Below, in pieces: positions 1-60,832 of a stretch of 60,832 bases of DNA. The position numbers were made by a program, and so were the translations under genes. The stretch is taken from positions 1-60,832 of the forward strand of contig QGUZ01000002.1 of the NCBI GenBank assembly GCA_003242605.1. Direction: 5' to 3'. This DNA is from Actinomycetota bacterium. GTDB lineage: Bacteria; Actinomycetota; Actinomycetes; Streptosporangiales; Streptosporangiaceae. Below the pieces are notes generated by a model. The model made no database searches. It was given only the letters and a program-made list of their open reading frames with translations, and was not told where the DNA came from. The number at the start of each line of letters is the position of its first letter. Position 1 is the stretch's first letter.

Positions 1-134
1 TCGACCGAGTTGGTGAGGTAGAACCGCCGCTCGGTTTCGACGACATAGGTGAACAGGCCCACGACGTCGCGGTACTCCCGGTAGAGCTGCAGCTCCATCT
101 CGGTCTCGTACTTCTCGAGATCCTCTGCGCTCAT
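1..134 (-). CDS. DUF2469 family protein, N-terminal part (truncated by window edge)
   Basis: The reverse strand gives an ATG at 132-134 followed by MSAEDLEKYETEMEL and then RRFYLTNSV, running off the left edge. This matches the start of the small acidic DUF2469 proteins of actinobacteria, which commonly sit downstream of rnhB; their function is unknown. An AGGAGG-like ribosome binding site lies about 7 bases upstream of the ATG, which supports the start. Only about 44 residues are visible. It is the last visible gene of the rnhB-lepB strand and is separated from rnhB by about 100 bases. Confidence 0.85.
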   Translation of the reverse strand, partial: MSAEDLEKYETEMELQLYREYRDVVGLFTYVVETERRFYLTNSV

Positions 135-233
135 TCCGGTCCTCCTGTTCCGTGCTTCTGGGTCGCATGCACCTGATCTCGCGCGGTCAGTGCCCGATAT
201 CGCGCCGCATCGCGCCCAGATCGGCATGCCCGA

Positions 234-920
234 TCAGGCAACGCCGGCCCCCAGTTCATTGTCCCGTATCCTCTCTCCCCGGCCGGACCGCGCCACCGTC
301 ACGAACGAGAAGCGGTGGTGCGGGCTCGGTCCGTGCCTGGCGAGCGCCGCCCGGTGTGCGGGGGTGACGTACCCCTTGTGGTCGGCGAAGCCGTACTCCG
401 GGAAGGACTCGTGCAAGGCGGTCATGATGCCGTCCCTGGTCACCTTCGCCACGATGGACGCGGCCGCCACACAGGCCGCTACCTGGTCCCCCTTCCAGAT
501 CGCCAGGGACGGCGCCGGAAGCCCCGGCACCGCGAAGCCGTCGACGAGTACATACCCGGGCTCGCAGCTCAGCCCGGCGACGGCGCGGCGCATCCCGGTG
601 ACGTTGCACCGGTGCAGCCCGCGGGCGTCGATCTCGACCGGCGGGATGACCACGACGTGCACGGCCCGCGCCGTCGCCATGATGCGCTCGTACAGCTCCT
701 GCCGCCGCGCGGGTGTGATCAGCTTGGAGTCGGTGAGCCCGTCGATCTCCCGCCCCAGGATGACCGCGGCGACCACCAGCGGTCCGGCGCAGGCGCCCCG
801 CCCCGCCTCGTCGACCCCGGCGATCGGGGACAGCCCTCGCCGGGCGAGCGCGCGCTCGTAGCCGTAGATCCCCGAATCCCGCCGGACGACGCTCGGCCGC
901 GGGCGATAGGCAACAGTCAT
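234..920 (-). CDS. rnhB: Ribonuclease HII
   Basis: Cytoplasmic endonuclease that nicks the RNA strand of RNA/DNA hybrids and misincorporated ribonucleotides. From the ATG at 918-920 the product is 228 residues, normal for the family. The RNase HII signature GVDEAGRG (about residues 35-42) contains the first catalytic Asp-Glu pair. Further conserved segments are LTDSK, YVLVDG and the late KVTRD and GYVTPAH stretches. The reading frame is open upstream to 1124, but that part is arginine/proline-rich and does not resemble the family, so the start at MTVAYRPRP is preferred. It lies just downstream of the signal peptidase pair, the usual actinobacterial order. Confidence 0.93.
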   Translation of the reverse strand: MTVAYRPRPSVVRRDSGIYGYERALARRGLSPIAGVDEAGRGACAGPLVVAAVILGREIDGLTDSKLITPARRQELYERIMATARAVHVVVIPPVEIDARGLHRCNVTGMRRAVAGLSCEPGYVLVDGFAVPGLPAPSLAIWKGDQVAACVAAASIVAKVTRDGIMTALHESFPEYGFADHKGYVTPAHRAALARHGPSPHHRFSFVTVARSGRGERIRDNELGAGVA

Positions 921-1120
921 GACAGTACGCAGCGTATGTCGCCCGGCGTCACGGCGGCCATACAGTATCGGCCCGGGCATCGGCCGAGGCATCGGCCCCG
1001 GCGCCGGCCACGCTGATGACCACGCCGATGACCACGTCGAATGCGCGGACACCGGCCGCCGCGGCGGCCGCCGTACCGGCCGGACATCGAGCGGCCGAAC
1101 CCTCCCTGCGGCGGTGCGCG

Positions 1121-1909
1121 TCAACGGGACGCCGACGCCCCGGAGGGCGAGGGGACCTTCTCGAAGACCTTCGGGGTCTCCAGCAGCTTCATCCGGGACG
1201 GCGGCCAGTACACCGCCCAGGCGCGGCCCAGGACCGCCTCCTCGGAGATCGTGCCGGAGTACTTGTCGTTGATGAAGGCCCGCGAGTCACGCGACGCGAC
1301 CCGGTGGTCCCCCATGACCCACAGCCGCCCCTTCGGCACCTTCACCTCGAAGGACTCGCCCGAGGCGTAGTCGCCGGGGTAGAGGTAGTCCTCGTCGAGC
1401 GGCACGCCGTTGACCGAGAGCCGGTGCTTCTTGTCACAGCACTTCACGGTGTCGCCGCCGACCGCGATCACCCGCTTGATCCACTCCTGGCCGTCCCAGC
1501 CCTTGAACACCACGACGTCGCCGCGCTGGGGCGAGCCGGACAGCCGGTTGATCACCACCCGGTCGTTCTCGAGCAGGGTGTTCTCCATCGACTCCGACGG
1601 GATCCAGAACGTGCCGATGACAAACGCGCGCAGCAGCAGCGCCACCGCGACACCGCCGGCGATGAGCAGCAGCGACTCCGCCCAGCCGCTCTTGCGCCTC
1701 TTCGCCGGCCGCTCGGCGGCGTCCTTCCCGCCGTTCTTCCCGGTGGTCTGCGCGCCGTTCTGCCCGGCGTTCTTCTCGCCCTTGGCCTCGCCGTCGTTCG
1801 TCACGCCGTTCCGCTCGGCCGCGGCGTCCGCCGGCACGGCCGGCTCCCCGCCGGGCGCCGCGGACGCGTTCTCGGGCGCGCCGCCCATCTCGTTGCCGGT
1901 ACGGCTCAT
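1121..1909 (-). CDS. lepB: Type I signal peptidase (second of the pair)
   Basis: Membrane-anchored serine protease that removes signal peptides from secreted proteins. The 262-residue product has a long hydrophilic Lys/Ala/Asn-rich cytoplasmic N-terminus (about 1-75), one membrane segment (about 79-100), then the catalytic Ser in IPSESMENTLL (Ser107) and the general-base Lys in EWIKRVIAVGGDT (Lys145). The family box GRLWVMGDHR is present. The start at 1907-1909 overlaps the upstream signal peptidase stop by four bases (ATGA), so the two are probably translationally coupled. Open frame continues upstream but that stretch belongs to the neighbour. Paralogous signal peptidases next to rplS are typical of actinomycetes. 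Confidence 0.92.
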   Translation of the reverse strand: MSRTGNEMGGAPENASAAPGGEPAVPADAAAERNGVTNDGEAKGEKNAGQNGAQTTGKNGGKDAAERPAKRRKSGWAESLLLIAGGVAVALLLRAFVIGTFWIPSESMENTLLENDRVVINRLSGSPQRGDVVVFKGWDGQEWIKRVIAVGGDTVKCCDKKHRLSVNGVPLDEDYLYPGDYASGESFEVKVPKGRLWVMGDHRVASRDSRAFINDKYSGTISEEAVLGRAWAVYWPPSRMKLLETPKVFEKVPSPSGASASR

Positions 1910-2811
1910 GCCGGCTCCCCCACCGGACGGGTGAGACGGCGCCGCAGCGCCATGATCGGGAGCGCGCCGATGCAGCCGAGGATGAGCGGCGCCTGGCCGG
2001 TCACGGCACCGGCGGCCTTCAGCGCGGCCTGGTTGAAGGTGTCCGGGATCGGCAGGGTGCCGATGCGGGAGAACGGCCACACGATCACGAACGCCCGCCC
2101 GATCACCCGGTCCTCCGGGATCGTTCCGCCACCCGGGTCACCCTGGTGCGCGCGCGAGTCGAGGGACACCGAGCGATGGTCGCCCATCACCCACAGCCGG
2201 CCCTCGGGCACCGTGATCTCGAAGGGCCGCTCGGAGGGCATGTCCCCCGGGTACAGGTAGGAGCTCTCGTCGAGGGGCACCCCGTTGACCGTGATCCGCC
2301 CCTCCTTGTCGCAGCACTTGACCGTGTCGCCGGGGATGCCGATGACGCGCTTGATGTAGTCCTTCTCCCCCGGCACGAACCCGAACGCGGTGCCGAGCCA
2401 CCGGGCGACCGCCGCCACCGGGTTCGACGGCTCCTCGATCTCGACCTCCGGATCCCAGGAGTCCACGCCGGAGAACACCACGATGTCACCGCGCTCGATG
2501 TCGCGGAAGTGGTAGACGAGCTTGTTGACCAAGACCCGGTCGTTGGTGAGGAGGGTGTTCTCCATCGACTCGGACGGGATGTAGAAGGCCTGGACGACGA
2601 ACGTCTTGATCGCGAGCGCCAGTGCGAGCGCGACCACCACCAGCACCGGCAGTTCCCGCCAGAAGGAGCCTTTCCTCTCGTCCTTCTCTTTTCCGCCCTT
2701 CTCTTTCCCGCCCCGTGCGGCGGGCGGCTGAGTGTCTTCCGCGACCACGTCCACCTCGTCCCCGGCAGGGCGGCGGGCCGGTGCCCCGTACCCCTGGTCC
2801 TCGCTAGCCAT
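1906..2811 (-). CDS. lepB: Type I signal peptidase (first of the pair)
   Basis: A 301-residue paralogue of the adjacent signal peptidase. It has a charged cytoplasmic N-terminus with KEKGGKEKDER, a membrane span at about 53-73, catalytic Ser82 in YIPSESMENTLL, Lys154 in DYIKRVIGIPGDT and the GRLWVMGDHR box. Unlike its partner it has a second hydrophobic stretch near the C-terminus (about 268-290, APLILGCIGALPIMAL), so it probably crosses the membrane twice. It also carries an insert between the first two conserved boxes (about 115-148). Its stop overlaps the next lepB start (ATGA). It lies downstream of rplS, with a strong hairpin between them. Confidence 0.93.
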   Translation of the reverse strand: MASEDQGYGAPARRPAGDEVDVVAEDTQPPAARGGKEKGGKEKDERKGSFWRELPVLVVVALALALAIKTFVVQAFYIPSESMENTLLTNDRVLVNKLVYHFRDIERGDIVVFSGVDSWDPEVEIEEPSNPVAAVARWLGTAFGFVPGEKDYIKRVIGIPGDTVKCCDKEGRITVNGVPLDESSYLYPGDMPSERPFEITVPEGRLWVMGDHRSVSLDSRAHQGDPGGGTIPEDRVIGRAFVIVWPFSRIGTLPIPDTFNQAALKAAGAVTGQAPLILGCIGALPIMALRRRLTRPVGEPA

Positions 2812-2873
2812 CGGTGACGAGCCTAGATGATATGGGCCCCGCCACGAGCGTCCGACTCGGCACGATCACACGA

Positions 2874-2909
2874 GAAATGGCCCGCACCACAGCGGGCGCG
2901 GGCCATTTC
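2874..2909 (-). terminator. Strong hairpin downstream of rplS
   Basis: A perfect 12-bp inverted repeat (GAAATGGCCCGC at 2874-2885 against GCGGGCCATTTC at 2898-2909) encloses a 12-base loop. It starts 13 bases after the rplS stop codon on the minus strand. The stem ends in an A/T-rich base, as in actinobacterial intrinsic terminators that lack a long U tract. It should end rplS transcription and insulate the signal peptidase genes. Confidence 0.82.
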
Positions 2910-2922
2910 ATTGCGATCGAGG

Positions 2923-3288
2923 CTAATTGGCCGCCGGGGCCGCCTCGCGCCGCTCCCGGATGCGGGCCGCCTTACCGCGCAGATCCCGCATGTAGTAGAG
3001 CTTGGCGCGGCGGACACGGCCACGGCTCACCACGACGATCTTCTCGATGACCGGGCTGTGTACCGGGAACGTGCGCTCGACGCCCACGCCGTAGCTCACC
3101 TTGCGCACGGTGAAGGTCTCCCGGAGGCCACCGCCCTGCCGGCGCAGCACGAAGCCCTTGAAGACCTGGATGCGGGACCGGTTCCCCTCGACGACGCGGA
3201 CGTGCACCTCGAGGGTGTCACCCGGACGGAAGTCCGGGATGTCGGTGCGCATCAGGGACTTCTCGATCTCCTGGATCGCGGTGTGCAT
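2923..3288 (-). CDS. rplS: 50S ribosomal protein L19
   Basis: Structural protein of the large ribosomal subunit at the 30S/50S interface. The 121-residue product matches the family along its length: [46 protein letters not shown] and the basic tail [18 protein letters not shown]. It follows trmD, as in most bacteria, but is separated by about 300 bases and is followed by a strong terminator, so it probably has its own promoter and forms a single-gene unit. Confidence 0.97.
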
Positions 3289-3591
3289 GACAGCGGTTCC
3301 TCATCAAACGCGAGCGCGCGGAGGTCCACCCGGTCACGCCGACGCGCGACGGCGAGGGGGACACACGCACTGGGCTGGATACGTCTTCCAGGCCGGGACG
3401 GTGTCGACCCGGCCGACCGCGCCAACCGTGCCCGATCGCGAGGTCGAAGACAGTTGGCAACAGCGATTCAGTCTGCCACAGGTTCGCATCCGGCGCGAAA
3501 CAAAGCGGCCGGACGGGCGGTTTATACCGGTTCACCGCAGGCCCGGGTACGGCCCGGCCGCGGCGCCCGCCGACGCCGCCGGAGGGGGCCG
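3289..3591. other. Intergenic region between trmD and rplS
   Basis: About 300 bases with no convincing coding frame. It should hold the rplS promoter and leader. Composition becomes less GC-rich near 3450-3540. I see no clear stem-loop or riboswitch motif. Confidence 0.5.
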
Positions 3592-4431
3592 TCAGGCCAC
3601 GTCGGGCCGCTCCTCGCCCGCGGGCGGTTCCTCCTCCTCGCCGGCCCGCTCGCCGCGGACCGCCCGCCAGGCCTCCTCGAGCACCTCCCGGTCGCGCCGG
3701 TCGAGCGTGTCCGGGTCGAGCCGCGCCGCGAGGTCCGGCCGCCGCTCCACGGTACGGCGCAGCGCCTGGTCGCGCCGCCAGCGCGCGATCGCCGCGTGGT
3801 GCCCGGACAGCAGGATCGGCGGCACCTCGTGCCCGCGCCACACCGGCGGCTTGGTGTAGACGGGGCCCTCGAGCAGGTTCTCCATAGCCCCCGGCGCGAA
3901 CGAGTCGTCGGCCACCGAGCAGGCGTTGCCGAGCACGCCGGGCAGCAGCCGGGCCACGGCCTCGACGATCACGAGCACCGCCGCCTCGCCCCCGGCGAGC
4001 ACGTAGTCCCCGATGCTCACCTCGTCGGCGCGCAGCCGCTCGCGGTACTCCTCGACGACCCGGGCGTCGATGCCCTCGTACCGGGCGGGGGCGAACAGCA
4101 GCCACGGCTCCCGGGCGTACTCGAGCGCGACCTTCTGCGTGAAGGGCCGCCCGCTCGGAGTGGGCACCACGAGCCGCGGCATCGCGCCCTCGGTCTCGGC
4201 GGAGGCGATCACCGCGTCGATCGCCTCGGCCCACGGCTCGGGCTTCATCACCATGCCGGGCCCGCCGCCGTACGGCGTGTCGTCCACGGTGCGGTGCACG
4301 TCGTGGGTCCAGTCCCGCAGCTGGTGCAGCCGGATGTCGAGGATGCCGCGGCTGCGCGCCTTGCCGATGAGCGACACGTCGAGCGGCGCGAAGTACTCGG
4401 GGAAGATCGAGATGATGTCGACGCGCATCAC
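3592..4431 (-). CDS. trmD: tRNA (guanine-N1)-methyltransferase
   Basis: Methylates G37 of tRNAs that read CNN codons, using S-adenosylmethionine, which prevents +1 frameshifting. The 279-residue product starts [14 protein letters not shown] and shows the SPOUT-family motifs [16 protein letters not shown] (about 50-65), [10 protein letters not shown] and the knot region [15 protein letters not shown] followed by LLPGVLGN. The C-terminal 30 residues are an acidic, poorly conserved tail. The ATG overlaps the rimM stop by four bases (ATGA), so rimM-trmD is a coupled pair. Confidence 0.96.
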
Positions 4432-4943
4432 TCCGCCTCATCCGGGTTGAGCAGCCCGCGCGGCGGATCGATCACGAGCCGCCCGGCCTCCAGGTCCACC
4501 TCGGGCACGATCGCCTTGACGAACGGGATGAGCACCTCGCGGCCCGCGTGGCGGACGACGAGCAGGTCCTGGCCGTGGTGCAGCACGTCGGTCACCTCGC
4601 CGACCTCCTCGCCGCCGACCGTGACCACCTTCAGGCCGATGAGCTGGTGGTCGTAGAACTCGTCGGGATCCTCCGGCGGCGGGACGTCGGCCGAGTCGAT
4701 GAGGAGCAGCGTGTTGCGCAGCCGCTCGGCCGCGTTCCGGTCGGTCACTCCCTGGAACCGCAGCAGCAGCACGCCGGAGTGCCAGCGCCTCCCCGCCACC
4801 GTGAGCGGCCCGGCCGACGCCGGCTCGGTGGCGAACCGCGCCCCGGGCGCGAAGCGCCGCTCCGGATCGTCGGTGCGGACCTCCACCGTGACCTCGCCGC
4901 GGATGCCGTGGGGGCGCCCGATCCGACCGACGACGAGTTGCAC
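4428..4943 (-). CDS. rimM: 16S rRNA processing protein RimM
   Basis: Ribosome maturation factor that binds S19 and helps process the 3' domain of 16S rRNA. The GTG start at 4941-4943 gives [22 protein letters not shown], the canonical RimM N-terminus, and a 171-residue product. A GGGGA-type ribosome binding site lies about 7 bases upstream. The reading frame is open further upstream but without family similarity. The PRC-barrel half is recognisable by [14 protein letters not shown] and [16 protein letters not shown]. Its stop overlaps the trmD start. Confidence 0.95.
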
Positions 4944-5011
4944 GTGACGATCCCCTTCTTCCCCGGCCCTTCTTCCCGGCCCTTCTTCACACGTCCTGTG
5001 CCCCCACAGCG

Positions 5012-5059
5012 CGTCAGGGGACCGCCACACGCCACACGGGCGGGGCAGGTCCCCTGACG
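5012..5059. promoter_or_regulatory. Perfect 12-bp inverted repeat between khpA and rimM
   Basis: CGTCAGGGGACC (5012-5023) is exactly complementary to GGTCCCCTGACG (5048-5059), with a 24-base spacer. It lies in the 258-base gap between khpA and rimM on the transcribed strand. It could be a terminator for rpsP-khpA, an attenuator ahead of rimM-trmD, or an RNA structure bound by a ribosomal or RNA-binding protein. The stem is certain; its role is inferred. Confidence 0.6.
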
Positions 5060-5201
5060 AAGGAGGGCTCGCACCTGTACGGCACGGCGACACCGCGGAC
5101 GGCACCACGGGCACCCGGACCTGGGCACGCTCGTCCCAGCCCCGGTGCGGACCGGCCGCGCGACCGGCGGCCGGTGACGGTCCGGCGCGGTGCGCCCGGG
5201 C

Positions 5202-5444
5202 TCAGCGGCCCTCGTTCAGGTCGAGCAGGTCGACCCGAACGTACTTGCCGCCGGCCAGCGCGTTCACCACCGTGCGCAGGGCCTTCGCGGTACGGCCGTT
5301 GCGCCCGATGACCTTGCCGAGATCCTCCGGATGGACGCGGACCTCCAGCACCCGTCCGGAGCGGATCCGGCGCGCGCGGACCCGGACGTCGTCGGGATTC
5401 TCGACGATGCCCTTGACCAGGTGCTCGAGGGCCTCCTCGAGCAC
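5202..5444 (-). CDS. khpA: KH-domain RNA-binding protein KhpA
   Basis: Small single-KH-domain RNA chaperone. The GTG at 5442-5444 gives VLEEALEHLVKGIVENPDDV and an 80-residue protein, the usual size. The KH GXXG loop is seen in GKVIGRNGRTAKALR (about residues 43-57). The start lies one base after the rpsP stop, and the GGAAGG stretch inside the rpsP 3' end can serve as its ribosome binding site, so translation is probably coupled. The longer open frame reading into rpsP is a shadow. Gene order rpsP-khpA-rimM-trmD is conserved in actinobacteria. Confidence 0.93.
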   Translation of the reverse strand: MLEEALEHLVKGIVENPDDVRVRARRIRSGRVLEVRVHPEDLGKVIGRNGRTAKALRTVVNALAGGKYVRVDLLDLNEGR

Positions 5445-5445
5445 C

Positions 5446-5904
5446 TCAGGCTCCGCCTTCCGACTTCTGCTCGGCCGGGGCGGACTCCGCGGCGTTCTCG
5501 GCCGTCTCCTTCTTCTTTGACTTGCGCGGCGGCGTGGGGGCGGGCGCACCGGTGTCCCCGGCGAGCGCCTCCTTCGCCGCGGCCTCGTAGATCGCGTGAC
5601 GATCCGGCTTCGGCTCGGCGACCTGGACCTTGGACTGCACGTCCTTCTCGCCCTTGAACCGCTGCCAGTCTCCGGTGAGCTTGAGGATCTTCAGCACCGG
5701 CTCGGTCGGCTGGGCCCCGACCCCCAACCAGTACTGCACCCGCTCGGAGTTCACCTCGATGCGCGAGGGGTTCTCCTTCGGGTGGTAGAGGCCGAGCTCC
5801 TCGATCGCGCGGCCGTCCCGCTTGGTCCGGCTGTCGGCCACGACGATGCGGTACTGCGGATTGCGGATCATGCCGAGCCGCTTAAGCTTGATCTTGACTG
5901 CCAC
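5446..5904 (-). CDS. rpsP: 30S ribosomal protein S16
   Basis: Small-subunit ribosomal protein needed for 30S assembly. The GTG at 5902-5904 gives [26 protein letters not shown]-type sequence, matching the family start. A TTG at 5914-5916 in the same frame is too close to the AGGAG motif. The core spans about residues 1-90 ([22 protein letters not shown]). A 60-residue Ala/Lys/Glu-rich C-terminal tail follows, longer than in enterobacteria but normal for actinomycetes. Confidence 0.95.
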
Positions 5905-6233
5905 GGGTGTGGTCAACTCCTGGACTTCGAGACGTGATTGAGCGCCGTCACATCGAGTGGGGCACGACGAAAGGACGCTCCAGGGACAGGCGCGACCGGC
6001 GGAGATGAGAGGGCAACCGTCCGGCCACGGTGTTCCAACATGTCATTCTGCCAGAACCGCAGAGTGTTCCGCGACGTGACCGCCGGAGCGTCGCATGCCG
6101 AAGGCCGCTCCGGGCGTCCCCCGGCACGGTGCCCGATACCGTGGATCACTACGGTAGCCCACCACGCCGCCGAACCGGCACCGAGGCCGGGGCCCGGCGG
6201 CGGGAGGCGGCGCGCCGCCGCCCCGCCGGGTCG
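5905..6233. other. Intergenic region upstream of rpsP
   Basis: About 330 bases between rpsP and the small membrane protein gene. No coding frame is convincing. The less GC-rich part at about 6030-6075 is the likely site of the rpsP promoter, but I cannot assign -35 and -10 boxes with confidence. Confidence 0.45.
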
Positions 6234-6365
6234 TCACTTCGGGCGTACGCCGAGGAGCTCGAGGGCGGTGATCGCGATCATCGCCACGATGATGGCCGCC
6301 CAGATGAGCCGCATCCGGCGGTCGAACCGCGCGCCCTTGTCCTCGTCCTCGTGCTCGGCGGTCAT
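6234..6365 (-). CDS. Small single-pass membrane protein (43 aa), function unknown
   Basis: An ATG at 6363-6365 opens a 43-codon frame ending in TGA at 6234-6236. The ribosome binding site GGGAGGG lies about 7 bases upstream. The protein has an acidic N-terminus (MTAEHEDEDKGARF), basic residues RRMR, then one hydrophobic helix (about residues 20-38: LIWAAIIVAMIAITALELL) and a short GVRPK tail, predicting an N-in membrane anchor. It starts 38 bases after the ffh stop on the same strand, so it is probably co-transcribed with the SRP protein gene. I do not recognise the family. Confidence 0.7.
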   Translation of the reverse strand: MTAEHEDEDKGARFDRRMRLIWAAIIVAMIAITALELLGVRPK

Positions 6366-6403
6366 GCGGTGTCCCTCCCGCTGCCGCGATCACCCCGCGG
6401 CCG

Positions 6404-7945
6404 TCACTTCTTTCCGGGGAACTTGAGCTTCGACGGGTCGAACCCGGGCGGCAGGGTGAGCCCGGGCGGCAGCTTGCCGCCGCCGAGCCCGCCCAGGCCG
6501 GGCGGCAGCGGCGGGGTGTCCGGGGACGGCCGGGAGCCCGCCTTGCCGAGGGCGGCCTTGCGCGGGTCGCCGCTCACCCGGCGCCCCTTCTTCGCCTTCT
6601 TCGACTTGGCCTTGCGCCCGCCCGGCATGCCCGGGATACCGAGGCCGCTCGCCATGCGCTTCATCATCTTCTGCGCCTCGAAGAAGCGCGTGACGAGGTT
6701 GTTCACCTCGGTGACGGTCACCCCGGAGCCGCGCGCGATGCGCTCCCGGCGCGAGCCGTTGATGATCTTCGGGTCGCGCCGCTCGGCCGGCGTCATCGAG
6801 CGGATGATGGCGGCGATGCGGTCCAGGTCGCGATCATCGATCTTGTTGAGCTGGTCGCGCATCTGCCCCATGCCGGGCATCATGCCGAGCAGGTTCTTGA
6901 TCGGCCCGAGCCGGCGGACCATCATCATCTGCTCGAGGAAGTCGTCGAGCGTGAAGTCCTCACCCGAGACGAGCTTGCCCGCCATCTTGGCGGCCTCCTG
7001 CTCGTCGAAGGTGCGCTGCGCCTGCTCGATCAGGGTGAGGATGTCACCCATGTCGAGGATGCGCGACGCCATCCGGTCCGGGTGGAAGAGGTCGAAGTCC
7101 TCGAGCTTCTCGCCGGTGGAGGCGAACATGATCGGCCGGCCGGTGACGTGACGCACCGAGAGCGCGGCGCCGCCGCGCGCGTCGCCGTCGAGCTTGGTGA
7201 GCACGACCGCGTCGAAGCCGACCCCGTCCATGAAGGCCTGGGCGGTGGTGACCGCGTCCTGGCCGATCATGGCGTCGACGACGAAGAGGATCTCGTCGGG
7301 CTGGACGGCGTCGCGGATGTCCGCCGCCTGCTGCATCATCTCCTGGTCGATGCCGAGCCGGCCGGCGGTGTCGATGATCACCATGTCGTGGTGCTTCTGC
7401 CGGGCGTACTCGATCGACCGGCGGGCCACGTCGACCGGGTCGCCGACGCCGTTGCCCGGCTCGGGGGCGAAGATCGCCACCTCGGCCCGTTCCGCGAGCA
7501 CGGAGAGCTGCTGGACCGCGTTGGGCCGCTGCAGGTCGCAGGCGACGAGCAGCGGGGCGTGGCCCTGCATGCGCAGCCAGCGGGCGAGCTTGCCCGCGAG
7601 CGTGGTCTTACCGGAACCCTGCAGACCCGCCAGCATGATCACGGTGGGCGGCGTCTTGGCGTACCGCAGGCGGCGGGTCTCCCCGCCCAGCACCTCGATC
7701 AGCTCGTCGTGAACGATCTTCACGACCTGCTGGGCCGGGTTGAGCGCCTGGGAGACCTCGGCTCCGCGCGCACGCTCCTTGACCCGGGCGACGAACTCCC
7801 GCACCACCGGGAGCGCGACGTCCGCCTCGAGCAGGGCGATCCGGATCTCCCGACAGGTCGCATCGATATCGGCGTCGGAGAGCCTGCCCTTCGACCGAAG
7901 GGAGGAGAATACCGATGTCAGCCGGTCGGATAGGGTCTCAAACAC
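6404..7945 (-). CDS. ffh: Signal recognition particle protein Ffh
   Basis: SRP54 GTPase that with 4.5S RNA delivers nascent membrane and secreted proteins to FtsY. The product is 513 residues from a GTG start. It has the N domain (1-90), the G domain with GLQGSGKTT (about 107-115), DTAGRLG, TKLDGDARGGAALS and a GQDAV box, and the Met-rich M domain with LLGMMPGMGQM and the SRP RNA-binding GSGVTVTEVN region. The C-terminus is extended by a Lys stretch and a Pro/Gly/Leu-rich tail that ends PSKLKFPGKK, longer than in E. coli but seen in actinobacteria. Confidence 0.97.
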   Translation of the reverse strand: MFETLSDRLTSVFSSLRSKGRLSDADIDATCREIRIALLEADVALPVVREFVARVKERARGAEVSQALNPAQQVVKIVHDELIEVLGGETRRLRYAKTPPTVIMLAGLQGSGKTTLAGKLARWLRMQGHAPLLVACDLQRPNAVQQLSVLAERAEVAIFAPEPGNGVGDPVDVARRSIEYARQKHHDMVIIDTAGRLGIDQEMMQQAADIRDAVQPDEILFVVDAMIGQDAVTTAQAFMDGVGFDAVVLTKLDGDARGGAALSVRHVTGRPIMFASTGEKLEDFDLFHPDRMASRILDMGDILTLIEQAQRTFDEQEAAKMAGKLVSGEDFTLDDFLEQMMMVRRLGPIKNLLGMMPGMGQMRDQLNKIDDRDLDRIAAIIRSMTPAERRDPKIINGSRRERIARGSGVTVTEVNNLVTRFFEAQKMMKRMASGLGIPGMPGGRKAKSKKAKKGRRVSGDPRKAALGKAGSRPSPDTPPLPPGLGGLGGGKLPPGLTLPPGFDPSKLKFPGKK

Positions 7946-8294
7946 GTGTTGGCCAGCCTCTGCGCGAATGGTCCGTGCTTAACTGCGTCGTCTGCGACTA
8001 GCCCCCAGCCTATCCGCTCCCGCCTCCCCGCGAGGGCGCGGCCGCGACCGGCGGCGGCGCATCGTGGTCGCGGCGCCCTACCGGCCGAGCCGTACCGATC
8101 GCGCCTGCCGGCCGGAACCGGGCGTCCCGCACCGGCCGGTGCCGTGCGCCGGGCCCCGAAACGCCGAAACGGCGGCGCCGGTCGGCGCCGCCCCCGGCGC
8201 GCGGAGGCCGCCCGATCCGTGCCCGTCTCGGGCGGCTCCGCGTCCGTACGGCCGTACCGCGGCGGGCCGGGGGCGACCCGGCCCTCCGGCTCGC
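7946..8294. other. Intergenic region between conservon 1 and ffh
   Basis: About 350 very GC-rich bases. Several open frames cross it but none has recognisable protein similarity or a good ribosome binding site. It should contain the end of the conservon 1 transcript and the ffh promoter. I see nothing else. Confidence 0.4.
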
Positions 8295-8906
8295 TCAGCG
8301 GCCCAGGCCGCCGCCCGGTACGGCCATGCGCATGGCGAGCGCGTGCTCGACCAGGGTGATGAGGGTCTCCTTGACCGACTCGCGGACGCGCGCGTCGCAG
8401 CGAGTGATCGGAATGTGCGGGGAGATGGTGAGCGCCTCGCGCACCTCCTCTTCGCTGTGCGTGAAGTGCCCGTCCCAGCCGTTGATCGCGATGATGAACG
8501 GGAGCTGGGCCTCCTCGAAGTAGTCCACAGCGGGAAAACTGTCGGCGAGGCGGCGGGTGTCGACCAGCACCACGGCCCCGATGGCGCCGCGCACCAGGTC
8601 GTCCCACATGAACCAGAACCGGTGCTGACCGGGCGTGCCGAACAGGTAGAGGATCAGGTCCTGGTCGAGCGACACCCGCCCGAAGTCCATCGCGACCGTG
8701 GTGGTCGTCTTGTTCGGGGTCAGGGCCGTGTCGTCGATGCCCACCGAGGCGTCGGTCATGACCGCCTCGGTGGTGAGCGGCATGATCTCCGAGACGGCGC
8801 CGACGAAGGTCGTCTTGCCCACGCCGAACCCGCCGGCGACGACGATCTTCGTCGAGGTGAGCACGCCGCCGCCACCACCGCCTCGGCTAGAGCCTGCGAA
8901 GTCCAC
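8295..8906 (-). CDS. cvnD: Conservon GTPase CvnD (locus 1)
   Basis: Ras-like small GTPase of the conservon system, thought to work at the membrane with CvnA, CvnB and CvnC in signalling. The GTG start gives MDFAGSSRGGGG and a 203-residue protein. The G1 loop GGFGVGKTTFVG, a switch region with the TTTTVAMDFG segment, G3-like FGTPGQHRF and the late INGWDG segment are all present. It begins 20 bases inside cvnC, the same geometry as in locus 2. It ends with a normal TGA after GGGLGR. It is the last gene of an apparently intact cvnABCD operon. Confidence 0.93.
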   Translation of the reverse strand: MDFAGSSRGGGGGGVLTSTKIVVAGGFGVGKTTFVGAVSEIMPLTTEAVMTDASVGIDDTALTPNKTTTTVAMDFGRVSLDQDLILYLFGTPGQHRFWFMWDDLVRGAIGAVVLVDTRRLADSFPAVDYFEEAQLPFIIAINGWDGHFTHSEEEVREALTISPHIPITRCDARVRESVKETLITLVEHALAMRMAVPGGGLGR

Positions 8907-9279
8907 TGAGCACCCTCTCCAGCAGGTTCAGATCCGGCTTGCCGGCGTCAAGCTGCGGCTGATACACGTGCACAAGTCCCTCGGCCGCCATGTCCGCGAC
9001 CAGAACCCGCGCGACGCCCAGTGGTATGCGGAGCATCGCCGAGATCTCAGCCACCGACCGCACCTGACGGCACAACGAGGAGATCGCCTGGTACTCGGGC
9101 GTCATCCCCGAAAGGTCGACCTGCGGCACCGTGGCCGACGACACCAACGCTTCCAAGGCCAGATTGGTTCGCGGCGCCGTACGGCCCTTGGTCATCGCAT
9201 ACGGCCGTACCGGCGACGGCGGCTCGTGCGGACCCGGACCTCCGTACTGCTGATTTCCCCACTGATCCATACTCATCAC
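8887..9279 (-). CDS. cvnC: Conservon protein CvnC, DUF742 (locus 1)
   Basis: DUF742 protein of 130 residues. A variable Gly/Pro/Gln N-terminus is followed by the conserved block SSLCRQVRSVAEISAMLRIP, a winged-helix-like segment, then GVARVLVADMAAEGLVHV and the terminal LLERVLSGLRRL. Two starts are possible: GTG at 9277-9279 (GTGA overlap with the cvnB stop) or ATG at 9274-9276. Both imply tight coupling to cvnB. In studied conservons CvnC joins a membrane complex with the kinase-like CvnA and the GTPase CvnD. Confidence 0.92.
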   Translation of the reverse strand: MMSMDQWGNQQYGGPGPHEPPSPVRPYAMTKGRTAPRTNLALEALVSSATVPQVDLSGMTPEYQAISSLCRQVRSVAEISAMLRIPLGVARVLVADMAAEGLVHVYQPQLDAGKPDLNLLERVLSGLRRL

Positions 9280-9698
9280 CCGGGTTGCGTGGCCTGTAAT
9301 TCGGCACGGACGGCCGGCGTAAGAACCTGACCGGCTCGCTCCACCAGCAATGTCATCTGATAGGCGACCAAGCCCATGTCACAGTCGGGCGCGGCGAGCA
9401 CCGCCAGGCAGGAGCCGTCGCTGATCGACATGATGAGGAGCAGGCCGCGCTCCATCTCCACGACGGTCTGGGTGACGAGCCCGCCCTCGAAGACCCTCGA
9501 CGCCCCCTGGGTCAGGCTGATCAGACCCGCGGCGACCGCCGCGAGCTGGTCGGCCCGGTCCTTCGGAAAGCCCTCCGAGAACGCCAGCGGAAGACCGTCC
9601 GAGGAGACCACCACGGCGTGCGCCACGCCCGGGACGTTTCTGACGAAGTCGGTGACCAGCCAGTTGACGCCGCGAGCGGCCTGGCTCAGCTCCCTCAC
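9276..9698 (-). CDS. cvnB: Conservon roadblock/LC7 protein CvnB (locus 1)
   Basis: Roadblock/LC7-domain protein of 140 residues, a likely regulator or GTPase-activating partner of CvnD. Conserved parts are VNWLVTDFVRNVPGVAHAVVVSSDGLPLA-type N-terminal strand-helix, DRADQLAAVAAGL, QTVVEMERGLLL and the C-terminal LVERAGQVLTPAVRAEL. The GTG start overlaps the cvnA stop by four bases. All three CvnB copies in this window are exactly 140 residues long. Confidence 0.93.
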   Translation of the reverse strand: MRELSQAARGVNWLVTDFVRNVPGVAHAVVVSSDGLPLAFSEGFPKDRADQLAAVAAGLISLTQGASRVFEGGLVTQTVVEMERGLLLIMSISDGSCLAVLAAPDCDMGLVAYQMTLLVERAGQVLTPAVRAELQATQPG

Positions 9699-12600
9699 GC
9701 GTCCTCCTTGCCTTCATCGAATCGCCGGAAGGCGCTCGGGTAGGCCTCGTCCTCGCTCAGCTCGCCGCGGGCCACGGCCCGGCCTTGCCGGATGCCCTGC
9801 TGGAAGCTCGCCAGCCTGCTGCGCGCCCGGTCCGGGGAGAGCAGCGGCCGCTGCGGACCGGACTGCCGCCCGGCGTCGGAGGTCGGGACCGAACCCGGCA
9901 CCAGGTTGGCCTTCGGAATCCGCTTCGGCAGACCGGACGCCGTCTTGCCCTCGCGCACCGGGTCGCGGACCACCTGGGCCGCCTGCCAGCCGGCGTCGGC
10001 GGACGAGGCACGCCACCCGCCGGACGGGTCGTTCTCGTCCGAGGAGTTCGCCGGGGCCCGCCGGAACCACGCGGACTCGACCGCCGCGAAGATCGGCAGG
10101 TACTCCTCCTTCTGCTGCTCCATCGGCGACGACTCGGACACCGACGGCATGGGGCCGGTGCTCGACGCGTCGGGGTCGGGGAAGTCGAACCGGCGCGAGC
10201 GCATGCGGCCGATCGCCGGGGGCGGGCTGCTGAAGCTGGGCTGCTGGCCGGGACGGTGCGTCTGCTGCTGCTGCCCGCTGCCGCCGAACACGGGGCCGGA
10301 CGGGGTGTCGAAGCCCTGCTGGCCGCTCGACCCGCCCGACGTGGCGCCGGCGGGCTTGGTGAAGGCCGAGCCGAACGCCGACTCGCCGCCGCCGTCGGTC
10401 TGCTGCTGCTGCGGGCCGGTGAAGACCGGGCCGGACGGCGTGTCGAAGGTCTGCACACCGCTCGGCAGCTCCTGCGACGTGGACGACGAGGATCCGGAGC
10501 CGCCGAAGCCCTGGCCGAAGCCGCCGCTGAAGTTCTGCGGCCCGGAGGCGCCCGAGGGCTGAGCGCCGGACGAGGCGCCGGCGAACCCTTCGACCGCGCC
10601 GAAGCTCTGGGTGCTCTCGAGGCTCCGCGCGGAGTCCGAGCCCTGGGAGGAGCCGGAGCCGAGGCCGGCGCCCTGCAGCGCGCCCGGCCGCGAGGGCTCC
10701 TCCAGCGCCGGGGTGGCCGTGCCGAACCTGCCGGAGTCACCGGCGGAGAACCGGCCGGAGTCGCCGGAGGCGTCCCAGCCGGAGCCGCCGCCGACCTGGG
10801 CGGAGGCCATGCCCGCGGCGAAGGCGCCGGACTGGCCGAACGGCATCGCGGGCTGGGTGACGCCGACGAGCGTCTCGGGCAGCAGCACCATCGCGGTGAG
10901 GCCACCGCCGTCGTGCGGCCGGAGCTGGACCCGGATGCCGTGGCGCAGGGCGAGACGGCCGACCACGAACAGGCCCATGCGGCGGGACACCGACACGTCG
11001 ACGACGGGCGGGTTCGACAGCCGCCAGTTCGCCTGGGCGAGCTCCTCGGCGGTCATGCCGATGCCGTGGTCGGTGATGCCGATCATGACGCCGCCGCCGT
11101 CGATGCGGTTCGCGGTGACGGTGACCTTGGTGTCCCGCGAGGAGAAGGAGATCGCGTTCTCGATCAGCTCGGCGAGCAGGTGGATGACGTCGTTGACGGC
11201 CTGGCCGGCGACGGCGACGCCGGGCAGCACCTGCACGTCGACCCGCTCGTAGTTCTCGACCTCGGAGAGCGAGGCGCGCACCACGTCCACCAGCGGCACC
11301 GGCTGGCTCCACCGGCGGGCCGGCTCCTGGCCGGCGAGAACCAGGAGGTTCTCGGAGTTACGCCGCATTCGGGTGGCGAGGTGGTCGAGCTTGAACAGGT
11401 TGGCGAGTCGCTGCTCGTCCTGCTCGCCCTGCTCGAGGCTGTCGATCAGGCTGATCTGGCGCTCGACCAGCGTCTGCGTACGGCGCGAGAGGTTGACGAA
11501 CATCGCGCTGATGTTGCTGCGCAGCGCGGCCTCGTCGCCCGCCAGGCGGACCGCCTCGCGGTGGACCTCGTCGAACGCCCGCGCCACCTCGCCGATCTCG
11601 TCGCTGGAGGCCACGCTGATCGGCTTGACCTCGGCGGCGATGTTCGCGGGGGCGGCGTCGGCCTCCCGCAGCCGGGCGACCATGGCGGGCAGCCGGTTGC
11701 CCGCGATGTCGAGGGCCTCGGCCCGCAGCCGGCGCAGCGGGCGCACCAGCGAGCGCGCCACGACCGAGGTGACGATGAGGACGAGGATCAACAGGCCCGC
11801 GACGAGGATCACGTTGAGGGCCGCGAAGCCCTGGTCGGCGCCCTGCAGTTCGTCACTCTTGGTGATGATCTGCTTGATGAGCTCGTTCTCGACCCGGTGC
11901 ATCCGGTCGACCGTGTCGGTCATGGCGTCGTACCAGAGCTCGGCGTCGCGCGCCGTGTTGGCCGACTCCAGCCGGCGCAGCGGCCGTCCCGAGTCGGTGA
12001 GGAACTTCGCCCGCTCCTTCAGACCCTCGGCGCGGTCGACCTTCTGACCGGTGACGGTGTCGGCGTAGAGCTGGCTCTGCGCGAGGGTGGCGAACTGGCC
12101 GAACGCGATGAGCTGGCTGTCCTGGCCGGCGTCCGCGGAGTTGAACGCGTCCAGCTCCATCGGCGTGAACCGCGGCACGGGCCGCCGGGCGAGCGCCGCG
12201 GCGAGCAGGCCGCGCTGCCGGGAGGTCTCCTCCTTCGCCCGGGCGAGGGCGCCGAGTGCGGAGGCGGTGGCGCTGAGCTCTTCGTTCGTGCTGCCCTGCC
12301 GGATCTCCTCGTAGAGCTGCAGCATGTCGCTGATGACCAGCGAGTACCGGTCCATCGCCGGCAGCGGCGGCAGCTTCGTCCCGATCGCGGTGTTGCGCAG
12401 GGTGCCGAGGTCGTTGAGCCGGTTGAGCAGCGCCTGCAGACGCTGGCGGCCGGAGGCGCTGAGGGCGTCACGGGCCGGACCGGCCTTCGCCCGCACCTGG
12501 GTGACCGCGCCGTCCACGGCGTCCTGCTGGTTGCGGATGGCCACCAGGCTCGGGCCCTGTGGGCGGCCGGCGGCGATATACGCGACCGTCTTGTCCCGCT

Positions 12601-12871
12601 CGTCCTGGAACTCATGCGCCAGCGTGGCGAGGCTGTTGACCAGCTCCGCCACGTTGTTGACCCGCTCGTACTGGGCGGCGCTGCTGATCGACGTGGTGAC
12701 CCGAAGCGCGCCGAGCAGAACGGCGACGGTGGTGGGGATGAGGATCAGCGCGATGAGTCGCGTCCGGACCCGCCAGTTGCGCAGGGCGAGAGGACTCCCG
12801 GTCGACGGAGCCGCCTGATTCGGGGCTTCCTGCTCAGGCGGGCTGGTGCCCTCGTTTATTGCTGTCCTCAC
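9695..12871 (-). CDS. cvnA: Conservon sensor histidine kinase-like protein CvnA (locus 1)
   Basis: Membrane sensor with an atypical kinase core. From the GTG at 12869-12871 it has 1058 residues: membrane helix, nitrate/nitrite-sensing (NIT)-type extracellular helical domain, second membrane helix (VILVAGLLILVLIVTSVVA), HAMP, a dimerisation region with LDHLATRMRR (His497), and a HATPase domain with N-box ELIENAISF (Asn572), DHGIGM and GLFVVG. A low-complexity Gly/Ser/Gln tail follows, with two FDTPSGPVF repeats and QQQQ runs. The GTG is preferred over TTG at 12940 because GAGAGG lies 9 bases upstream and the local sequence is shared with the second cvnA. It heads the operon A-B-C-D. Confidence 0.92.
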   Translation of the reverse strand: MRTAINEGTSPPEQEAPNQAAPSTGSPLALRNWRVRTRLIALILIPTTVAVLLGALRVTTSISSAAQYERVNNVAELVNSLATLAHEFQDERDKTVAYIAAGRPQGPSLVAIRNQQDAVDGAVTQVRAKAGPARDALSASGRQRLQALLNRLNDLGTLRNTAIGTKLPPLPAMDRYSLVISDMLQLYEEIRQGSTNEELSATASALGALARAKEETSRQRGLLAAALARRPVPRFTPMELDAFNSADAGQDSQLIAFGQFATLAQSQLYADTVTGQKVDRAEGLKERAKFLTDSGRPLRRLESANTARDAELWYDAMTDTVDRMHRVENELIKQIITKSDELQGADQGFAALNVILVAGLLILVLIVTSVVARSLVRPLRRLRAEALDIAGNRLPAMVARLREADAAPANIAAEVKPISVASSDEIGEVARAFDEVHREAVRLAGDEAALRSNISAMFVNLSRRTQTLVERQISLIDSLEQGEQDEQRLANLFKLDHLATRMRRNSENLLVLAGQEPARRWSQPVPLVDVVRASLSEVENYERVDVQVLPGVAVAGQAVNDVIHLLAELIENAISFSSRDTKVTVTANRIDGGGVMIGITDHGIGMTAEELAQANWRLSNPPVVDVSVSRRMGLFVVGRLALRHGIRVQLRPHDGGGLTAMVLLPETLVGVTQPAMPFGQSGAFAAGMASAQVGGGSGWDASGDSGRFSAGDSGRFGTATPALEEPSRPGALQGAGLGSGSSQGSDSARSLESTQSFGAVEGFAGASSGAQPSGASGPQNFSGGFGQGFGGSGSSSSTSQELPSGVQTFDTPSGPVFTGPQQQQTDGGGESAFGSAFTKPAGATSGGSSGQQGFDTPSGPVFGGSGQQQQTHRPGQQPSFSSPPPAIGRMRSRRFDFPDPDASSTGPMPSVSESSPMEQQKEEYLPIFAAVESAWFRRAPANSSDENDPSGGWRASSADAGWQAAQVVRDPVREGKTASGLPKRIPKANLVPGSVPTSDAGRQSGPQRPLLSPDRARSRLASFQQGIRQGRAVARGELSEDEAYPSAFRRFDEGKEDA

Positions 12872-13917
12872 TGGTTGCGACCTCTCGACGGCTCGCCCTC
12901 GTGGGAGGTGGTTGTCCTGTGCGCCTGATAGCTGCGTCAAGTCACGGGCAATTTGAGCATAACGAGACTACACCGACCAATAGGACCGCGGGTTTCAAAC
13001 GGTCCAAATTGCAAAGTGCGTCGGTAACAGAACGGCAACCGCCCGACGTGGCGGCAATGCGCACAATCGTGACGGATGTCTTACTCTCCGAAGCGTGGAC
13101 CGGTCCACGGCCCGACAAACGGCTCAACCAGGGACATATAACAAGGTGTGCCGGGGCCGGCGGCGTCCTCCGCCGCGGTCGGCGGCCCCCTCGATACCCG
13201 GGGCGGGCGCGGGGTGCTATAAGCTGCCCTCTTCAAAGCCACCGCCTGCACGGCGGCCGTCGCAGCGTGCGTGTACGGCGTGCCCCGCGCCGCGCGAGCG
13301 CGCGGCGGCCTGGCGTCAGGAACGCCGACGGCCCTCACCGCCCGCGGAGGCGCTGTGAGGCTTTCATATATCGCCCCGCCGCCGGATCGCGCCCGGACCG
13401 CGCGGCGGGTGGATCACCGGTCGCGCCATGCCGAGGCCGCCCCGGGTCCGGCGTGAGTGACCGGGCCGGATCGGGCACCGGTGCGGACGCGCGCCGCCGC
13501 ACCGGTCGAACGCGCCGATCGAACACGACGTACGGCACGTCCGCCCGTCGTCCGCGGCGGTGTCCCGGGTGGGCGAGGCGGTCGTGCGCGCCGTGCCGTA
13601 CCGCCCCCTTCGCGCGGTGCTGGCCGCGACCGGGTGACAGCCGAATACGAGAGCTAAGGGCCTGGCGGGCCCGCGACCGCGTCCGGCCCCGGATCGGGGT
13701 GGCCGCAGGAGGGCGGAGCGCGGTGTGCGATCGCGGCGTCCGTGGTGACGGCGCCGGTGATCGCGGTGTCCGGCGGCCCGCGGCGGAGGTGACGACGCCG
13801 CCGGTGTGCGCCGGACGCTCCCGGCGGTCCGCCGAATCCGAAGGATGTGCGGATCCGAGCGTTCCACCGGTCGGCGTGCGGTTCGCCCGCCCCGTGCGCG
13901 GCGCGGGCGAGGGATCG
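12872..13917. other. Long non-coding stretch upstream of cvnA (locus 1)
   Basis: About 1 kb with no protein I can support on either strand. The part at 12945-13080 is less GC-rich and probably contains the cvnA promoter. The part at about 13100-13917 is very GC-rich, with many spurious open frames. It looks like decayed or non-coding sequence between two conservon loci. If locus-2 cvnD originally ended near 14425, the gap was about 1.5 kb. Confidence 0.45.
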
Positions 13918-15024
13918 TCACGGGCGGCGGGCGCCTTGGCGCGGCATGGCGGCCGCCGGCCCCGTGCGGTGCGCGGTGAGGCACCGGATTCGCCGCGGCG
14001 CCGCGATCGCAAGGATCGGGCGGCGGCCGGGTGTGGCCGGGATGTCGGTGAAACGATCACGCCGCCGGCGCGCATGGTTCGCGTCGGTGTCGCGGTGCCC
14101 GCGATGCGAAAGGCCCTGGGTGGCGAGCCGGTGCGTCGCGCGGCACGGGCGCGCGTTCCGAGGCGGCGTCCCGGTTCCGTCGCTCTCGTGGCCCGGCAAG
14201 GTCACCGGGAAGCGGGCCGGACGGCGACCGGACGCCCCACCCGCGATCCCCGACCCGACCCGCCCGCGGATCGCGGCGTGACCAGGGCACGGCGGGCATG
14301 GAGACGGCGTGCGGGCCCGCCGGTCGCCAGGGCCGGCCGGATCGCGCCGGCCCGCACGGCACGCGAGGCGGCCACCGGCTCGGGCACGCCCCCCCCGGCC
14401 GTACCCCTGCCGCTCCGGTGCGGCCCAGCGCCCCCAGCCGGGCGCCGCGGTGCGCATGGCGGGCGCGTGCGCGACCAGGGTGATGAGGGTCTCCTTGACC
14501 GCCTGGCGGGCGCGGGCGTCGGTGCGGACGATCGGGACCGCCGGGGTCAGCGCGAGCGCCTCGCGCACCTCCTCCTCGCTGTGCGGGAACTGGCCGTCCC
14601 ACCCGTTGATCGCGACGATGAACGGGAGGCGCGCCTCCTCGAAGTAGTCGATCGCCGGGAAGCTGTCGGCGAGGCGGCGGGTGTCGACCAGCACCACCGC
14701 GCCGATCGCGCCGCGCACCAGGTCGTCCCACATGAACCAGAACCGGTGCTGACCGGGCGTGCCGAACAGGTAGAGGATCAGGTCCCGGTCGAGCGACACC
14801 CGGCCGAAGTCCATCGCGACCGTGGTGGTCGTCTTGTGCGGAGTCAGGCCGATGTCATCGATCCCGACCGAGGCGTCGGTCATCACCGCCTCGGTGGTGA
14901 GCGGCATGATCTCCGAAACGGCGCCGACGAAGGTCGTCTTTCCCACGCCGAATCCGCCGGCGACGACGATCTTCGTCGAGGTCAGCGCTCCTGATGTGCC
15001 TGACCTAGAGCCTGCGAAGTCCAC
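13918..15024 (-). CDS. cvnD: Conservon GTPase CvnD (locus 2) with a 169-residue stop-loss-like extension
   Basis: The first 199 residues are a normal CvnD GTPase: MDFAGSRSGTSG, G1 loop GGFGVGKTTFVG, FGTPGQHRF and INGWDG. At codon 200 (14425-14427), where the locus-1 copy ends in TGA after GGGLGR, this gene has TGG after GWGR. Translation would continue 169 more residues through an Arg/Gly/Pro-rich stretch without recognisable domains. A single base change could explain this. The extension may be translated, or the gene may be compromised. The 20-base overlap with cvnC is kept. Confidence 0.8.
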   Translation of the reverse strand: MDFAGSRSGTSGALTSTKIVVAGGFGVGKTTFVGAVSEIMPLTTEAVMTDASVGIDDIGLTPHKTTTTVAMDFGRVSLDRDLILYLFGTPGQHRFWFMWDDLVRGAIGAVVLVDTRRLADSFPAIDYFEEARLPFIVAINGWDGQFPHSEEEVREALALTPAVPIVRTDARARQAVKETLITLVAHAPAMRTAAPGWGRWAAPERQGYGRGGRARAGGRLACRAGRRDPAGPGDRRARTPSPCPPCPGHAAIRGRVGSGIAGGASGRRPARFPVTLPGHESDGTGTPPRNARPCRATHRLATQGLSHRGHRDTDANHARRRRDRFTDIPATPGRRPILAIAAPRRIRCLTAHRTGPAAAMPRQGARRP

Positions 15025-15463
15025 TGAGCACCCTCTCCAGCAAGTTCACATCGGGCTTGCCGGCATCGAGATGTTGCTGATGCACGTGCACCAAGCCCTC
15101 GGCCGCCATATCGGCGATCAGGATCCGTGCCACCCCGAGCGGGATGCGCAACAGGGCGGAGACCTCCGCCACCGAACGCACCTGCCGGCACAGCGACATG
15201 ATCGCCTGATACTCCGGCGTAAACGACGACACATCCTGATGCACCGTCATCGCGGTGGACACCAGGGCCTCCAACGCCAGGTTCATGCGCGGGGACGTGC
15301 GGCCGCCGGTCACCGTGTACGGCCGGACCAGCGAACTGGACTCCATGGGCGTTCCCGGATTCGGGGCGGCCCCGGCGGAGTACCCGGCACCTGCGTCCTG
15401 CGGCGCGTAGGGCGATCCACCGCTCAGCGGGCCGCCCGCACCGCCCCAACCGTGTTCGGCCAC
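15005..15463 (-). CDS. cvnC: Conservon protein CvnC, DUF742 (locus 2)
   Basis: DUF742 protein of 152 residues from a GTG start with GGAGGA upstream. The N-terminal 50 residues are Gly/Ala/Pro-rich. The conserved core has LVRPYTVTGGRTSPRMNL, SLCRQVRSVAEVSALLRIP and GVARILIADMAAEGLVHVH, ending LLERVLSGLRRL as in locus 1. Unlike locus 1 it is separated from cvnB by 51 bases. No sign of decay is visible in this gene. Confidence 0.92.
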   Translation of the reverse strand: MAEHGWGGAGGPLSGGSPYAPQDAGAGYSAGAAPNPGTPMESSSLVRPYTVTGGRTSPRMNLALEALVSTAMTVHQDVSSFTPEYQAIMSLCRQVRSVAEVSALLRIPLGVARILIADMAAEGLVHVHQQHLDAGKPDVNLLERVLSGLRRL

Positions 15464-15514
15464 GGCGTCCTCCTAACGACGGCGTCGTTCCCCGATGTCC
15501 TGCTCATGCGGGCA

Positions 15515-15937
15515 TCACCGCGGCTGCGACGCCTGCAGCTCCGCGCGCACCGCGGGGGTGAGGACCTGACCGGCACGGTCCACGAGCAGCGTCATCTGGT
15601 AGGCGACCAGACCCATGTCGCAGTCGGAGGCGGCGAGCACCGCCAGGCAGGAGCCGTCGCTGATCGACATGATCAGGAGCAGCCCGCGCTGCATCTCCAC
15701 GACGGTCTGGGTGACCATGCCGCCCTCGAAGACCCGGGACGCGCCCTGGGTCAGGCTGATCAGACCCGCGGCGACGGCCGCGAGCTGGTCGGCCCGATCC
15801 TTCGGGAAGCCCTCCGAGTACGCCAGCGGCAGGCCGTCGGACGAGACGACCACCGCGTGCGCCACTCCGGGCGTGTTGTTCACGAAATCCGTGATCAGCC
15901 AGTTGATGCCGCGTGCGGCCTGGCTCATCTCCCTCAC
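15515..15937 (-). CDS. cvnB: Conservon roadblock/LC7 protein CvnB (locus 2)
   Basis: A 140-residue roadblock/LC7 protein nearly identical in layout to the locus-1 copy: INWLITDFVNNTPGVAHAVV, DGLPLAYSEGFPKDRADQL, QTVVEMQRGLLL and LVDRAGQVLTPAVRAELQ. The GTG at 15935-15937 overlaps the cvnA stop by four bases (GTGA), exactly as in locus 1. The open frame extends upstream into cvnA, but that part is a shadow. Confidence 0.92.
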   Translation of the reverse strand: MREMSQAARGINWLITDFVNNTPGVAHAVVVSSDGLPLAYSEGFPKDRADQLAAVAAGLISLTQGASRVFEGGMVTQTVVEMQRGLLLIMSISDGSCLAVLAASDCDMGLVAYQMTLLVDRAGQVLTPAVRAELQASQPR

Positions 15938-18786
15938 GGGTCCTCCTTGTAACCATCGACACCGGGCATGCCGCCCGGATGGGCCTGTTCCTGGTTGCGC
16001 AGCCCGCGGGCCGCAGCGCGACCCTGCCGGACCCCCTGCTGGAATCCGGCGAGCCGGTCGCGCACGCCCTCGGGTGACAGGGCCGGCGCCGGGTACCGCC
16101 GGGATGTGGCGTCCGTGCCCACCGATCCGGGGACGAGGTTCGCCCTCGGCACGCGCTTGGGCAGCCCGGCGTCGGTCACGCCGTCCGCCACCGGGTTGCC
16201 GATCGCCTGCGCCGCGCGCCAGCCGGCGTCGGCGGGTGACGACCACCCTCCGGCGCGGCGGGCGGCGCGTCCGCCCTCCTCCCCTTGAACCACGACGATC
16301 TCCTCCTCCGCTGATGCGCCGCCCGCCGGGGCGGGACGGCCGGCACGCCTGAACCACTCGGACTCGACCGAGGCGAAGATCGGGAGATACTCCGCACCGC
16401 CGGCCGGGGTGGCTCGCTCGGCCGCCGGCGGGACACCGGTCCCGGCGCCCGCGGGCGACCGCGGTTTCCACGGGTCCCAGGGCTCCTGCCGCCGCTGGGG
16501 GTCCCGGAGGTCTTCGTCCCTGGCGAGGGCCGCCGCCGGGAATGCGGCGCGCCCGGCGCCGCTCGCGGTGTCGCCGCCGGTGGCGCTCCCGGGCGGGGGC
16601 AGGCTGCCCGGCCAGGGGGTGTCGACGGGGGCCGCCGTATGGACGTCGGGCCCGGACGGCCGGCCTCCGTCGCCGTGGGCGTCCGCCCGCGGAACGGTCC
16701 CGCCGTGGGCGCCCGTTCCGTACGGTGCGCCGAAGAGGCCGGCGCCCGGCGGGTTTCCGGCGGGGAGCGCCACACCGGACGCGGGTCCGGCCGAGAGCCC
16801 CATGCCGGACGCAGGTCCGGCCGAGAGCCCCATGCCGGACGCAGGTCCGGCCGAGAGCAGGGCGTCGGGCAGCAGCACCATCGCGCCGACGCCGCCCTCC
16901 TCGCGCCGCCGGAGCCGCACCTGGATGCCGTGCCGCCGGGCCAGGCGGCCGGCGGCGGCGAGGCCGAGGTGCCGCGGCACGGCGCCGTCCGCCTCAGGGG
17001 CGGCGGCGAGCGCGGCGTTCGCCGCGGCGAGCTCCTCGTCGGTCATCCCGGGGCCGTGGTCGCTCACCGACAGCAGCACGCCGCCGCTCTCCCCCGCGCT
17101 GGAGGTCACGATGACCGGGGTCGCGCCCGCGGCGAGGGCGCTTTCGGCCAGCTCGGCGAGGAGGTGGGTCACGTCCCGGACGGCCTCGCCCGCCACGACG
17201 GGGTCGTGCCGCACGTGCACGATCACGCGCTCGCCGTCGGCCACCTGGGCGAGCGCGGCGCGCACCACCTGGGTCAGCGGGGCCGGGCGGCCGGTCGGGG
17301 CCGGCGGCTCCTGGCCGGTGGCGAGCAGCAGGTTCTCGCCGGTGCGCCGCATGCGGTCGGCGAGGCGGCCGAGCCGTACCAGGGCGCCGAGCCGCCGCTC
17401 GTCGTACTCGCCCCGCTCCAGCTCGGCGAGGAGCAGGCGCTGGTGCTCGGCCGTCTCCGCGGCGCGGCGGGACAGGTCGCCGAGCAGCGCGGCGACGTCG
17501 CCGCGGAGCCGCTCCTGCTCGGCGGCGAGCCGTGCCGTCTCCCGGTGCAGCTCGTCGAAGGCCCGCGCGAGCTCGCCGATCTCGCCGCCGTCCGCCGAGT
17601 CCGGGGACGCGGGCTCGGGCGCGGCGGTGCCCGGCCGGTCGCCGGTGGCCCCCACGGCCGCGGCGTGCAGCCGCCGCAGCGGGCGGGCGAGGGAGGCGGC
17701 GACGAGGCCGGTGATCAGCAGCGCCAGCGCGAGCAGCAGCGCGCAGCCGCCGCCGGCGACGAGGGCGCGGGTGCGCGCCCGGTCGCGCAGGTCGGCGGCC
17801 CGGCCGGCGAGGTCGCCGGCGAGGTCGCGTTCCACCGTGCGGAGCTGCTCGAGCACGGCGGTGGCGTTCTCGTACCAGTGGCGGGCGTCGTCGCCGCCGT
17901 CGGGGGCGATCTCGTCCAGGTCGCGGCCGTCCGCGCTGACCAGGCCGCGGATCCGGTCGGTCTCGGCCACCCGCTCGCCACCGACCGCCCGGTGGTACCG
18001 GGCCAGGGTGGCGGCGCTCGCCTCGCTCTGGAACAGGGCCGTCTCGGCCAGCTCCCGCTCCCGGGCGACGAGGAACGCCGACTTCGCCTCGGCGTCGAAC
18101 CGGTCCGCCGCCACGGCGACGAGGAGGCCGCCGATCTGCCGGGAGAGCTCCTCCTTGGCGCGGCTCAGCGCACCGAGCGCGACGGCGTCCCCGCCGAGGT
18201 CGGCGTCGCCGTACCGGCCGAGCTCGTCGGCGAGCGCGAGGAACGCGTCGACCACGGGGCGGTAGCCGTCGAGGGCGATGCGCGGCTCAGCGCCGTCGCG
18301 GAAGGCCTCGGCCCGCAGGGTCTCGATGCCCGCCAGGCGTTCCCGCACCGCCTTCGCCTTGCGGCCGAGCCGCGGGTCACCGCCGGCCTCGAGGGGCGCG
18401 AGCAGGGCCGTGACCCGCCGTGCCGCGGCGTCCACCCGGGCGCGCTGCTCCGCGACGCGCTCCCGCCGGGCGGAGGTGGGGTCGGCGAGGTACCAGGCGG
18501 TGAGGGTGCGCTCGGCACCGGTCTCGTGCGCGAGCGTGCCGAGCCGTTCGGTGAGAGCGGCGATCTCGGCGAGCCGCCGCTGGTCGGCCCACGCGGTGAC
18601 CGCGCCGACCGGCTGCACCACGGCGACGAGCACCGCCACCACCGTGGGCAGCAGGATCAGGGTGGCCAGCCGGGTACCGACCCGCCTGCCGCGCAGGCGA
18701 CGACGACCGCCGGTGCCCGCACCGCGCGGCACCCGCGAGGCATCGCTCGCGGAGCCGCGGCCACCCTGGGGGTCGGTCTTCCTCAC
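15934..18786 (-). CDS. cvnA: Conservon sensor CvnA (locus 2), degenerate kinase core
   Basis: A 950-residue paralogue of the locus-1 CvnA: membrane helix, NIT-type sensor, second membrane helix (VAGGGCALLLALALLITGLVA), HAMP, dimerisation region, HATPase domain and a Pro/Gly-rich tail with a 10-residue repeat. The motif LDHLATRMRR of locus 1 reads LGRLADRMRR here (Arg474 replaces His497). The N-box ELIENAISF reads ELAESALAA (Ser549 replaces Asn572). Both sites keep the same 75-residue spacing, so the alignment is firm. DHGPGM and GLAAAG remain. It probably cannot autophosphorylate and may act as a pseudokinase scaffold. The start was chosen for GAGAGG upstream and similarity to locus 1. Confidence 0.88.
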   Translation of the reverse strand: MRKTDPQGGRGSASDASRVPRGAGTGGRRRLRGRRVGTRLATLILLPTVVAVLVAVVQPVGAVTAWADQRRLAEIAALTERLGTLAHETGAERTLTAWYLADPTSARRERVAEQRARVDAAARRVTALLAPLEAGGDPRLGRKAKAVRERLAGIETLRAEAFRDGAEPRIALDGYRPVVDAFLALADELGRYGDADLGGDAVALGALSRAKEELSRQIGGLLVAVAADRFDAEAKSAFLVARERELAETALFQSEASAATLARYHRAVGGERVAETDRIRGLVSADGRDLDEIAPDGGDDARHWYENATAVLEQLRTVERDLAGDLAGRAADLRDRARTRALVAGGGCALLLALALLITGLVAASLARPLRRLHAAAVGATGDRPGTAAPEPASPDSADGGEIGELARAFDELHRETARLAAEQERLRGDVAALLGDLSRRAAETAEHQRLLLAELERGEYDERRLGALVRLGRLADRMRRTGENLLLATGQEPPAPTGRPAPLTQVVRAALAQVADGERVIVHVRHDPVVAGEAVRDVTHLLAELAESALAAGATPVIVTSSAGESGGVLLSVSDHGPGMTDEELAAANAALAAAPEADGAVPRHLGLAAAGRLARRHGIQVRLRRREEGGVGAMVLLPDALLSAGPASGMGLSAGPASGMGLSAGPASGVALPAGNPPGAGLFGAPYGTGAHGGTVPRADAHGDGGRPSGPDVHTAAPVDTPWPGSLPPPGSATGGDTASGAGRAAFPAAALARDEDLRDPQRRQEPWDPWKPRSPAGAGTGVPPAAERATPAGGAEYLPIFASVESEWFRRAGRPAPAGGASAEEEIVVVQGEEGGRAARRAGGWSSPADAGWRAAQAIGNPVADGVTDAGLPKRVPRANLVPGSVGTDATSRRYPAPALSPEGVRDRLAGFQQGVRQGRAAARGLRNQEQAHPGGMPGVDGYKEDP
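16771..16860. repeat. Three tandem 30-bp repeats inside cvnA (locus 2)
   Basis: Units at 16771-16800, 16801-16830 and 16831-16860 differ at only a few positions. They keep the reading frame and encode a 10-residue repeat of the type SAGPASGMGL in the low-complexity tail after the HATPase domain. Confidence 0.9.
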
Positions 18787-19080
18787 TGGCTGTCGCACCC
18801 TCTCGCCGGGCCCGACGCACGCCCGGCCGTGTCGCTTGCGCGGTCACTCGCGAGACGTACGGGACGTCCGTGACGTGATGCAGGCGAGGGTAATTGGAAC
18901 ACACCCCCGCCAGATCGGCCAACCGAGCTTGGCGCCGACAACGACACCAAAGCGGGCATACTGCCAAATTTCACATCGGCACCCTACATGTTGGGCCGAC
19001 CCAGCCGCCCCATGCATGACCTACTCGTAACCGGGCGCTTGCCGGACGGCGATCCTGCGGCGATCCGGCCGCTTGCCAGG

Positions 19081-20283
19081 TCAGCCCTCGGCCACCCGTA
19101 CGGCGAGCCGGGCGTACTTGGCCGCGTCCTCGCCCAGGTCCACCAGCGGCTCGTGGCGCAGCAGGTCGGCCGGGCTCATGCGGAGCTGCGGCCGGTCGGC
19201 GCCCCGCGCCAGGGCCCGCTCCATCGCGGGCCGGTTCGGCACCTTGTAGCCGGTGTGCAGCGGCACCCGGGCGTGCACCTCCGGGGTGAGCACGTGGTCG
19301 ATGAACGCGTGCGCGGCCTCCGGGTCGCGGGACCCGCGCGGGATCACCATCGTCTCGGTCCACAGGTCGCCGCCCTCCCGCGGCACCGCGAACCGGATGC
19401 GCGGCTCGCCGGTCGGGCACGCCCCGTCCCGGGTCTGGGCGAGCACCGCCTCGCCGCGCAGCAGGCGCTCGCCCGCGGTGAGGTCGTCGTAGGCGAGCAG
19501 GGTGCGCTTCGCCGCGAGCAGCCTGCGGGCGGCCGCGGCGAGCCCCGCCTCGTCGGCCGTGTTGATCGAGTAGCCGAGCGCCTTGAGCGCCGGGAGGGCG
19601 AGCGCGCGGTCGCCGGTCATCATCGTCACCCGGCCGCGCGCCCACCGCGGCGGGTCGAGCAGGTCGGTCCAGCTCGTGGGCGGGCGCCGCACCAGATCCG
19701 CGCGGTAGCAGATGCCGGTCGTCCCCCAGGCGTACGGGACCGAGAAGCGGTTGCCCCGGTCGTGGGGCAGCCGGGCGGCCTCGGGGTGCAGGTTGGCGAG
19801 GTTCGGGATCAGCTCGGGGCGCAGCGGCTCCAGCAGCCCGGCCCGGCCGAGCGCCTGGGCGTGGTGGCCGGGGACGACGGCCACGTCGACGCCGTCCGCG
19901 CCCGCGTCGCCGGCGGTGGCCGTCGCGGCGGCGGCGCGGGCGATCCGGGCGGCCACGTCCGCGCCGCGGTCGTGGCCGCGCAGCCGTAGCTCGACGCCGA
20001 GCGCGGCGGAGGCGGTGCGCGCCAGGTCCGGCGGCGTGAGGCCGTGCCGGATGGCCACCGACAGCCGCCGGGCGCGCTCCGGCTCACCGGCGCCTGGGCG
20101 GTCCACCCCCGGTACGGCGCCGCCGCGGCCCGGGACGCACGCGGTGAGGACGAGGGCGAGACCGGCCGCGGCGCAGGCCGCGGCCCGGGCGCGGTCGTGC
20201 CGCGCGCTCGGCGGGGCGGGAGGACGCACGTATATATGGCGTACCCGATCTCGCCGGGGCGCGCGCCCGGTTTCCGGCGCCAC
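19081..20283 (-). CDS. Extracellular solute-binding lipoprotein, PotD/polyamine-type
   Basis: Substrate-binding protein of an ABC importer of the spermidine/putrescine type. A signal peptide ends in the lipobox LTAC, so it should be lipid-anchored outside the membrane. The mature part has PYAWGTTGICYR, SWTDLLDPPRWARGRVTMM, LKALGYSINT, LLAYDD and FAVPREGG with ETMVIPRGSRDPEAAHAFIDHVL, all typical of PotD relatives. The start is uncertain: GTG at 20281-20283, or GTG at 20227-20229, which gives a better-sized signal peptide. No permease or ATPase gene is adjacent. It lies between two conservon loci, 21 bases after a cvnD stop, so it may be co-transcribed with it. Confidence 0.8.
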   Translation of the reverse strand: MAPETGRAPRRDRVRHIYVRPPAPPSARHDRARAAACAAAGLALVLTACVPGRGGAVPGVDRPGAGEPERARRLSVAIRHGLTPPDLARTASAALGVELRLRGHDRGADVAARIARAAAATATAGDAGADGVDVAVVPGHHAQALGRAGLLEPLRPELIPNLANLHPEAARLPHDRGNRFSVPYAWGTTGICYRADLVRRPPTSWTDLLDPPRWARGRVTMMTGDRALALPALKALGYSINTADEAGLAAAARRLLAAKRTLLAYDDLTAGERLLRGEAVLAQTRDGACPTGEPRIRFAVPREGGDLWTETMVIPRGSRDPEAAHAFIDHVLTPEVHARVPLHTGYKVPNRPAMERALARGADRPQLRMSPADLLRHEPLVDLGEDAAKYARLAVRVAEG

Positions 20284-20304
20284 CCCGCCGGGCGGGGCGG
20301 ACGG

Positions 20305-20901
20305 TCAGTACCGGGTGCGCACCGCGAGCGCGTGCTCCACCAGCGCGATCAGGGTCGCCTTCACGGCCTCGCGGTTGCGGGCGTCGGTGCGCACGATGGG
20401 CACGTACGGGGCGAGGGTGAGCGCCTCGCGCACCTCCTCCTCGCCGTGCGGGAACTGGCCGTCCCAGCCGTTGATCGCGACGATGAACGGGAGCCGCGCC
20501 TCCTCGAAGTAGTCGATCGCCGGGAAGCAGTCGGCGAGGCGGCGGGTGTCGACCAGCACCACGGCCCCGATGGCGCCGCGCACCAGGTCGTCCCACATGA
20601 ACCAGAACCGGTGCTGACCGGGCGTGCCGAACAGGTAGAGGATCAGGTCCCGGTCGAGCGACACCCGCCCGAAGTCCATCGCGACCGTGGTGGTCGTCTT
20701 GTTCGGCGTCAGCGCCAGGTCGTCGATCCCGACGCTGGCGTCGGTCATCACCGCCTCGGTCGTCAGCGGGAGGATTTCCGACACCGCGCCGACGAACGTC
20801 GTCTTGCCCACGCCGAAGCCCCCGGCCACGACGATCTTCGTCGAGGTGAGGGCGGGTGCTGCGCCCTGCCGGCCGTAAGGGCCGGAGCCTCCGAAGTCCA
20901 C
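20305..20901 (-). CDS. cvnD: Conservon GTPase CvnD (locus 3)
   Basis: A 198-residue CvnD paralogue from GTG at 20899-20901 (VDFGGSGPYGRQG). The G1 loop GGFGVGKTTFVG, TTTTVAMDFG, FGTPGQHRFWFMWDD and INGWDG are intact, and it ends normally after EHALAVRTRY. It looks functional, although the upstream cvnC is destroyed and no cvnA is present. The 20-base overlap with the cvnC relic is preserved. Confidence 0.9.
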   Translation of the reverse strand: MDFGGSGPYGRQGAAPALTSTKIVVAGGFGVGKTTFVGAVSEILPLTTEAVMTDASVGIDDLALTPNKTTTTVAMDFGRVSLDRDLILYLFGTPGQHRFWFMWDDLVRGAIGAVVLVDTRRLADCFPAIDYFEEARLPFIVAINGWDGQFPHGEEEVREALTLAPYVPIVRTDARNREAVKATLIALVEHALAVRTRY

Positions 20902-21194
20902 TGCATACCCTTTCGAGCAGAACGAGCGACGGCCGCCCGCCGACCGGACGGAACCCGGGGCGGCGCGGAGTTCCATGACGGGATCCGGCGCTGCGGTCGG
21001 CGCGGGATCCGCGACGGAGATCTCAGCCACAGAGCGCACCGGACGACACCGCCCGCCGGCCCGCCCCGGCGGCCCGGCATGGGCCCGCGCGGGTCCGTGG
21101 TCGGCGCGGACGGATCATCGGTGACGACGGCCGCGGACGAGACGAGCGTCTCCACCGCATGATCGTATCGCGGGCCGGATCGGCGGCCGGTAAC
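20882..21194 (-). pseudogene. Relic of conservon cvnC (locus 3), frame-broken
   Basis: Three pieces of a DUF742 CvnC protein survive in three different reading frames. They are an N-terminal block RSGPRYDHAVETLVSSAAVV (about 21114-21194), compare RTAPRTNLALEALVSSATV in locus 1; a middle piece VRSVAEIS (21016-21039); and the C-terminal LLERVCSGLRRL (from 20920), running into the cvnD start. The helix region between the last two pieces is missing or scrambled and the stop codon is gone. At least two frameshifts and a loss of internal sequence are needed. Confidence 0.85.
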
Positions 21195-21273
21195 GACGAG
21201 GCAACCGATCGGCGACGCCCCGGCGCCGCCGGGCCCGCCCACCGGGTGGCGGCGGACCGTCATCCGGTCCGGC

Positions 21274-21696
21274 TCACCGGGTCCGCGCCGCGCGCAGCTC
21301 CGCGCGCAGGGCGGGGGTGAGCGCCTTGCCCGCCCGGTCGCTCAGCAGCGTCATGTTGTAGGCGACCAGCCCCAGATCGCAGCTGCGGGACGCGAGCACG
21401 GCGAGGCAGGACCCGTCGGCGATCGCGGTGAGCAGCAGCAGGCCGGCCTCCATCTCCACGACGGTCTGCCGGACCGGCCCGCCGTCGAACACCTGGGCCG
21501 CGCCGCCGGTGAGGGCCTGCAGGCCGGCGGCGACCGCGGCGAGCTGGTCGGCCCGGTCGGCGGGGAACCCGTCCGAGCCCGCGAGCGGCAGCCCGTCCGA
21601 GGAGACCACGATCGCGTGGGCGACCCCGGGCGTCTCCCGGACGAACTCGGTGACGAGCCAGTCGAACCGGCGGGCCGCCGTGCTCAGTCCGGTCAT
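21274..21696 (-). CDS. cvnB: Conservon roadblock/LC7 protein CvnB (locus 3)
   Basis: A 140-residue roadblock/LC7 protein from ATG at 21694-21696, with GGGAGGGG about 6 bases upstream. It aligns over its length with the other two copies: FDWLVTEFVRETPGVAHAIVV, DRADQLAAVAAGLQAL, QTVVEMEAGLLL and LSDRAGKALTPALRAEL. It is the most divergent of the three. No cvnA lies upstream: the preceding gene is glnD, about 300 bases away. Confidence 0.9.
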   Translation of the reverse strand: MTGLSTAARRFDWLVTEFVRETPGVAHAIVVSSDGLPLAGSDGFPADRADQLAAVAAGLQALTGGAAQVFDGGPVRQTVVEMEAGLLLLTAIADGSCLAVLASRSCDLGLVAYNMTLLSDRAGKALTPALRAELRAARTR

Positions 21697-21993
21697 CGAT
21701 CCCCTCCCGCGGATGCCGGCCGCCGGGCATCGGGGGGATGCGCCGGTACGGCGAGCCACCGCCGCCCGGCCGGTACGGCCGGCGCCGGGTGCGAAGGCCT
21801 GGCGGTCATCTGTCTCACCTCGGATCTTGAGGACGCGTGGTCCGGGCCGGCGCGCGGGCGGCGCGGCGGGCACGCCGAAACCCCGGCGGGCCGGCGCACG
21901 GGCCACCGATGCTAGGCGGGAAACCCGCTCCCGGACCGGCCTATTACCAACGGGCATGAAACGGGCGGATCCGCCGGGGCCGGGCGCGCCGCG

Positions 21994-24321
21994 TCAGCGC
22001 AGCGCGGCGAGCACCCGCTCCCGCACCAGCGCCCGCTGGGCCTCGTCGGTGATCGGCCGCCCCGCCCGGTCCACCACATAGAAGACGTCGACCGCCTCGG
22101 CGCCGAGGGTCTCCACCCGGGCCGCCCGCACGTCGAGGGCGCACTCGCCGAACGCCCGGCCGATCCGCCACAGCAGCCCCGGCCGGTCGTGCGCGCGCAC
22201 CTCGATCACGGTGGCGGTGCTGGACGCGTCGTCGACGATGGTCACCCGCGGCGGCGCCACCGGCACCCGGGGCGGGCGCAGCGACCGGGTCCGGCGGGCG
22301 AGCCGCTGCTCGATGTCGAGCCGCCCGGCGAGCACGAGCCGCAGGTCGGCCTCGAGCGTCGCCGGGTCCGGCGGCGAGCCGTACTCGGGCACCACGGAGA
22401 ACTCGATCACCGCGGTGGATCCGGCCGAGGCGGCCGACGCGGAGCGCACCACGAGCCGGTGCGCGGCGAGCACCCCGGCCGCGCGCCACAGCAGCCCGGG
22501 CCGGTCCGGCGCGACCACGGTGACCGACCCGCCGACCACGCGCACCGCGCCGCCGCCGTGCCGGGCGAGCGCCGCCTGCTCCGGGGAGAGCGTGGGCGCG
22601 GGCGGCGGCGGGGTGCCGGAGAGCACCGAGCGGACCCGGCGCACCAGGTCGGCGACGAGCCCGGCCTTCCACGAGTTCCACGCGGCCGGCCCGGTGGCGT
22701 GTCCGTCGGCGACGGCGAGCGCGGCGAGCAGCTCGAGCACCTCGCGGGAGCCGACCGCCTCGGCGACCCGCTGGATCGTCACCGGGTCGTCGAGGTCGCG
22801 GCGGGTCGCGGTCTCCGGCAGCAGCAGGTGGTGGCGGACCACGGTGGCGAGCACGTCGACGTCGGCGGGCGGCAGCCCCATGCGGGCGCCGATGTCCCGG
22901 GCGACGATCTCGCCGGTGACCGAGTGGTCGCCCGGCCAGCCCTTGCCGATGTCGTGCAGCAGCGCCGCGATGAGCAGCAGGTCGGGCCGGGAGACCTCGC
23001 GGGTGAACGACGCCGCGCCCGCCGCGGTCTCGATCAGGTGCCGGTCCACGGTGTAGCGGTGCACCGGATTGCGCTGCGGGCGGTGCCGTACCCGCTCCCA
23101 GTCGGGGATGAGCCGGACGATGATGCCGGCCTGGTCGAGCTCCTCCCACACCGGCACCGCGGCGCGCCCGGCGCCGAGCAGCGCGACGAGCGCGTCCCGG
23201 GCCTCGGTGGGCCACGGCACCGGCATCGGCGGCGACTGCGCGGCGAGCGTGGCGACCGCGGCAGGGCTGAGCGGCAGCCCGGCCTCGGCGGCCGCGGCGG
23301 CGGCCCGCAGCACGAGCACCGGGTCGTGGCGCGGGTTGACCCCGCGGGCGAGCACGACCTCGCCGCCGTGCTCCACCACGCCGTCGGCGAGCGGGCGGCG
23401 CCCGCGCGGGGCGGGACCGTTGAGCAGCCGGTCCACGGTGCGCCAGGTGCCGTCGAGGGCGTGCGCGATGGTACGGCCGGCCTCGGCGACCCGGCGCATC
23501 AGCGCCTCGGCGTCGAGCAGGCCGAGCGCGGCGGCGACCGCGTCCTGCTCCTGGAGCACCAGCCGGTCGCTGCCGCGCGCGGTGACCAGGTGAAGCGCGT
23601 GCCGGATGTCGAGGAGCAGCTCGTAGGCCTCGCGCACCCGCGGCCCGGGCGCGGAGGCGACCCACGCGGCGGCGACCGCCTGCATCGCCTGCACGTCGCG
23701 CAGCCCGCCGCGGGAGTCCATCAGGTCGGGTTCGAGGAGGAACGCCAGCTCGCCGCCGGCCTCGGCGCGCTTGTCCGCGGCCTCGCGCAGCTCGGCGAGC
23801 CGGTTGCGGGCGTCGGCCCGCCACTCGGCGAGCACCACCTCGCGCACCGCGCGGGTGAGCTCGGGGTCCCCGGCGATGTGCCGGGCCTGGATGAGGCCGA
23901 GCACCGCCTTGAGGTCCTCGCGGGCCACCTTGGCGGCCTCGTCCGGGGTGCGCACCGAGTGGTCGAGGCCCACCCCCGAGTCCCAGATCGGATACCAGAT
24001 GCGATCGGCGATGCGGCCGATGTCGTCCCGCCCGTCGTGGAGCAGGACGAGGTCGAGGTCGCTGCCCGGGGCGAGCTCGCCCCGCCCCAGGCTGCCGACG
24101 GCGACGAGCGCGACGCCGCCGCCCGCGTGGGCGGCCGCGCCGCGCTCGTCGAAGCGGTCCGGCGCGCCCCTGCCGGGCGCCACGCCCCGGCCCTCCCGAC
24201 CGTACGGCCGCGCGGTCGCGGCGCGGAACAGGTCGGTGAGCCAGCGGTCGATGTCCGCGGTCCGTTCCTTGCGGGCCGCGGCGTACGAGCGTGCGCGCGA
24301 CAAGGGCTCGCCTCTCCTCAT
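21994..24321 (-). CDS. glnD: [Protein-PII] uridylyltransferase GlnD
   Basis: Bifunctional nucleotidyltransferase/removing enzyme that modifies the PII protein according to nitrogen status; in actinobacteria the modification is adenylylation. The 775-residue protein has the nucleotidyltransferase motif GSLGRGELAPGSDLDL (about 76-91, Asp88 and Asp90), the GlnD-specific FLLEPDLMDSRGGLRDVQ, an HD phosphohydrolase domain with LLHDIGKGWPGDHS, and two C-terminal ACT domains with DRPGLLWR twice. It starts 4 bases after glnK. A TTG ten or so bases in, with AGGAGAGG before it, is an alternative start. Confidence 0.95.
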   Translation of the reverse strand: MRRGEPLSRARSYAAARKERTADIDRWLTDLFRAATARPYGREGRGVAPGRGAPDRFDERGAAAHAGGGVALVAVGSLGRGELAPGSDLDLVLLHDGRDDIGRIADRIWYPIWDSGVGLDHSVRTPDEAAKVAREDLKAVLGLIQARHIAGDPELTRAVREVVLAEWRADARNRLAELREAADKRAEAGGELAFLLEPDLMDSRGGLRDVQAMQAVAAAWVASAPGPRVREAYELLLDIRHALHLVTARGSDRLVLQEQDAVAAALGLLDAEALMRRVAEAGRTIAHALDGTWRTVDRLLNGPAPRGRRPLADGVVEHGGEVVLARGVNPRHDPVLVLRAAAAAAEAGLPLSPAAVATLAAQSPPMPVPWPTEARDALVALLGAGRAAVPVWEELDQAGIIVRLIPDWERVRHRPQRNPVHRYTVDRHLIETAAGAASFTREVSRPDLLLIAALLHDIGKGWPGDHSVTGEIVARDIGARMGLPPADVDVLATVVRHHLLLPETATRRDLDDPVTIQRVAEAVGSREVLELLAALAVADGHATGPAAWNSWKAGLVADLVRRVRSVLSGTPPPPAPTLSPEQAALARHGGGAVRVVGGSVTVVAPDRPGLLWRAAGVLAAHRLVVRSASAASAGSTAVIEFSVVPEYGSPPDPATLEADLRLVLAGRLDIEQRLARRTRSLRPPRVPVAPPRVTIVDDASSTATVIEVRAHDRPGLLWRIGRAFGECALDVRAARVETLGAEAVDVFYVVDRAGRPITDEAQRALVRERVLAALR

Positions 24322-24325
24322 CCGG

Positions 24326-25983
<1,658 letters not shown>

Positions 25984-26504
25984 CCGATCCGACCCTCCTC
26001 ACGTGTGGCATATGGCCGGCTATCGCGGTACCAGTGCTCTTCGCGCAGGGCGACGTTGACCGGCTGACGCACTGATAGGACCGGGCCGAACGCCGCACCC
26101 CGCCGGTACGCGACCCGCTGCCGGACGCCGTTTGCCGGACGCCGCTCGACCCGTCCGGCGACAGCGTGTTCTTCCGCCGTTTCAGCTCGTGACCTGATGT
26201 GTTTCGCAGGTGTGAAACTCACCGCACCCGTGTTTCATTTGGGTTTCCGGCGGCACGGGCCGCACCGCCGGAGTCTCCCGGCGGTGAGATCCGGCGACGG
26301 GATGCGGATCGAGCGGATGGGGAGGGCCGGACAGAGCGGGTCGGTTAAGGAGGGTCGGACGGAGGTTCGGACAGGGTGGGCCGGATGGTGAGGATCGGAG
26401 GGCCGGGCCGGACGCCGGGGCGGTGACCGGCTCGCTGGTCGGTGCGGGGCCGGTCCGGCGGGGCCGGGCGCATCCGGCGCCCGGCCGGGCTCCGCGGCGG
26501 CCGC
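25984..26504. other. Regulatory region between the sigma factor gene and amtB
   Basis: About 520 bases without a gene. It contains the GlnR-like operator described separately. The right-hand part (26250-26500) is very GC-rich and follows the sigma factor stop; I see no clear terminator. Longer frames crossing it are shadows. Confidence 0.5.
26179..26247 (-). promoter_or_regulatory. GlnR-like operator upstream of amtB
   Basis: On the amtB strand, four half-sites occur at perfect 11-base spacing: TTCAC (26212-26216), GAAAC (26201-26205), GGTCA (26190-26194) and GAAAC (26179-26183), each separated by six bases. A further pair GAAAC-n6-GAAAC lies at 26232-26247. This resembles the actinobacterial GlnR pattern GTnAC-n6-GAAAC repeated. 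GlnR is known to activate amtB-glnK-glnD in Streptomyces. No glnR gene is in this window. Confidence 0.65.
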
Positions 26505-27449
26505 TCAGGCGGCGGCGAGCTTGCGCAGCCGCGCGAGGGCGTCGCGCTCGATGCGGCGGGCCCGGTCGCGGCCGATGCCGTACCGTTCGCCCACCTCGGT
26601 GAGCGTGTGCTCGCGGCCGTCGACGAGGCCGTACCGCCAGCGCAGCATCTCCCGGGTGCGGCCCTCCAGGCCGGTGAGCCACTCCTCCAGCCGCTCCCGC
26701 TCGATCGTGGAGATCGCCTGCTGCTCGGGGTCGGCCCACGAGTCGTCCGCGATCATGTCGCCGAGCTCGGTCTCGTCCTCGTCCCCCACGCCGAGCTGCA
26801 GCGAGATCGGGTCGGACGCCCACCGGCGCAGCTCCTGCACCCGCTCCAGCGGCAGGTCGAGCTCCTCGGCGAGGTCCTCGTCGGTCGGCTCGATGTCGAG
26901 CTCGGCGAGCATGTCCCGGCGCACCCGCATCAGCCGGGTCATCTGCTCGCCGGCGTGGGTGGGCAGCCGCACCGGCCGGGCCTGCTCGTGGATCGCCCGG
27001 CCCACCGCCTGCCGGATCCACCAGGTGGCGTAGGTGGAGAATTTGTAGCCGCGCCGGTAATCGAATTTCTCCACGGCCCGCACCAGGCCGAGATTTCCCT
27101 CCTGGATGAGGTCGATGAGCGGCATCCCCCGTCCGGAGTACTTGCGCGCGACGGCCACCACCAGGCGCAGGTTCGCCTGGATGAACTCGTCCTTGGCGCG
27201 GCGGCCCGATATGGCGATGCGTTCCAGCTCCTCGTCGGTCGCGTCCGACGTGAGGGTACGGCTCTCGCCCGCCGGCGGCGCCGGCCCGTCGAGCAGCTGC
27301 TCCGCGTAGAGCCCGGCCTCGATGCGCTTGGCGAGCTCGACCTCCTCCTCGGCGGTGAGCAGCGGGACCCGCCCGATTTCGGCGAGGTAGGTCCCCAGCA
27401 GGTCCCGGTCCCCAGCCAGGTTGTCCTGCACGCGATTCCCCGTAGCCAT
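26505..27449 (-). CDS. Group 2 sigma-70 family RNA polymerase sigma factor
   Basis: A primary-like sigma factor of 314 residues without region 1.1. Region 1.2 is DLLGTYLAEIGRVPLLTAEEEV. Region 2 has IQANLRLVVAVARKYSGRGMPLIDLIQEGN and FDYRRGYKFSTYATWWIRQAV. Region 3 follows with IHEQARPVRLPTH, and region 4 carries REMLRWRYGL with an HTH ending GIGRDRARRIERDALARLR. The ATG at 27447-27449 has AAGAGG 8 bases upstream; the upstream in-frame residues are not needed. It resembles the HrdA-D/SigB group of actinobacteria; the exact subgroup is not clear. Confidence 0.92.
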   Translation of the reverse strand: MATGNRVQDNLAGDRDLLGTYLAEIGRVPLLTAEEEVELAKRIEAGLYAEQLLDGPAPPAGESRTLTSDATDEELERIAISGRRAKDEFIQANLRLVVAVARKYSGRGMPLIDLIQEGNLGLVRAVEKFDYRRGYKFSTYATWWIRQAVGRAIHEQARPVRLPTHAGEQMTRLMRVRRDMLAELDIEPTDEDLAEELDLPLERVQELRRWASDPISLQLGVGDEDETELGDMIADDSWADPEQQAISTIERERLEEWLTGLEGRTREMLRWRYGLVDGREHTLTEVGERYGIGRDRARRIERDALARLRKLAAA

Positions 27450-27649
27450 GCGTTGGCACCTCTTCCGCCGCGCCTTTGTCACTTGCCCCGACAACGTCCG
27501 GCCCGCGGCAAAGATTCCCGGGAGAAATACGACCGGAGAACGGTTCTGGAATCCTCCCGGAGGAGGATGCGCGCCTTCCGGGCCGCGCTCCGCGGGGCGG
27601 CGCGGTCATTAACGGCCGGTTTCCGGGAAATCAACGGCTCGTTAACCGC

Positions 27650-28810
27650 TCAGGCCACGCGGGTCCCGGCCCGCCACACCTGGGCCACGAGCGGCACCCC
27701 GGGCCGGTAGGCGAGGTGCACATGCGAGGGCGCCTCCAGCACCACCAGGTCGGCGCGGGCCCCCGGCCGCAGCGTGCCGACGTCGTCGCGGCGCAGCGCG
27801 GCCGCCCCGCCGCGGGTGGCGGCCCGCACCGCCTCCAGCGGCGTCATCCGCATCTCGCGGACCGCGAGCGCGATGCAGAACGGCATCGACGAGGTGTACG
27901 ACGAGCCCGGGTTGCAGTCGGTGGCGAGCGCCACGGTGACCCCGGCGTCGAGCAGGCGGCGGGCGTCCGGGTACGGCGAGCGGGTGCCGAACTCCGCCCC
28001 GGGGAGGAGGGTGGCGACCACGCCGGAGTCGGCGAGCGCGGCCACGTCGGCGTCGGACAGGTGGGTGCAGTGGTCGGCCGAGGCGGCGCCGAGCTCGCAG
28101 GCGAGCCGTACCCCCGGCCCTTCGGCGAACTGCCCGGCGTGCACCCGGGCGCCGAGCCCGGCCCGCAGTCCCGCGGCGAGCACGGCCCGGGCCTGGTCGC
28201 CGTCGAACGCGCCGGGCAGGCCGGGCTCGCAGAACACGTCCACCCACCGGGCGTACGGCGCGCACGCCTCGAGCATCGGCCCGGCCACCAGCGCGACGTA
28301 GGCGTCCGCGTCGGCGCCCTCCGGCACCACGTGGGCGCCGAGGAACGTGGTCTCCGGGGTGAACGCGCGGGCGATCCGCAGGCAGCGGCGCTCGTCCGCG
28401 ACGGTGAGCCCGTACCCGCTCTTGATCTCGAAGGTGGTGGTGCCCTGGGCGAGCAGCTCGGCGGCGCGCCGCCCGGCCTGCTCGGCGAGGCGGGCGTCGG
28501 ATGCCGCCCGGGTGGCCGCGACCGTGCTGCGGATGCCGCCCGCCCGGTACGGCTCGCCCGCCATGCGGGCGGCGAACTCGGCGGCCCGGTCCCCGGCGAA
28601 CACCAGGTGGGTGTGGCTGTCGACGAACCCGGGGAGCACGGCGCGGCCGTCGGCGTCGACGCGGCGGTCCGCGGCCGGGGCGTCGGCCGCCCGGCCGACC
28701 CACGCCACCCGCTCCCCCTCGATGACGAGCGCGGCGTCGGCGAGCTCCTCGCGCTCCGGGTCGGCGAACAGCAGCAGGCCGATCCGGTCGATCAGCACCG
28801 ACCCGCTCAC
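27650..28810 (-). CDS. hutI: Imidazolonepropionase
   Basis: Metal-dependent amidohydrolase that converts imidazolone propionate to N-formimino-L-glutamate, the third step of histidine degradation. From the GTG at 28808-28810 (overlapping the hutF stop by four bases) it has 386 residues. Visible motifs are the metal ligands in [52 protein letters not shown] and LATDCNPGS. The long open frame upstream is the wrong frame of hutF. It is the last gene of the hut cluster. Confidence 0.95.
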
Positions 28811-30213
28811 CGCCCGGCCTCCGCCGTGCGGTCGATCGCCGCGATCGCCTCGCGCAGCAGCGCGCCCGCGTCGCCGAGCACGTGCTCGCCGTCGGCCACG
28901 ATGCGGCGGCCGCCGGAGACGACCGAGTGCACGTCGGCCGCGGTGGCCGCGTACACCACGGTGGCGGCCGCAGTCCGCGGGGTGGCGCCCGAGGTGCGCG
29001 GGGTGTCGAGCCGCACCGACACCAGATCCGCCCGCGCCCCGGCGAGCAGCAGCCCGGCCCCGGGGAAGCCGAGCGACGCGTTGCCGGCCACGGTGAGCAT
29101 GCCGATCAGGTCGGCGACGCCCCAGTGCCCACGGTGGCCGGTGGTGGCCCGCTCGCCGTACTCGGCCTCCCGCGCCTCCTGGAACAGGTCGATCACCGCG
29201 TGGCTGTCCGAGCCGAGGGTGATCGGGCAGCCCGCGTCGGCGAGGCGGCGGCCCGGCCCGATGCCGTCGGCGAGGTCCCGCTCGGTGGTGGGGCACAGGC
29301 ACACGTGTGCGGTGCAGCCGCCGAGCAGCGCGATGTCCACGTCGGACAGGTGGGTGGCGTGCACCGCGGTGGCGCGCGGGCCGAGCACCCCGCGGTCGTA
29401 GAGCACCTGGGCCGGGGTGGCGCAGTAGGCCTCCACGCAGGCCTCGACCTCGGCGCGCTGCTCGGCGAGGTGCACGTGGATCGGCGCCGCGTGCCGGTTC
29501 GCGAACTCGGCGACCACCGGCATCTGCTCGGCGGGCACGGCGCGCACCGAGTGCACGGCCGCGCCGATCACCACGTCCGGGGCGTCGGCGTAGGCGGCGG
29601 CGAGCTCCTCGGCCCGGGCCGCCCACCGGTCGGCGTCGCCGTCGCCGAACCGCAGCTGCGGGCCGACGAGCCGGATGCCGATGCCGCCGGTGAGGTAGCA
29701 GGTGTCGAGCAGCGCGATGCGCAGCCCCGCGTCCCGGGCGGCCTGGATGAGCGCGTGGCCCATGATGTTCGGGTCCTGGTACGGCACGCCGTCCGGGCCG
29801 TGGTGCAGGTAGTGGAACTCGCCCACGCAGGTGATCCCGGCCAGCGCCATCTCGGCGTACACGGCGCGGGCGAGCGCGAGGTAGGCGTCGGGGTCGAGCA
29901 CGGCGGCGAGCTCGTACATGCGCTCCCGCCAGCCCCAGAAGTCCCCGGCCTCGTCGGCGGCGGGCGCGCCGGGGCCGGGCTGGACCCGGCCGCGCAGCGC
30001 GCGGTGGAACGCGTGCGAGTGCACGTTGGCGAGCCCGGGCAGGGTGAGCCCGGCGAGCCGTACCGCGTCCGGCGGTGCGGGGACGCCCGGCACGACGTCG
30101 GCGATGCGGTCGCCCTCGACGTGCACGAGCACGCCCTCGGCCACCTCGCCCTGCGGCAGCCAGGCGAGCTCGCACCAGTACCGCTGCGCGCCGTCCGGCG
30201 TGGGGACGCTCAT
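28807..30213 (-). CDS. hutF: Formimidoylglutamate deiminase
   Basis: Amidohydrolase that deaminates N-formimino-L-glutamate to N-formyl-L-glutamate and ammonia. From the ATG at 30211-30213, preceded by GGAGGTGA, it has 468 residues. The metal-binding [14 protein letters not shown] motif, [16 protein letters not shown] and [10 protein letters not shown] are typical of HutF. Its presence implies the route through formylglutamate rather than direct formiminoglutamase. It follows the M20 enzyme gene by 54 bases. Confidence 0.94.
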
Positions 30214-30267
30214 GTCGCCGCTCACCTCCACATCACCTCACCCCGCTCCTCCCCCGCCGGTCGCCGG

Positions 30268-31599
30268 TCACGCCCCCGTCCGCCGCGTGCCCCCTCCCGT
30301 GCAGAGGTCCTCCAGCACCGCGGCGAGCGCGACCACGCCGAGCTCGCAGTCGGCGGGCTCGGCGTGCTCCTCCGGCGAGTGGGACACCCCGGTGGGGTTG
30401 CGCACGAACAGCATCGCGCTGGGGATCCCGGCCGCGGCGAGGATGCCCGCGTCGTGCCCGGCCCCGGTGGGCAGCACCGGTACGGCACGGCCGCCGCGGG
30501 CGGCCCCGTTCCCGGCCGCCTTCCCGCCGCCCCGGCCCGGCCGCCTGCCGTTCTCCCCGGTGGCGGCCCCGTCCGCCCGGCCGGCCTCGGCGAGGGCCTG
30601 CCCGGCCACCCAGGCGACCCGGTCGCGCAGCGCCACGTCGAAGGCGACGAGCGGGATCCACGACTCGCAGGTCACCTCGTGGCCGTCGGCGAGCTCGGCG
30701 ACGAGGCGGCGCACCGCGGCCTCGTCCGCGCCCCGCGCGTCGAGCCAGGCGGTGACCCGGCCCGGGATCGCGTTGGCGTTGCCGGGCTCGACCCGCACCT
30801 TGCCGAAGGTGGCGACCACGCCGTGCTGCCGGGCGGCCTCGCGGGCGGCGAGCACGGCGGCGGCGAACGGCAGCATCGCGTCCTTGCGGTCGTTGAGCGC
30901 GGTGGTGCCCGCGTGGTCGGTGCGGCCGTGGAACTCGAACCGCCACCGGCCGTGCGGCCAGATCGCGCTCGCCACCCCGACCGGCGCGCCGAGCGGGGCG
31001 AGCCCGCGCCCCTGCTCGATGTGCAGCTCGACGAACACCCCGATCCGGCGCATCGCCTCGCGGTCGCGGCCGAGCGCGTACGGGTCGCGCCCGGCGCGGG
31101 CGAGCACGTCGGTGAGGGTGTCCCCGGCGTCGTCGGCGAGCGCCCGGGCCCGGCGCGGGTCGAGCAGGCCGGTGAGCAGCCGGGAGCCCACGCACGGCAC
31201 CCCGAACCGGGCGCCCTCCTCGTCGGCGAAGCACACGATCCCGATCGGCCGGACGGGTGAAAAGCCGCGGTCCCGCAGCAGGTCGAGCGCGGCGAACGCG
31301 GAGGCGACGCCGAGCGGCCCGTCGAACGCGCCGCCGTCGCGCACCGAGTCGAGGTGGCTGCCGGTCACCACGCCGGGGCGCTCGTCCGGGTCGCCCCACC
31401 AGGCCCACAGGTTGCCGTTGCGGTCCTCGTAGCGGTCGAGCCCGCGCCGGTCGGCCTCCTGGGCGAACCACTCGCGCAGCTCCTGCTCCGCGGGTGACCA
31501 GGCGTCGCGCCGGTAGCCGCCGGTCCGCCCGTCCCGGCCGATCCCCTCCAGGGCACGCCACATGCCCTGGAGGCCATGGCTCTCCGCGCTCATCACCAT
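30268..31599 (-). CDS. M20-family Zn amidohydrolase (annotated AllC-like), possible N-formylglutamate hydrolase
   Basis: A 443-residue zinc-dependent hydrolase of the allantoate amidohydrolase/N-carbamoyl amino acid hydrolase group. Metal and catalytic motifs are GSHLDSVRDGG, CFADEEGARFG, FVELHIEQGR and the late GAGHDAGILA and SHSPEEHAEP. It sits between hutU and hutF in one direction. No hutG-type deformylase gene is seen, so I infer that this enzyme may hydrolyse N-formyl-L-glutamate to glutamate and formate. A Gly/Arg-rich insert (about residues 362-385) is unusual. The start is ATG at 31597-31599 with GAGGGGG upstream. Confidence 0.87.
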   Translation of the reverse strand: MVMSAESHGLQGMWRALEGIGRDGRTGGYRRDAWSPAEQELREWFAQEADRRGLDRYEDRNGNLWAWWGDPDERPGVVTGSHLDSVRDGGAFDGPLGVASAFAALDLLRDRGFSPVRPIGIVCFADEEGARFGVPCVGSRLLTGLLDPRRARALADDAGDTLTDVLARAGRDPYALGRDREAMRRIGVFVELHIEQGRGLAPLGAPVGVASAIWPHGRWRFEFHGRTDHAGTTALNDRKDAMLPFAAAVLAAREAARQHGVVATFGKVRVEPGNANAIPGRVTAWLDARGADEAAVRRLVAELADGHEVTCESWIPLVAFDVALRDRVAWVAGQALAEAGRADGAATGENGRRPGRGGGKAAGNGAARGGRAVPVLPTGAGHDAGILAAAGIPSAMLFVRNPTGVSHSPEEHAEPADCELGVVALAAVLEDLCTGGGTRRTGA

Positions 31600-31836
31600 G
31601 CCCGTCCCCCTCGGGTCGTCCGTCTGCGGTGCCACCCGTCGCCGCCGCGGTCCCGTGCCTCTCCGCCGCGCCGTGCGGCGGGCTGGACACGCGGGCGGCC
31701 CGAGTGGCCTTTCCCCGATCCCGGCGTCTCCACGCATCGCGGGCGCCGTCCCGGCCGAGGTGCGGCCCGCACGCGGCGGGTGAGGCCGCCGTGGGGGATT
31801 GCGCGCGAATCGGCCGGGGATCCGGCCCGCGTCCGG

Positions 31837-33540
<1,704 letters not shown>

Positions 33541-34329
33541 TGTCCGCCCCTTTCTCTCGTCGCCCGCGGCCGCCGCGCCGCGGGATCGCCGGGCGCGCGC
33601 CCTCGGACGGTGGTACGGCCGTCCGCCCGTGCCGGAGCCGGGGATCGGATCGGGCGGGGCGCGATCGGGGGTGGGGCATCCCGGCGGCCCGGCCACAGGG
33701 ATGCCCCGATATCGCGCCGCCAGTCCCGGAACGCCCCGCACGAGCGATTTCCGGGTACCGGATCTCTAGCGAAGGAGAGGCTCCGCCTTGGCGGAGGTTC
33801 CCGTTTTCCCCGGCCGTCAATCCCACCGGCGGCAGGTGCCCGAACCATCCCGCTTCGCTCCGCCGCCCGGATCAGGCTTCGCCGCACCCTCGGATGACGT
33901 TCACCGGTATGCCCGGTAAATCGCGACATTACGGCGGACCGAAACCGGCATGTCCTTTTTTGGTCACATACCCGGGGACTCTCGCACGCCCGTAGATCCG
34001 GGCCGCCGCAGGCGGTAGATCACCCGGTCGGCCGGAGGCCGGTACGCGCGCCGGCGCGCCGGGCGGCGGCCCGCGGCGGCGCCGGCGACCGGCGCGGGGC
34101 GCGCCGCACCTGCCCGGGGACGGCGCTTTCGCGTTTCGGTCGATACACGCGAAAGTTTGTCCACGTCCGAATGGACGGGACGCTTTTCCCTTTTTTACTC
34201 GCACACGTAATGTTACGATCCGGTTTTGGACCCAGGATTTCGGACATCGGATCACGACATCGAGCACGATCACCCGACTGCACGTTTTCCAGCGACGGCC
34301 CCGACCACGGGCACACCGGGGGTGCACCG
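33541..34329. other. Divergent regulatory region between hutU and the nitrilase-like gene
   Basis: Almost 800 bases with no gene I can support. It should contain promoters for hutU (left) and the nitrilase-fold gene (right). Base composition alternates between GC-rich stretches and two A/T-rich spots near 33950-33965 and 34185-34240. A clear inverted repeat at 34126-34155 and a short palindrome CGTAATGTTACG at 34206-34217 are candidate operators. Confidence 0.5.
34126..34155. promoter_or_regulatory. 9-bp inverted repeat upstream of the nitrilase-like gene
   Basis: CTTTCGCGT (34126-34134) pairs perfectly with ACGCGAAAG (34147-34155), with a 12-base spacer. It lies about 175 bases before the ATG of the nitrilase-fold gene, next to a smaller repeat GTCCA/TGGAC (34159-34176). 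A dimeric regulator could bind here. The nearby LacI-type regulator gene is a candidate, but nothing links them directly. Confidence 0.5.
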
Positions 34330-35400
34330 ATGATCGACCCGTACCAGGCGGTCGGCTTGATTCCCACGATGCGGGGCATCCGGCACCGCGACGAGATCGG
34401 CCGCAACATCGACCACATCGCCCACCTGATCAAGGCCGCGTCCTGGCTGACCGGCCTCGACCTGCCGGTCAAGCTGATCGCGATCCCGGAGGGCGCGCTG
34501 CAGGGCTTCAACGACGAGGTGCTCGACCTCGACCACGAGGAGTTCGCCCGCGAGTGCGCGATCTCGATCCCCGGCCCGGAGACCGACCGGCTCGGCGAGC
34601 TCGCCCGCCAGTGGGACGCCTACCTGATCGCCCAGGCGAAGGCCCGCCACCCGGAGTTCCCCAACCGGTTCTTCAACGTCGGCTTCATCATCGACCCGGA
34701 CGGCGAGATCATCCTCAAGCACTACAAGACCGTGCCGCTGCTGCCGGTCGAGCACTCGGTCACCCCGCACGACGTGTGGGACCGCTGGGTCGAGCTGTAC
34801 GGCGAGACCATCGACGCGTTCTACCCGGTCGCCGACACCCCGATCGGCCGCATCGGCATCCTCATGGCGAACGAGGCCTCCTACCCGGAGAACGCGCGCG
34901 GCCTCGCCATGAACGGCGCCGAGATCCTCTACCGCGGGCCGTACCCGCACCCGCACGTCGGCAACGGCATGTACACCATCCAGAACCAGGCGCGGGCGCT
35001 CGACAACAACTGCTACCTGATCGCCTGCAACGTCGGGACGTACTACCTCAACGCCGAGTCCGACACCCCCATCGACACCTTCGGCGGCCACTCCATGATC
35101 GTCGACTACAAGGGGAACATCATCGGCCGCCACGACTACAGCGGTGGCTCCTCCTGGGTGGCCGGAACGATCGACATCGAGGCCCTGCGCCGGTTCCGCG
35201 CGAGCGCGCAGTGGGACAACTGGATGAAGGATCTCAAGACCGAGCAGTACCGGCTCATCTACGAGAAGCCGATCTACCCCAAGAACCTCTACCTGCACCG
35301 CAAGCCGTACACCCACGCGGAGTACCGCAAGGAGGTCATCGAGCGGCAGATCGAGCTGATGCACGAGCGCGGCATCTGGGCGCGCCCGGACGAGGGCTGA
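34330..35400 (+). CDS. Nitrilase-superfamily protein lacking the catalytic cysteine
   Basis: A 356-residue carbon-nitrogen hydrolase-fold protein from ATG at 34330 with GGGGGT upstream. The catalytic Glu is present in IPEGAL (Glu54) and a Lys in ILKHYKTV (Lys133). The nucleophile position, normally Cys before the D/E-x-x-x-PE segment, reads GILMANEASYPENAR, with Ala180 in place of Cys. Other core segments such as NGAEILYR and NQARALDNNCYLIA are well kept. The protein may be non-catalytic, use another chemistry, or bind ligand only. Its neighbours are the hut cluster and a LacI regulator. Confidence 0.85.
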   Translation: MIDPYQAVGLIPTMRGIRHRDEIGRNIDHIAHLIKAASWLTGLDLPVKLIAIPEGALQGFNDEVLDLDHEEFARECAISIPGPETDRLGELARQWDAYLIAQAKARHPEFPNRFFNVGFIIDPDGEIILKHYKTVPLLPVEHSVTPHDVWDRWVELYGETIDAFYPVADTPIGRIGILMANEASYPENARGLAMNGAEILYRGPYPHPHVGNGMYTIQNQARALDNNCYLIACNVGTYYLNAESDTPIDTFGGHSMIVDYKGNIIGRHDYSGGSSWVAGTIDIEALRRFRASAQWDNWMKDLKTEQYRLIYEKPIYPKNLYLHRKPYTHAEYRKEVIERQIELMHERGIWARPDEG

Positions 35401-35436
35401 CCCCGGGCCGCGCGCGCCGCCCTCCGCCGATGGCCC

Positions 35437-36813
35437 TCAGCCGATCCGCCGCACCGACTCCCGGATCACCACCTCGCCCGGCACCGCCACCACGCGCCGC
35501 CGGTACGGCTCGGCCGCGCCCGCCGGCCGCAGCGCGAGGTCGAGGGCGCGCTCGCCCATCCGCTCGAGCGGCGGCCGCACCACGGTGAGGGACGACACCT
35601 CCGGCGGGACCGGTCCGTCGCCGAACGCGGCGACGGACATCGCCTCCGGCACCGGAACACCGCGGTCGCGCAGCGCGGCGAGCGCGCCCGCCGCCAGCGC
35701 GGCGCTCACCGCGACCAGGCAGGTCGCGTCGGCGCCCGCGGCGAGCAGCCGCTCGGCCGCGGCCCGGCCGCCCTCCCGGTCGCCGGAGGCGTGCAGTATC
35801 CGCGGGGCGGGCAGCCCGGCCCCGGCCAGGCCCGCGATGAACCCGGCCACCCGCTCGCGCGCCTCGGCGTGCTCGGACGGCCCGGCGAGCACGGCGAAGC
35901 GGCGGTGGCCGAGGGCGGCGAGCGCCTGCGCCAGCCGGGCCGCGGCCTCGCGATCGTCCGGCACCACGAGGTCGGCGGGCAGGTCGTCCGCCTCGCCCGC
36001 CGGCGCCGCCCGCCCGACCCGCACCGCCCGGCCGCCGGTCGCGTGGTAACGCTCCAATTCGGCGCGCAACCGGGCCGCCCCGTGCGCGTCCGCGGTCTCG
36101 ATCCCGGCGAGCACGATCGCGCGGGCCCGCTGCGCGCGCAGGGTCGCGAGGTGGGCGAGCTCGCGCTCGGGGTCCCGCCGGCCCGCGCCGACCAGCACCG
36201 CGAGGCCGTCGCGCTCGGCGGCGCGCAGCACGCCGTCGGCGAGCGCGGCGAACTGCGGGTCGGACAGCCCGGGCACGAGCAGGCCGACGAGGTCGCTCGC
36301 GCCGTGCGCGAGGCTGCGCGCGACGAGGTTGGGGGTGTAGCCGAGCTGCCGGGCGGCGCGCTCCACCCGCTCGCGCAGCTCGCTGCCGACCCGGCGGGCG
36401 CTGCCCGGGCCGAGCACCCGGGACGCGGTGGCGAGCGAGACGCCCGCGAGGCGCGCCACGTCGTCGAGGGTGACCGCCCGGCGCGCGTTCCGGATCGTGC
36501 GGGCCCGCGCGCCGCGCCCGGCGCGGGACGCCCGGCGGCGCCCGCCACCGTCGAGGGCCGCGCGGCGCCGGTCGTGTCCCGGTGCCCGGCCGCCCGGGCG
36601 CGCCTCGGCCGTTCCGACGCCGGGGCCGGGATCCGCGCCCGATCGCCCGTCCGGCGGGTGGGAGGCGGGGACGTCCGTCCCGGTCCCCGTCCCGCCGGCC
36701 GGCGCGCCGGGCGCCGCCGCGGGTAATCCGCCGGTCGCCGACTCCTCGTGCTCGTCCGATGACCGGTCGTGCCGGTTGCCGGCCACGCGGTCACCCACGA
36801 TGTTCCGCCCCAT
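35437..36813 (-). CDS. LacI-family transcriptional regulator with long N-terminal extension
   Basis: DNA-binding repressor with a periplasmic-binding-protein-like sensor domain. The HTH reads VTLDDVARLAGVSLATASRVL, followed by ERAARQLGYTPNLVARSLAHG. Sensor segments include VGLLVPGLSDPQFAALADGV and the C-terminal MSVAAFGD...SSLTVVRPPLERMGERA. About 110 residues precede the HTH, instead of the usual 2-5. They are rich in Gly, Pro, Ala and Arg. I find no ATG, GTG or TTG closer to the HTH than about codon 10 of this call, so the tail appears real. ATG at 36811-36813 was chosen; an in-frame start at 36858 is also possible. It converges on the nitrilase-like gene. Confidence 0.85.
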   Translation of the reverse strand: MGRNIVGDRVAGNRHDRSSDEHEESATGGLPAAAPGAPAGGTGTGTDVPASHPPDGRSGADPGPGVGTAEARPGGRAPGHDRRRAALDGGGRRRASRAGRGARARTIRNARRAVTLDDVARLAGVSLATASRVLGPGSARRVGSELRERVERAARQLGYTPNLVARSLAHGASDLVGLLVPGLSDPQFAALADGVLRAAERDGLAVLVGAGRRDPERELAHLATLRAQRARAIVLAGIETADAHGAARLRAELERYHATGGRAVRVGRAAPAGEADDLPADLVVPDDREAAARLAQALAALGHRRFAVLAGPSEHAEARERVAGFIAGLAGAGLPAPRILHASGDREGGRAAAERLLAAGADATCLVAVSAALAAGALAALRDRGVPVPEAMSVAAFGDGPVPPEVSSLTVVRPPLERMGERALDLALRPAGAAEPYRRRVVAVPGEVVIRESVRRIG

Positions 36814-36882
36814 GACCACGTTCGTGCGCCTTCCGCCGCATTGTGGTTGTCGAGTCAAGTATCTCCCGGCCGCGGGGAATCG

Positions 36883-37767
36883 TCAGCGGAGGTACCGGGG
36901 TGGCCGGCGGCGGCGCAGCGCCCGCGGCGGGACGAAGCGCCGCCCGCGGGCGGGGAGGCGGGGCCGGCGCGCCCGCCGGTACCGCCGCCGCCGGTCCGCG
37001 GACCCGGCGATCGACGGCAGGTCGTGGCGGCCGGAGAGGAACTCCTGGAATGCGATCTTGGCGCGGATGACGGGGCGCCGCCAGCGGATCTCCCGCCGCA
37101 TCGCCTTCTCCATCTTCGCCGGGTTGGGGCGGCGCGCCCCCGGGCCGAAGAACCAGCGGGCCCACGGCGAGCCCGGGCGGGCGAGCCGGATCGCGCCCAC
37201 CACGAGCAGCACCGGCACGAACAGCCCGGCGAGCCCGGTCCAGATCTTGCCCTTGAGCAGCGTGACGACCGCGAGCAGGAGGTTGATCACGAGCACCGCG
37301 ACGGCGAACCCGCCGTGCACCGGCAGGCCGCCGATGCTCTCCCAGCTCAGCGGGCGCAGGCCGAGCAGCAGCAGCCCGGTCACCGCGACCGCGATGAAGA
37401 CCGCGTCGACCGAGGTGCGCCCCTCCTCCGACCAGTACACGTCGCGGAGGTGGAGGATGAGCGCGAATTCGTCGAGCACGAGCGCGGAGCCGACCCCGAA
37501 GACCGCCGCGGCGAACGCGTACCACCCGGTCGAGCCGGCCGAGACGATCAGCCCGGTCACCCCGCCGACGAGCATGAGCACCACGCCGAACACGACGTGG
37601 TGGATGTGCAAATCGCCGATGCTGACGTTGCGGAACCAGCCCACGCCGGCGCGGATCAGCCGCACGTGCACCCGGGTGACGACGAACGCGAGGATGAGCG
37701 CGACGAAGAAACAGAACAGCGGTAGCCGCCGCTGCTCGACGATCGTCTCCTCGAACCACGTCAGCAC
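36883..37767 (-). CDS. Integral membrane protein, function unknown
   Basis: A 294-residue protein from a GTG start with GGGGGGTG upstream. It has about six hydrophobic segments between residues 15 and 210 (for example FCFFVALILAFVV, HHVVFGVVLMLVGGVTGLIV, AVFIAVAVTGLLLLGL and FAVAVLVINLLLAVVTLL), with a HIHH motif before the second. The last 80 residues are cytoplasmic and very Arg-rich. It resembles conserved actinobacterial hypothetical membrane proteins; no enzyme motif is recognised. It lies upstream of the LacI gene on the same strand. Confidence 0.8.
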   Translation of the reverse strand: MLTWFEETIVEQRRLPLFCFFVALILAFVVTRVHVRLIRAGVGWFRNVSIGDLHIHHVVFGVVLMLVGGVTGLIVSAGSTGWYAFAAAVFGVGSALVLDEFALILHLRDVYWSEEGRTSVDAVFIAVAVTGLLLLGLRPLSWESIGGLPVHGGFAVAVLVINLLLAVVTLLKGKIWTGLAGLFVPVLLVVGAIRLARPGSPWARWFFGPGARRPNPAKMEKAMRREIRWRRPVIRAKIAFQEFLSGRHDLPSIAGSADRRRRYRRARRPRLPARGRRFVPPRALRRRRPPRYLR

Positions 37768-37985
37768 GTTCGGTCACCCCCCGACGGTCGACCCCGTCCC
37801 CATCCCACCATCACCTGGGCGATGGCCCGGACCGCGGGCGGGCCGCGGGAGACCCGGCGCGCGCCGGCCCGGCACCGCCGTACCGGGCGGGGCGGGGCCG
37901 GGCGGACCGGCCGGAACGCCGATCCACCGCCCCCTCTGGCGAAACCGCCCCATCCTGATACGCTGGCGCTGACACCGAGGATTCC

Positions 37986-38171
37986 GCGCGGGAGAGTGCC
38001 CCGGCAGCCGGTCGGGGCCGCCGAAGGAGCAATCCCCTCCCCGAGAACCTCTCAGGCCAACGAACCGCGTGGAAGTGGTGCCCTCTGGAAAGCAGGCCGG
38101 CACGGTCTCGCCGAAGGTGAAAGTCCGGCAAAGCCCGGGCGAAGCTCTCAGGCACAGATGACAGAGGGGGA
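37986..38171 (+). ncRNA. Tandem glycine riboswitch upstream of gcvT
   Basis: Two consecutive glycine aptamers are visible. The first runs from GCGGGAGAG (near 37989) through GCCGCCGAAGGAGCAA to CTCTCAGGC (38049-38057). The second has CTCTGG near 38082, CGCCGAAGGTGAAAG (about 38109-38123) and CTCTCAGGCACAGATGACAGAGGGGGA (split here: CTCTCAGGC at 38145-38153, then ACAGATGACAGAGGGGGA). A short linker joins them. Glycine binding is known to switch on gcv genes; gcvT starts 50 bases downstream. Confidence 0.93.
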
Positions 38172-38220
38172 GGATGCCCGACGATACTGCCCGCATCCGA
38201 CCCAGCTGAGGTGCCGCAGC

Positions 38221-39369
38221 ATGTCCCGAACCACACCGCTCCACGGCGTGCACGAGAGCCTCGGTGCGACCATGGTCGACTTCGCCGGTTGGCGCATGCC
38301 GCTCCGATACGGGAGTGAGTCCGCCGAGCACCGCGCCGTGCGCGGCGCGGCCGGGCTGTTCGACCTGTCCCACATGGGGGAGATCTTCGTCACCGGGCCC
38401 GCGGCGGCCGCGGCCCTCGACCACGCCCTGGTGAGCCGGGTGTCCCGGCTCGCGCCGGGCCGCGCCCGCTACACCATGCTCTGCGCGGCCGACGGGGGCG
38501 TGCTCGACGACCTGATCGTGTACCGGCTGTCCGCCGAGGAGTTCCTCGTCGTCGCCAACGCGGCGAACGCCGAGCGGGTGGCCGCCGAGCTCGCCGCGCG
38601 GGCGGAGGGGTACGACGCGGCCGTGGCCGACCGGTCCGCGGCGCATGCGCTGCTCGCCGTGCAGGGCCCGCGGTCCGCTGAGGTGCTCGCCGCCGCCGGG
38701 GTGGCCGGGGACGGCCTCGGCGATTTGCGGTACTACGCGGCACGGCCGGCGAAGGTGGCCGGGGTGGAGGCGCTCGTCGCGCGCACCGGCTACACCGGTG
38801 AGGACGGGTTCGAGCTGTTCATCGCCGCGGACGACGCCGAGCGGCTGTGGCGGGCGCTGGCCGCGGCGGGCGAGCCGTACGGCCTGCGTCCCGCCGGGCT
38901 GGCGGCGCGCGACACGCTGCGGCTCGAGGCGGGGATGCCGCTGTACGGCAACGAGCTGACCACGGAGGTCACCCCGTTCGACGCGGGCCTGGGCCGGGTG
39001 GTGGACTTCGGCGACCCCGGCGAGCCGCGGGAGTTCGTCGGCCGCGCGGCGCTGGAGGCCGCCCGGGACGCCGCCGACGGCCCGCGGCGCCGCCTCGTCG
39101 GCCTCGTGGCGCGGGGGCGGCGGGTCCCCCGGCACGGCTACCCGGTGGTGACCGCCGCCGACGGCGCCGTCGTCGGCGAGGTGACGAGTGGGGCGCCCTC
39201 CCCCACGCTCGGCAAGCCGATCGCGATGGCGTACCTGACCGGGCGGGCGATCGGGCGGATGATCGGTAACGTGGCGGACGAGCGGATCGAGGGCCTCGCG
39301 GTGGACATCCGCGGCAGGCACGAGCCGGTCGACGTGGTCGATCTGCCCTTCTACAGGAGGAACAGGTGA
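38221..39369 (+). CDS. gcvT: Glycine cleavage system aminomethyltransferase (T protein)
   Basis: Transfers the aminomethyl carbon from lipoyl-GcvH to tetrahydrofolate and releases ammonia. The product has 382 residues from ATG at 38221, with GAGGTG 7 bases upstream. Family landmarks are [61 protein letters not shown] and [21 protein letters not shown]. Its stop overlaps gcvH (GTGA). Expression should be controlled by the upstream glycine riboswitch. Confidence 0.97.
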
Positions 39370-39758
39370 GCAGCAGCATCCCTGAGGAGCTCGGGTACAG
39401 CAAGGAGCACGAGTGGGTGGCCGGGCTCGACGACGGCCGGGTGGTGACGATCGGCATCACCGCGTACGCGACCGAGCAGCTCGGTGACGTGGTGTACGTG
39501 CAGCTCCCCGAGGTGGGTTCCACGGTCCAGGCCGGCGACCCCGTGGGCGAGGTGGAGTCGACCAAGTCGGTGAGCGACGTCTACTGCCCGGTGAGCGGCG
39601 AGGTCGTGGAGATCAACCAGGCGGTCGTCGACGACCCCTCGCTGATCAACTCCGACCCGTACGGCGAGGGGTGGCTGTTCAAGGTGCGCACCACCGGCGA
39701 GGCCGAGGAGCTGCTCAGCGCCGAGGAGTACGCGGCCCTGACGGCCGGCGATTCCTGA
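39366..39758 (+). CDS. gcvH: Glycine cleavage system H protein
   Basis: Lipoyl carrier protein of the glycine cleavage complex, 130 residues. The lipoylation site is Lys67 in [13 protein letters not shown]. Other typical parts are [27 protein letters not shown] and the C-terminal [11 protein letters not shown]. The GTG start overlaps the gcvT stop by four bases, and AGGAGGAA in the gcvT end acts as ribosome binding site. No gcvP gene follows. Confidence 0.96.
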
Positions 39759-40503
39759 GATCGCCGCCTGCTGATGTCGTGGCCTGCCTCGCGTGGGTGG
39801 GCCACGAGGTCGGCCCGGCCTCCGGCCCGGCGGAACCGCCCCGTCGTCGAGGACCTGCCCGGGCGAGGCGTCGTGCGCGCCCGTGTCCGGGCCGAAGGAG
39901 CGCCGGCCCGAGGGTGGGTGCGCTGCCACGGCCGTGTCGGCGCCCGGCGCGGCCGGCCGCGTCCCGGGACGGTTTTCGGTGTCCGCGGTCTCACACCGGC
40001 ATCGGCCCCGTCGAACTTACCCATCGGTGACGTCATCGGGCTTGCTCACCGCCGCCTCCGATGCGCTGCGGGCCGCGGCCACGGCTTCTCCGGGCGCCGG
40101 ACTCGTGTTCACCCACCGAATGCGCTCGATGCTCGCCAGCACGACATTTGCCCCATAAATACACAATCTCCGCGATAGACCATTCAATTCTCACTTCTGA
40201 GCAATTTTCACATCACAACCAAAGCGATAGAAGATAGTCGCACCGTCGCTCGCCCGCACTGGAAATTCTTTACCAATGCGCGCCAATCCCATCTCGGCTC
40301 GCCCACGCGATGCGGAACGGTGGCGACGGCGCGGGCGATGACCGGCCGGCGTCACCGCAGCTCACGGGGCGTTCACGTGTCCACGCGGGACATCACAACG
40401 ACTCGACACGTCGATTCTCTGGCCGTTGCGCCGTCACTCCTATATTCTGGGGCGCGTCGTTCCCGGGCGACGTATTCCGTCTCGACGTGGAGGCAGGTCA
40501 GCC
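39759..40503. other. Long spacer at the left edge of the FxSxx cassette
   Basis: About 745 bases with no supported gene. The first half is GC-rich. From about 40135 to 40300 the sequence becomes clearly A/T-richer than anything nearby, then returns to high GC. This change in composition marks the boundary between the housekeeping gcv genes and the peptide/SIR2 cassette. A TATATT at 40441-40446 is a possible -10 element for fxsB. Confidence 0.5.
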
Positions 40504-41730
40504 ATGGCCGAGTGGCCGCTCACCCTCGACGTCGACGGGCTCAGGGCGGCCGGGTGGCGACCTACGCCATTCCGACAATTCATCCTAAAAATCCACAGTA
40601 GGTGCGACCTCGCCTGCACGTACTGTTACGTGTACAAAATGGCGGATTCGGGCTGGCAAGGCCGTCCGAAGACCATGTCGCCGCAGATCGCGGACGCGAC
40701 GGTCAACCGGATCGCGGAGCACGTGGACGCGCACCGCCTGCCGGAGATCGAGGTGATCCTGCACGGCGGCGAACCGCTGCTCGCCGGACCCGGCGTGATC
40801 CGCCGCATCGTCACCGGGGTGCGCTCCGCGGTCGGCGACCGCACCCGCGTCGCGGCCACGCTGCAGACCAACGGCGTCCTGCTCGACTCGCGCTACCTGG
40901 AGCTCTTCGGCGAGCTCGAGGTGCGCGTGGGGGTGAGCCTCGACGGCGACGAGGAGGCGCACGACCGCAACCGCCGCCGGGCCGACGGCCGGGGCAGCCA
41001 CCGCCACGTCGTCGAGGCGCTCCGGTTGCTCACCAAGCCGGAGTTCCGCCGGGTGTTCGGCGGGCTGCTGTGCACGATCGACCTCGGGAACGATCCGATC
41101 CGCGTCTACGAGGCGCTGCTCGAGTTCGATCCGCCCGCCATCGACTTCCTGCTTCCCCACGGCAACTGGACCACCCCGCCGCCCGGGCGCGATCCGGACG
41201 GCGACGCCACGCCGTACGCGGACTGGCTGATCACGATCTTCGACCGCTGGTACCACGCGGACCACGACGTCCCTCGCGTGAGGCTTTTCGAGGAGATCCT
41301 GCACCTGCTGCTCGGCGGCGCGTCAGCGACCGAGCTGGTCGGGCTCTCCCCGGCCGCCATGATCGTCGTGGAGACGGACGGCGCCATCGAGCAGTCCGAC
41401 CTGCTCAAGTCCGTCTACGACGGCGCCGCGGCCACCGGTCTGCACGTGCTGCGCGACTCGTTCGACGACGCGCTGCGGCTGCCCGCGATCGCGGCCCGCC
41501 AGCTCGGCCGGGCGGCCCTCGCCGGGCGATGCCGCGCCTGCCCGATCTCCGCGGTCTGCGGGGGCGGGCTGTACGTGCACCGCTACCGGGCGGGGAGCGG
41601 GTTCGCCAACCCCTCCGTCTACTGCCCGGACCTGTTCCGCCTCATCACCCACATCAGGAGCCGCGTCGCGGCCGACCTCGCCGCCGCGGCCCGGGACCGA
41701 TCACCGAGGAGCGCCGATGAACCTGCGTGA
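40504..41730 (+). CDS. fxsB: FxsB-family radical SAM/SPASM peptide maturase
   Basis: Radical SAM enzyme that modifies a small FxSxx-type precursor peptide; relatives are associated with crosslinks at Phe-x-Ser motifs. The 408-residue product starts at ATG 40504 after GGAGGCAGG. The radical SAM cluster motif is SRCDLACTYCYVYK (Cys34, Cys38, Cys41). ILHGGEPLLAG and the LQTNGVLL segment follow. A C-terminal auxiliary cluster region has CRACPISAVCGGGLYVHRY with a later Cys in SVYCPDLF. It overlaps the HExxH gene by 14 bases. The substrate is probably the small protein at 45915. Confidence 0.92.
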   Translation: MAEWPLTLDVDGLRAAGWRPTPFRQFILKIHSRCDLACTYCYVYKMADSGWQGRPKTMSPQIADATVNRIAEHVDAHRLPEIEVILHGGEPLLAGPGVIRRIVTGVRSAVGDRTRVAATLQTNGVLLDSRYLELFGELEVRVGVSLDGDEEAHDRNRRRADGRGSHRHVVEALRLLTKPEFRRVFGGLLCTIDLGNDPIRVYEALLEFDPPAIDFLLPHGNWTTPPPGRDPDGDATPYADWLITIFDRWYHADHDVPRVRLFEEILHLLLGGASATELVGLSPAAMIVVETDGAIEQSDLLKSVYDGAAATGLHVLRDSFDDALRLPAIAARQLGRAALAGRCRACPISAVCGGGLYVHRYRAGSGFANPSVYCPDLFRLITHIRSRVAADLAAAARDRSPRSADEPA

Positions 41731-43045
41731 GCACCGCATTCCGGTCCAGGTGTTCGACGAACTCGCCGACGGGGGCGGCGGATCGTCCGCCGTCGCCCGG
41801 CTCGCCGCGGCGCAGCACAGCAAACACGTGCTCCTCGTGCGCGGCGTGGTCGAGGCGGCGAAGGCGGCGGGCCACCCCGACGCGGGCGCCGCGCGCCGCG
41901 CCTACGACCTGCTCGCCGCGATCCAGATGCGGGACGGCGACGCCGTGGACGCGGTGCTCCGCCACCCTTCGGTCGGGGCCTGGGCGCGGGACACCATCAA
42001 GGCGATCCAGGAGAAGCGTCCCGGAGCCACCCCGCTCGGGCTCGCCGGCCTCGCCGCGGCCGCGGCGATCCGGGCGGGCACCGAGTGCGAGGTCGACGTG
42101 CCGGCGGACGAGGGCGTGGTGACCCTCCCCTCCCTCGGCCAGGCGGTGCTCGCGCCCACGGTGACCGAGGCGACCGTGCACTGCACCGCCGACGGCGCCG
42201 AGGTCTCCGGCGGCGGGATGATCGTGGCCATCCCCGCCGACCCGCGGCAGGACGGCCCGGGGTGGCGCGGGTTACGCACGGTCTCCGCCGAGTCGGACGG
42301 CGTGCCGCTGCGCCTCGTCATCGACGACCTCGACCCCTACCGCATGCCCGGAACCGCGAACATGGGCGGCCGGCTGAGCGGCGGCGACGCCGAGACCTGG
42401 CAGGAACGGCTGCAGGCGGCGTGGCGGCTGCTCGTCCGGCACCACCGCACCGTCGCCGACGAGGTGCGCACGGCGATCAGCGTGCTCACCCCGCTGCGCG
42501 AGCCGCCGACCGGCGGCCAGTCGAGCGCCACCTCGCGGGAGACCTTCGGCTGCGTGGCGCTGTCCACGCCGCCCGATCCGGCCACCTTCGCGGTCACCCT
42601 CACCCACGAGACGCAGCACGCCAAGCTCTCCGCCCTGCTCGACATCGTCCCGCTCACCGAGGGCGACGACGGCTCCCGCCACTACGCCCCCTGGCGCGAG
42701 GACCCGCGCCCCATCCCCGGGCTGCTCCAGGGCGCCTACGCCTACCTCGGGGTGACCGACTTCTGGCGCCGGCAGCGCCGGCTCGAGACCGGCCGGGCCG
42801 AGCTCGAGGCGAGCGCGGAGTTCTGCCGCTGGCGCGAGGCGGCGTACCTGGTGACCCGCACGCTCATGCGCAGCGGGCGGCTGACCCCGGAGGGCGAGGC
42901 GTTCACCGCCCGCATGGCCCGGCGGCTCGAGTCCTGGGCGGACGAGCCGGTCTCCCCCGCCGCCCGCGAGCTGGCCCGGAGGCGCGCCGAACGGCACCGG
43001 GCGCGCTGGCGCGAGCGCAACGGCATGGACCCGGACGCGACATGA
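41717..43045 (+). CDS. HExxH-motif protein of FxSxx systems (putative peptide beta-hydroxylase)
   Basis: A 442-residue protein with the motif LTHETQHAKLSAL (His297-Glu-Thr-Gln-His301). It belongs to the HExxH-domain family found next to FxsB-type radical SAM enzymes. Family members are now often named 2-oxoglutarate-dependent peptide beta-hydroxylases rather than proteases; that assignment is from family knowledge, not from this sequence. No signal peptide or membrane segment is seen, so it acts in the cytoplasm. The start overlaps fxsB by 14 bases, indicating one transcript. It likely modifies the same precursor. Confidence 0.85.
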   Translation: MNLREHRIPVQVFDELADGGGGSSAVARLAAAQHSKHVLLVRGVVEAAKAAGHPDAGAARRAYDLLAAIQMRDGDAVDAVLRHPSVGAWARDTIKAIQEKRPGATPLGLAGLAAAAAIRAGTECEVDVPADEGVVTLPSLGQAVLAPTVTEATVHCTADGAEVSGGGMIVAIPADPRQDGPGWRGLRTVSAESDGVPLRLVIDDLDPYRMPGTANMGGRLSGGDAETWQERLQAAWRLLVRHHRTVADEVRTAISVLTPLREPPTGGQSSATSRETFGCVALSTPPDPATFAVTLTHETQHAKLSALLDIVPLTEGDDGSRHYAPWREDPRPIPGLLQGAYAYLGVTDFWRRQRRLETGRAELEASAEFCRWREAAYLVTRTLMRSGRLTPEGEAFTARMARRLESWADEPVSPAARELARRRAERHRARWRERNGMDPDAT

Positions 43046-43065
43046 GACCGTCCCGCCCGTGGCGC

Positions 43066-45603
43066 TTACACGGCGGGCGGGTCGAAGTCGAAGTCGAGCC
43101 GCCGCCACCGCTGGGCCACGTCCGTGTCCGGGTGCCCGTGGCCCAGCACCCGCTCGTACCGGGCGATGGTGTCCGCGAGCAGCTCCTCGGCGCGCTGCTC
43201 CTCGCCCGCCGCGCGCAGGTCGATGGCGAGGTTGGCGGCGCCGGCGAGGGTGAGCGGGTGGTCGACGCCCAGCACCTCCCGCAGCGTCTCCAGCGTCTCC
43301 TCGCCCAGCCGCCGGGCCGCGGCGACGTCGCCGAGCTCGGCGAGGTCACTGGCGAGGTTGATCGCGCAGGTGAGCGAGTAGTGGTGCGCCCGGCCGAGCC
43401 TGCCGTCGAACCCCCGCAGGCTCTCCTCGTCGAGCTCGCGGGCCGCGGCCAGGTCGCCGCTCACCCGGAGCAGCAGGGCGAGGTTCATGTCGCAGCCGAA
43501 GGTGAACGGGTGGCTCCGGCCGTACGTCCGGGCGAACCGCTCGGCGGAGTCGCGCAGCAGGTCGAGCGCCTGCTCGACCTCGCCCCTGGTGCGCTGGGCG
43601 TTCGCCAGGCACAGCGCCGCGGCGAGGGTGTCGGGATGGTCGCGGCCGAACCGGCGCTCCACCCGCGAGTAGGTCTGCCGGGCGAGCTCGTACGCCTCGT
43701 CGATCCGCCCGGCCCGGCGCTTGGCGATGGACAGGTCCTTCGCGGTGCGCAGCGTCCAGGGGTGGTCGGCGCCGAGCTCCTGGATGCCGAACTCGTAGGC
43801 GTCCTCGCCGATGTCGCACGCCTCGAAGTAGTCGCCGCGGAGCCGTACCACGCGGGCGAGGCCGTTCCACGCGATGAGCACCGCCTGCTTGTCGAGCAGC
43901 GACTGGCGGCGCTGCAGGTTGTAGGCCTCCTGCTGCAGCTCGTGGGCCCTGGTGTAGTCGCCGAGGAGCATGTAGTCGACCGCGAGGTTGTTCATCGCCC
44001 GGGCGGTCCGGCGGTGGTCCGGGCCGAACACCTCCTGGTGGCGGCGCAGCGAGTCGATGTCGTGCCGCAGGGCGTCGTTGAAATCGCCGCGCTGCCGCAG
44101 GTCGCCGCCGAAGCTGTTGGACAGCAGCAGCGTCTCCTCGTGCTCCTCGCCCAGCACCCGGCGCATCCGCTCGAGCGTGGCGCGGTTCAGCTCGAACGAG
44201 CGCCGGTAGTCGCCGAGCTCGCGCAGCACCGTGCCGAGGTGCCGCTGTCCCTTGAGCACGTGCAGGTCGTCCTCTCCGCTGTCGCCGCGCCACCGGTCGA
44301 GCAGCCGCTGCACGATGTCGACGGCCGACTGGTACTGTCCGGCCGAGTAGAGGTAGCGCACGATGTTCAGCGCGAACTCCCGGACGCGCGTGTCCTGGCA
44401 CTCGGCGACGTCGGCGGGGGTCAGGTGGGCGAGCAGCTCGGCGTAGCGCGGCCAGTTGGCGTTGTCCTCGGTGCGCAGCGGGGCCGCGGCCGCCGCCAGC
44501 AGCAGGTGCACCTGGTGCCGGAAGGACTGCCGCTCCTCCTCGCTGAGGTCGGCACGCAGCAGCGCCTGGATCAGCCGGTGCACCTGGAGGGTCCGGCTCT
44601 CGGAGTCGATGCGCACCAGCGCGAACCGGCCGAGCTCGCGGATCGCCTTGCTGAGCAGGATCGGGTCGGCCAGCAGGCCGGCCATGCGCGACCCCTCGAC
44701 GTACTGCTCCGGCAGCATGCCGAAGACGTCCCGGGGGATCGGCTCCGGTCCGAAGAACGCGCAGCAGCGCAGCAGTTCCAGCGCCTCGGGGAGCCGCTGC
44801 GCGATCTGGGCCACCGACAGCGACCACGCGGCGGTCACCGAGAGCGGGTAGTCGGCCGCCTTGTTCGCGTCGAGCAGCTGGGTGGCCCGCTCCTTCAGCA
44901 GCCGCAGGTACTCGTCGACCGACATGCCGGTCTCCGCCTGCAGCGCGCCGGCCTGCTCGAGCGCGAGGGGGAGGTCGCCGAGCTCCTCGGCGAGCCGGTC
45001 GGCGTCCTCCTCGGTGAAGGTGCGGGGCGCCCGCTTGCGCAGGAACTCGATGCTCTCGGCCCGGGTGAACACGTCGACCGCCACGGTGTCGACCACGCCC
45101 TCCCAGGTGTGGTTGCGGGAGGTGATCAGCACATGGCCCGGCCCGTGCGGCAGCACGTCCTGGATGTCCTCCGGGCGGTCCGCGTTGTCGAAGATGAGCA
45201 GCCACTTCTCGTACGGCCGGCCGCGGCGCAGCGCGTCGAGCACGGCGGTGACCGCGTCCTCGGTACCGGTCATGGTGGCGCTGGGCAGCCCGAGGTGCGG
45301 GGCGAGGGCGGCGAGCGCGGAGCGCACCAGGATCGGCTGGTCCGCCGGGATCCACCAGACCAGCTCGTATTCGTGCCCGTATCGGTAGGCGTACTCGATC
45401 GCGAGCTGGGTCTTGCCGACACCGCCGAATCCGTGCAGCGCGTGCGGAACCACGGCCGTGACGTCGGAGCCGATCGCGCGGTGCAGTCTCTCGAGAAGCT
45501 CCTCGCGACCGGTGAAGTTTTTGTTTCGCTGGGGAATCCTGCCCCAGACCTGGGGTTGACGCCCGGGCAGACGGGGAGAACTCAAAGAGTCCGACACAGC
45601 CAT
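43066..45603 (-). CDS. fxsT: FxSxx-system tetratricopeptide repeat protein (FxsT), NB-ARC-like NTPase
   Basis: A STAND-type signalling protein of 845 residues. The N-terminus carries PGRQPQVWGRIPQRNKNFTGRE, then Walker A GFGGVGKTQ (58-66), Walker B-like KWLLIFDNAD and the GxP box DLPLALEQAGAL. A winged-helix region follows. The C-terminal half has many TPR motifs of the kinesin-light-chain type (repeats such as LGEEHEETL, FGPDHRRTA, LGADHPWTL and FGRDHPDTL). ATG at 45601-45603 has GGGAGG upstream. It is transcribed towards the fxsB operon and away from the fxsA-like gene. FxsT proteins accompany FxSxx precursors; their role is unknown. Confidence 0.9.
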   Translation of the reverse strand: MAVSDSLSSPRLPGRQPQVWGRIPQRNKNFTGREELLERLHRAIGSDVTAVVPHALHGFGGVGKTQLAIEYAYRYGHEYELVWWIPADQPILVRSALAALAPHLGLPSATMTGTEDAVTAVLDALRRGRPYEKWLLIFDNADRPEDIQDVLPHGPGHVLITSRNHTWEGVVDTVAVDVFTRAESIEFLRKRAPRTFTEEDADRLAEELGDLPLALEQAGALQAETGMSVDEYLRLLKERATQLLDANKAADYPLSVTAAWSLSVAQIAQRLPEALELLRCCAFFGPEPIPRDVFGMLPEQYVEGSRMAGLLADPILLSKAIRELGRFALVRIDSESRTLQVHRLIQALLRADLSEEERQSFRHQVHLLLAAAAAPLRTEDNANWPRYAELLAHLTPADVAECQDTRVREFALNIVRYLYSAGQYQSAVDIVQRLLDRWRGDSGEDDLHVLKGQRHLGTVLRELGDYRRSFELNRATLERMRRVLGEEHEETLLLSNSFGGDLRQRGDFNDALRHDIDSLRRHQEVFGPDHRRTARAMNNLAVDYMLLGDYTRAHELQQEAYNLQRRQSLLDKQAVLIAWNGLARVVRLRGDYFEACDIGEDAYEFGIQELGADHPWTLRTAKDLSIAKRRAGRIDEAYELARQTYSRVERRFGRDHPDTLAAALCLANAQRTRGEVEQALDLLRDSAERFARTYGRSHPFTFGCDMNLALLLRVSGDLAAARELDEESLRGFDGRLGRAHHYSLTCAINLASDLAELGDVAAARRLGEETLETLREVLGVDHPLTLAGAANLAIDLRAAGEEQRAEELLADTIARYERVLGHGHPDTDVAQRWRRLDFDFDPPAV

Positions 45604-45914
45604 CTGACCGCCTCCCTCGTGAAATGCCGAGGCCAGCCTAAATCGCCGCGCCGCCGCGAGGACATGAACGATGAGCCAGAATCATGTGCCGAGACCGCAT
45701 GACGGCGCTATGAGGGCGCGGTATGGTACCGCCCGGATCGCGTTATGCGAATCTCACCGCCGCCCTCCGCCCCATGATGACACGGGATCCCCCCGGTCCG
45801 CAGCCGCAACCGGGCGATCTCGTGCCAAGGCTCATCTCGGCGGACCTATCCCGGTGAATGTTTCGCTTGATCGGTCTGAGAGTTTGTGATCGGCCTGAGA
45901 GTTAAGGTGGTGTA
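45604..45914. other. Divergent promoter region between fxsT and the fxsA-like gene
   Basis: About 310 bases. On the minus strand a TAGGCT at 45635-45640 is a possible -10 box for fxsT. On the plus strand the last 50 bases contain the 19-base-period direct repeat just ahead of the precursor gene. No further gene is seen. Confidence 0.5.
45868..45903 (+). repeat. 17-nt direct repeat ahead of the precursor gene
   Basis: TGATCGGTCTGAGAGTT (45868-45884) is repeated as TGATCGGCCTGAGAGTT (45887-45903), one mismatch, 19-base period. The second copy ends immediately before AAGGTGG, the ribosome binding site of the fxsA-like gene. It may be an operator with two turns of spacing or an element of the leader RNA. 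Confidence 0.8.
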
Positions 45915-46130
45915 ATGTCTGGCGAGACCGTCGGTGAAGGCCTGCTTGATGTCACCGGACTGAGCCTTCGTGACCTGGATCGTATCGATCGTCCGGTTCT
46001 CCGCCGCGCTATCCAGCGCATTGTCGACAATAAGGACACCGGCCCGGTGGCGGGCTTCAGCTCGTCCCTGGACGACGACGAGATGCCCCAAACGGGGGAA
46101 TTTCGGTCACCCGACCTTTTCAAATCTTGA
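45915..46130 (+). CDS. fxsA: FxSxx-type precursor peptide (FxsA-like) with three F-x-S triads
   Basis: A 71-residue protein from ATG at 45915, with AAGGTGG 4 bases upstream. The leader (about 10-46) LLDVTGLSLRDLDRIDRPVL followed by RRAIQRIVDN matches the FxsA leader. Canonical FxsA proteins end in F-x-S-x-x. Here the motif VAGFSSSL (Phe48-Ser50) is internal, followed by 19 extra residues, DDDEMPQTGEFRSPDLFKS, with two more triads: Phe63-Arg-Ser65 and Phe69-Lys-Ser71, the last at the very C-terminus. It is the likely substrate of the radical SAM and HExxH enzymes. It precedes the SIR2 gene by 69 bases on the same strand. Confidence 0.87.
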   Translation: MSGETVGEGLLDVTGLSLRDLDRIDRPVLRRAIQRIVDNKDTGPVAGFSSSLDDDEMPQTGEFRSPDLFKS

Positions 46131-46147
46131 CGCGGCGCTGGTCCTTA

Positions 46148-46182
46148 TGGGAAATAGAAGCTTCAAGACAGCTCATTTCCCA
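46148..46182 (+). promoter_or_regulatory. Inverted repeat between the precursor gene and the SIR2 gene
   Basis: TGGGAAAT (46148-46155) pairs perfectly with ATTTCCCA (46175-46182) over a 19-base spacer, and an 8-bp palindrome GAAGCTTC lies inside (46157-46164). It sits 17 bases after the fxsA-like stop and 17 bases before the SIR2 start. It could be an attenuator that lets the precursor be made in excess of the effector, or an operator. Confidence 0.55.
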
Positions 46183-46199
46183 ACCATCAGGACAGCGCA

Positions 46200-47075
46200 G
46201 TGGACGATGCGGACTGGCAGCGCTTGGTCGACCAGCTCCGCAGGGGTGACTGCACGCCGTTCCTCGGCGCCGGCGCGTGCAGTGGCAGGCTGCCCACCGG
46301 CGGCGAGCTGAGCGCTATCTACGCGGAGCGGTACGGTTACCCGTTCACCGACCGGCACAACTTGGCGCGGGTAATGCAGTACGCGGAGGCCGAGGTCCTG
46401 GACCCCGTGGACCTCAAGGTCGACGTGTGCCGCATGCTGCGCGCAAGGGGGAGCAACGCGCCGCCCGATCCCGACGACGTCCACACCCTGCTCGCCGGCT
46501 TCCCGCTTCCGGTCTTCCTCACCACGAACTACGACGACTTCCTGGTCAAGGCCTTGAGAGAACAGGGCAAGGACCCGCAGCCGGAGGTCTCCCCGTGGTG
46601 GCAGACCGGAACGGGCGGCATCCCCCTGATCCCGGAGCCGACGGTCGACAAGCCCGTCGTCTACCACCTGCACGGGAGATGGGAGGAGCCGCGGTCCCTC
46701 GTCCTCACCGAGTCGGACTACCTGACCTACCTGGTGAACATGGTGGACACGTCGGCGGCGAACGGGCGGCTTCCCCTGCCGACGGCGATCCTCGAGGCGA
46801 TGACGATGCGCCCGCTGCTGTTCATCGGCTACAGCCTGCAGGACTGGACGTTCCGGGTGCTGTTCCACGGGCTCGCCCGGGACATCCCGCACCGGAACAA
46901 GCGCCGCCACGTGAGCGTGCAGCTCATGCCGGAGGTGAACGGCACGGCGAGGGACGCGGAGGAGAAGGCGCGCCGCTACCTCACGCACTACCTCGACGGA
47001 TGGAACATCTCGATCTTCCTGGGTACCGCCGCGGAGTTCTGCGCCGAGCTGCGGCGGAGGATGGAGGCCTCGTGA
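46200..47075 (+). CDS. SIR2-family domain protein, putative NADase effector
   Basis: A 291-residue SIR2-like protein. NAD-binding and catalytic motifs are CTPFLGAGACS (Gly23-Gly25 loop), FLTTNYDDFL (TTNYD 108-112) and VVYHLHGRW (HLHG 156-159), with LLFIGYSLQDWTFR later. Zinc-ribbon cysteines of true sirtuin deacetylases are absent, which fits the SIR2 class that degrades NAD in anti-phage systems. The GTG at 46200-46202 has only a weak AGGA ahead. The stop overlaps the STAND gene (GTGA), so the two products are probably made together and act together. Confidence 0.87.
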   Translation: MDDADWQRLVDQLRRGDCTPFLGAGACSGRLPTGGELSAIYAERYGYPFTDRHNLARVMQYAEAEVLDPVDLKVDVCRMLRARGSNAPPDPDDVHTLLAGFPLPVFLTTNYDDFLVKALREQGKDPQPEVSPWWQTGTGGIPLIPEPTVDKPVVYHLHGRWEEPRSLVLTESDYLTYLVNMVDTSAANGRLPLPTAILEAMTMRPLLFIGYSLQDWTFRVLFHGLARDIPHRNKRRHVSVQLMPEVNGTARDAEEKARRYLTHYLDGWNISIFLGTAAEFCAELRRRMEAS

Positions 47076-49090
47076 CCACGGTGCCGATCACGACGATCCC
47101 GAAGGAGCGCACCGGCGGCCCCTACGTCGGGCTACGGCCGTTCACCTCCGCCGAGCGCGAGCTGTTCTTCGGGCGGGACCGGGAGGCCCGGGACGTCGCC
47201 ACGATCTGGCAGGCGACCGGGCTCACCGTGCTGTTCGGGGCGTCCGGCGTGGGCAAGACGTCCCTGCTGAACGCCGGCGTGGTGCCGCGCATCGACCCGG
47301 AGCGGGCCGACCTGCTGCCGGTCGCCCGGCCCGCGCCGCGCCCCGGGACCCCGCCGCCGGGGGCGAACCGGTACGTGCTGGAGCTGCTGTCCGCCTGGGC
47401 CCCGGACCGGCCCCCGGCGACGCTGGCGCGGATGACGATCTCGGAGTTCCTCCGTACGCGGCCGGTACGGCGCGACCGGTACGGCGATCCGATCCCGGTG
47501 CTCGCCGCGATCGACCAGGCGGAGGAGCTGTTCAGCAGCCCGGTGCAGTGGAAGGCGGAGCGCATCGCCTGCCTGGAGCAGCTCGCCGAGGCGGCGCGCG
47601 AGCACGACGGGCTGCACCTGCTGCTCTCGCTGCGCGAGGAGTACCTGGCGGCCGTGCTCCCCTACGAGCGGCGGCTCGGGCCCGGGTCGCGGGCGCGGTT
47701 CCACCTGCAGCCGTTCGCCCGGGAGGCCGCGCTCGAGGCGGTCACCGGGCCGCTCCGGCACACCGACCGGAGCTTCGGCCCGGGCGCGGCCGAGGTGCTC
47801 GTCGACGACCTGTGCACGGTGACGTTCGTCAACGACGAGGGCCGCCGGACGCGGCTCGTCGTCGACGAGGTCGAGCCGGTCCAGCTCCAGGTGGTCTGCT
47901 CGGCGCTGTGGGACGCGCTGCCGCCCGAGGTGACCACGATCACGATCGACCACGTGCGCGCGTACGCCGACGTCGACCGGTTCCTCGTCGGGTTCTGCCG
48001 CCGGGCGCTGCAGGAGGTGGCGACCGAGCACGGCATCACGGTCGGCGAGCTCCGGCACTGGCTGAGCAGCCACTTCGTCACCGAGCACGGCACGCGGAGC
48101 GTGGTGAACGAGGGCCTGCACGAGACCGCGGGCATGCCGAACACGGTCGCCCGCGCCCTGGAGGACCGCCACGTGCTGCGGGCGGAGTACCGCATCAACA
48201 GCCGTTGGTACGAGCTGCAGCACGACCGCCTCATCTCCGCGATCAGGCGTCCGGAGTCCCCCGAGGCGAGCCTGGATCAGGCGCGCCGGGCGCTCAAGGA
48301 GGGCCGGTGGGACGTGGCCCGCGAGCTCGCCGATGCCGCCGCGCGGATGGCCGAGATCGACGACACCTGGGTACAGGCCGAGGTCCAGGCGATCCTCGGC
48401 GAGGTGGACGCCGCGCTCGGCGACGTCAAGTCGGCGGAGCGGCGCTACGACGAGGCGATCGCGACGTTCGTGCTGCGCCAGCAGTTCGACAAGGTCGCCG
48501 AGGTGCTCACCGCGAAGGGACGGCTCCGGCTCGCCCAGGGCGAGTACGCCGCGGCGGTGGAACTGCTCAAGAGCGCGCTCACCTGGGCGTCGGGCGACGT
48601 GTCCGTCCAGCACGCGCTCGGGCAGGCGCTGTGGCTCTCGGGCCAGCCGCACGCGGCCCTCGCCTGCCTCAACGGCGCGGTCGAGCGGGCCGACGAGCCG
48701 GACGCCGACGCGCTGGCGCTGCGCGGGGAGATCCTCGCCGACCTGGGGCGGGCGCGGGACGCGCTGCGCGACCTGACCCGGGTCCATTCCCGGCTGCGGC
48801 CCGAGACCTTGGCCGCGCGGGCGCTGGCGTTCGCGCTCACCGGACGGCTCGACGCGGCCGAGCAGGAGGCGCTCCACGCGGTCGACTCGATCGACCAGTC
48901 CGGCGGCCCCGCCGGGCCGGTGGGCGGGCCGGACGGCCGCGGGCCCGCGCTGCTCCGGGCGGCGCGCACCCACGCGCTGCTCGGCGACCCGGCGCTCGCG
49001 GCCGACCTCGCCAGGAAGGCGCTCGAGATGCCCGGCCTGCCCCCGCACCTGCGCCGGCAGGCCGAGGAGCTGGTCACCCGGAGGGCGTGA
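47072..49090 (+). CDS. nSTAND1-type NTPase with TPR-like C-terminus, putative sensor partner of SIR2
   Basis: A 672-residue STAND NTPase. The N-terminus reads GGPYVGLRPFTSAERELFFGRD, the typical nSTAND1 entry, then Walker A GASGVGKTS (56-64) and Walker B-like PVLAAIDQAEELF. The LSLREEYLA and LQPFAREAALEAV segments follow. A winged-helix-like region spans 290-400. The C-terminal 250 residues form alpha-helical TPR-like repeats (ERRYDEAIATFVLRQQFDKV, LALRGEILADLGRARDALRD). In Avs and related systems such proteins detect a trigger and activate an effector. Here the effector (SIR2) is a separate, translationally coupled gene. Confidence 0.88.
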   Translation: MTTVPITTIPKERTGGPYVGLRPFTSAERELFFGRDREARDVATIWQATGLTVLFGASGVGKTSLLNAGVVPRIDPERADLLPVARPAPRPGTPPPGANRYVLELLSAWAPDRPPATLARMTISEFLRTRPVRRDRYGDPIPVLAAIDQAEELFSSPVQWKAERIACLEQLAEAAREHDGLHLLLSLREEYLAAVLPYERRLGPGSRARFHLQPFAREAALEAVTGPLRHTDRSFGPGAAEVLVDDLCTVTFVNDEGRRTRLVVDEVEPVQLQVVCSALWDALPPEVTTITIDHVRAYADVDRFLVGFCRRALQEVATEHGITVGELRHWLSSHFVTEHGTRSVVNEGLHETAGMPNTVARALEDRHVLRAEYRINSRWYELQHDRLISAIRRPESPEASLDQARRALKEGRWDVARELADAAARMAEIDDTWVQAEVQAILGEVDAALGDVKSAERRYDEAIATFVLRQQFDKVAEVLTAKGRLRLAQGEYAAAVELLKSALTWASGDVSVQHALGQALWLSGQPHAALACLNGAVERADEPDADALALRGEILADLGRARDALRDLTRVHSRLRPETLAARALAFALTGRLDAAEQEALHAVDSIDQSGGPAGPVGGPDGRGPALLRAARTHALLGDPALAADLARKALEMPGLPPHLRRQAEELVTRRA

Positions 49091-49844
49091 GCGGCGAGCG
49101 GGCGGCCTCCCAGATGTGGTCGAACTGCTCCACCCAGTACGCGTACCAGCGCTCGCTGGTGTCCCGGGTCAGCTCCAGGTGCATCCGCGCCGGGGTGGCG
49201 GTGTTGTGAAAGCCGTGGATTTCGACGATCGCGCGGCCGTGTGACGTCTCGGGGTCGAGCAGCACCAGGCTGAACCCCGGATTGTAGGGCAGCAGGCGAT
49301 ATTCGAAGCTCCCGTTCGTCGTCCACCGGCTCATGAGCTCGAGGCGTTCCAGCGTGCTTTCCAGCGAGGCGGGGAGCCGCTGCACGGGGAATTCCACCGA
49401 GTCGTCGAGCTGCCGCGCGGCCAGCCGCAGCGCGTCCTTCTCCTCCGGGTCGAGCACGACCACCCGAACCGACCCGTTCCTGCGGGCGAGCACGGTCCGG
49501 CGCAGCACGTCACAGGTCTCGGCGGAGAGCAGATTCACCGCCGAGGGCGCGTATACGCGGACGTCCCGCGCATTGGCGAACGTCTCCGACAGCGGGCGCT
49601 GTTCGAAAACCGACCGGTCGTGGAGCAGGTCGGGCGCGGGCTCGGTGGCGGTCTCCGGCAGGGTCGCCCGGTACAGCAGTACGCCCAGCGCGGCGAGCAC
49701 GGCGGCCCACCGGAGATCGTCGTCGAGCTTATCGTCGAAAAAACCGAGAACCGCGAAAACGACGATGATGACGGTGAGGACGTATGCGTCGATGTTGCGC
49801 CCGTTTCGAAGATCGCGAAAAATGCGCCGGAACACATGAACCAT
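49074..49844 (-). CDS. Two-helix membrane protein with possible PLD-like soluble domain
   Basis: A 256-residue protein from ATG at 49842-49844 with GGGGGA upstream. Two membrane helices lie near the N-terminus (YVLTVIIVVFAVLGFF and LRWAAVLAALGVLLYRATL). The soluble part has ARDVRVYAPSAVNLL, VRVVVLDPEEKDALRLAARQL, FEYRLLPYNPGFSLVLLDP and EIHGFHNTATP, a layout that recalls phospholipase D-like domains, but no complete HKD motif is visible. The function is not recognised. It converges on the STAND gene and their 3' ends overlap by 17 bases. It may be a membrane-acting member of the same cassette. Confidence 0.75.
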   Translation of the reverse strand: MVHVFRRIFRDLRNGRNIDAYVLTVIIVVFAVLGFFDDKLDDDLRWAAVLAALGVLLYRATLPETATEPAPDLLHDRSVFEQRPLSETFANARDVRVYAPSAVNLLSAETCDVLRRTVLARRNGSVRVVVLDPEEKDALRLAARQLDDSVEFPVQRLPASLESTLERLELMSRWTTNGSFEYRLLPYNPGFSLVLLDPETSHGRAIVEIHGFHNTATPARMHLELTRDTSERWYAYWVEQFDHIWEAARSPLTPSG

Positions 49845-49994
49845 GACCGTCCCCCGTCGCCGTATCGATTTGCGGGTGCATTCCATTCTCGATCGGCGCC
49901 GGGGCGAGCACCACCGCGCATCTCGTTTCTCGTTTCCCGGTATTCCCGTGCGTTTCTGATCGTCGGCCGGGGCGAGCGCGCCGCGGCGACGGTC

Positions 49995-50000
49995 TATCCT
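49995..50000 (+). promoter_or_regulatory. Candidate -10 element (TATCCT)
   Basis: TATCCT lies 35 bases ahead of the GTG of the membrane glycosyltransferase-like gene, which also has GGGAGGT as ribosome binding site. It matches the TAnnnT pattern. No good -35 is visible. Confidence 0.4.
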
Positions 50001-50035
50001 GAGTGGCCTCGTGAGCCGGTTCGGGAGGTCTGCAG

Positions 50036-51535
50036 GTGTCGACGGAGACGCGACCGGGACGGGCGGGCCTGCGCGGGTGGCTGCGGGCGCACGGGGTGTT
50101 CCTCGTGGCGCTCGCCGCGGGGGCCGGGCTGCGGGCGCTCGCCGTCCTCGGGTACCGGCCCGCGCTGTGGTTCTGGGCCGACTCGTTCGCCTACCTCGGG
50201 GCGGCGATCTACCCCCGCCCGCTGGAGAGCCGTCCGTCGGGCTACTCGCTGCTGCTGTGGCTGATGCGGCCGCTGTCGAGCATCGAGGCGGTCGTGATCG
50301 TGCAGCACCTGCTCGGGCTCGGGCTCGGGGTCTGCGTGTACGCGGTGCTGCGGCGGCGCACCCGGCTGCCGGGATGGGCGGCCACCCTCGCCGCGCTGCC
50401 GGTGCTGCTCGACGCCCACCAGGTGCAGCTCGAGCACCTGATCATGGCGGACCTGCTGTTCACCGTCCTGGTCACGGCAGCGGTGGCGCTGCTGCTGTGG
50501 CGGGAGCGCCCGTCGTGGCGGTTCCCGGTGGTCGCGGCGCTGCTGCTCGCGGCGGCGACGGTCACCCGGACGATCGGGCTGCCGCTGCTCGCGCTCGTGC
50601 TCGGCTGGCTGCTCCTCGCCCGGGCGCGGTGGACCCACCTGGTGGCCGCGGTGGCCGCCGCGGCCCTCGTCGTCGGCGGGTACGCGGCGTGGTTCCGCGC
50701 CGAGTACGGCGAGTTCGCGCTCTCCCGCGGCAACGCGTTCCTGTACGCGCGCACGCTGACGTTCGCCGACTGCGCCGTGATCGAGCTCGACCGGGACACC
50801 CGGCGGCTGTGCCCGGACGAGCCGGTCGCCGAGCGGGAGCCACCCCCGCGCTACATCTGGAGCGGCGACTCCCCGCTCAACCGGGCCGGGCTCGACTCCC
50901 GCACCCGCAACGAGCTCGCCGGGCGGTTCGCCATGCAGGCGATCCGGGCGCAGCCGGTCGACTTCCTCGTCACCGGCCTGACCGACTTCGCGCACATCTT
51001 CACCTGGGAGCGGCGCGTCTACCCGTCGCCGGGCTGGCAGAGCGCCTACACGTTCCCCGAGTCGGTCCGGCCGTTCCCCGACCGGGTCGCCTCGTCGGGG
51101 CGTACCGCCACCGAGCTGACCACCCTCTACCAGGGCGAGAGCGGGCAGACCACGGTGGCCGAGCCGTGGGCGGGCCTGCTGCGCGCCTACCAGACCCAGG
51201 GCTTTCTGCGCGGGCCGCTGCTCGCCGCGATCCTGCTGCTCGGCGCGGCCGGGGTGGTCGTGCCGCGCCGCCGCGCGCGCCGTGCCCCGGGCGTGACCGG
51301 GCCGACCGTGCTGCTGCCCTGGGCGGCCGCGATGGCGCTGCTGCTGGGGCCGCCGCTGATCGCGGCGTTCGACCACCGCTACGTGCTGCCCGCCGTACCG
51401 CTGGCGTGCCTCGCCGGCGGGCTCGCCGCGGCCCGGCTATGGGCGGGTGAACGGCGGGCCGGCCGGGCGGCGCCGTACGTGCAGCCGGATGAGGATCTCG
51501 GCGTCGGGCACGCCCGCCGCGGCGCGTACCCGTGA
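50036..51535 (+). CDS. Polytopic membrane protein, GT-C/GT39-like glycosyltransferase
   Basis: A 499-residue protein from GTG at 50036 with GGGAGGT upstream. It has about ten membrane helices. After the first helix an acidic residue pair region [11 protein letters not shown] resembles the first-loop Asp motif of GT-C glycosyltransferases that use polyprenyl-phosphate sugars. A large extracytoplasmic loop (about 240-370) is followed by further helices. The exact substrate cannot be told. The last 33 codons overlap, on the opposite strand, the 3' end of the AmaP gene by 99 bases. Confidence 0.78.
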
Positions 51536-51949
51536 CAGGGTGCGCTGGTCGAGGCGGCCGAGCAGGGCGCCGAGGTCGGTCCGCGGGTCGCAGGTGATGC
51601 CCACCCGCAGCCGCCGGTCGCCGACGAGCCGCACCCGCACCGCGCCGACCCCGGTGATGCCCTGCAGGGCGACGCCGAGCGTGGCGATGCCCGCCCCGCA
51701 GCGCACCCCGCGCCGCCCCCACCCGGCCGCGAGCACGAGCCAGCGGGTCGCGGCGAGCGCGAGCAGGAAGCACAGCACGGCCGCCACGGGGACCACCCAC
51801 GGGTGGGCGTAGAGGAACATCTCGGCCCGCGGGTCGACGATCGGGACGGCCGGGTACCGCTCCCGCAGCCAGAGCGCGGCCCCGCCGGCCCCGAGCAACA
51901 CGAGCCCGGCGAGGGCGAGGCCGACCCGGTTCCCCAGGTGCGACCGCAC
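51437..51949 (-). CDS. amaP: Alkaline shock response membrane anchor protein AmaP
   Basis: A 170-residue membrane protein with two N-terminal helices ([20 protein letters not shown] and [23 protein letters not shown]) and a soluble beta-rich C-terminal half ([32 protein letters not shown]). This is the AmaP layout, a partner of Asp23/Gls24 proteins. The GTG at 51947-51949 lies two bases after the stop of the DUF6286 gene, with GGGGAGAGG ahead. No Asp23 gene itself is in the window. Its 3' end overlaps the convergent membrane glycosyltransferase gene. Confidence 0.8.
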
Positions 51950-51951
51950 GG

Positions 51952-52626
51952 TCAGCCTCTCCCCGCCTGCATCCGCAGCACCACCTCGCGGCCGGCCTCC
52001 GCGCCCACCCGCACGAGCGTGTCGCCGACGGCCGCCGCCACCCGGGGCAGCAGCTCGCCGGTACGGCCGGCCGGGGTGCGCACGACCACCTCGACCCGGT
52101 CGGCGCGCACCGCGACCCGCGCCGCGGCGACCCCGTCCACCTCGTGCACCGCCGCGGTGAGCGCGCGGCGCAGGCCGGAGCGGGTCAGGCCGATGGCGAG
52201 CAGCGGGTCGCGGGTGCGCAGCGGGATGAGCCGGGGGCGGCCGGGCGTGAGCGCGTGCACGACGAGCACGACCCCGCCGAGGACGAGCAGGCAGGCGAGC
52301 ACGCCGACGACCGGATCGCCCCACGTGCGCGCGCCGAGCGCGCCGACCCGGTCGAGCGGTCCCCACCGCGGCCGCCCGCCGAGCATGAGCCAGATCAGCT
52401 CGGCCGTCGCAGCCCATCCGGCGACCGAGACGAGCAGCGCGACGACGATCCCGGCGGGGGTGCGGCCCGGCCGCAGCGCGCGCCTGGACGTGCGCGCGCC
52501 GGGCTCGTCCCCGGATGCGGGCGGGTCACCGCGCAAGGGCTCCGGCGCGGCGCCGCGGAGCCGGGTACGCGCCGCCTCCGACCCCCACAGCGGTTCCCGA
52601 TCCCACCGGCCCGAGGACTCCCGCAT
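51952..52626 (-). CDS. DUF6286 domain protein, membrane-associated
   Basis: A 224-residue protein from ATG at 52624-52626. The first 70 residues are Arg/Pro-rich and probably cytoplasmic. Two membrane helices follow (AGIVVALLVSVAGWAATAELIWLML and VVGVLACLLVLGGVVLVVHAL), then a beta-rich domain with LTRSGLRRALTAAVHEVDGV and VEVVVRTPAGRTGELLPRVAAAV. DUF6286 proteins accompany AmaP and Asp23 in actinobacteria. The start is followed by an open frame upstream that lacks similarity. Confidence 0.8.
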   Translation of the reverse strand: MRESSGRWDREPLWGSEAARTRLRGAAPEPLRGDPPASGDEPGARTSRRALRPGRTPAGIVVALLVSVAGWAATAELIWLMLGGRPRWGPLDRVGALGARTWGDPVVGVLACLLVLGGVVLVVHALTPGRPRLIPLRTRDPLLAIGLTRSGLRRALTAAVHEVDGVAAARVAVRADRVEVVVRTPAGRTGELLPRVAAAVGDTLVRVGAEAGREVVLRMQAGRG

Positions 52627-52752
52627 GGCCGCCCCCGCCTGCCGCCTCGTGCTGCCCGGACTCGTCACACCAGCACAGGTACACGCCCGCGGCCGGGTCG
52701 CGCAGCGCCTTGCCCCACCCCTTGCCGTTTCCGGGACCGCGCCCGGCGGAGA

Positions 52753-52781
52753 CTTTGCGCTCCGGCCGCACGCGCGCAAAG
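52753..52781. promoter_or_regulatory. 8-bp inverted repeat between divergent genes
   Basis: CTTTGCGC (52753-52760) and GCGCAAAG (52774-52781) are perfect complements with a 13-base spacer, in the 208-base gap between the divergent DUF6286 and racemase-like genes. Position and symmetry suggest an operator. Confidence 0.5.
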
Positions 52782-52822
52782 AGAATGCGAGATCACCTCA
52801 TGTAATTTCGGGGCGCCGCTTT

Positions 52823-52828
52823 TATGCT
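52823..52828 (+). promoter_or_regulatory. -10 element of a probable leaderless transcript
   Basis: TATGCT ends six bases before the ATG of the racemase-like gene and no ribosome binding site is present. This spacing would place the transcription start at the A of the ATG, the usual layout of leaderless genes in actinobacteria. Confidence 0.55.
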
Positions 52829-52834
52829 GCGGAC

Positions 52835-54100
52835 ATGACAGCGCCTTCCGACCTGCCCACCGGCCTGCCCGCGGGCCCGTCGGCGCCCGCCGGGGCGGGC
52901 GGCGAGCCCTCGGCCGGGCTGCGCCGCCGCTACGACCGGGCCACCGCCGATCTGGAGCCGCCGCTGGCGATCGTCGCCCTGGACGCGCTCCGCGCCCACC
53001 CCGCCGCCCTGGGACGGCGGGCCCGCGGCAAGCCGATCCGGGTGGCGAGCAAGTCGGTCCGGTGCCGCGCGGTGCTGGAACGCGTGCTCGCCATGGACGG
53101 CTTCTCCGGGATCCTCGCGTTCACCCTGCCGGAGGCGCTCTGGCTCGCCGGGCACGGCTTCACCGACATCGTCGTGGCCTACCCGACGGCCGACCGGCGG
53201 GCGATCGCGCGGCTCGCGGCCGACCCGGACGCCGCCCGCGAGATCACGCTCATGGTCGACGACCTCGCCCACCTCGACCTCATCGAGTCCGCCGTGCGGG
53301 ACGTGCGGCCCCGCCACGAGCTGCGGCTCTGCCTCGACGTCGACGCGGGCTACCGCGCCTTCGGCGGCCTGCTGCGCGCCGGGGCGCTGCGCTCCCCGGT
53401 GCGCGAGCCCGCGCAGGCGGCCGAGCTCGCCCGGGCGATCGCCGCCCGGCCGGGCATGCGCCTGGTCGGGCTCATGGCGTACGAGGCGCAGATCGCGGGC
53501 GTCGGCGACCGGGTCGGCGGGCCGTACGGGCACGTGCTGCGCTGGGTGCAGCGGCGTTCCCAGCGCGAGCTGGCACTCCGCCGCGCCGCGGTGGTGCGGG
53601 CGGTACGGCGGCACGCCGAGCTGGAGTTCGTCAACGGGGGCGGCACCGGCAGCGTGGAGAAGACCACGCAGGAGGAGGCGGTCACCGAGATCGCCGCCGG
53701 GTCCGGGCTGTTCCACCCGCGGTTGTTCGACTTCTACCGCTCGTTCCGCGGGCGCCCGGCCGCGCTGTTCGCGCTGCCGGTGGTGCGGCGGCCGGGCGGC
53801 GATGTGGTGACCGTGCTCGGCGGCGGCTACGTCGCGTCCGGGCCGCCGGGGGCCGACCGGCTGCCCCAGCCGTACCTGCCGGCCGGGCTGCGCTACAGCC
53901 GGAACGAGGGGGCGGGCGAGGTGCAGACCCCGCTGCTCGGCCGGGCCGCCCGAAAGCTGCGGGTGGGCGACCGGGTGTGGTTCCGCCACGCCAAGGCGGG
54001 CGAGCTGTGCGAGCGGTTCGACGTGCTCCACCTGGTCGAGGGCGACCGCCGGGTGGGCGAGGCCCCGACCTACCGCGGCGAGGGACAGGCCTTCCTCTGA
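52835..54100 (+). CDS. Alanine racemase-fold PLP enzyme (D-threonine aldolase/amino acid deaminase-like)
   Basis: A 421-residue protein from ATG at 52835. The N-terminal barrel has the PLP-lysine region KPIRVASKSVRCRAVLERVL, followed by FSGILAFTLPEALWLA, ITLMVDDLAHLDLIE, LRLCLDVDAGYRAFGG and a C-terminal domain with GGGTGSVEKTTQEEAVTEIAAGSGLF and GDRVWFRHAKAGELCERF. This is the layout of D-threonine aldolase and related amino acid deaminase/aldolases in the fold-III PLP group. The substrate is not clear. A leaderless start is likely. Confidence 0.85.
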   Translation: MTAPSDLPTGLPAGPSAPAGAGGEPSAGLRRRYDRATADLEPPLAIVALDALRAHPAALGRRARGKPIRVASKSVRCRAVLERVLAMDGFSGILAFTLPEALWLAGHGFTDIVVAYPTADRRAIARLAADPDAAREITLMVDDLAHLDLIESAVRDVRPRHELRLCLDVDAGYRAFGGLLRAGALRSPVREPAQAAELARAIAARPGMRLVGLMAYEAQIAGVGDRVGGPYGHVLRWVQRRSQRELALRRAAVVRAVRRHAELEFVNGGGTGSVEKTTQEEAVTEIAAGSGLFHPRLFDFYRSFRGRPAALFALPVVRRPGGDVVTVLGGGYVASGPPGADRLPQPYLPAGLRYSRNEGAGEVQTPLLGRAARKLRVGDRVWFRHAKAGELCERFDVLHLVEGDRRVGEAPTYRGEGQAFL

Positions 54101-54132
54101 TCCCCGCCCCGCGCGCCCGCGGGCGGGGATCA
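54098..54132. terminator. Bidirectional terminator sharing both stop codons
   Basis: TGATCCCCGCCC (54098-54109) and GGGCGGGGATCA (54121-54132) form a perfect 12-bp stem with an 11-base loop. The outermost TGA on each strand is the stop codon of the two convergent genes, so the hairpin begins exactly where translation ends on both sides. Confidence 0.8.
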
Positions 54133-54459
54133 GCCGCGGCGGCGGCGACGGCGGCGCAGCAGGACCACGGTCGCGCCGAGCGCCAGCACCACCCCGACGC
54201 CGATGAGCACCGGGCCGAGGTCCGGAGGCGGCTGCCGCCGGTCGTCCTCGGCGCCGTCCACCGGCCGGTACGCGTCCCCGGCGATCAGATCCCCCACGGT
54301 GGCCAGCAGCTGCTCGGCGTTCGCCTTCACCCGGGCGACGCTCCGCTCCGCGACCCGCCGCGGGCTCACCCGGTCCGCGATCGCGTCGATCGTGCGGGCG
54401 AGCTCGGCCCGCGTGCGCTCGATCTCCCGCTCCAGTGCCGCGGGATCGGAGTCCGCCAT
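54130..54459 (-). CDS. DUF3618 domain membrane protein
   Basis: A 109-residue protein from ATG at 54457-54459 with GAAGGGGAT upstream. The N-terminal coiled region ALEREIERTRAELARTIDAIADRVSPRR is the DUF3618 signature. A hydrophobic helix (VLIGVGVVLALGATVVLL) near the C-terminus is followed by an Arg-rich end. It is probably a membrane-anchored cell-envelope protein of unknown role. Confidence 0.88.
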   Translation of the reverse strand: MADSDPAALEREIERTRAELARTIDAIADRVSPRRVAERSVARVKANAEQLLATVGDLIAGDAYRPVDGAEDDRRQPPPDLGPVLIGVGVVLALGATVVLLRRRRRRRG

Positions 54460-54648
54460 GACGATCCCCTTCTCCGTGTTCCTCTGCGGCGCGCGGTCCC
54501 CCGCGCGTCGTCGCTCTGCGCGTCCTGCCCTCGCCCGCGGTCGCGCCGCGCGGCGCCGCCGGCGGCCTGACGGGGAGTGACTCCCCCGCGACGCCGACGT
54601 GATCAGTCTTCCAGGTCCGGGCACCTCATGGCACATCGGCCATGCCGC

Positions 54649-54654
54649 TAGTCT
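54649..54654 (+). promoter_or_regulatory. Candidate -10 element of bcp (TAGTCT)
   Basis: TAGTCT lies 38 bases ahead of the bcp GTG and fits the TAnnnT pattern. AGGAGG follows 7 bases before the start codon. Confidence 0.45.
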
Positions 54655-54692
54655 GGTGTCGGACCCGGCCGGCGGAACGCAGGAGGCACCTC

Positions 54693-55169
54693 GTGACCGA
54701 CATCAGGCTCGCGCCCGGCGATGTGGCGCCGGACTTCACCCTTCCCGACGCTCAGGGGGGCGAGGTATCCCTGCGGTCGTTTCGCGGCAAGCGGGTCATC
54801 CTCTACTTCTACCCCGCCGCGATGACACCCGGCTGCACCAAGCAGGCGTGCGACTTCCGGGACAACCTCGCCGAGCTCACCGACGCCGGGTACGTGGTGC
54901 TCGGCGTGTCGAAGGACACCCCGGAGCGGCTGGCGAGGTTCGCCGAGCGCGACCGGCTCACCTTCCCGCTGCTGTCGGACCCGGACCTGGTGGTGCACAA
55001 GGCCTACGGGGCCTACGGCACGAAGACCATGTACGGCAAGACCACGGTCGGCGTGCTGCGCTCCACCTTCGTGATCAACGCCGACGGCACCATCGACCGG
55101 GCGATGTACAACGTGAAGGCCACCGGTCACGTCGCGCGCCTGAAGAAGGAACTGGGCCTGGCCGGGTGA
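54693..55169 (+). CDS. bcp: Thioredoxin-dependent peroxiredoxin Bcp
   Basis: Peroxidase that reduces hydrogen and alkyl hydroperoxides. The 158-residue product starts at GTG 54693, 6 bases after AGGAGG. The PRX/BCP motif is FYPAAMTPGCTKQACDFRD, with peroxidatic Cys in PGCT and a second Cys five residues on, typical of Bcp. LGVSKDTPERLARFAERDRLTFPLLSDPD (in parts) and the YGKTTVGVLRSTFVI segment complete the fold. Confidence 0.95.
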   Translation: MTDIRLAPGDVAPDFTLPDAQGGEVSLRSFRGKRVILYFYPAAMTPGCTKQACDFRDNLAELTDAGYVVLGVSKDTPERLARFAERDRLTFPLLSDPDLVVHKAYGAYGTKTMYGKTTVGVLRSTFVINADGTIDRAMYNVKATGHVARLKKELGLAG

Positions 55170-55401
55170 GCCCGGCCCGCGCGCTCCGCGGCCGCCCCGC
55201 GCCCGGTAATTCCCAGGTGTCCTAGCGCCGACCCGGACTGTAAGATCGAGGGGACCTGGCCCGTGCCGACGGCCCCCGTGTGGGCCTGTGTGGGACCAGG
55301 GCGACGACCGGCGTCGCGGCCGGGGAGCACCCGTGGTTCGTGCCGCGGCCGTCATCGGCGGCCGGGCGGCGACACACCCAGACGGCTGAGGCCGGCGAGC
55401 A

Positions 55402-55474
55402 GGGGCCGTAGCCCAACGGCAGAGGCACAGTCTTTAGGTGGCTGTAAGTGTGGGTTCGAATCCCACCGGCCCCA
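55402..55474 (+). tRNA. tRNA with anticodon UAG and short variable loop (Leu-like, unusual)
   Basis: A complete cloverleaf can be drawn: acceptor GGGGCCG/CGGCCCC (perfect 7 bp), D-stem GCC/GGC, anticodon stem CAGTC/GGCTG, loop TTTAGGT with anticodon TAG at 55435-55437, five-base variable loop TAAGT, T-stem GTGGG/CCCAC with TTCGAAT, discriminator A. The anticodon reads CUA leucine codons and the loop sequence is like that of tRNA-Leu(UAG). The three-pair D-stem with GGCAGAGGC is also Leu-like. But bacterial tRNA-Leu has a long variable arm, which is missing. CCA is not encoded. It may be a specialised or degenerate tRNA. Confidence 0.8.
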
Positions 55475-55720
55475 CTTACGCACAGTGTGCGAAGTTTGTC
55501 CGAAACGCCACGACACGTCCCCGGGCGGCGAGCCTCTCACCCACTCCCCCAGTCCTCTCGCGGCCTCGCATCCCGACCGGCAGGCCGCCGCCGGCCGCAC
55601 GGCGGGCGCCCGCCGTAGTCCCGGGAGCGCGACGCCGGGATGACCCGCGCCGCCGCGTGCTACCCAGGTCGTACCCCGGAATCGGTCTTCCGGCGTAATT
55701 CCCCTGGTCGGCGGCGTGCA

Positions 55721-55726
55721 TAGGGT
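55721..55726 (+). promoter_or_regulatory. -10 element of a probable leaderless histidine kinase transcript
   Basis: TAGGGT ends six bases before the GTG of the kinase gene, the same distance as at 52823-52828. No strong ribosome binding site is present. Confidence 0.5.
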
Positions 55727-55732
55727 TGGACC

Positions 55733-56923
55733 GTGTTCGGGCGACTGCGTCGGTGGGCGCGGCGGCACCGGAGGGCGGCGAACGCGCTGTGGCCGGCACC
55801 GCTGGTCCTGTTCAGCCTGCTGGGAGTGGTCTACCACGCCCCGTCCGCGGGCTCGGCCTGGCCGTCCGCCGGGACGATCGGGTATCTGCTGCTCTCGGCC
55901 GCGCTGCTGGTCCCGCTGTGGTGGCGCGGGGAGCGGCCGCGCGAGGTCTTCGCCGCGGTGGCCGCGGTCAGCTTCCTGCAGTGGCTCGCCGGGATCGACC
56001 CGATTCCGGCGAACCTGTCCGTCCTGGTGGCGCTGTTCGCGGTGGCCGCGGCCTGCTCCGTCCCGTGGACGATCGCGGCCTGGCTCGTCACCGAGCTGGG
56101 CGTGTGGCTCTCCATGGTCGATTTCGCCGACTGGCCCCAGGCCGCGAGCCTGGAGGGGTTCGTCTCCGCGTCCGGGTTCGTCATCGCCATCGCCATCGCG
56201 GGCGGCTACGTGAACACCCGCCGCCGCTACCTGGAGAGCCTCGAGGAGCGGGCCGAGCGCGCCGAGCGGGAACGCGACCAGCGCGCCGCGATCGCCGCGG
56301 CGGCCGAGCGCGCCCGCATCGCGCGCGAGCTCCACGACGTGGTCGCGCACAATGTCAGCGTGATGGTGGTGCAGGCCGACGGCGCGGCGTTCGCGATCGA
56401 CGGCGATCCCGAGCAGGCGAAGAAGGCGGTCCAGGAGATCTCCGCCACCGGCCGGCGCGCCCTCGCCGAGATGCGGCGGCTCGTCGGCGTGCTGCGCGCG
56501 GACGACCCGGCGGCCGAGGAGTACGCGCCCCAGCCGGGCCTGGCGCAGCTCACGGACCTGATCGCGAAGGTGCGCGCCTCCGGGCTGCCGGTGGAGCTGT
56601 CGGTCACCGGCACGCCGGGCGGCCTGTCCGAGGGCGAGCAGCTCGTGATCTACCGGGTGGTGCAGGAGGCGCTCACCAACGTGCTCAAGCACGCGGGCCC
56701 GCGGGCGACCGCGCGGGTCGAGGTGGAGTTCCACCCGGCCGAGGTGGTGCTGCGGGTCACCGACGACGGCCGCGGCGCGGCGGCCCCGCCCGGGGACGGC
56801 GGCCACGGGCTGATCGGCATGCGGGAGCGGGTCGCGGTGTACGGCGGGGCCGTGGAGGCCGGCCCGCGCCGGGGAGGAGGCTTCCAGGTGACGGCACGGC
56901 TGCCGGTGGGCAGGGCGGCATGA
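55733..56923 (+). CDS. NarL-type sensor histidine kinase
   Basis: A 396-residue membrane kinase of the HisKA_3 class. Four to five membrane helices occupy residues 20-160. A coiled linker leads to the H-box RIARELHDVVAHNVSVMVVQ with the phospho-acceptor His. The HATPase domain has QEALTNVLKHAG and VTDDGRG with GHGLIGMRERVAVYGG. The stop overlaps the regulator start by four bases. No extracytoplasmic sensor domain is evident, so it may sense the membrane or envelope. The downstream ABC exporter is a likely target of the system. Confidence 0.93.
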   Translation: MFGRLRRWARRHRRAANALWPAPLVLFSLLGVVYHAPSAGSAWPSAGTIGYLLLSAALLVPLWWRGERPREVFAAVAAVSFLQWLAGIDPIPANLSVLVALFAVAAACSVPWTIAAWLVTELGVWLSMVDFADWPQAASLEGFVSASGFVIAIAIAGGYVNTRRRYLESLEERAERAERERDQRAAIAAAAERARIARELHDVVAHNVSVMVVQADGAAFAIDGDPEQAKKAVQEISATGRRALAEMRRLVGVLRADDPAAEEYAPQPGLAQLTDLIAKVRASGLPVELSVTGTPGGLSEGEQLVIYRVVQEALTNVLKHAGPRATARVEVEFHPAEVVLRVTDDGRGAAAPPGDGGHGLIGMRERVAVYGGAVEAGPRRGGGFQVTARLPVGRAA

Positions 56924-57609
56924 CGATCCGGGTGCTGCTCGTCGACGACCAGGAGCTGGTGCGGGCCGGGTTCCGCATGGTGCTGTCGGCCCAGCCGGAC
57001 ATCGAGGTGGTCGGCGAGGCCGGGGACGGCGCCGCCGCGGTCGAGGCGCTGCGCACGGTGGCCGCCGACGTCGTGCTCATGGACGTGCGGATGCCGGGCA
57101 TGGACGGCGTCGAGGCCACCCGGCGGATCTGCGCACGGCGGCCGGCCGGGGACGGCCCCGGGCCGCGGGTGCTCATCCTCACCACCTTCGACCTCGACGA
57201 GTACGCGTTCGCGGCGCTCCGCGCGGGCGCGTCCGGCTTCCTGCTCAAGGACGTGCCGCCGGGCGACCTGGTGAGCGCGATCCGCGCGGTGCACGCCGGG
57301 GACGCGGTGGTGGCACCGAGCACCACCCGGCGGCTGCTCGACCGCTTCGCCGTACACCTGCCGCCGGGCGACGGCACCGAGCCCGAGCGGCTGGGGCTGC
57401 TCACCGCGCGGGAGCGCGAGGTGCTCGTGCTCGTCGCCCGCGGGCTGTCGAACGCCGAGATCGCCGACCGGCTCACCCTCGCCGAGGCGACCGTGAAGAC
57501 CCACCTCGGGCGCATCCTGGCGAAGCTGGGCCTGCGCGACCGGGCCCAGGCGGTGGTCTACGCCTACGAGAGCGGCCTCGTCGCACCGCAGGGTCGGCCG
57601 AAAGGCTGA
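56920..57609 (+). CDS. NarL/LuxR-family response regulator
   Basis: A 229-residue two-component regulator. The receiver has the acidic pair in [14 protein letters not shown], the phospho-acceptor Asp in [16 protein letters not shown] and the Lys in [12 protein letters not shown]. The LuxR-type HTH reads [40 protein letters not shown] (in parts). ATG at 56920 overlaps the kinase stop (ATGA). It is followed at 190 bases by the ABC exporter genes. Confidence 0.95.
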
Positions 57610-57710
57610 CCCGCGGCTACGTCCGAGGTCGCACGTCGCCGCCGCGGTGGTCCGCCCGGCGCAGCCGAACTCCGGCCGCGCGGCCGATGGGAGGGGCCCC
57701 TGTCCGTCCC

Positions 57711-57716
57711 TAGCGT
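57711..57716 (+). promoter_or_regulatory. Candidate -10 element of the ABC exporter operon (TAGCGT)
   Basis: TAGCGT lies 82 bases ahead of the ATPase ATG in the gap after the response regulator. It fits TAnnnT, and a GGAGG-type ribosome binding site (ACGGAGGA) and CTTTCGGAGG precede the start. The partner regulator may bind nearby. Confidence 0.4.
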
Positions 57717-57798
57717 GGTGCGCACGTAAAGACGCGCATGACCGCGCCGCCCGCCGTACCTCGGGGGCCGGGCGGACGGAGGACTTTCGGAGGCCCAC

Positions 57799-58569
57799 AT
57801 GACCATCACCGGAGCCGGACAGCGGCTCACGGAACACGTCCAGGAGCGCCCCGCCGTCACCGCGAAAGGGCTCGTCAAGGTGTACGGCAGCGGCGCCGCG
57901 GCCGTGCACGCGCTGCGCGGCGTGGACGTCGCCTTCGCCGCCGGGCGGTTCACCGCGATCATGGGACCGTCGGGGTCGGGCAAGTCGACGCTGATGCACT
58001 GCCTCGCCGGGCTCGACACGGTCACCGAGGGCCAGGTGTTCATCGGCGACACCGAGATCACCCGGCTGAACGACCGGGAGCTCACCCGGCTGCGCCGGGA
58101 GCGCATCGGGTTCGTGTTCCAGGCGTTCAACCTGCTCCCGACCCTCACCGCCGAGGAGAACATCCTGCTGCCGCTCAACATCGCCGGGCGGCAGCCGGAC
58201 CGGGACCTGTTCGACCTCGTCGTCGACACCGTCGGGCTGCGGGAGCGGCTCCGCCACCGGCCCGGCGAGCTCTCCGGCGGCCAGCAGCAGCGGGTCGCGG
58301 TGGCCCGCGCGCTCATCACCAAGCCGCACGTGATCTTCGCCGACGAGCCGACCGGGAACCTCGACTCGCGCAGCGGCCAGGAGGTGCTGTCGTTCCTGCG
58401 CAGCTCGGTGCGGGAGCTCGGGCAGACCATCGTCATGGTCACCCACGACCCGGTCGCCGCGTCCTACGCCGACCGGGTGGTGTTCCTCCGCGACGGCCGG
58501 CTCGTCACCGAGCTGCAGCGGCCGACCGCGCAGTCCGTGCTCGACACGCTCGTGAAGCTGGAGGGCTGA
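57799..58569 (+). CDS. ABC transporter ATP-binding protein, MacB/LolD type
   Basis: A 256-residue ATPase from ATG at 57799. Walker A is GPSGSGKST, the Q-loop [15 protein letters not shown], the signature LSGGQQQR, Walker [14 protein letters not shown] and the H-loop VTHDP. This set, with TGNLDSRSG, is typical of MacB-like ATPases that pair with FtsX-type permeases. The permease gene starts 4 bases after its stop. The upstream two-component pair probably regulates it; an export or envelope-stress role is inferred. Confidence 0.95.
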
Positions 58570-58572
58570 GCG

Positions 58573-60832
58573 GTGCTGCAGGCGACACTCGCCGGGCTGC
58601 GGGCGCACCGGCTGCGGCTGCTGCTCACCTCGATCGCGATCGCGCTCGGGGTGGCGTTCGTCTCCGGCACCTTCGTGCTCACCGACGCCCTGCAGGCCGG
58701 GGTGGACCAGGCGATCGCCGCCGACGCCGGCAAGGTGGACGTCGTGGTCGAGCCCACCGGCCGGGGGAACCCGGACGAGCCGCCGGTGATCGCGCAGGAC
58801 GTGCTGGAGCGGGTCCGGTCGCTGCCGGGGGTGGCGGACGCCCAGGGCCTCGTCTCCGGGACCGCCCCGCTGCTCGGCCGGGACGGCAAGGCGGTGGGGA
58901 CCGTGGCCACCGCGGGCATCTCGATCTCCACCGGGCGGCTCAACCGCATGGCGGTCGTGCAGGGCGCCGCGCCGGCCGCCGCCGGGGAGGCCGTGCTCGA
59001 CGAGAACACCGTCGAGCGGACCGGCTACCGCGTCGGCGACGCGATCACCGTGCTCGACCACCGCGAGCGCCGGCACACCTTCCGCCTCGTCGGCGTGATC
59101 GACACCGGGGTGCGCGCCGACCTCGCCTACCGGGGCGTGGTCGGCTTCACCGCGGCCGACGCGCTGCGCGTCACCGGCGCTAACGGCTACCGCGAGATCG
59201 ACGTGCTCGCCGCGGACGGCGTCTCCGCCGCGCGGCTGCGCGCCGACGTGCAGCGGGCCGTCGGGTCCGAGCACCGGGTCATCACCGGCGCCCAGCTCGC
59301 CGACCGGCTGGCCGCGCAGAACAACGTCGACAGCAGCACGTTCACCCTGATGATGCTGGCGTTCGGCCTCGTCGCGATGCTCGTCGCCGGCCTCGTCATC
59401 TACAACACGTTCAACATCCTCGTCGCCCAGCGGGTGCGCGAGCTGGCGCTGCTGCGCTGCATCGGCGCCTCCCGGGGCCAGGTGTTCGGCTCGGTGCTGC
59501 TGGAGGCGCTCGTGGTCGGTGTGATCGCCTCGGCGGCCGGGCTCGCCGCCGGGTTCGGGCTCGGCGCCGCCTCGATCGCCGTCTTCGGCGACCTCGGCAG
59601 CAACCTGCCGCTGGGGCCGCTCTCCCTGCAGCCCCGCACCGTCGTGGCCGCCCTGCTCACCGGCGTGCTCGTCACCGTGGGGGCGGCGCTGCTGCCCGCC
59701 CGCACGGCCACCCGGACCCGGCCGGTGGCCGCGCTCTCGGCCCGGACCGAGCAGCCCACCTTCCGCGCCGGCGTGCTGATGATCGCGAGCTCCGTGGTGC
59801 TCGTCCTCCTCGGCGCGGGCCTCACCTGGTTCGGCATCGCGACCGGGCCGGGCGACGGGCCGCTGATCATGGTGGCCGCGGGCGGCACGCTCGTCTTCCT
59901 CGCCGTGCTCGTGATCGGCCCGGTGCTCGTGCGGCCGCTCGCCGGGCTCGTCGGCTGGCTGCCCCGCCGGCTGTTCGGCGTCACCGGACGCCTCGCGGTC
60001 GACAACTCGCGCCGCAACCCCCGCCGCTCGGCGACCACGACGATCGCGCTCACCGTGGGCGTGGGCCTCATGACGCTCGTCTCGGTCGTCGCCGCCTCCA
60101 CCGAGGCCTGGCTCACCTCCCGGCTCGACGCGGAGTTCCCGGTGGACTACCAGATCAGCGCCCAGTACCGGGACGACGGCCGGGACGCCACGGTGCCGCG
60201 CGCGATCGCCGCGGAACTCCGCACCCGCCCGGAGATCGAGCAGGTGGCCGAGACCCGCCGGGCCTTCGCCATGGTCGGCGGCGGGCGCCACCAGATCACC
60301 ACGGTCACCGACGGGGCGCTCGGCGACATGCTCCGGGTCGAGGTCGCCGAGGGCGACCTCCGCGGCTTCGGGCCCGGCACGGCGGTGGCATCCCGCCAGG
60401 CCACCAGACGCCTCGGGGTGCGTCCCGGCGACACCGTCACCGTCGAGACGGAGCGCGGGCGGCGGCTCGACGTGCGGGTCGTCGCGGTGGTCGAGAGCGA
60501 CCTGCTGTTCCTGCCCGGGCTGCTGGTGCACGAGACCGACTTCACCCGGGCCTTCGGCGAGCTCGACGACAGCGAGATCATCGTCAACGCGAAGGACGGC
60601 GTCGCGCCCGGGGTGGCGCGGCGGGTCGTCGAGGCGGCGGCGGCGCCGTACCCGACCGCGCAGGTGGCGAGCATGGCGGAGATGCGCGACGAGTTCGAGT
60701 CGGTGCTCGACACGCTGCTGCTCGTGGTGGCCGGGCTGCTCGGGCTGTCGGTGCTGATCTCGCTGCTCGGCATCGCGAACACGCTCGCGCTCTCGGTGCA
60801 CGAGCGCACCCGGGAGTCGGCGCTGCTGCGCG
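58573..60832 (+). CDS. FtsX-like ABC transporter permease (truncated at window end)
   Basis: A long frame from GTG at 58573 continues to the window edge, at least 753 codons. The N-terminus LAGLRAHRLRLLLTSIAIALGVAFVSGTFVL is a first membrane helix (quoted in shorter parts: LRLLLTSIAIALGVAFVSG), followed by a MacB-like periplasmic domain. A three-helix FtsX block then appears (FTLMMLAFGLVAMLVAGLVI, VAQRVRELALLRCIGAS, VLLEALVVGVIASAAGLAAG). A second copy of helix and periplasmic domain starts near NSRRNPRRSATTTIAL, and a second FtsX block begins at the end. So it is the fused two-unit type of about 800-850 residues. Confidence 0.92.
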   Translation, partial: MLQATLAGLRAHRLRLLLTSIAIALGVAFVSGTFVLTDALQAGVDQAIAADAGKVDVVVEPTGRGNPDEPPVIAQDVLERVRSLPGVADAQGLVSGTAPLLGRDGKAVGTVATAGISISTGRLNRMAVVQGAAPAAAGEAVLDENTVERTGYRVGDAITVLDHRERRHTFRLVGVIDTGVRADLAYRGVVGFTAADALRVTGANGYREIDVLAADGVSAARLRADVQRAVGSEHRVITGAQLADRLAAQNNVDSSTFTLMMLAFGLVAMLVAGLVIYNTFNILVAQRVRELALLRCIGASRGQVFGSVLLEALVVGVIASAAGLAAGFGLGAASIAVFGDLGSNLPLGPLSLQPRTVVAALLTGVLVTVGAALLPARTATRTRPVAALSARTEQPTFRAGVLMIASSVVLVLLGAGLTWFGIATGPGDGPLIMVAAGGTLVFLAVLVIGPVLVRPLAGLVGWLPRRLFGVTGRLAVDNSRRNPRRSATTTIALTVGVGLMTLVSVVAASTEAWLTSRLDAEFPVDYQISAQYRDDGRDATVPRAIAAELRTRPEIEQVAETRRAFAMVGGGRHQITTVTDGALGDMLRVEVAEGDLRGFGPGTAVASRQATRRLGVRPGDTVTVETERGRRLDVRVVAVVESDLLFLPGLLVHETDFTRAFGELDDSEIIVNAKDGVAPGVARRVVEAAAAPYPTAQVASMAEMRDEFESVLDTLLLVVAGLLGLSVLISLLGIANTLALSVHERTRESALLR

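What the first reader, a model, noticed from the sequence alone, without database searches (positions are those of the whole stretch)
40504..49844. Combined FxSxx peptide-maturation and SIR2/STAND cassette
Seen: fxsB, an HExxH gene, fxsT, an fxsA-like gene, a SIR2 gene, a STAND/TPR gene and a membrane protein lie together between housekeeping genes. The precursor is directly upstream of the SIR2-STAND pair on one strand. The usual TIR-like FxsC gene is not found; a SIR2 gene occupies the place of a second NAD-acting module. Inference: a modified peptide may set the state of an NAD-degrading abortive-infection module, as signal, inhibitor or trigger.
Basis: inference. Interest (0 to 1): 0.82.

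Follow-up and report, generated by a model that had tools for sequence, protein, structure and literature searches.

The report
Peptide-modification cassette wired to NADase
In one family of actinobacteria, genes that chemically modify a small peptide usually sit in a conserved block with two alarm-type ATPases and often a probable NAD-destroying enzyme, which suggests that the peptide helps control a cell-suicide or virus-defence switch.

Summary
The window (draft genome, Streptosporangium's family) holds intact fxsB, HExxH hydroxylase, fxsT, fxsA, SIR2 and nSTAND1-TPR genes plus a small membrane protein. Around 98 SIR2 relatives from family genomes, fxsT is nearby at 95, nSTAND1 at 95, HExxH at 84 and fxsB at 73; an fxsA-like gene lies just upstream at 74. 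In 40 genomes, 54 of 76 SIR2_2 genes lie within 10 kb of an unfused FxsB (0.4 expected), none near a fused FxsB-HExxH; the fused form pairs with the TIR-like FxsC instead.

SIR2 is dispensable: decayed in the congener at the same site and missing from its slot in nine cassettes that keep fxsA and nSTAND1. SIR2 co-diverges best with nSTAND1; fxsA, once the other genes are allowed for, with HExxH and FxsT. Best model: FxsT reads the modified peptide and nSTAND1 recruits SIR2 as an NADase effector. Four NB-ARC proteins fused to a catalytically dead SIR2 fit this. It is a new variant of a kind predicted in 2020; activity is untested.

The parts
40504..41730 (+). fxsB, radical SAM/SPASM cyclophane-type peptide maturase (frame open from 40426)
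   Evidence: TIGR04269 487.8 bits over cut-off 370; Radical_SAM PF04055; CxxxCxxC visible in translation; dN/dS 0.28 against congener
41717..43045 (+). HExxH aKG-type peptide beta-hydroxylase homologue
   Evidence: TIGR04267 174.8 bits over cut-off 40; HETQH in translation; dN/dS 0.16
43066..45603 (-). fxsT, NB-ARC ATPase with C-terminal TPRs
   Evidence: NF040586 1067 bits over cut-off 300; NB-ARC and TPR; within 10 kb of 95 of 98 SIR2 relatives; dN/dS 0.30
45604..45914 (.). divergent intergenic region between fxsT and fxsA, presumed to hold promoters
   Evidence: gene layout; not tested as a promoter
45915..46130 (+). fxsA, FxSxx-type precursor peptide, 71 aa, FSSSL followed by a 19-aa tail
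   Evidence: TIGR04268 35.7 bits over cut-off 28; fxsA-like gene within 700 nt upstream at 74 of 98 SIR2 relatives; dN/dS 0.23
46200..47075 (+). SIR2_2 protein, predicted NADase effector subunit
   Evidence: PF13289 6e-29; catalytic N110 and H158, kept in 93 of 97 aligned rows; similar to ThsA and KomC
47072..49090 (+). nSTAND1 NTPase with C-terminal TPRs, GTG start overlapping the SIR2 stop
   Evidence: PF20703 8e-33 and TPR families; nSTAND1 relative within 150 nt of SIR2 at 89 of 98 places; dN/dS 0.29
49074..49886 (-). optional small membrane protein, two N-terminal helices then an unknown soluble domain
   Evidence: no family match over a cut-off; relative seen at 25 of 98 SIR2 places; low-confidence model, pLDDT 49.3

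Best explanation
This is one conserved actinobacterial conflict cassette. FxsB and the HExxH enzyme modify the FxsA peptide (predicted Phe-to-Ser cyclophane and beta-hydroxylation). The divergent NB-ARC-TPR ATPase FxsT is the most likely reader of that peptide. The downstream nSTAND1-TPR ATPase recruits the co-transcribed SIR2 protein, which on activation hydrolyses NAD+ and stops the cell, as in abortive infection or programmed death. Shown here: gene content, conserved core order, separation from FxsC cassettes, purifying selection on the retained genes, repeated SIR2 loss, and pseudo-SIR2 fusions. Inferred: the chemistry of the modification, that FxsT binds the peptide, that nSTAND1 and SIR2 form a complex, and that the output is NAD depletion against invaders.
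For: At 98 SIR2 places: fxsT 95, nSTAND1 95 (89 within 150 nt), HExxH 84, fxsB 73; fxsA-like gene 74. Outside the family, 11 places in 9 genomes: nSTAND1 next door at 11 of 11, fxsT within 1.5 kb at 8 of 11. Control in 40 genomes: 54 of 76 SIR2_2 genes lie within 10 kb of one of 77 unfused FxsB genes, 0 near 22 fused ones, 0.43 expected. FxsC lies within 5 kb of 63 of 68 fused and within 10 kb of 0 of 82 unfused FxsB genes displayed. SIR2 and nSTAND1 distances correlate 0.90, partial 0.65; fxsA partial with HExxH 0.33, FxsT 0.21, FxsB 0.06, SIR2 -0.06, nSTAND1 -0.09, over 57 full cassettes. The five kept genes have dN/dS 0.16-0.30 against the congener, where SIR2 is decayed. Four NB-ARC proteins carry a dead SIR2 domain beside or inside such cassettes. 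Nearest solved SIR2 relatives include ThsA and KomC.
Against: No function is measured. SIR2 is missing from its slot, decayed or a dead fusion in 11 of 100 cassettes (9, 1 and 1), so it is not the obligate output. 55 of 82 displayed unfused FxsB genes and 23 of 77 in the 40-genome set have no SIR2 within 10 kb; 22 of 76 SIR2_2 genes there have no FxsB within 10 kb. Eight SIR2 places (L174, L176-L182) have HExxH, fxsT and nSTAND1 but no detected fxsB or FxSxx peptide. Three of 98 SIR2 places have no fxsT nearby. The raw fxsA-SIR2 correlation (0.47) is not nil, and all distances share phylogeny, so the partial values are only suggestive.
Confidence: 0.55

Rival explanations
1. The FxSxx genes and the SIR2-STAND pair are separate systems that share a defence island and do not act on each other.
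For: No functional data. SIR2 is lost independently of the rest; eight SIR2-nSTAND1 places lack fxsB and a FxSxx peptide; 55 of 82 displayed unfused FxsB genes have no SIR2 within 10 kb.
Against: fxsT next to the pair at 95 of 98 places, 54 of 76 against 0.43 expected, the split between unfused FxsB with SIR2 and fused FxsB with FxsC, a conserved fxsT/fxsA/SIR2/nSTAND1 core order, and fusion of FxsT-like NB-ARC to SIR2.
Confidence: 0.12
2. The peptide is a secreted antibiotic or signal and SIR2-STAND is its self-protection or kin-recognition arm.
For: RiPP maturases often make exported products (recalled); some other FxSxx loci in the family have a gene that looks like an MFS transporter by eye (no family search run on it).
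Against: No exporter or protease family hit among the window cassette genes; the membrane protein has no known family and is present at only 25 of 98 places.
Confidence: 0.12
3. The system is a developmental or stress-linked programmed-death switch of mycelial actinobacteria rather than phage defence.
For: Chromosomal at the window and its congener. SIR2 relatives are frequent in this family (60 of 297 genomes) and rarer across the class sample (20 of 394, 11 of them in the family). Only the class was searched by whole genome; the plasmid set gave a Nonomuraea record of 11.9 Mb and one Ensifer plasmid, the phage set two partial matches of 28% identity.
Against: Parts match predicted conflict systems of Kaur 2020; repeated SIR2 loss and tandem copies look like defence turnover.
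Confidence: 0.18
4. The SIR2 protein is a protein deacetylase or peptide-modifying enzyme that acts on FxsA.
For: Its gene lies next to fxsA, and raw divergences correlate (0.47). Two of the solved relatives are named deacetylase by their depositors.
Against: Other near relatives are the NADases ThsA and KomC; after allowing for the other genes it tracks nSTAND1 and not fxsA; it is missing from cassettes that keep fxsA.
Confidence: 0.03

Closest known systems
FxSxx-type peptide-processing systems coupled to AP-ATPases (Kaur 2020, PMC7159879; section 24 read, other passages seen)
   Same: Radical SAM/SPASM enzyme, HExxH (MPTase) protein, small FxSxx peptide and an AP-ATPase with TPRs; the authors predict a peptide that acts as toxin or signal in a conflict system
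   Different: They describe TIR-linked AP-ATPases and VMAP ternary genes; the main text has no SIR2 or sirtuin. Here a SIR2 and a second STAND, nSTAND1, are present, and no vWA, MoxR or VMAP family was hit among the cassette genes. They call the HExxH protein a peptidase; NCBIfam calls it a hydroxylase.
FxsC (TIR-like) cassettes
   Same: FxSxx maturation with a possible NAD-acting protein (FxsC activity untested here)
   Different: FxsC goes with fused FxsB-HExxH (63 of 68 within 5 kb); none of 82 displayed unfused genes has it within 10 kb
AVAST type 5 (Avs5; passages of PMC12931631 seen)
   Same: SIR2 NADase with a STAND NTPase and repeat sensor
   Different: Avs5 is one polypeptide with nSTAND3; here SIR2 and nSTAND1 are separate overlapping genes and come with a peptide-maturation set
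Thoeris ThsA and Kongming KomC
   Same: SIR2 domain with the same catalytic His (window H158 aligns with KomC H146)
   Different: No TIR_2 (ThsB type) in the own genome and no SLOG family hit on the 291-aa protein; Kongming partner genes were not searched for
Fused radical SAM-HExxH enzyme with ChlH (described in PMC12636437, passages seen)
   Same: Cyclophane formation and aKG-dependent beta-hydroxylation of a RiPP precursor
   Different: Here the two enzymes are separate genes and the product is unknown

Membership tests
FxSxx-COOH peptide system | FxsB radical SAM/SPASM maturase (TIGR04269) | tested here: met
   487.8 bits, cut-off 370
FxSxx-COOH peptide system | Precursor matching TIGR04268 | tested here: met
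   35.7 bits, cut-off 28
FxSxx-COOH peptide system | FxSxx motif at the very C terminus | tested here: not met
   FSSSL is followed by 19 residues; of 83 cassette peptides 45 end in exact FxSxx, 20 in Fx[ANQG]xx, 18 have a tail or another end. So the window peptide is an FxSxx-type precursor but not a strict -COOH one.
FxSxx-COOH peptide system | FxsT NB-ARC-TPR protein (NF040586) | tested here: met
   1067 bits, cut-off 300
FxSxx-COOH peptide system | TIR-like FxsC (TIGR04276) | tested here: not met
   not found in own genome; 66 of 297 family genomes have it; own assembly 78% complete
SIR2 NADase effectors (ThsA/KomC-like) | catalytic Asn and His of the SIR2 fold | tested here: met
   N110 and H158, kept in 93 of 97 aligned rows; the four exceptions are fusions; the decayed G001 copy and the split L160 match were left out; alignment to KomC and ThsA
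SIR2 NADase effectors (ThsA/KomC-like) | NAD+ hydrolysis on activation | not testable with these tools
   needs an enzyme assay
Thoeris | ThsB TIR partner and ThsA SLOG domain | tested here: not met
   SIR2_2 is the only Pfam hit on the 291-aa protein; no TIR_2 match in the own genome, 78% complete
Avs5 | single SIR2-nSTAND3-repeat polypeptide | tested here: not met
   separate genes, nSTAND1 model
VMAP ternary conflict system | vWA, MoxR and VMAP genes in the cassette | tested here: not met
   no vWA or MoxR hit among the cassette genes scanned; no VMAP model was looked for by name, and the rest of the window was not scanned
Anti-phage defence system | protection against phage | not testable with these tools
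   experiment needed

The most novel reading that the evidence does not exclude
A guarded RiPP: FxsA stays inside the cell and its modification state is the signal. Making it should need SAM, an iron-sulphur cluster, 2-oxoglutarate, iron and oxygen, so an infection or metabolic upset would leave new FxsA unmodified; FxsT and nSTAND1 would sense this and release the SIR2 NADase, with pseudo-SIR2 domains on NB-ARC ATPases acting as adapters to the active enzyme.
Probability: 0.12. Interest if true: 0.9.

Novelty: new variant of a known kind. Interest (0 to 1): 0.64.

Why it matters
It ties an orphan class of predicted cyclophane RiPPs, whose job is unknown, to a probable NADase effector by strong comparative evidence, and so gives a direct assay (NAD level, growth arrest, phage plating) for what FxSxx peptides do. 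It also shows that TIR-like FxsC and SIR2 are divided between two cassette types that share the same maturation logic, and offers a case of a catalytically dead SIR2 domain joined to a STAND ATPase.

Tried and rejected
Structure predictions of SIR2 (3 sequences, pLDDT 42.8) and the membrane protein (2 sequences, pLDDT 49.3) were too poor for a fold search, so none was run. A collection scan with the SIR2 protein gave only 2 loci, both with the cassette; whole-genome searches replaced it. The plasmid set gave two records (an 11.9-Mb Nonomuraea record and an Ensifer plasmid) and the phage set two partial matches of 28% identity, so no mobile-element link was found. Chance co-location was considered and rejected. 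A direct SIR2-peptide link was considered and is not favoured. A replacement peptide in the eight loci without fxsB was looked for by eye and not found. G303 has a SIR2 in a 1230-aa open frame whose upstream part runs antisense to fxsT, so I did not count it as a fusion.

Literature: searches for FxSxx with radical SAM (one paper), FxsA/FxsB, cyclophane/radical SAM (20 of 33 listed), SIR2 with STAND, RiPP and others, HExxH hydroxylase RiPP, SIR2 with nSTAND, triceptides (15 of 18 listed) and radical SAM/SIR2/RiPP/STAND NTPase (none) showed no description of a SIR2-nSTAND1-FxSxx cassette. Five papers were opened (PMC7159879, PMC12636437, PMC8195603, PMC11002830, PMC12931631), one section of the first read and passages of the rest seen; the others were seen as listings only. 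Only open-licence PMC text was searched and no supplements were read.
Full report
What is there. The window is contig C166 of a 5.57-Mb, 589-contig draft assembly, 78% complete. Between the glycine cleavage T and H genes and a protein without a Pfam match lies a seven-gene block. fxsB (40504-41730 +) and the HExxH gene (41717-43045 +) overlap; fxsT (43066-45603 -) faces them; fxsA (45915-46130 +), SIR2 (46200-47075 +) and nSTAND1-TPR (47072-49090 +) run away from fxsT, and a membrane protein (49074-49886 -) closes the block. Curated cut-offs are passed by FxsB, HExxH, FxsT and FxsA. Walker A motifs of both STAND proteins, CxxxCxxC of FxsB, HETQH of the hydroxylase, and TTNYD and HLHG of SIR2 are visible in the translations (the motif names are recalled).

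Is the linkage real. The SIR2 protein was searched against 297 genomes of the family: 60 genomes in 18 of 68 genera have a match at E 1e-15 or better. I fetched about 10 kb on each side of 98 of the listed places (all but the window itself; two listed pieces of one G083 gene were taken as one place, and the second piece of one G068 gene was left out). The 98 are not independent: some lie in the same cluster, four are fusions with a dead SIR2 and one is the decayed copy of G001. Within these stretches fxsT was found at 95 of 98, nSTAND1 at 95 (within 150 nt at 89), HExxH at 84, fxsB at 73 and the membrane protein at 25. Twelve stretches are shortened by contig ends. The core order fxsT (opposite strand), fxsA, SIR2, nSTAND1 recurs; the fxsB-HExxH pair lies beyond fxsT as in the window or, as in L102, L105 and L108, beyond nSTAND1. 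A profile built here from FxsA peptides finds such a gene within 700 nt upstream on the same strand at 74 of 98; L162, L163 and L165 were added by eye. The misses include L174 and L176-L182, which have HExxH, fxsT and nSTAND1 but no detected fxsB or FxSxx peptide. Outside the family, a class sample of 394 genomes gave 11 places in 9 genomes: nSTAND1 is next door at 11 of 11 and fxsT within 1.5 kb at 8 of 11.

Control for chance. In 40 of the 60 positive genomes (the first 40 listed, G001 with its decayed copy among them) the PF13289 genes at E 1e-10 and the FxsB genes at E 1e-60 were listed in full: 54 of 76 SIR2_2 genes lie within 10 kb of one of 77 unfused FxsB genes, none near the 22 fused ones, 0.43 expected for 9-Mb genomes. 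Of unfused FxsB genes 54 of 77 have a SIR2_2 within 10 kb, of fused 0 of 22 (Fisher 7e-10). The choice of genomes inflates the first share, but not the contrast between the two FxsB types.

SIR2 and FxsC mark different types. FxsC occurs in 66 of 297 family genomes and was not found in G000 or its congener. Among the 150 FxsB places displayed (more existed but were not shown), FxsC lies within 5 kb of 63 of 68 fused FxsB-HExxH genes and within 10 kb of 0 of 82 unfused ones, while SIR2 lies within 10 kb of 27 of 82 unfused and 0 of 68 fused. I split the 150 rows by bit score (gap between 518 and 506); all 68 above have open frames over 700 aa, and a few of the 82 also have long frames. Nine of 77 FxsC places do lie within 10 kb of a SIR2, where two cassettes stand side by side.

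SIR2 can be lost. In the only congener held (G001, 99% complete) the block sits at the same chromosomal site, with flanks about 90-91% identical. fxsB, HExxH, fxsT, fxsA and nSTAND1 are 81-89% identical, but SIR2 has an internal stop and has lost its motifs, and only a partial 34% match to the membrane protein remains. dN/dS is 0.28, 0.16, 0.30, 0.23 and 0.29 for the five kept genes and about 1 for SIR2 (the SIR2 value rests on a poor alignment). Of 100 distinct cassettes with nSTAND1 divergent from fxsT, 91 have a SIR2 row between (counting the decayed G001 copy and the dead fusion in L183) and nine have none but keep fxsA and fxsB; one of the nine (L151) has a SIR2 on the far side of fxsB. 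On the nSTAND1 tree the label needs three changes (8.8 in shuffles); with G001 that makes at least four losses or gains.

Which parts go together. On 57 cassettes with all six genes, distance matrices correlate most for SIR2 and nSTAND1 (0.90; partial 0.65 given the other four genes). fxsA correlates with SIR2 at 0.47 (0 of 999 permutations reach it) and with FxsT at 0.65; its partial correlations are 0.33 with HExxH, 0.21 with FxsT, 0.06 with FxsB, -0.06 with SIR2 and -0.09 with nSTAND1. This suggests two submodules, peptide plus HExxH plus FxsT and nSTAND1 plus SIR2. FxsA is short, shared ancestry is not removed, and in loci with two cassettes fxsB and HExxH were assigned by nearness to fxsT, so this is a hint.

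A dead SIR2 joined to a STAND ATPase. Four proteins (L183, L185-L187; 830-897 aa) join an FxsT-like NB-ARC region to a C-terminal SIR2 domain (NB-ARC is over Pfam's cut-off in L183 only and unlisted in L187, and SIR2_2 is under its cut-off in L187). All four lack both the catalytic Asn and His, whereas the 93 other rows of the alignment have both (the decayed G001 copy and the split L160 match were left out). Three lie in the same cluster as an intact SIR2-nSTAND1 pair; one (L183) lies in the SIR2 slot. They form one group on a quick tree with long branches, so count them as one origin. In the 297 genomes these four are the only listed matches with open frames over 800 aa. My reading is that the dead domain is an adapter to the active SIR2 or to nSTAND1.

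How it likely works. Related radical SAM enzymes form three-residue cyclophanes; a Phe-to-Ser link is reported for MscB (PMC11002830, passages seen). [quoted passage not shown] The SIR2 protein resembles ThsA and KomC and has the aligned catalytic His; Avs5 shows that a SIR2-STAND protein depletes NAD+ on phage sensing (PMC12931631, passages seen). From this I infer that FxsA is matured and read by FxsT, and that nSTAND1 activates SIR2. The trigger is unknown.

Novelty. Kaur 2020 (section 24 read) predicted that FxSxx peptides amplify conflict systems with AP-ATPases, some with TIR; its main text has no SIR2. Kaur 2021 named nSTAND1 and mentions SIR2 once in another system, without the term peptide-processing (passages seen). 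None of the searches showed the SIR2-nSTAND1-FxSxx cassette, but supplements and closed papers were not seen. It is a new variant of a predicted kind, now with strong comparative support.

Noticed in passing
L183:7790-10480, L185:9576-12164, L186:9573-12200, L187:7919-10408: NB-ARC proteins fused to a SIR2 domain that has lost both catalytic residues, beside or inside SIR2-nSTAND1 cassettes; possible adapter.
   Followed up: yes
L174, L176-L182 (about 5-12 kb): HExxH, fxsT, SIR2 and nSTAND1 together without a detected fxsB or FxSxx peptide; the substrate of the HExxH enzyme there is unknown.
   Followed up: partly
L191, L196, L201, L203, L207: Other FxSxx loci have a very long fxsT-like ORF (1381-1689 aa by a crude gene call), often with a gene that looks like an MFS transporter and a roughly 500-aa unknown, and no SIR2; perhaps a third cassette type.
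   Followed up: partly
G034, G106, G131, G171, G185, G195, G152, G168, G128: FxsC-type and SIR2-type FxSxx cassettes stand within 10 kb of each other (9 of 77 FxsC places).
   Followed up: no
window 49074-49886 -: Small protein with two N-terminal helices and an unknown conserved soluble domain, at 25 of 98 SIR2 places; only a partial 34% match remains in the congener, where SIR2 is decayed.
   Followed up: partly
window 46071-46127 +: fxsA has a 19-residue tail after FSSSL, largely shared with the congener; 18 of 83 cassette peptides have a tail or an end other than FxSxx or Fx[ANQG]xx.
   Followed up: partly
L098, L099: fxsA, SIR2, nSTAND1 and HExxH present but no fxsB found in the 20-kb stretch, although both genomes have a fused-type FxsB elsewhere; maturation may be in trans.
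   Followed up: no
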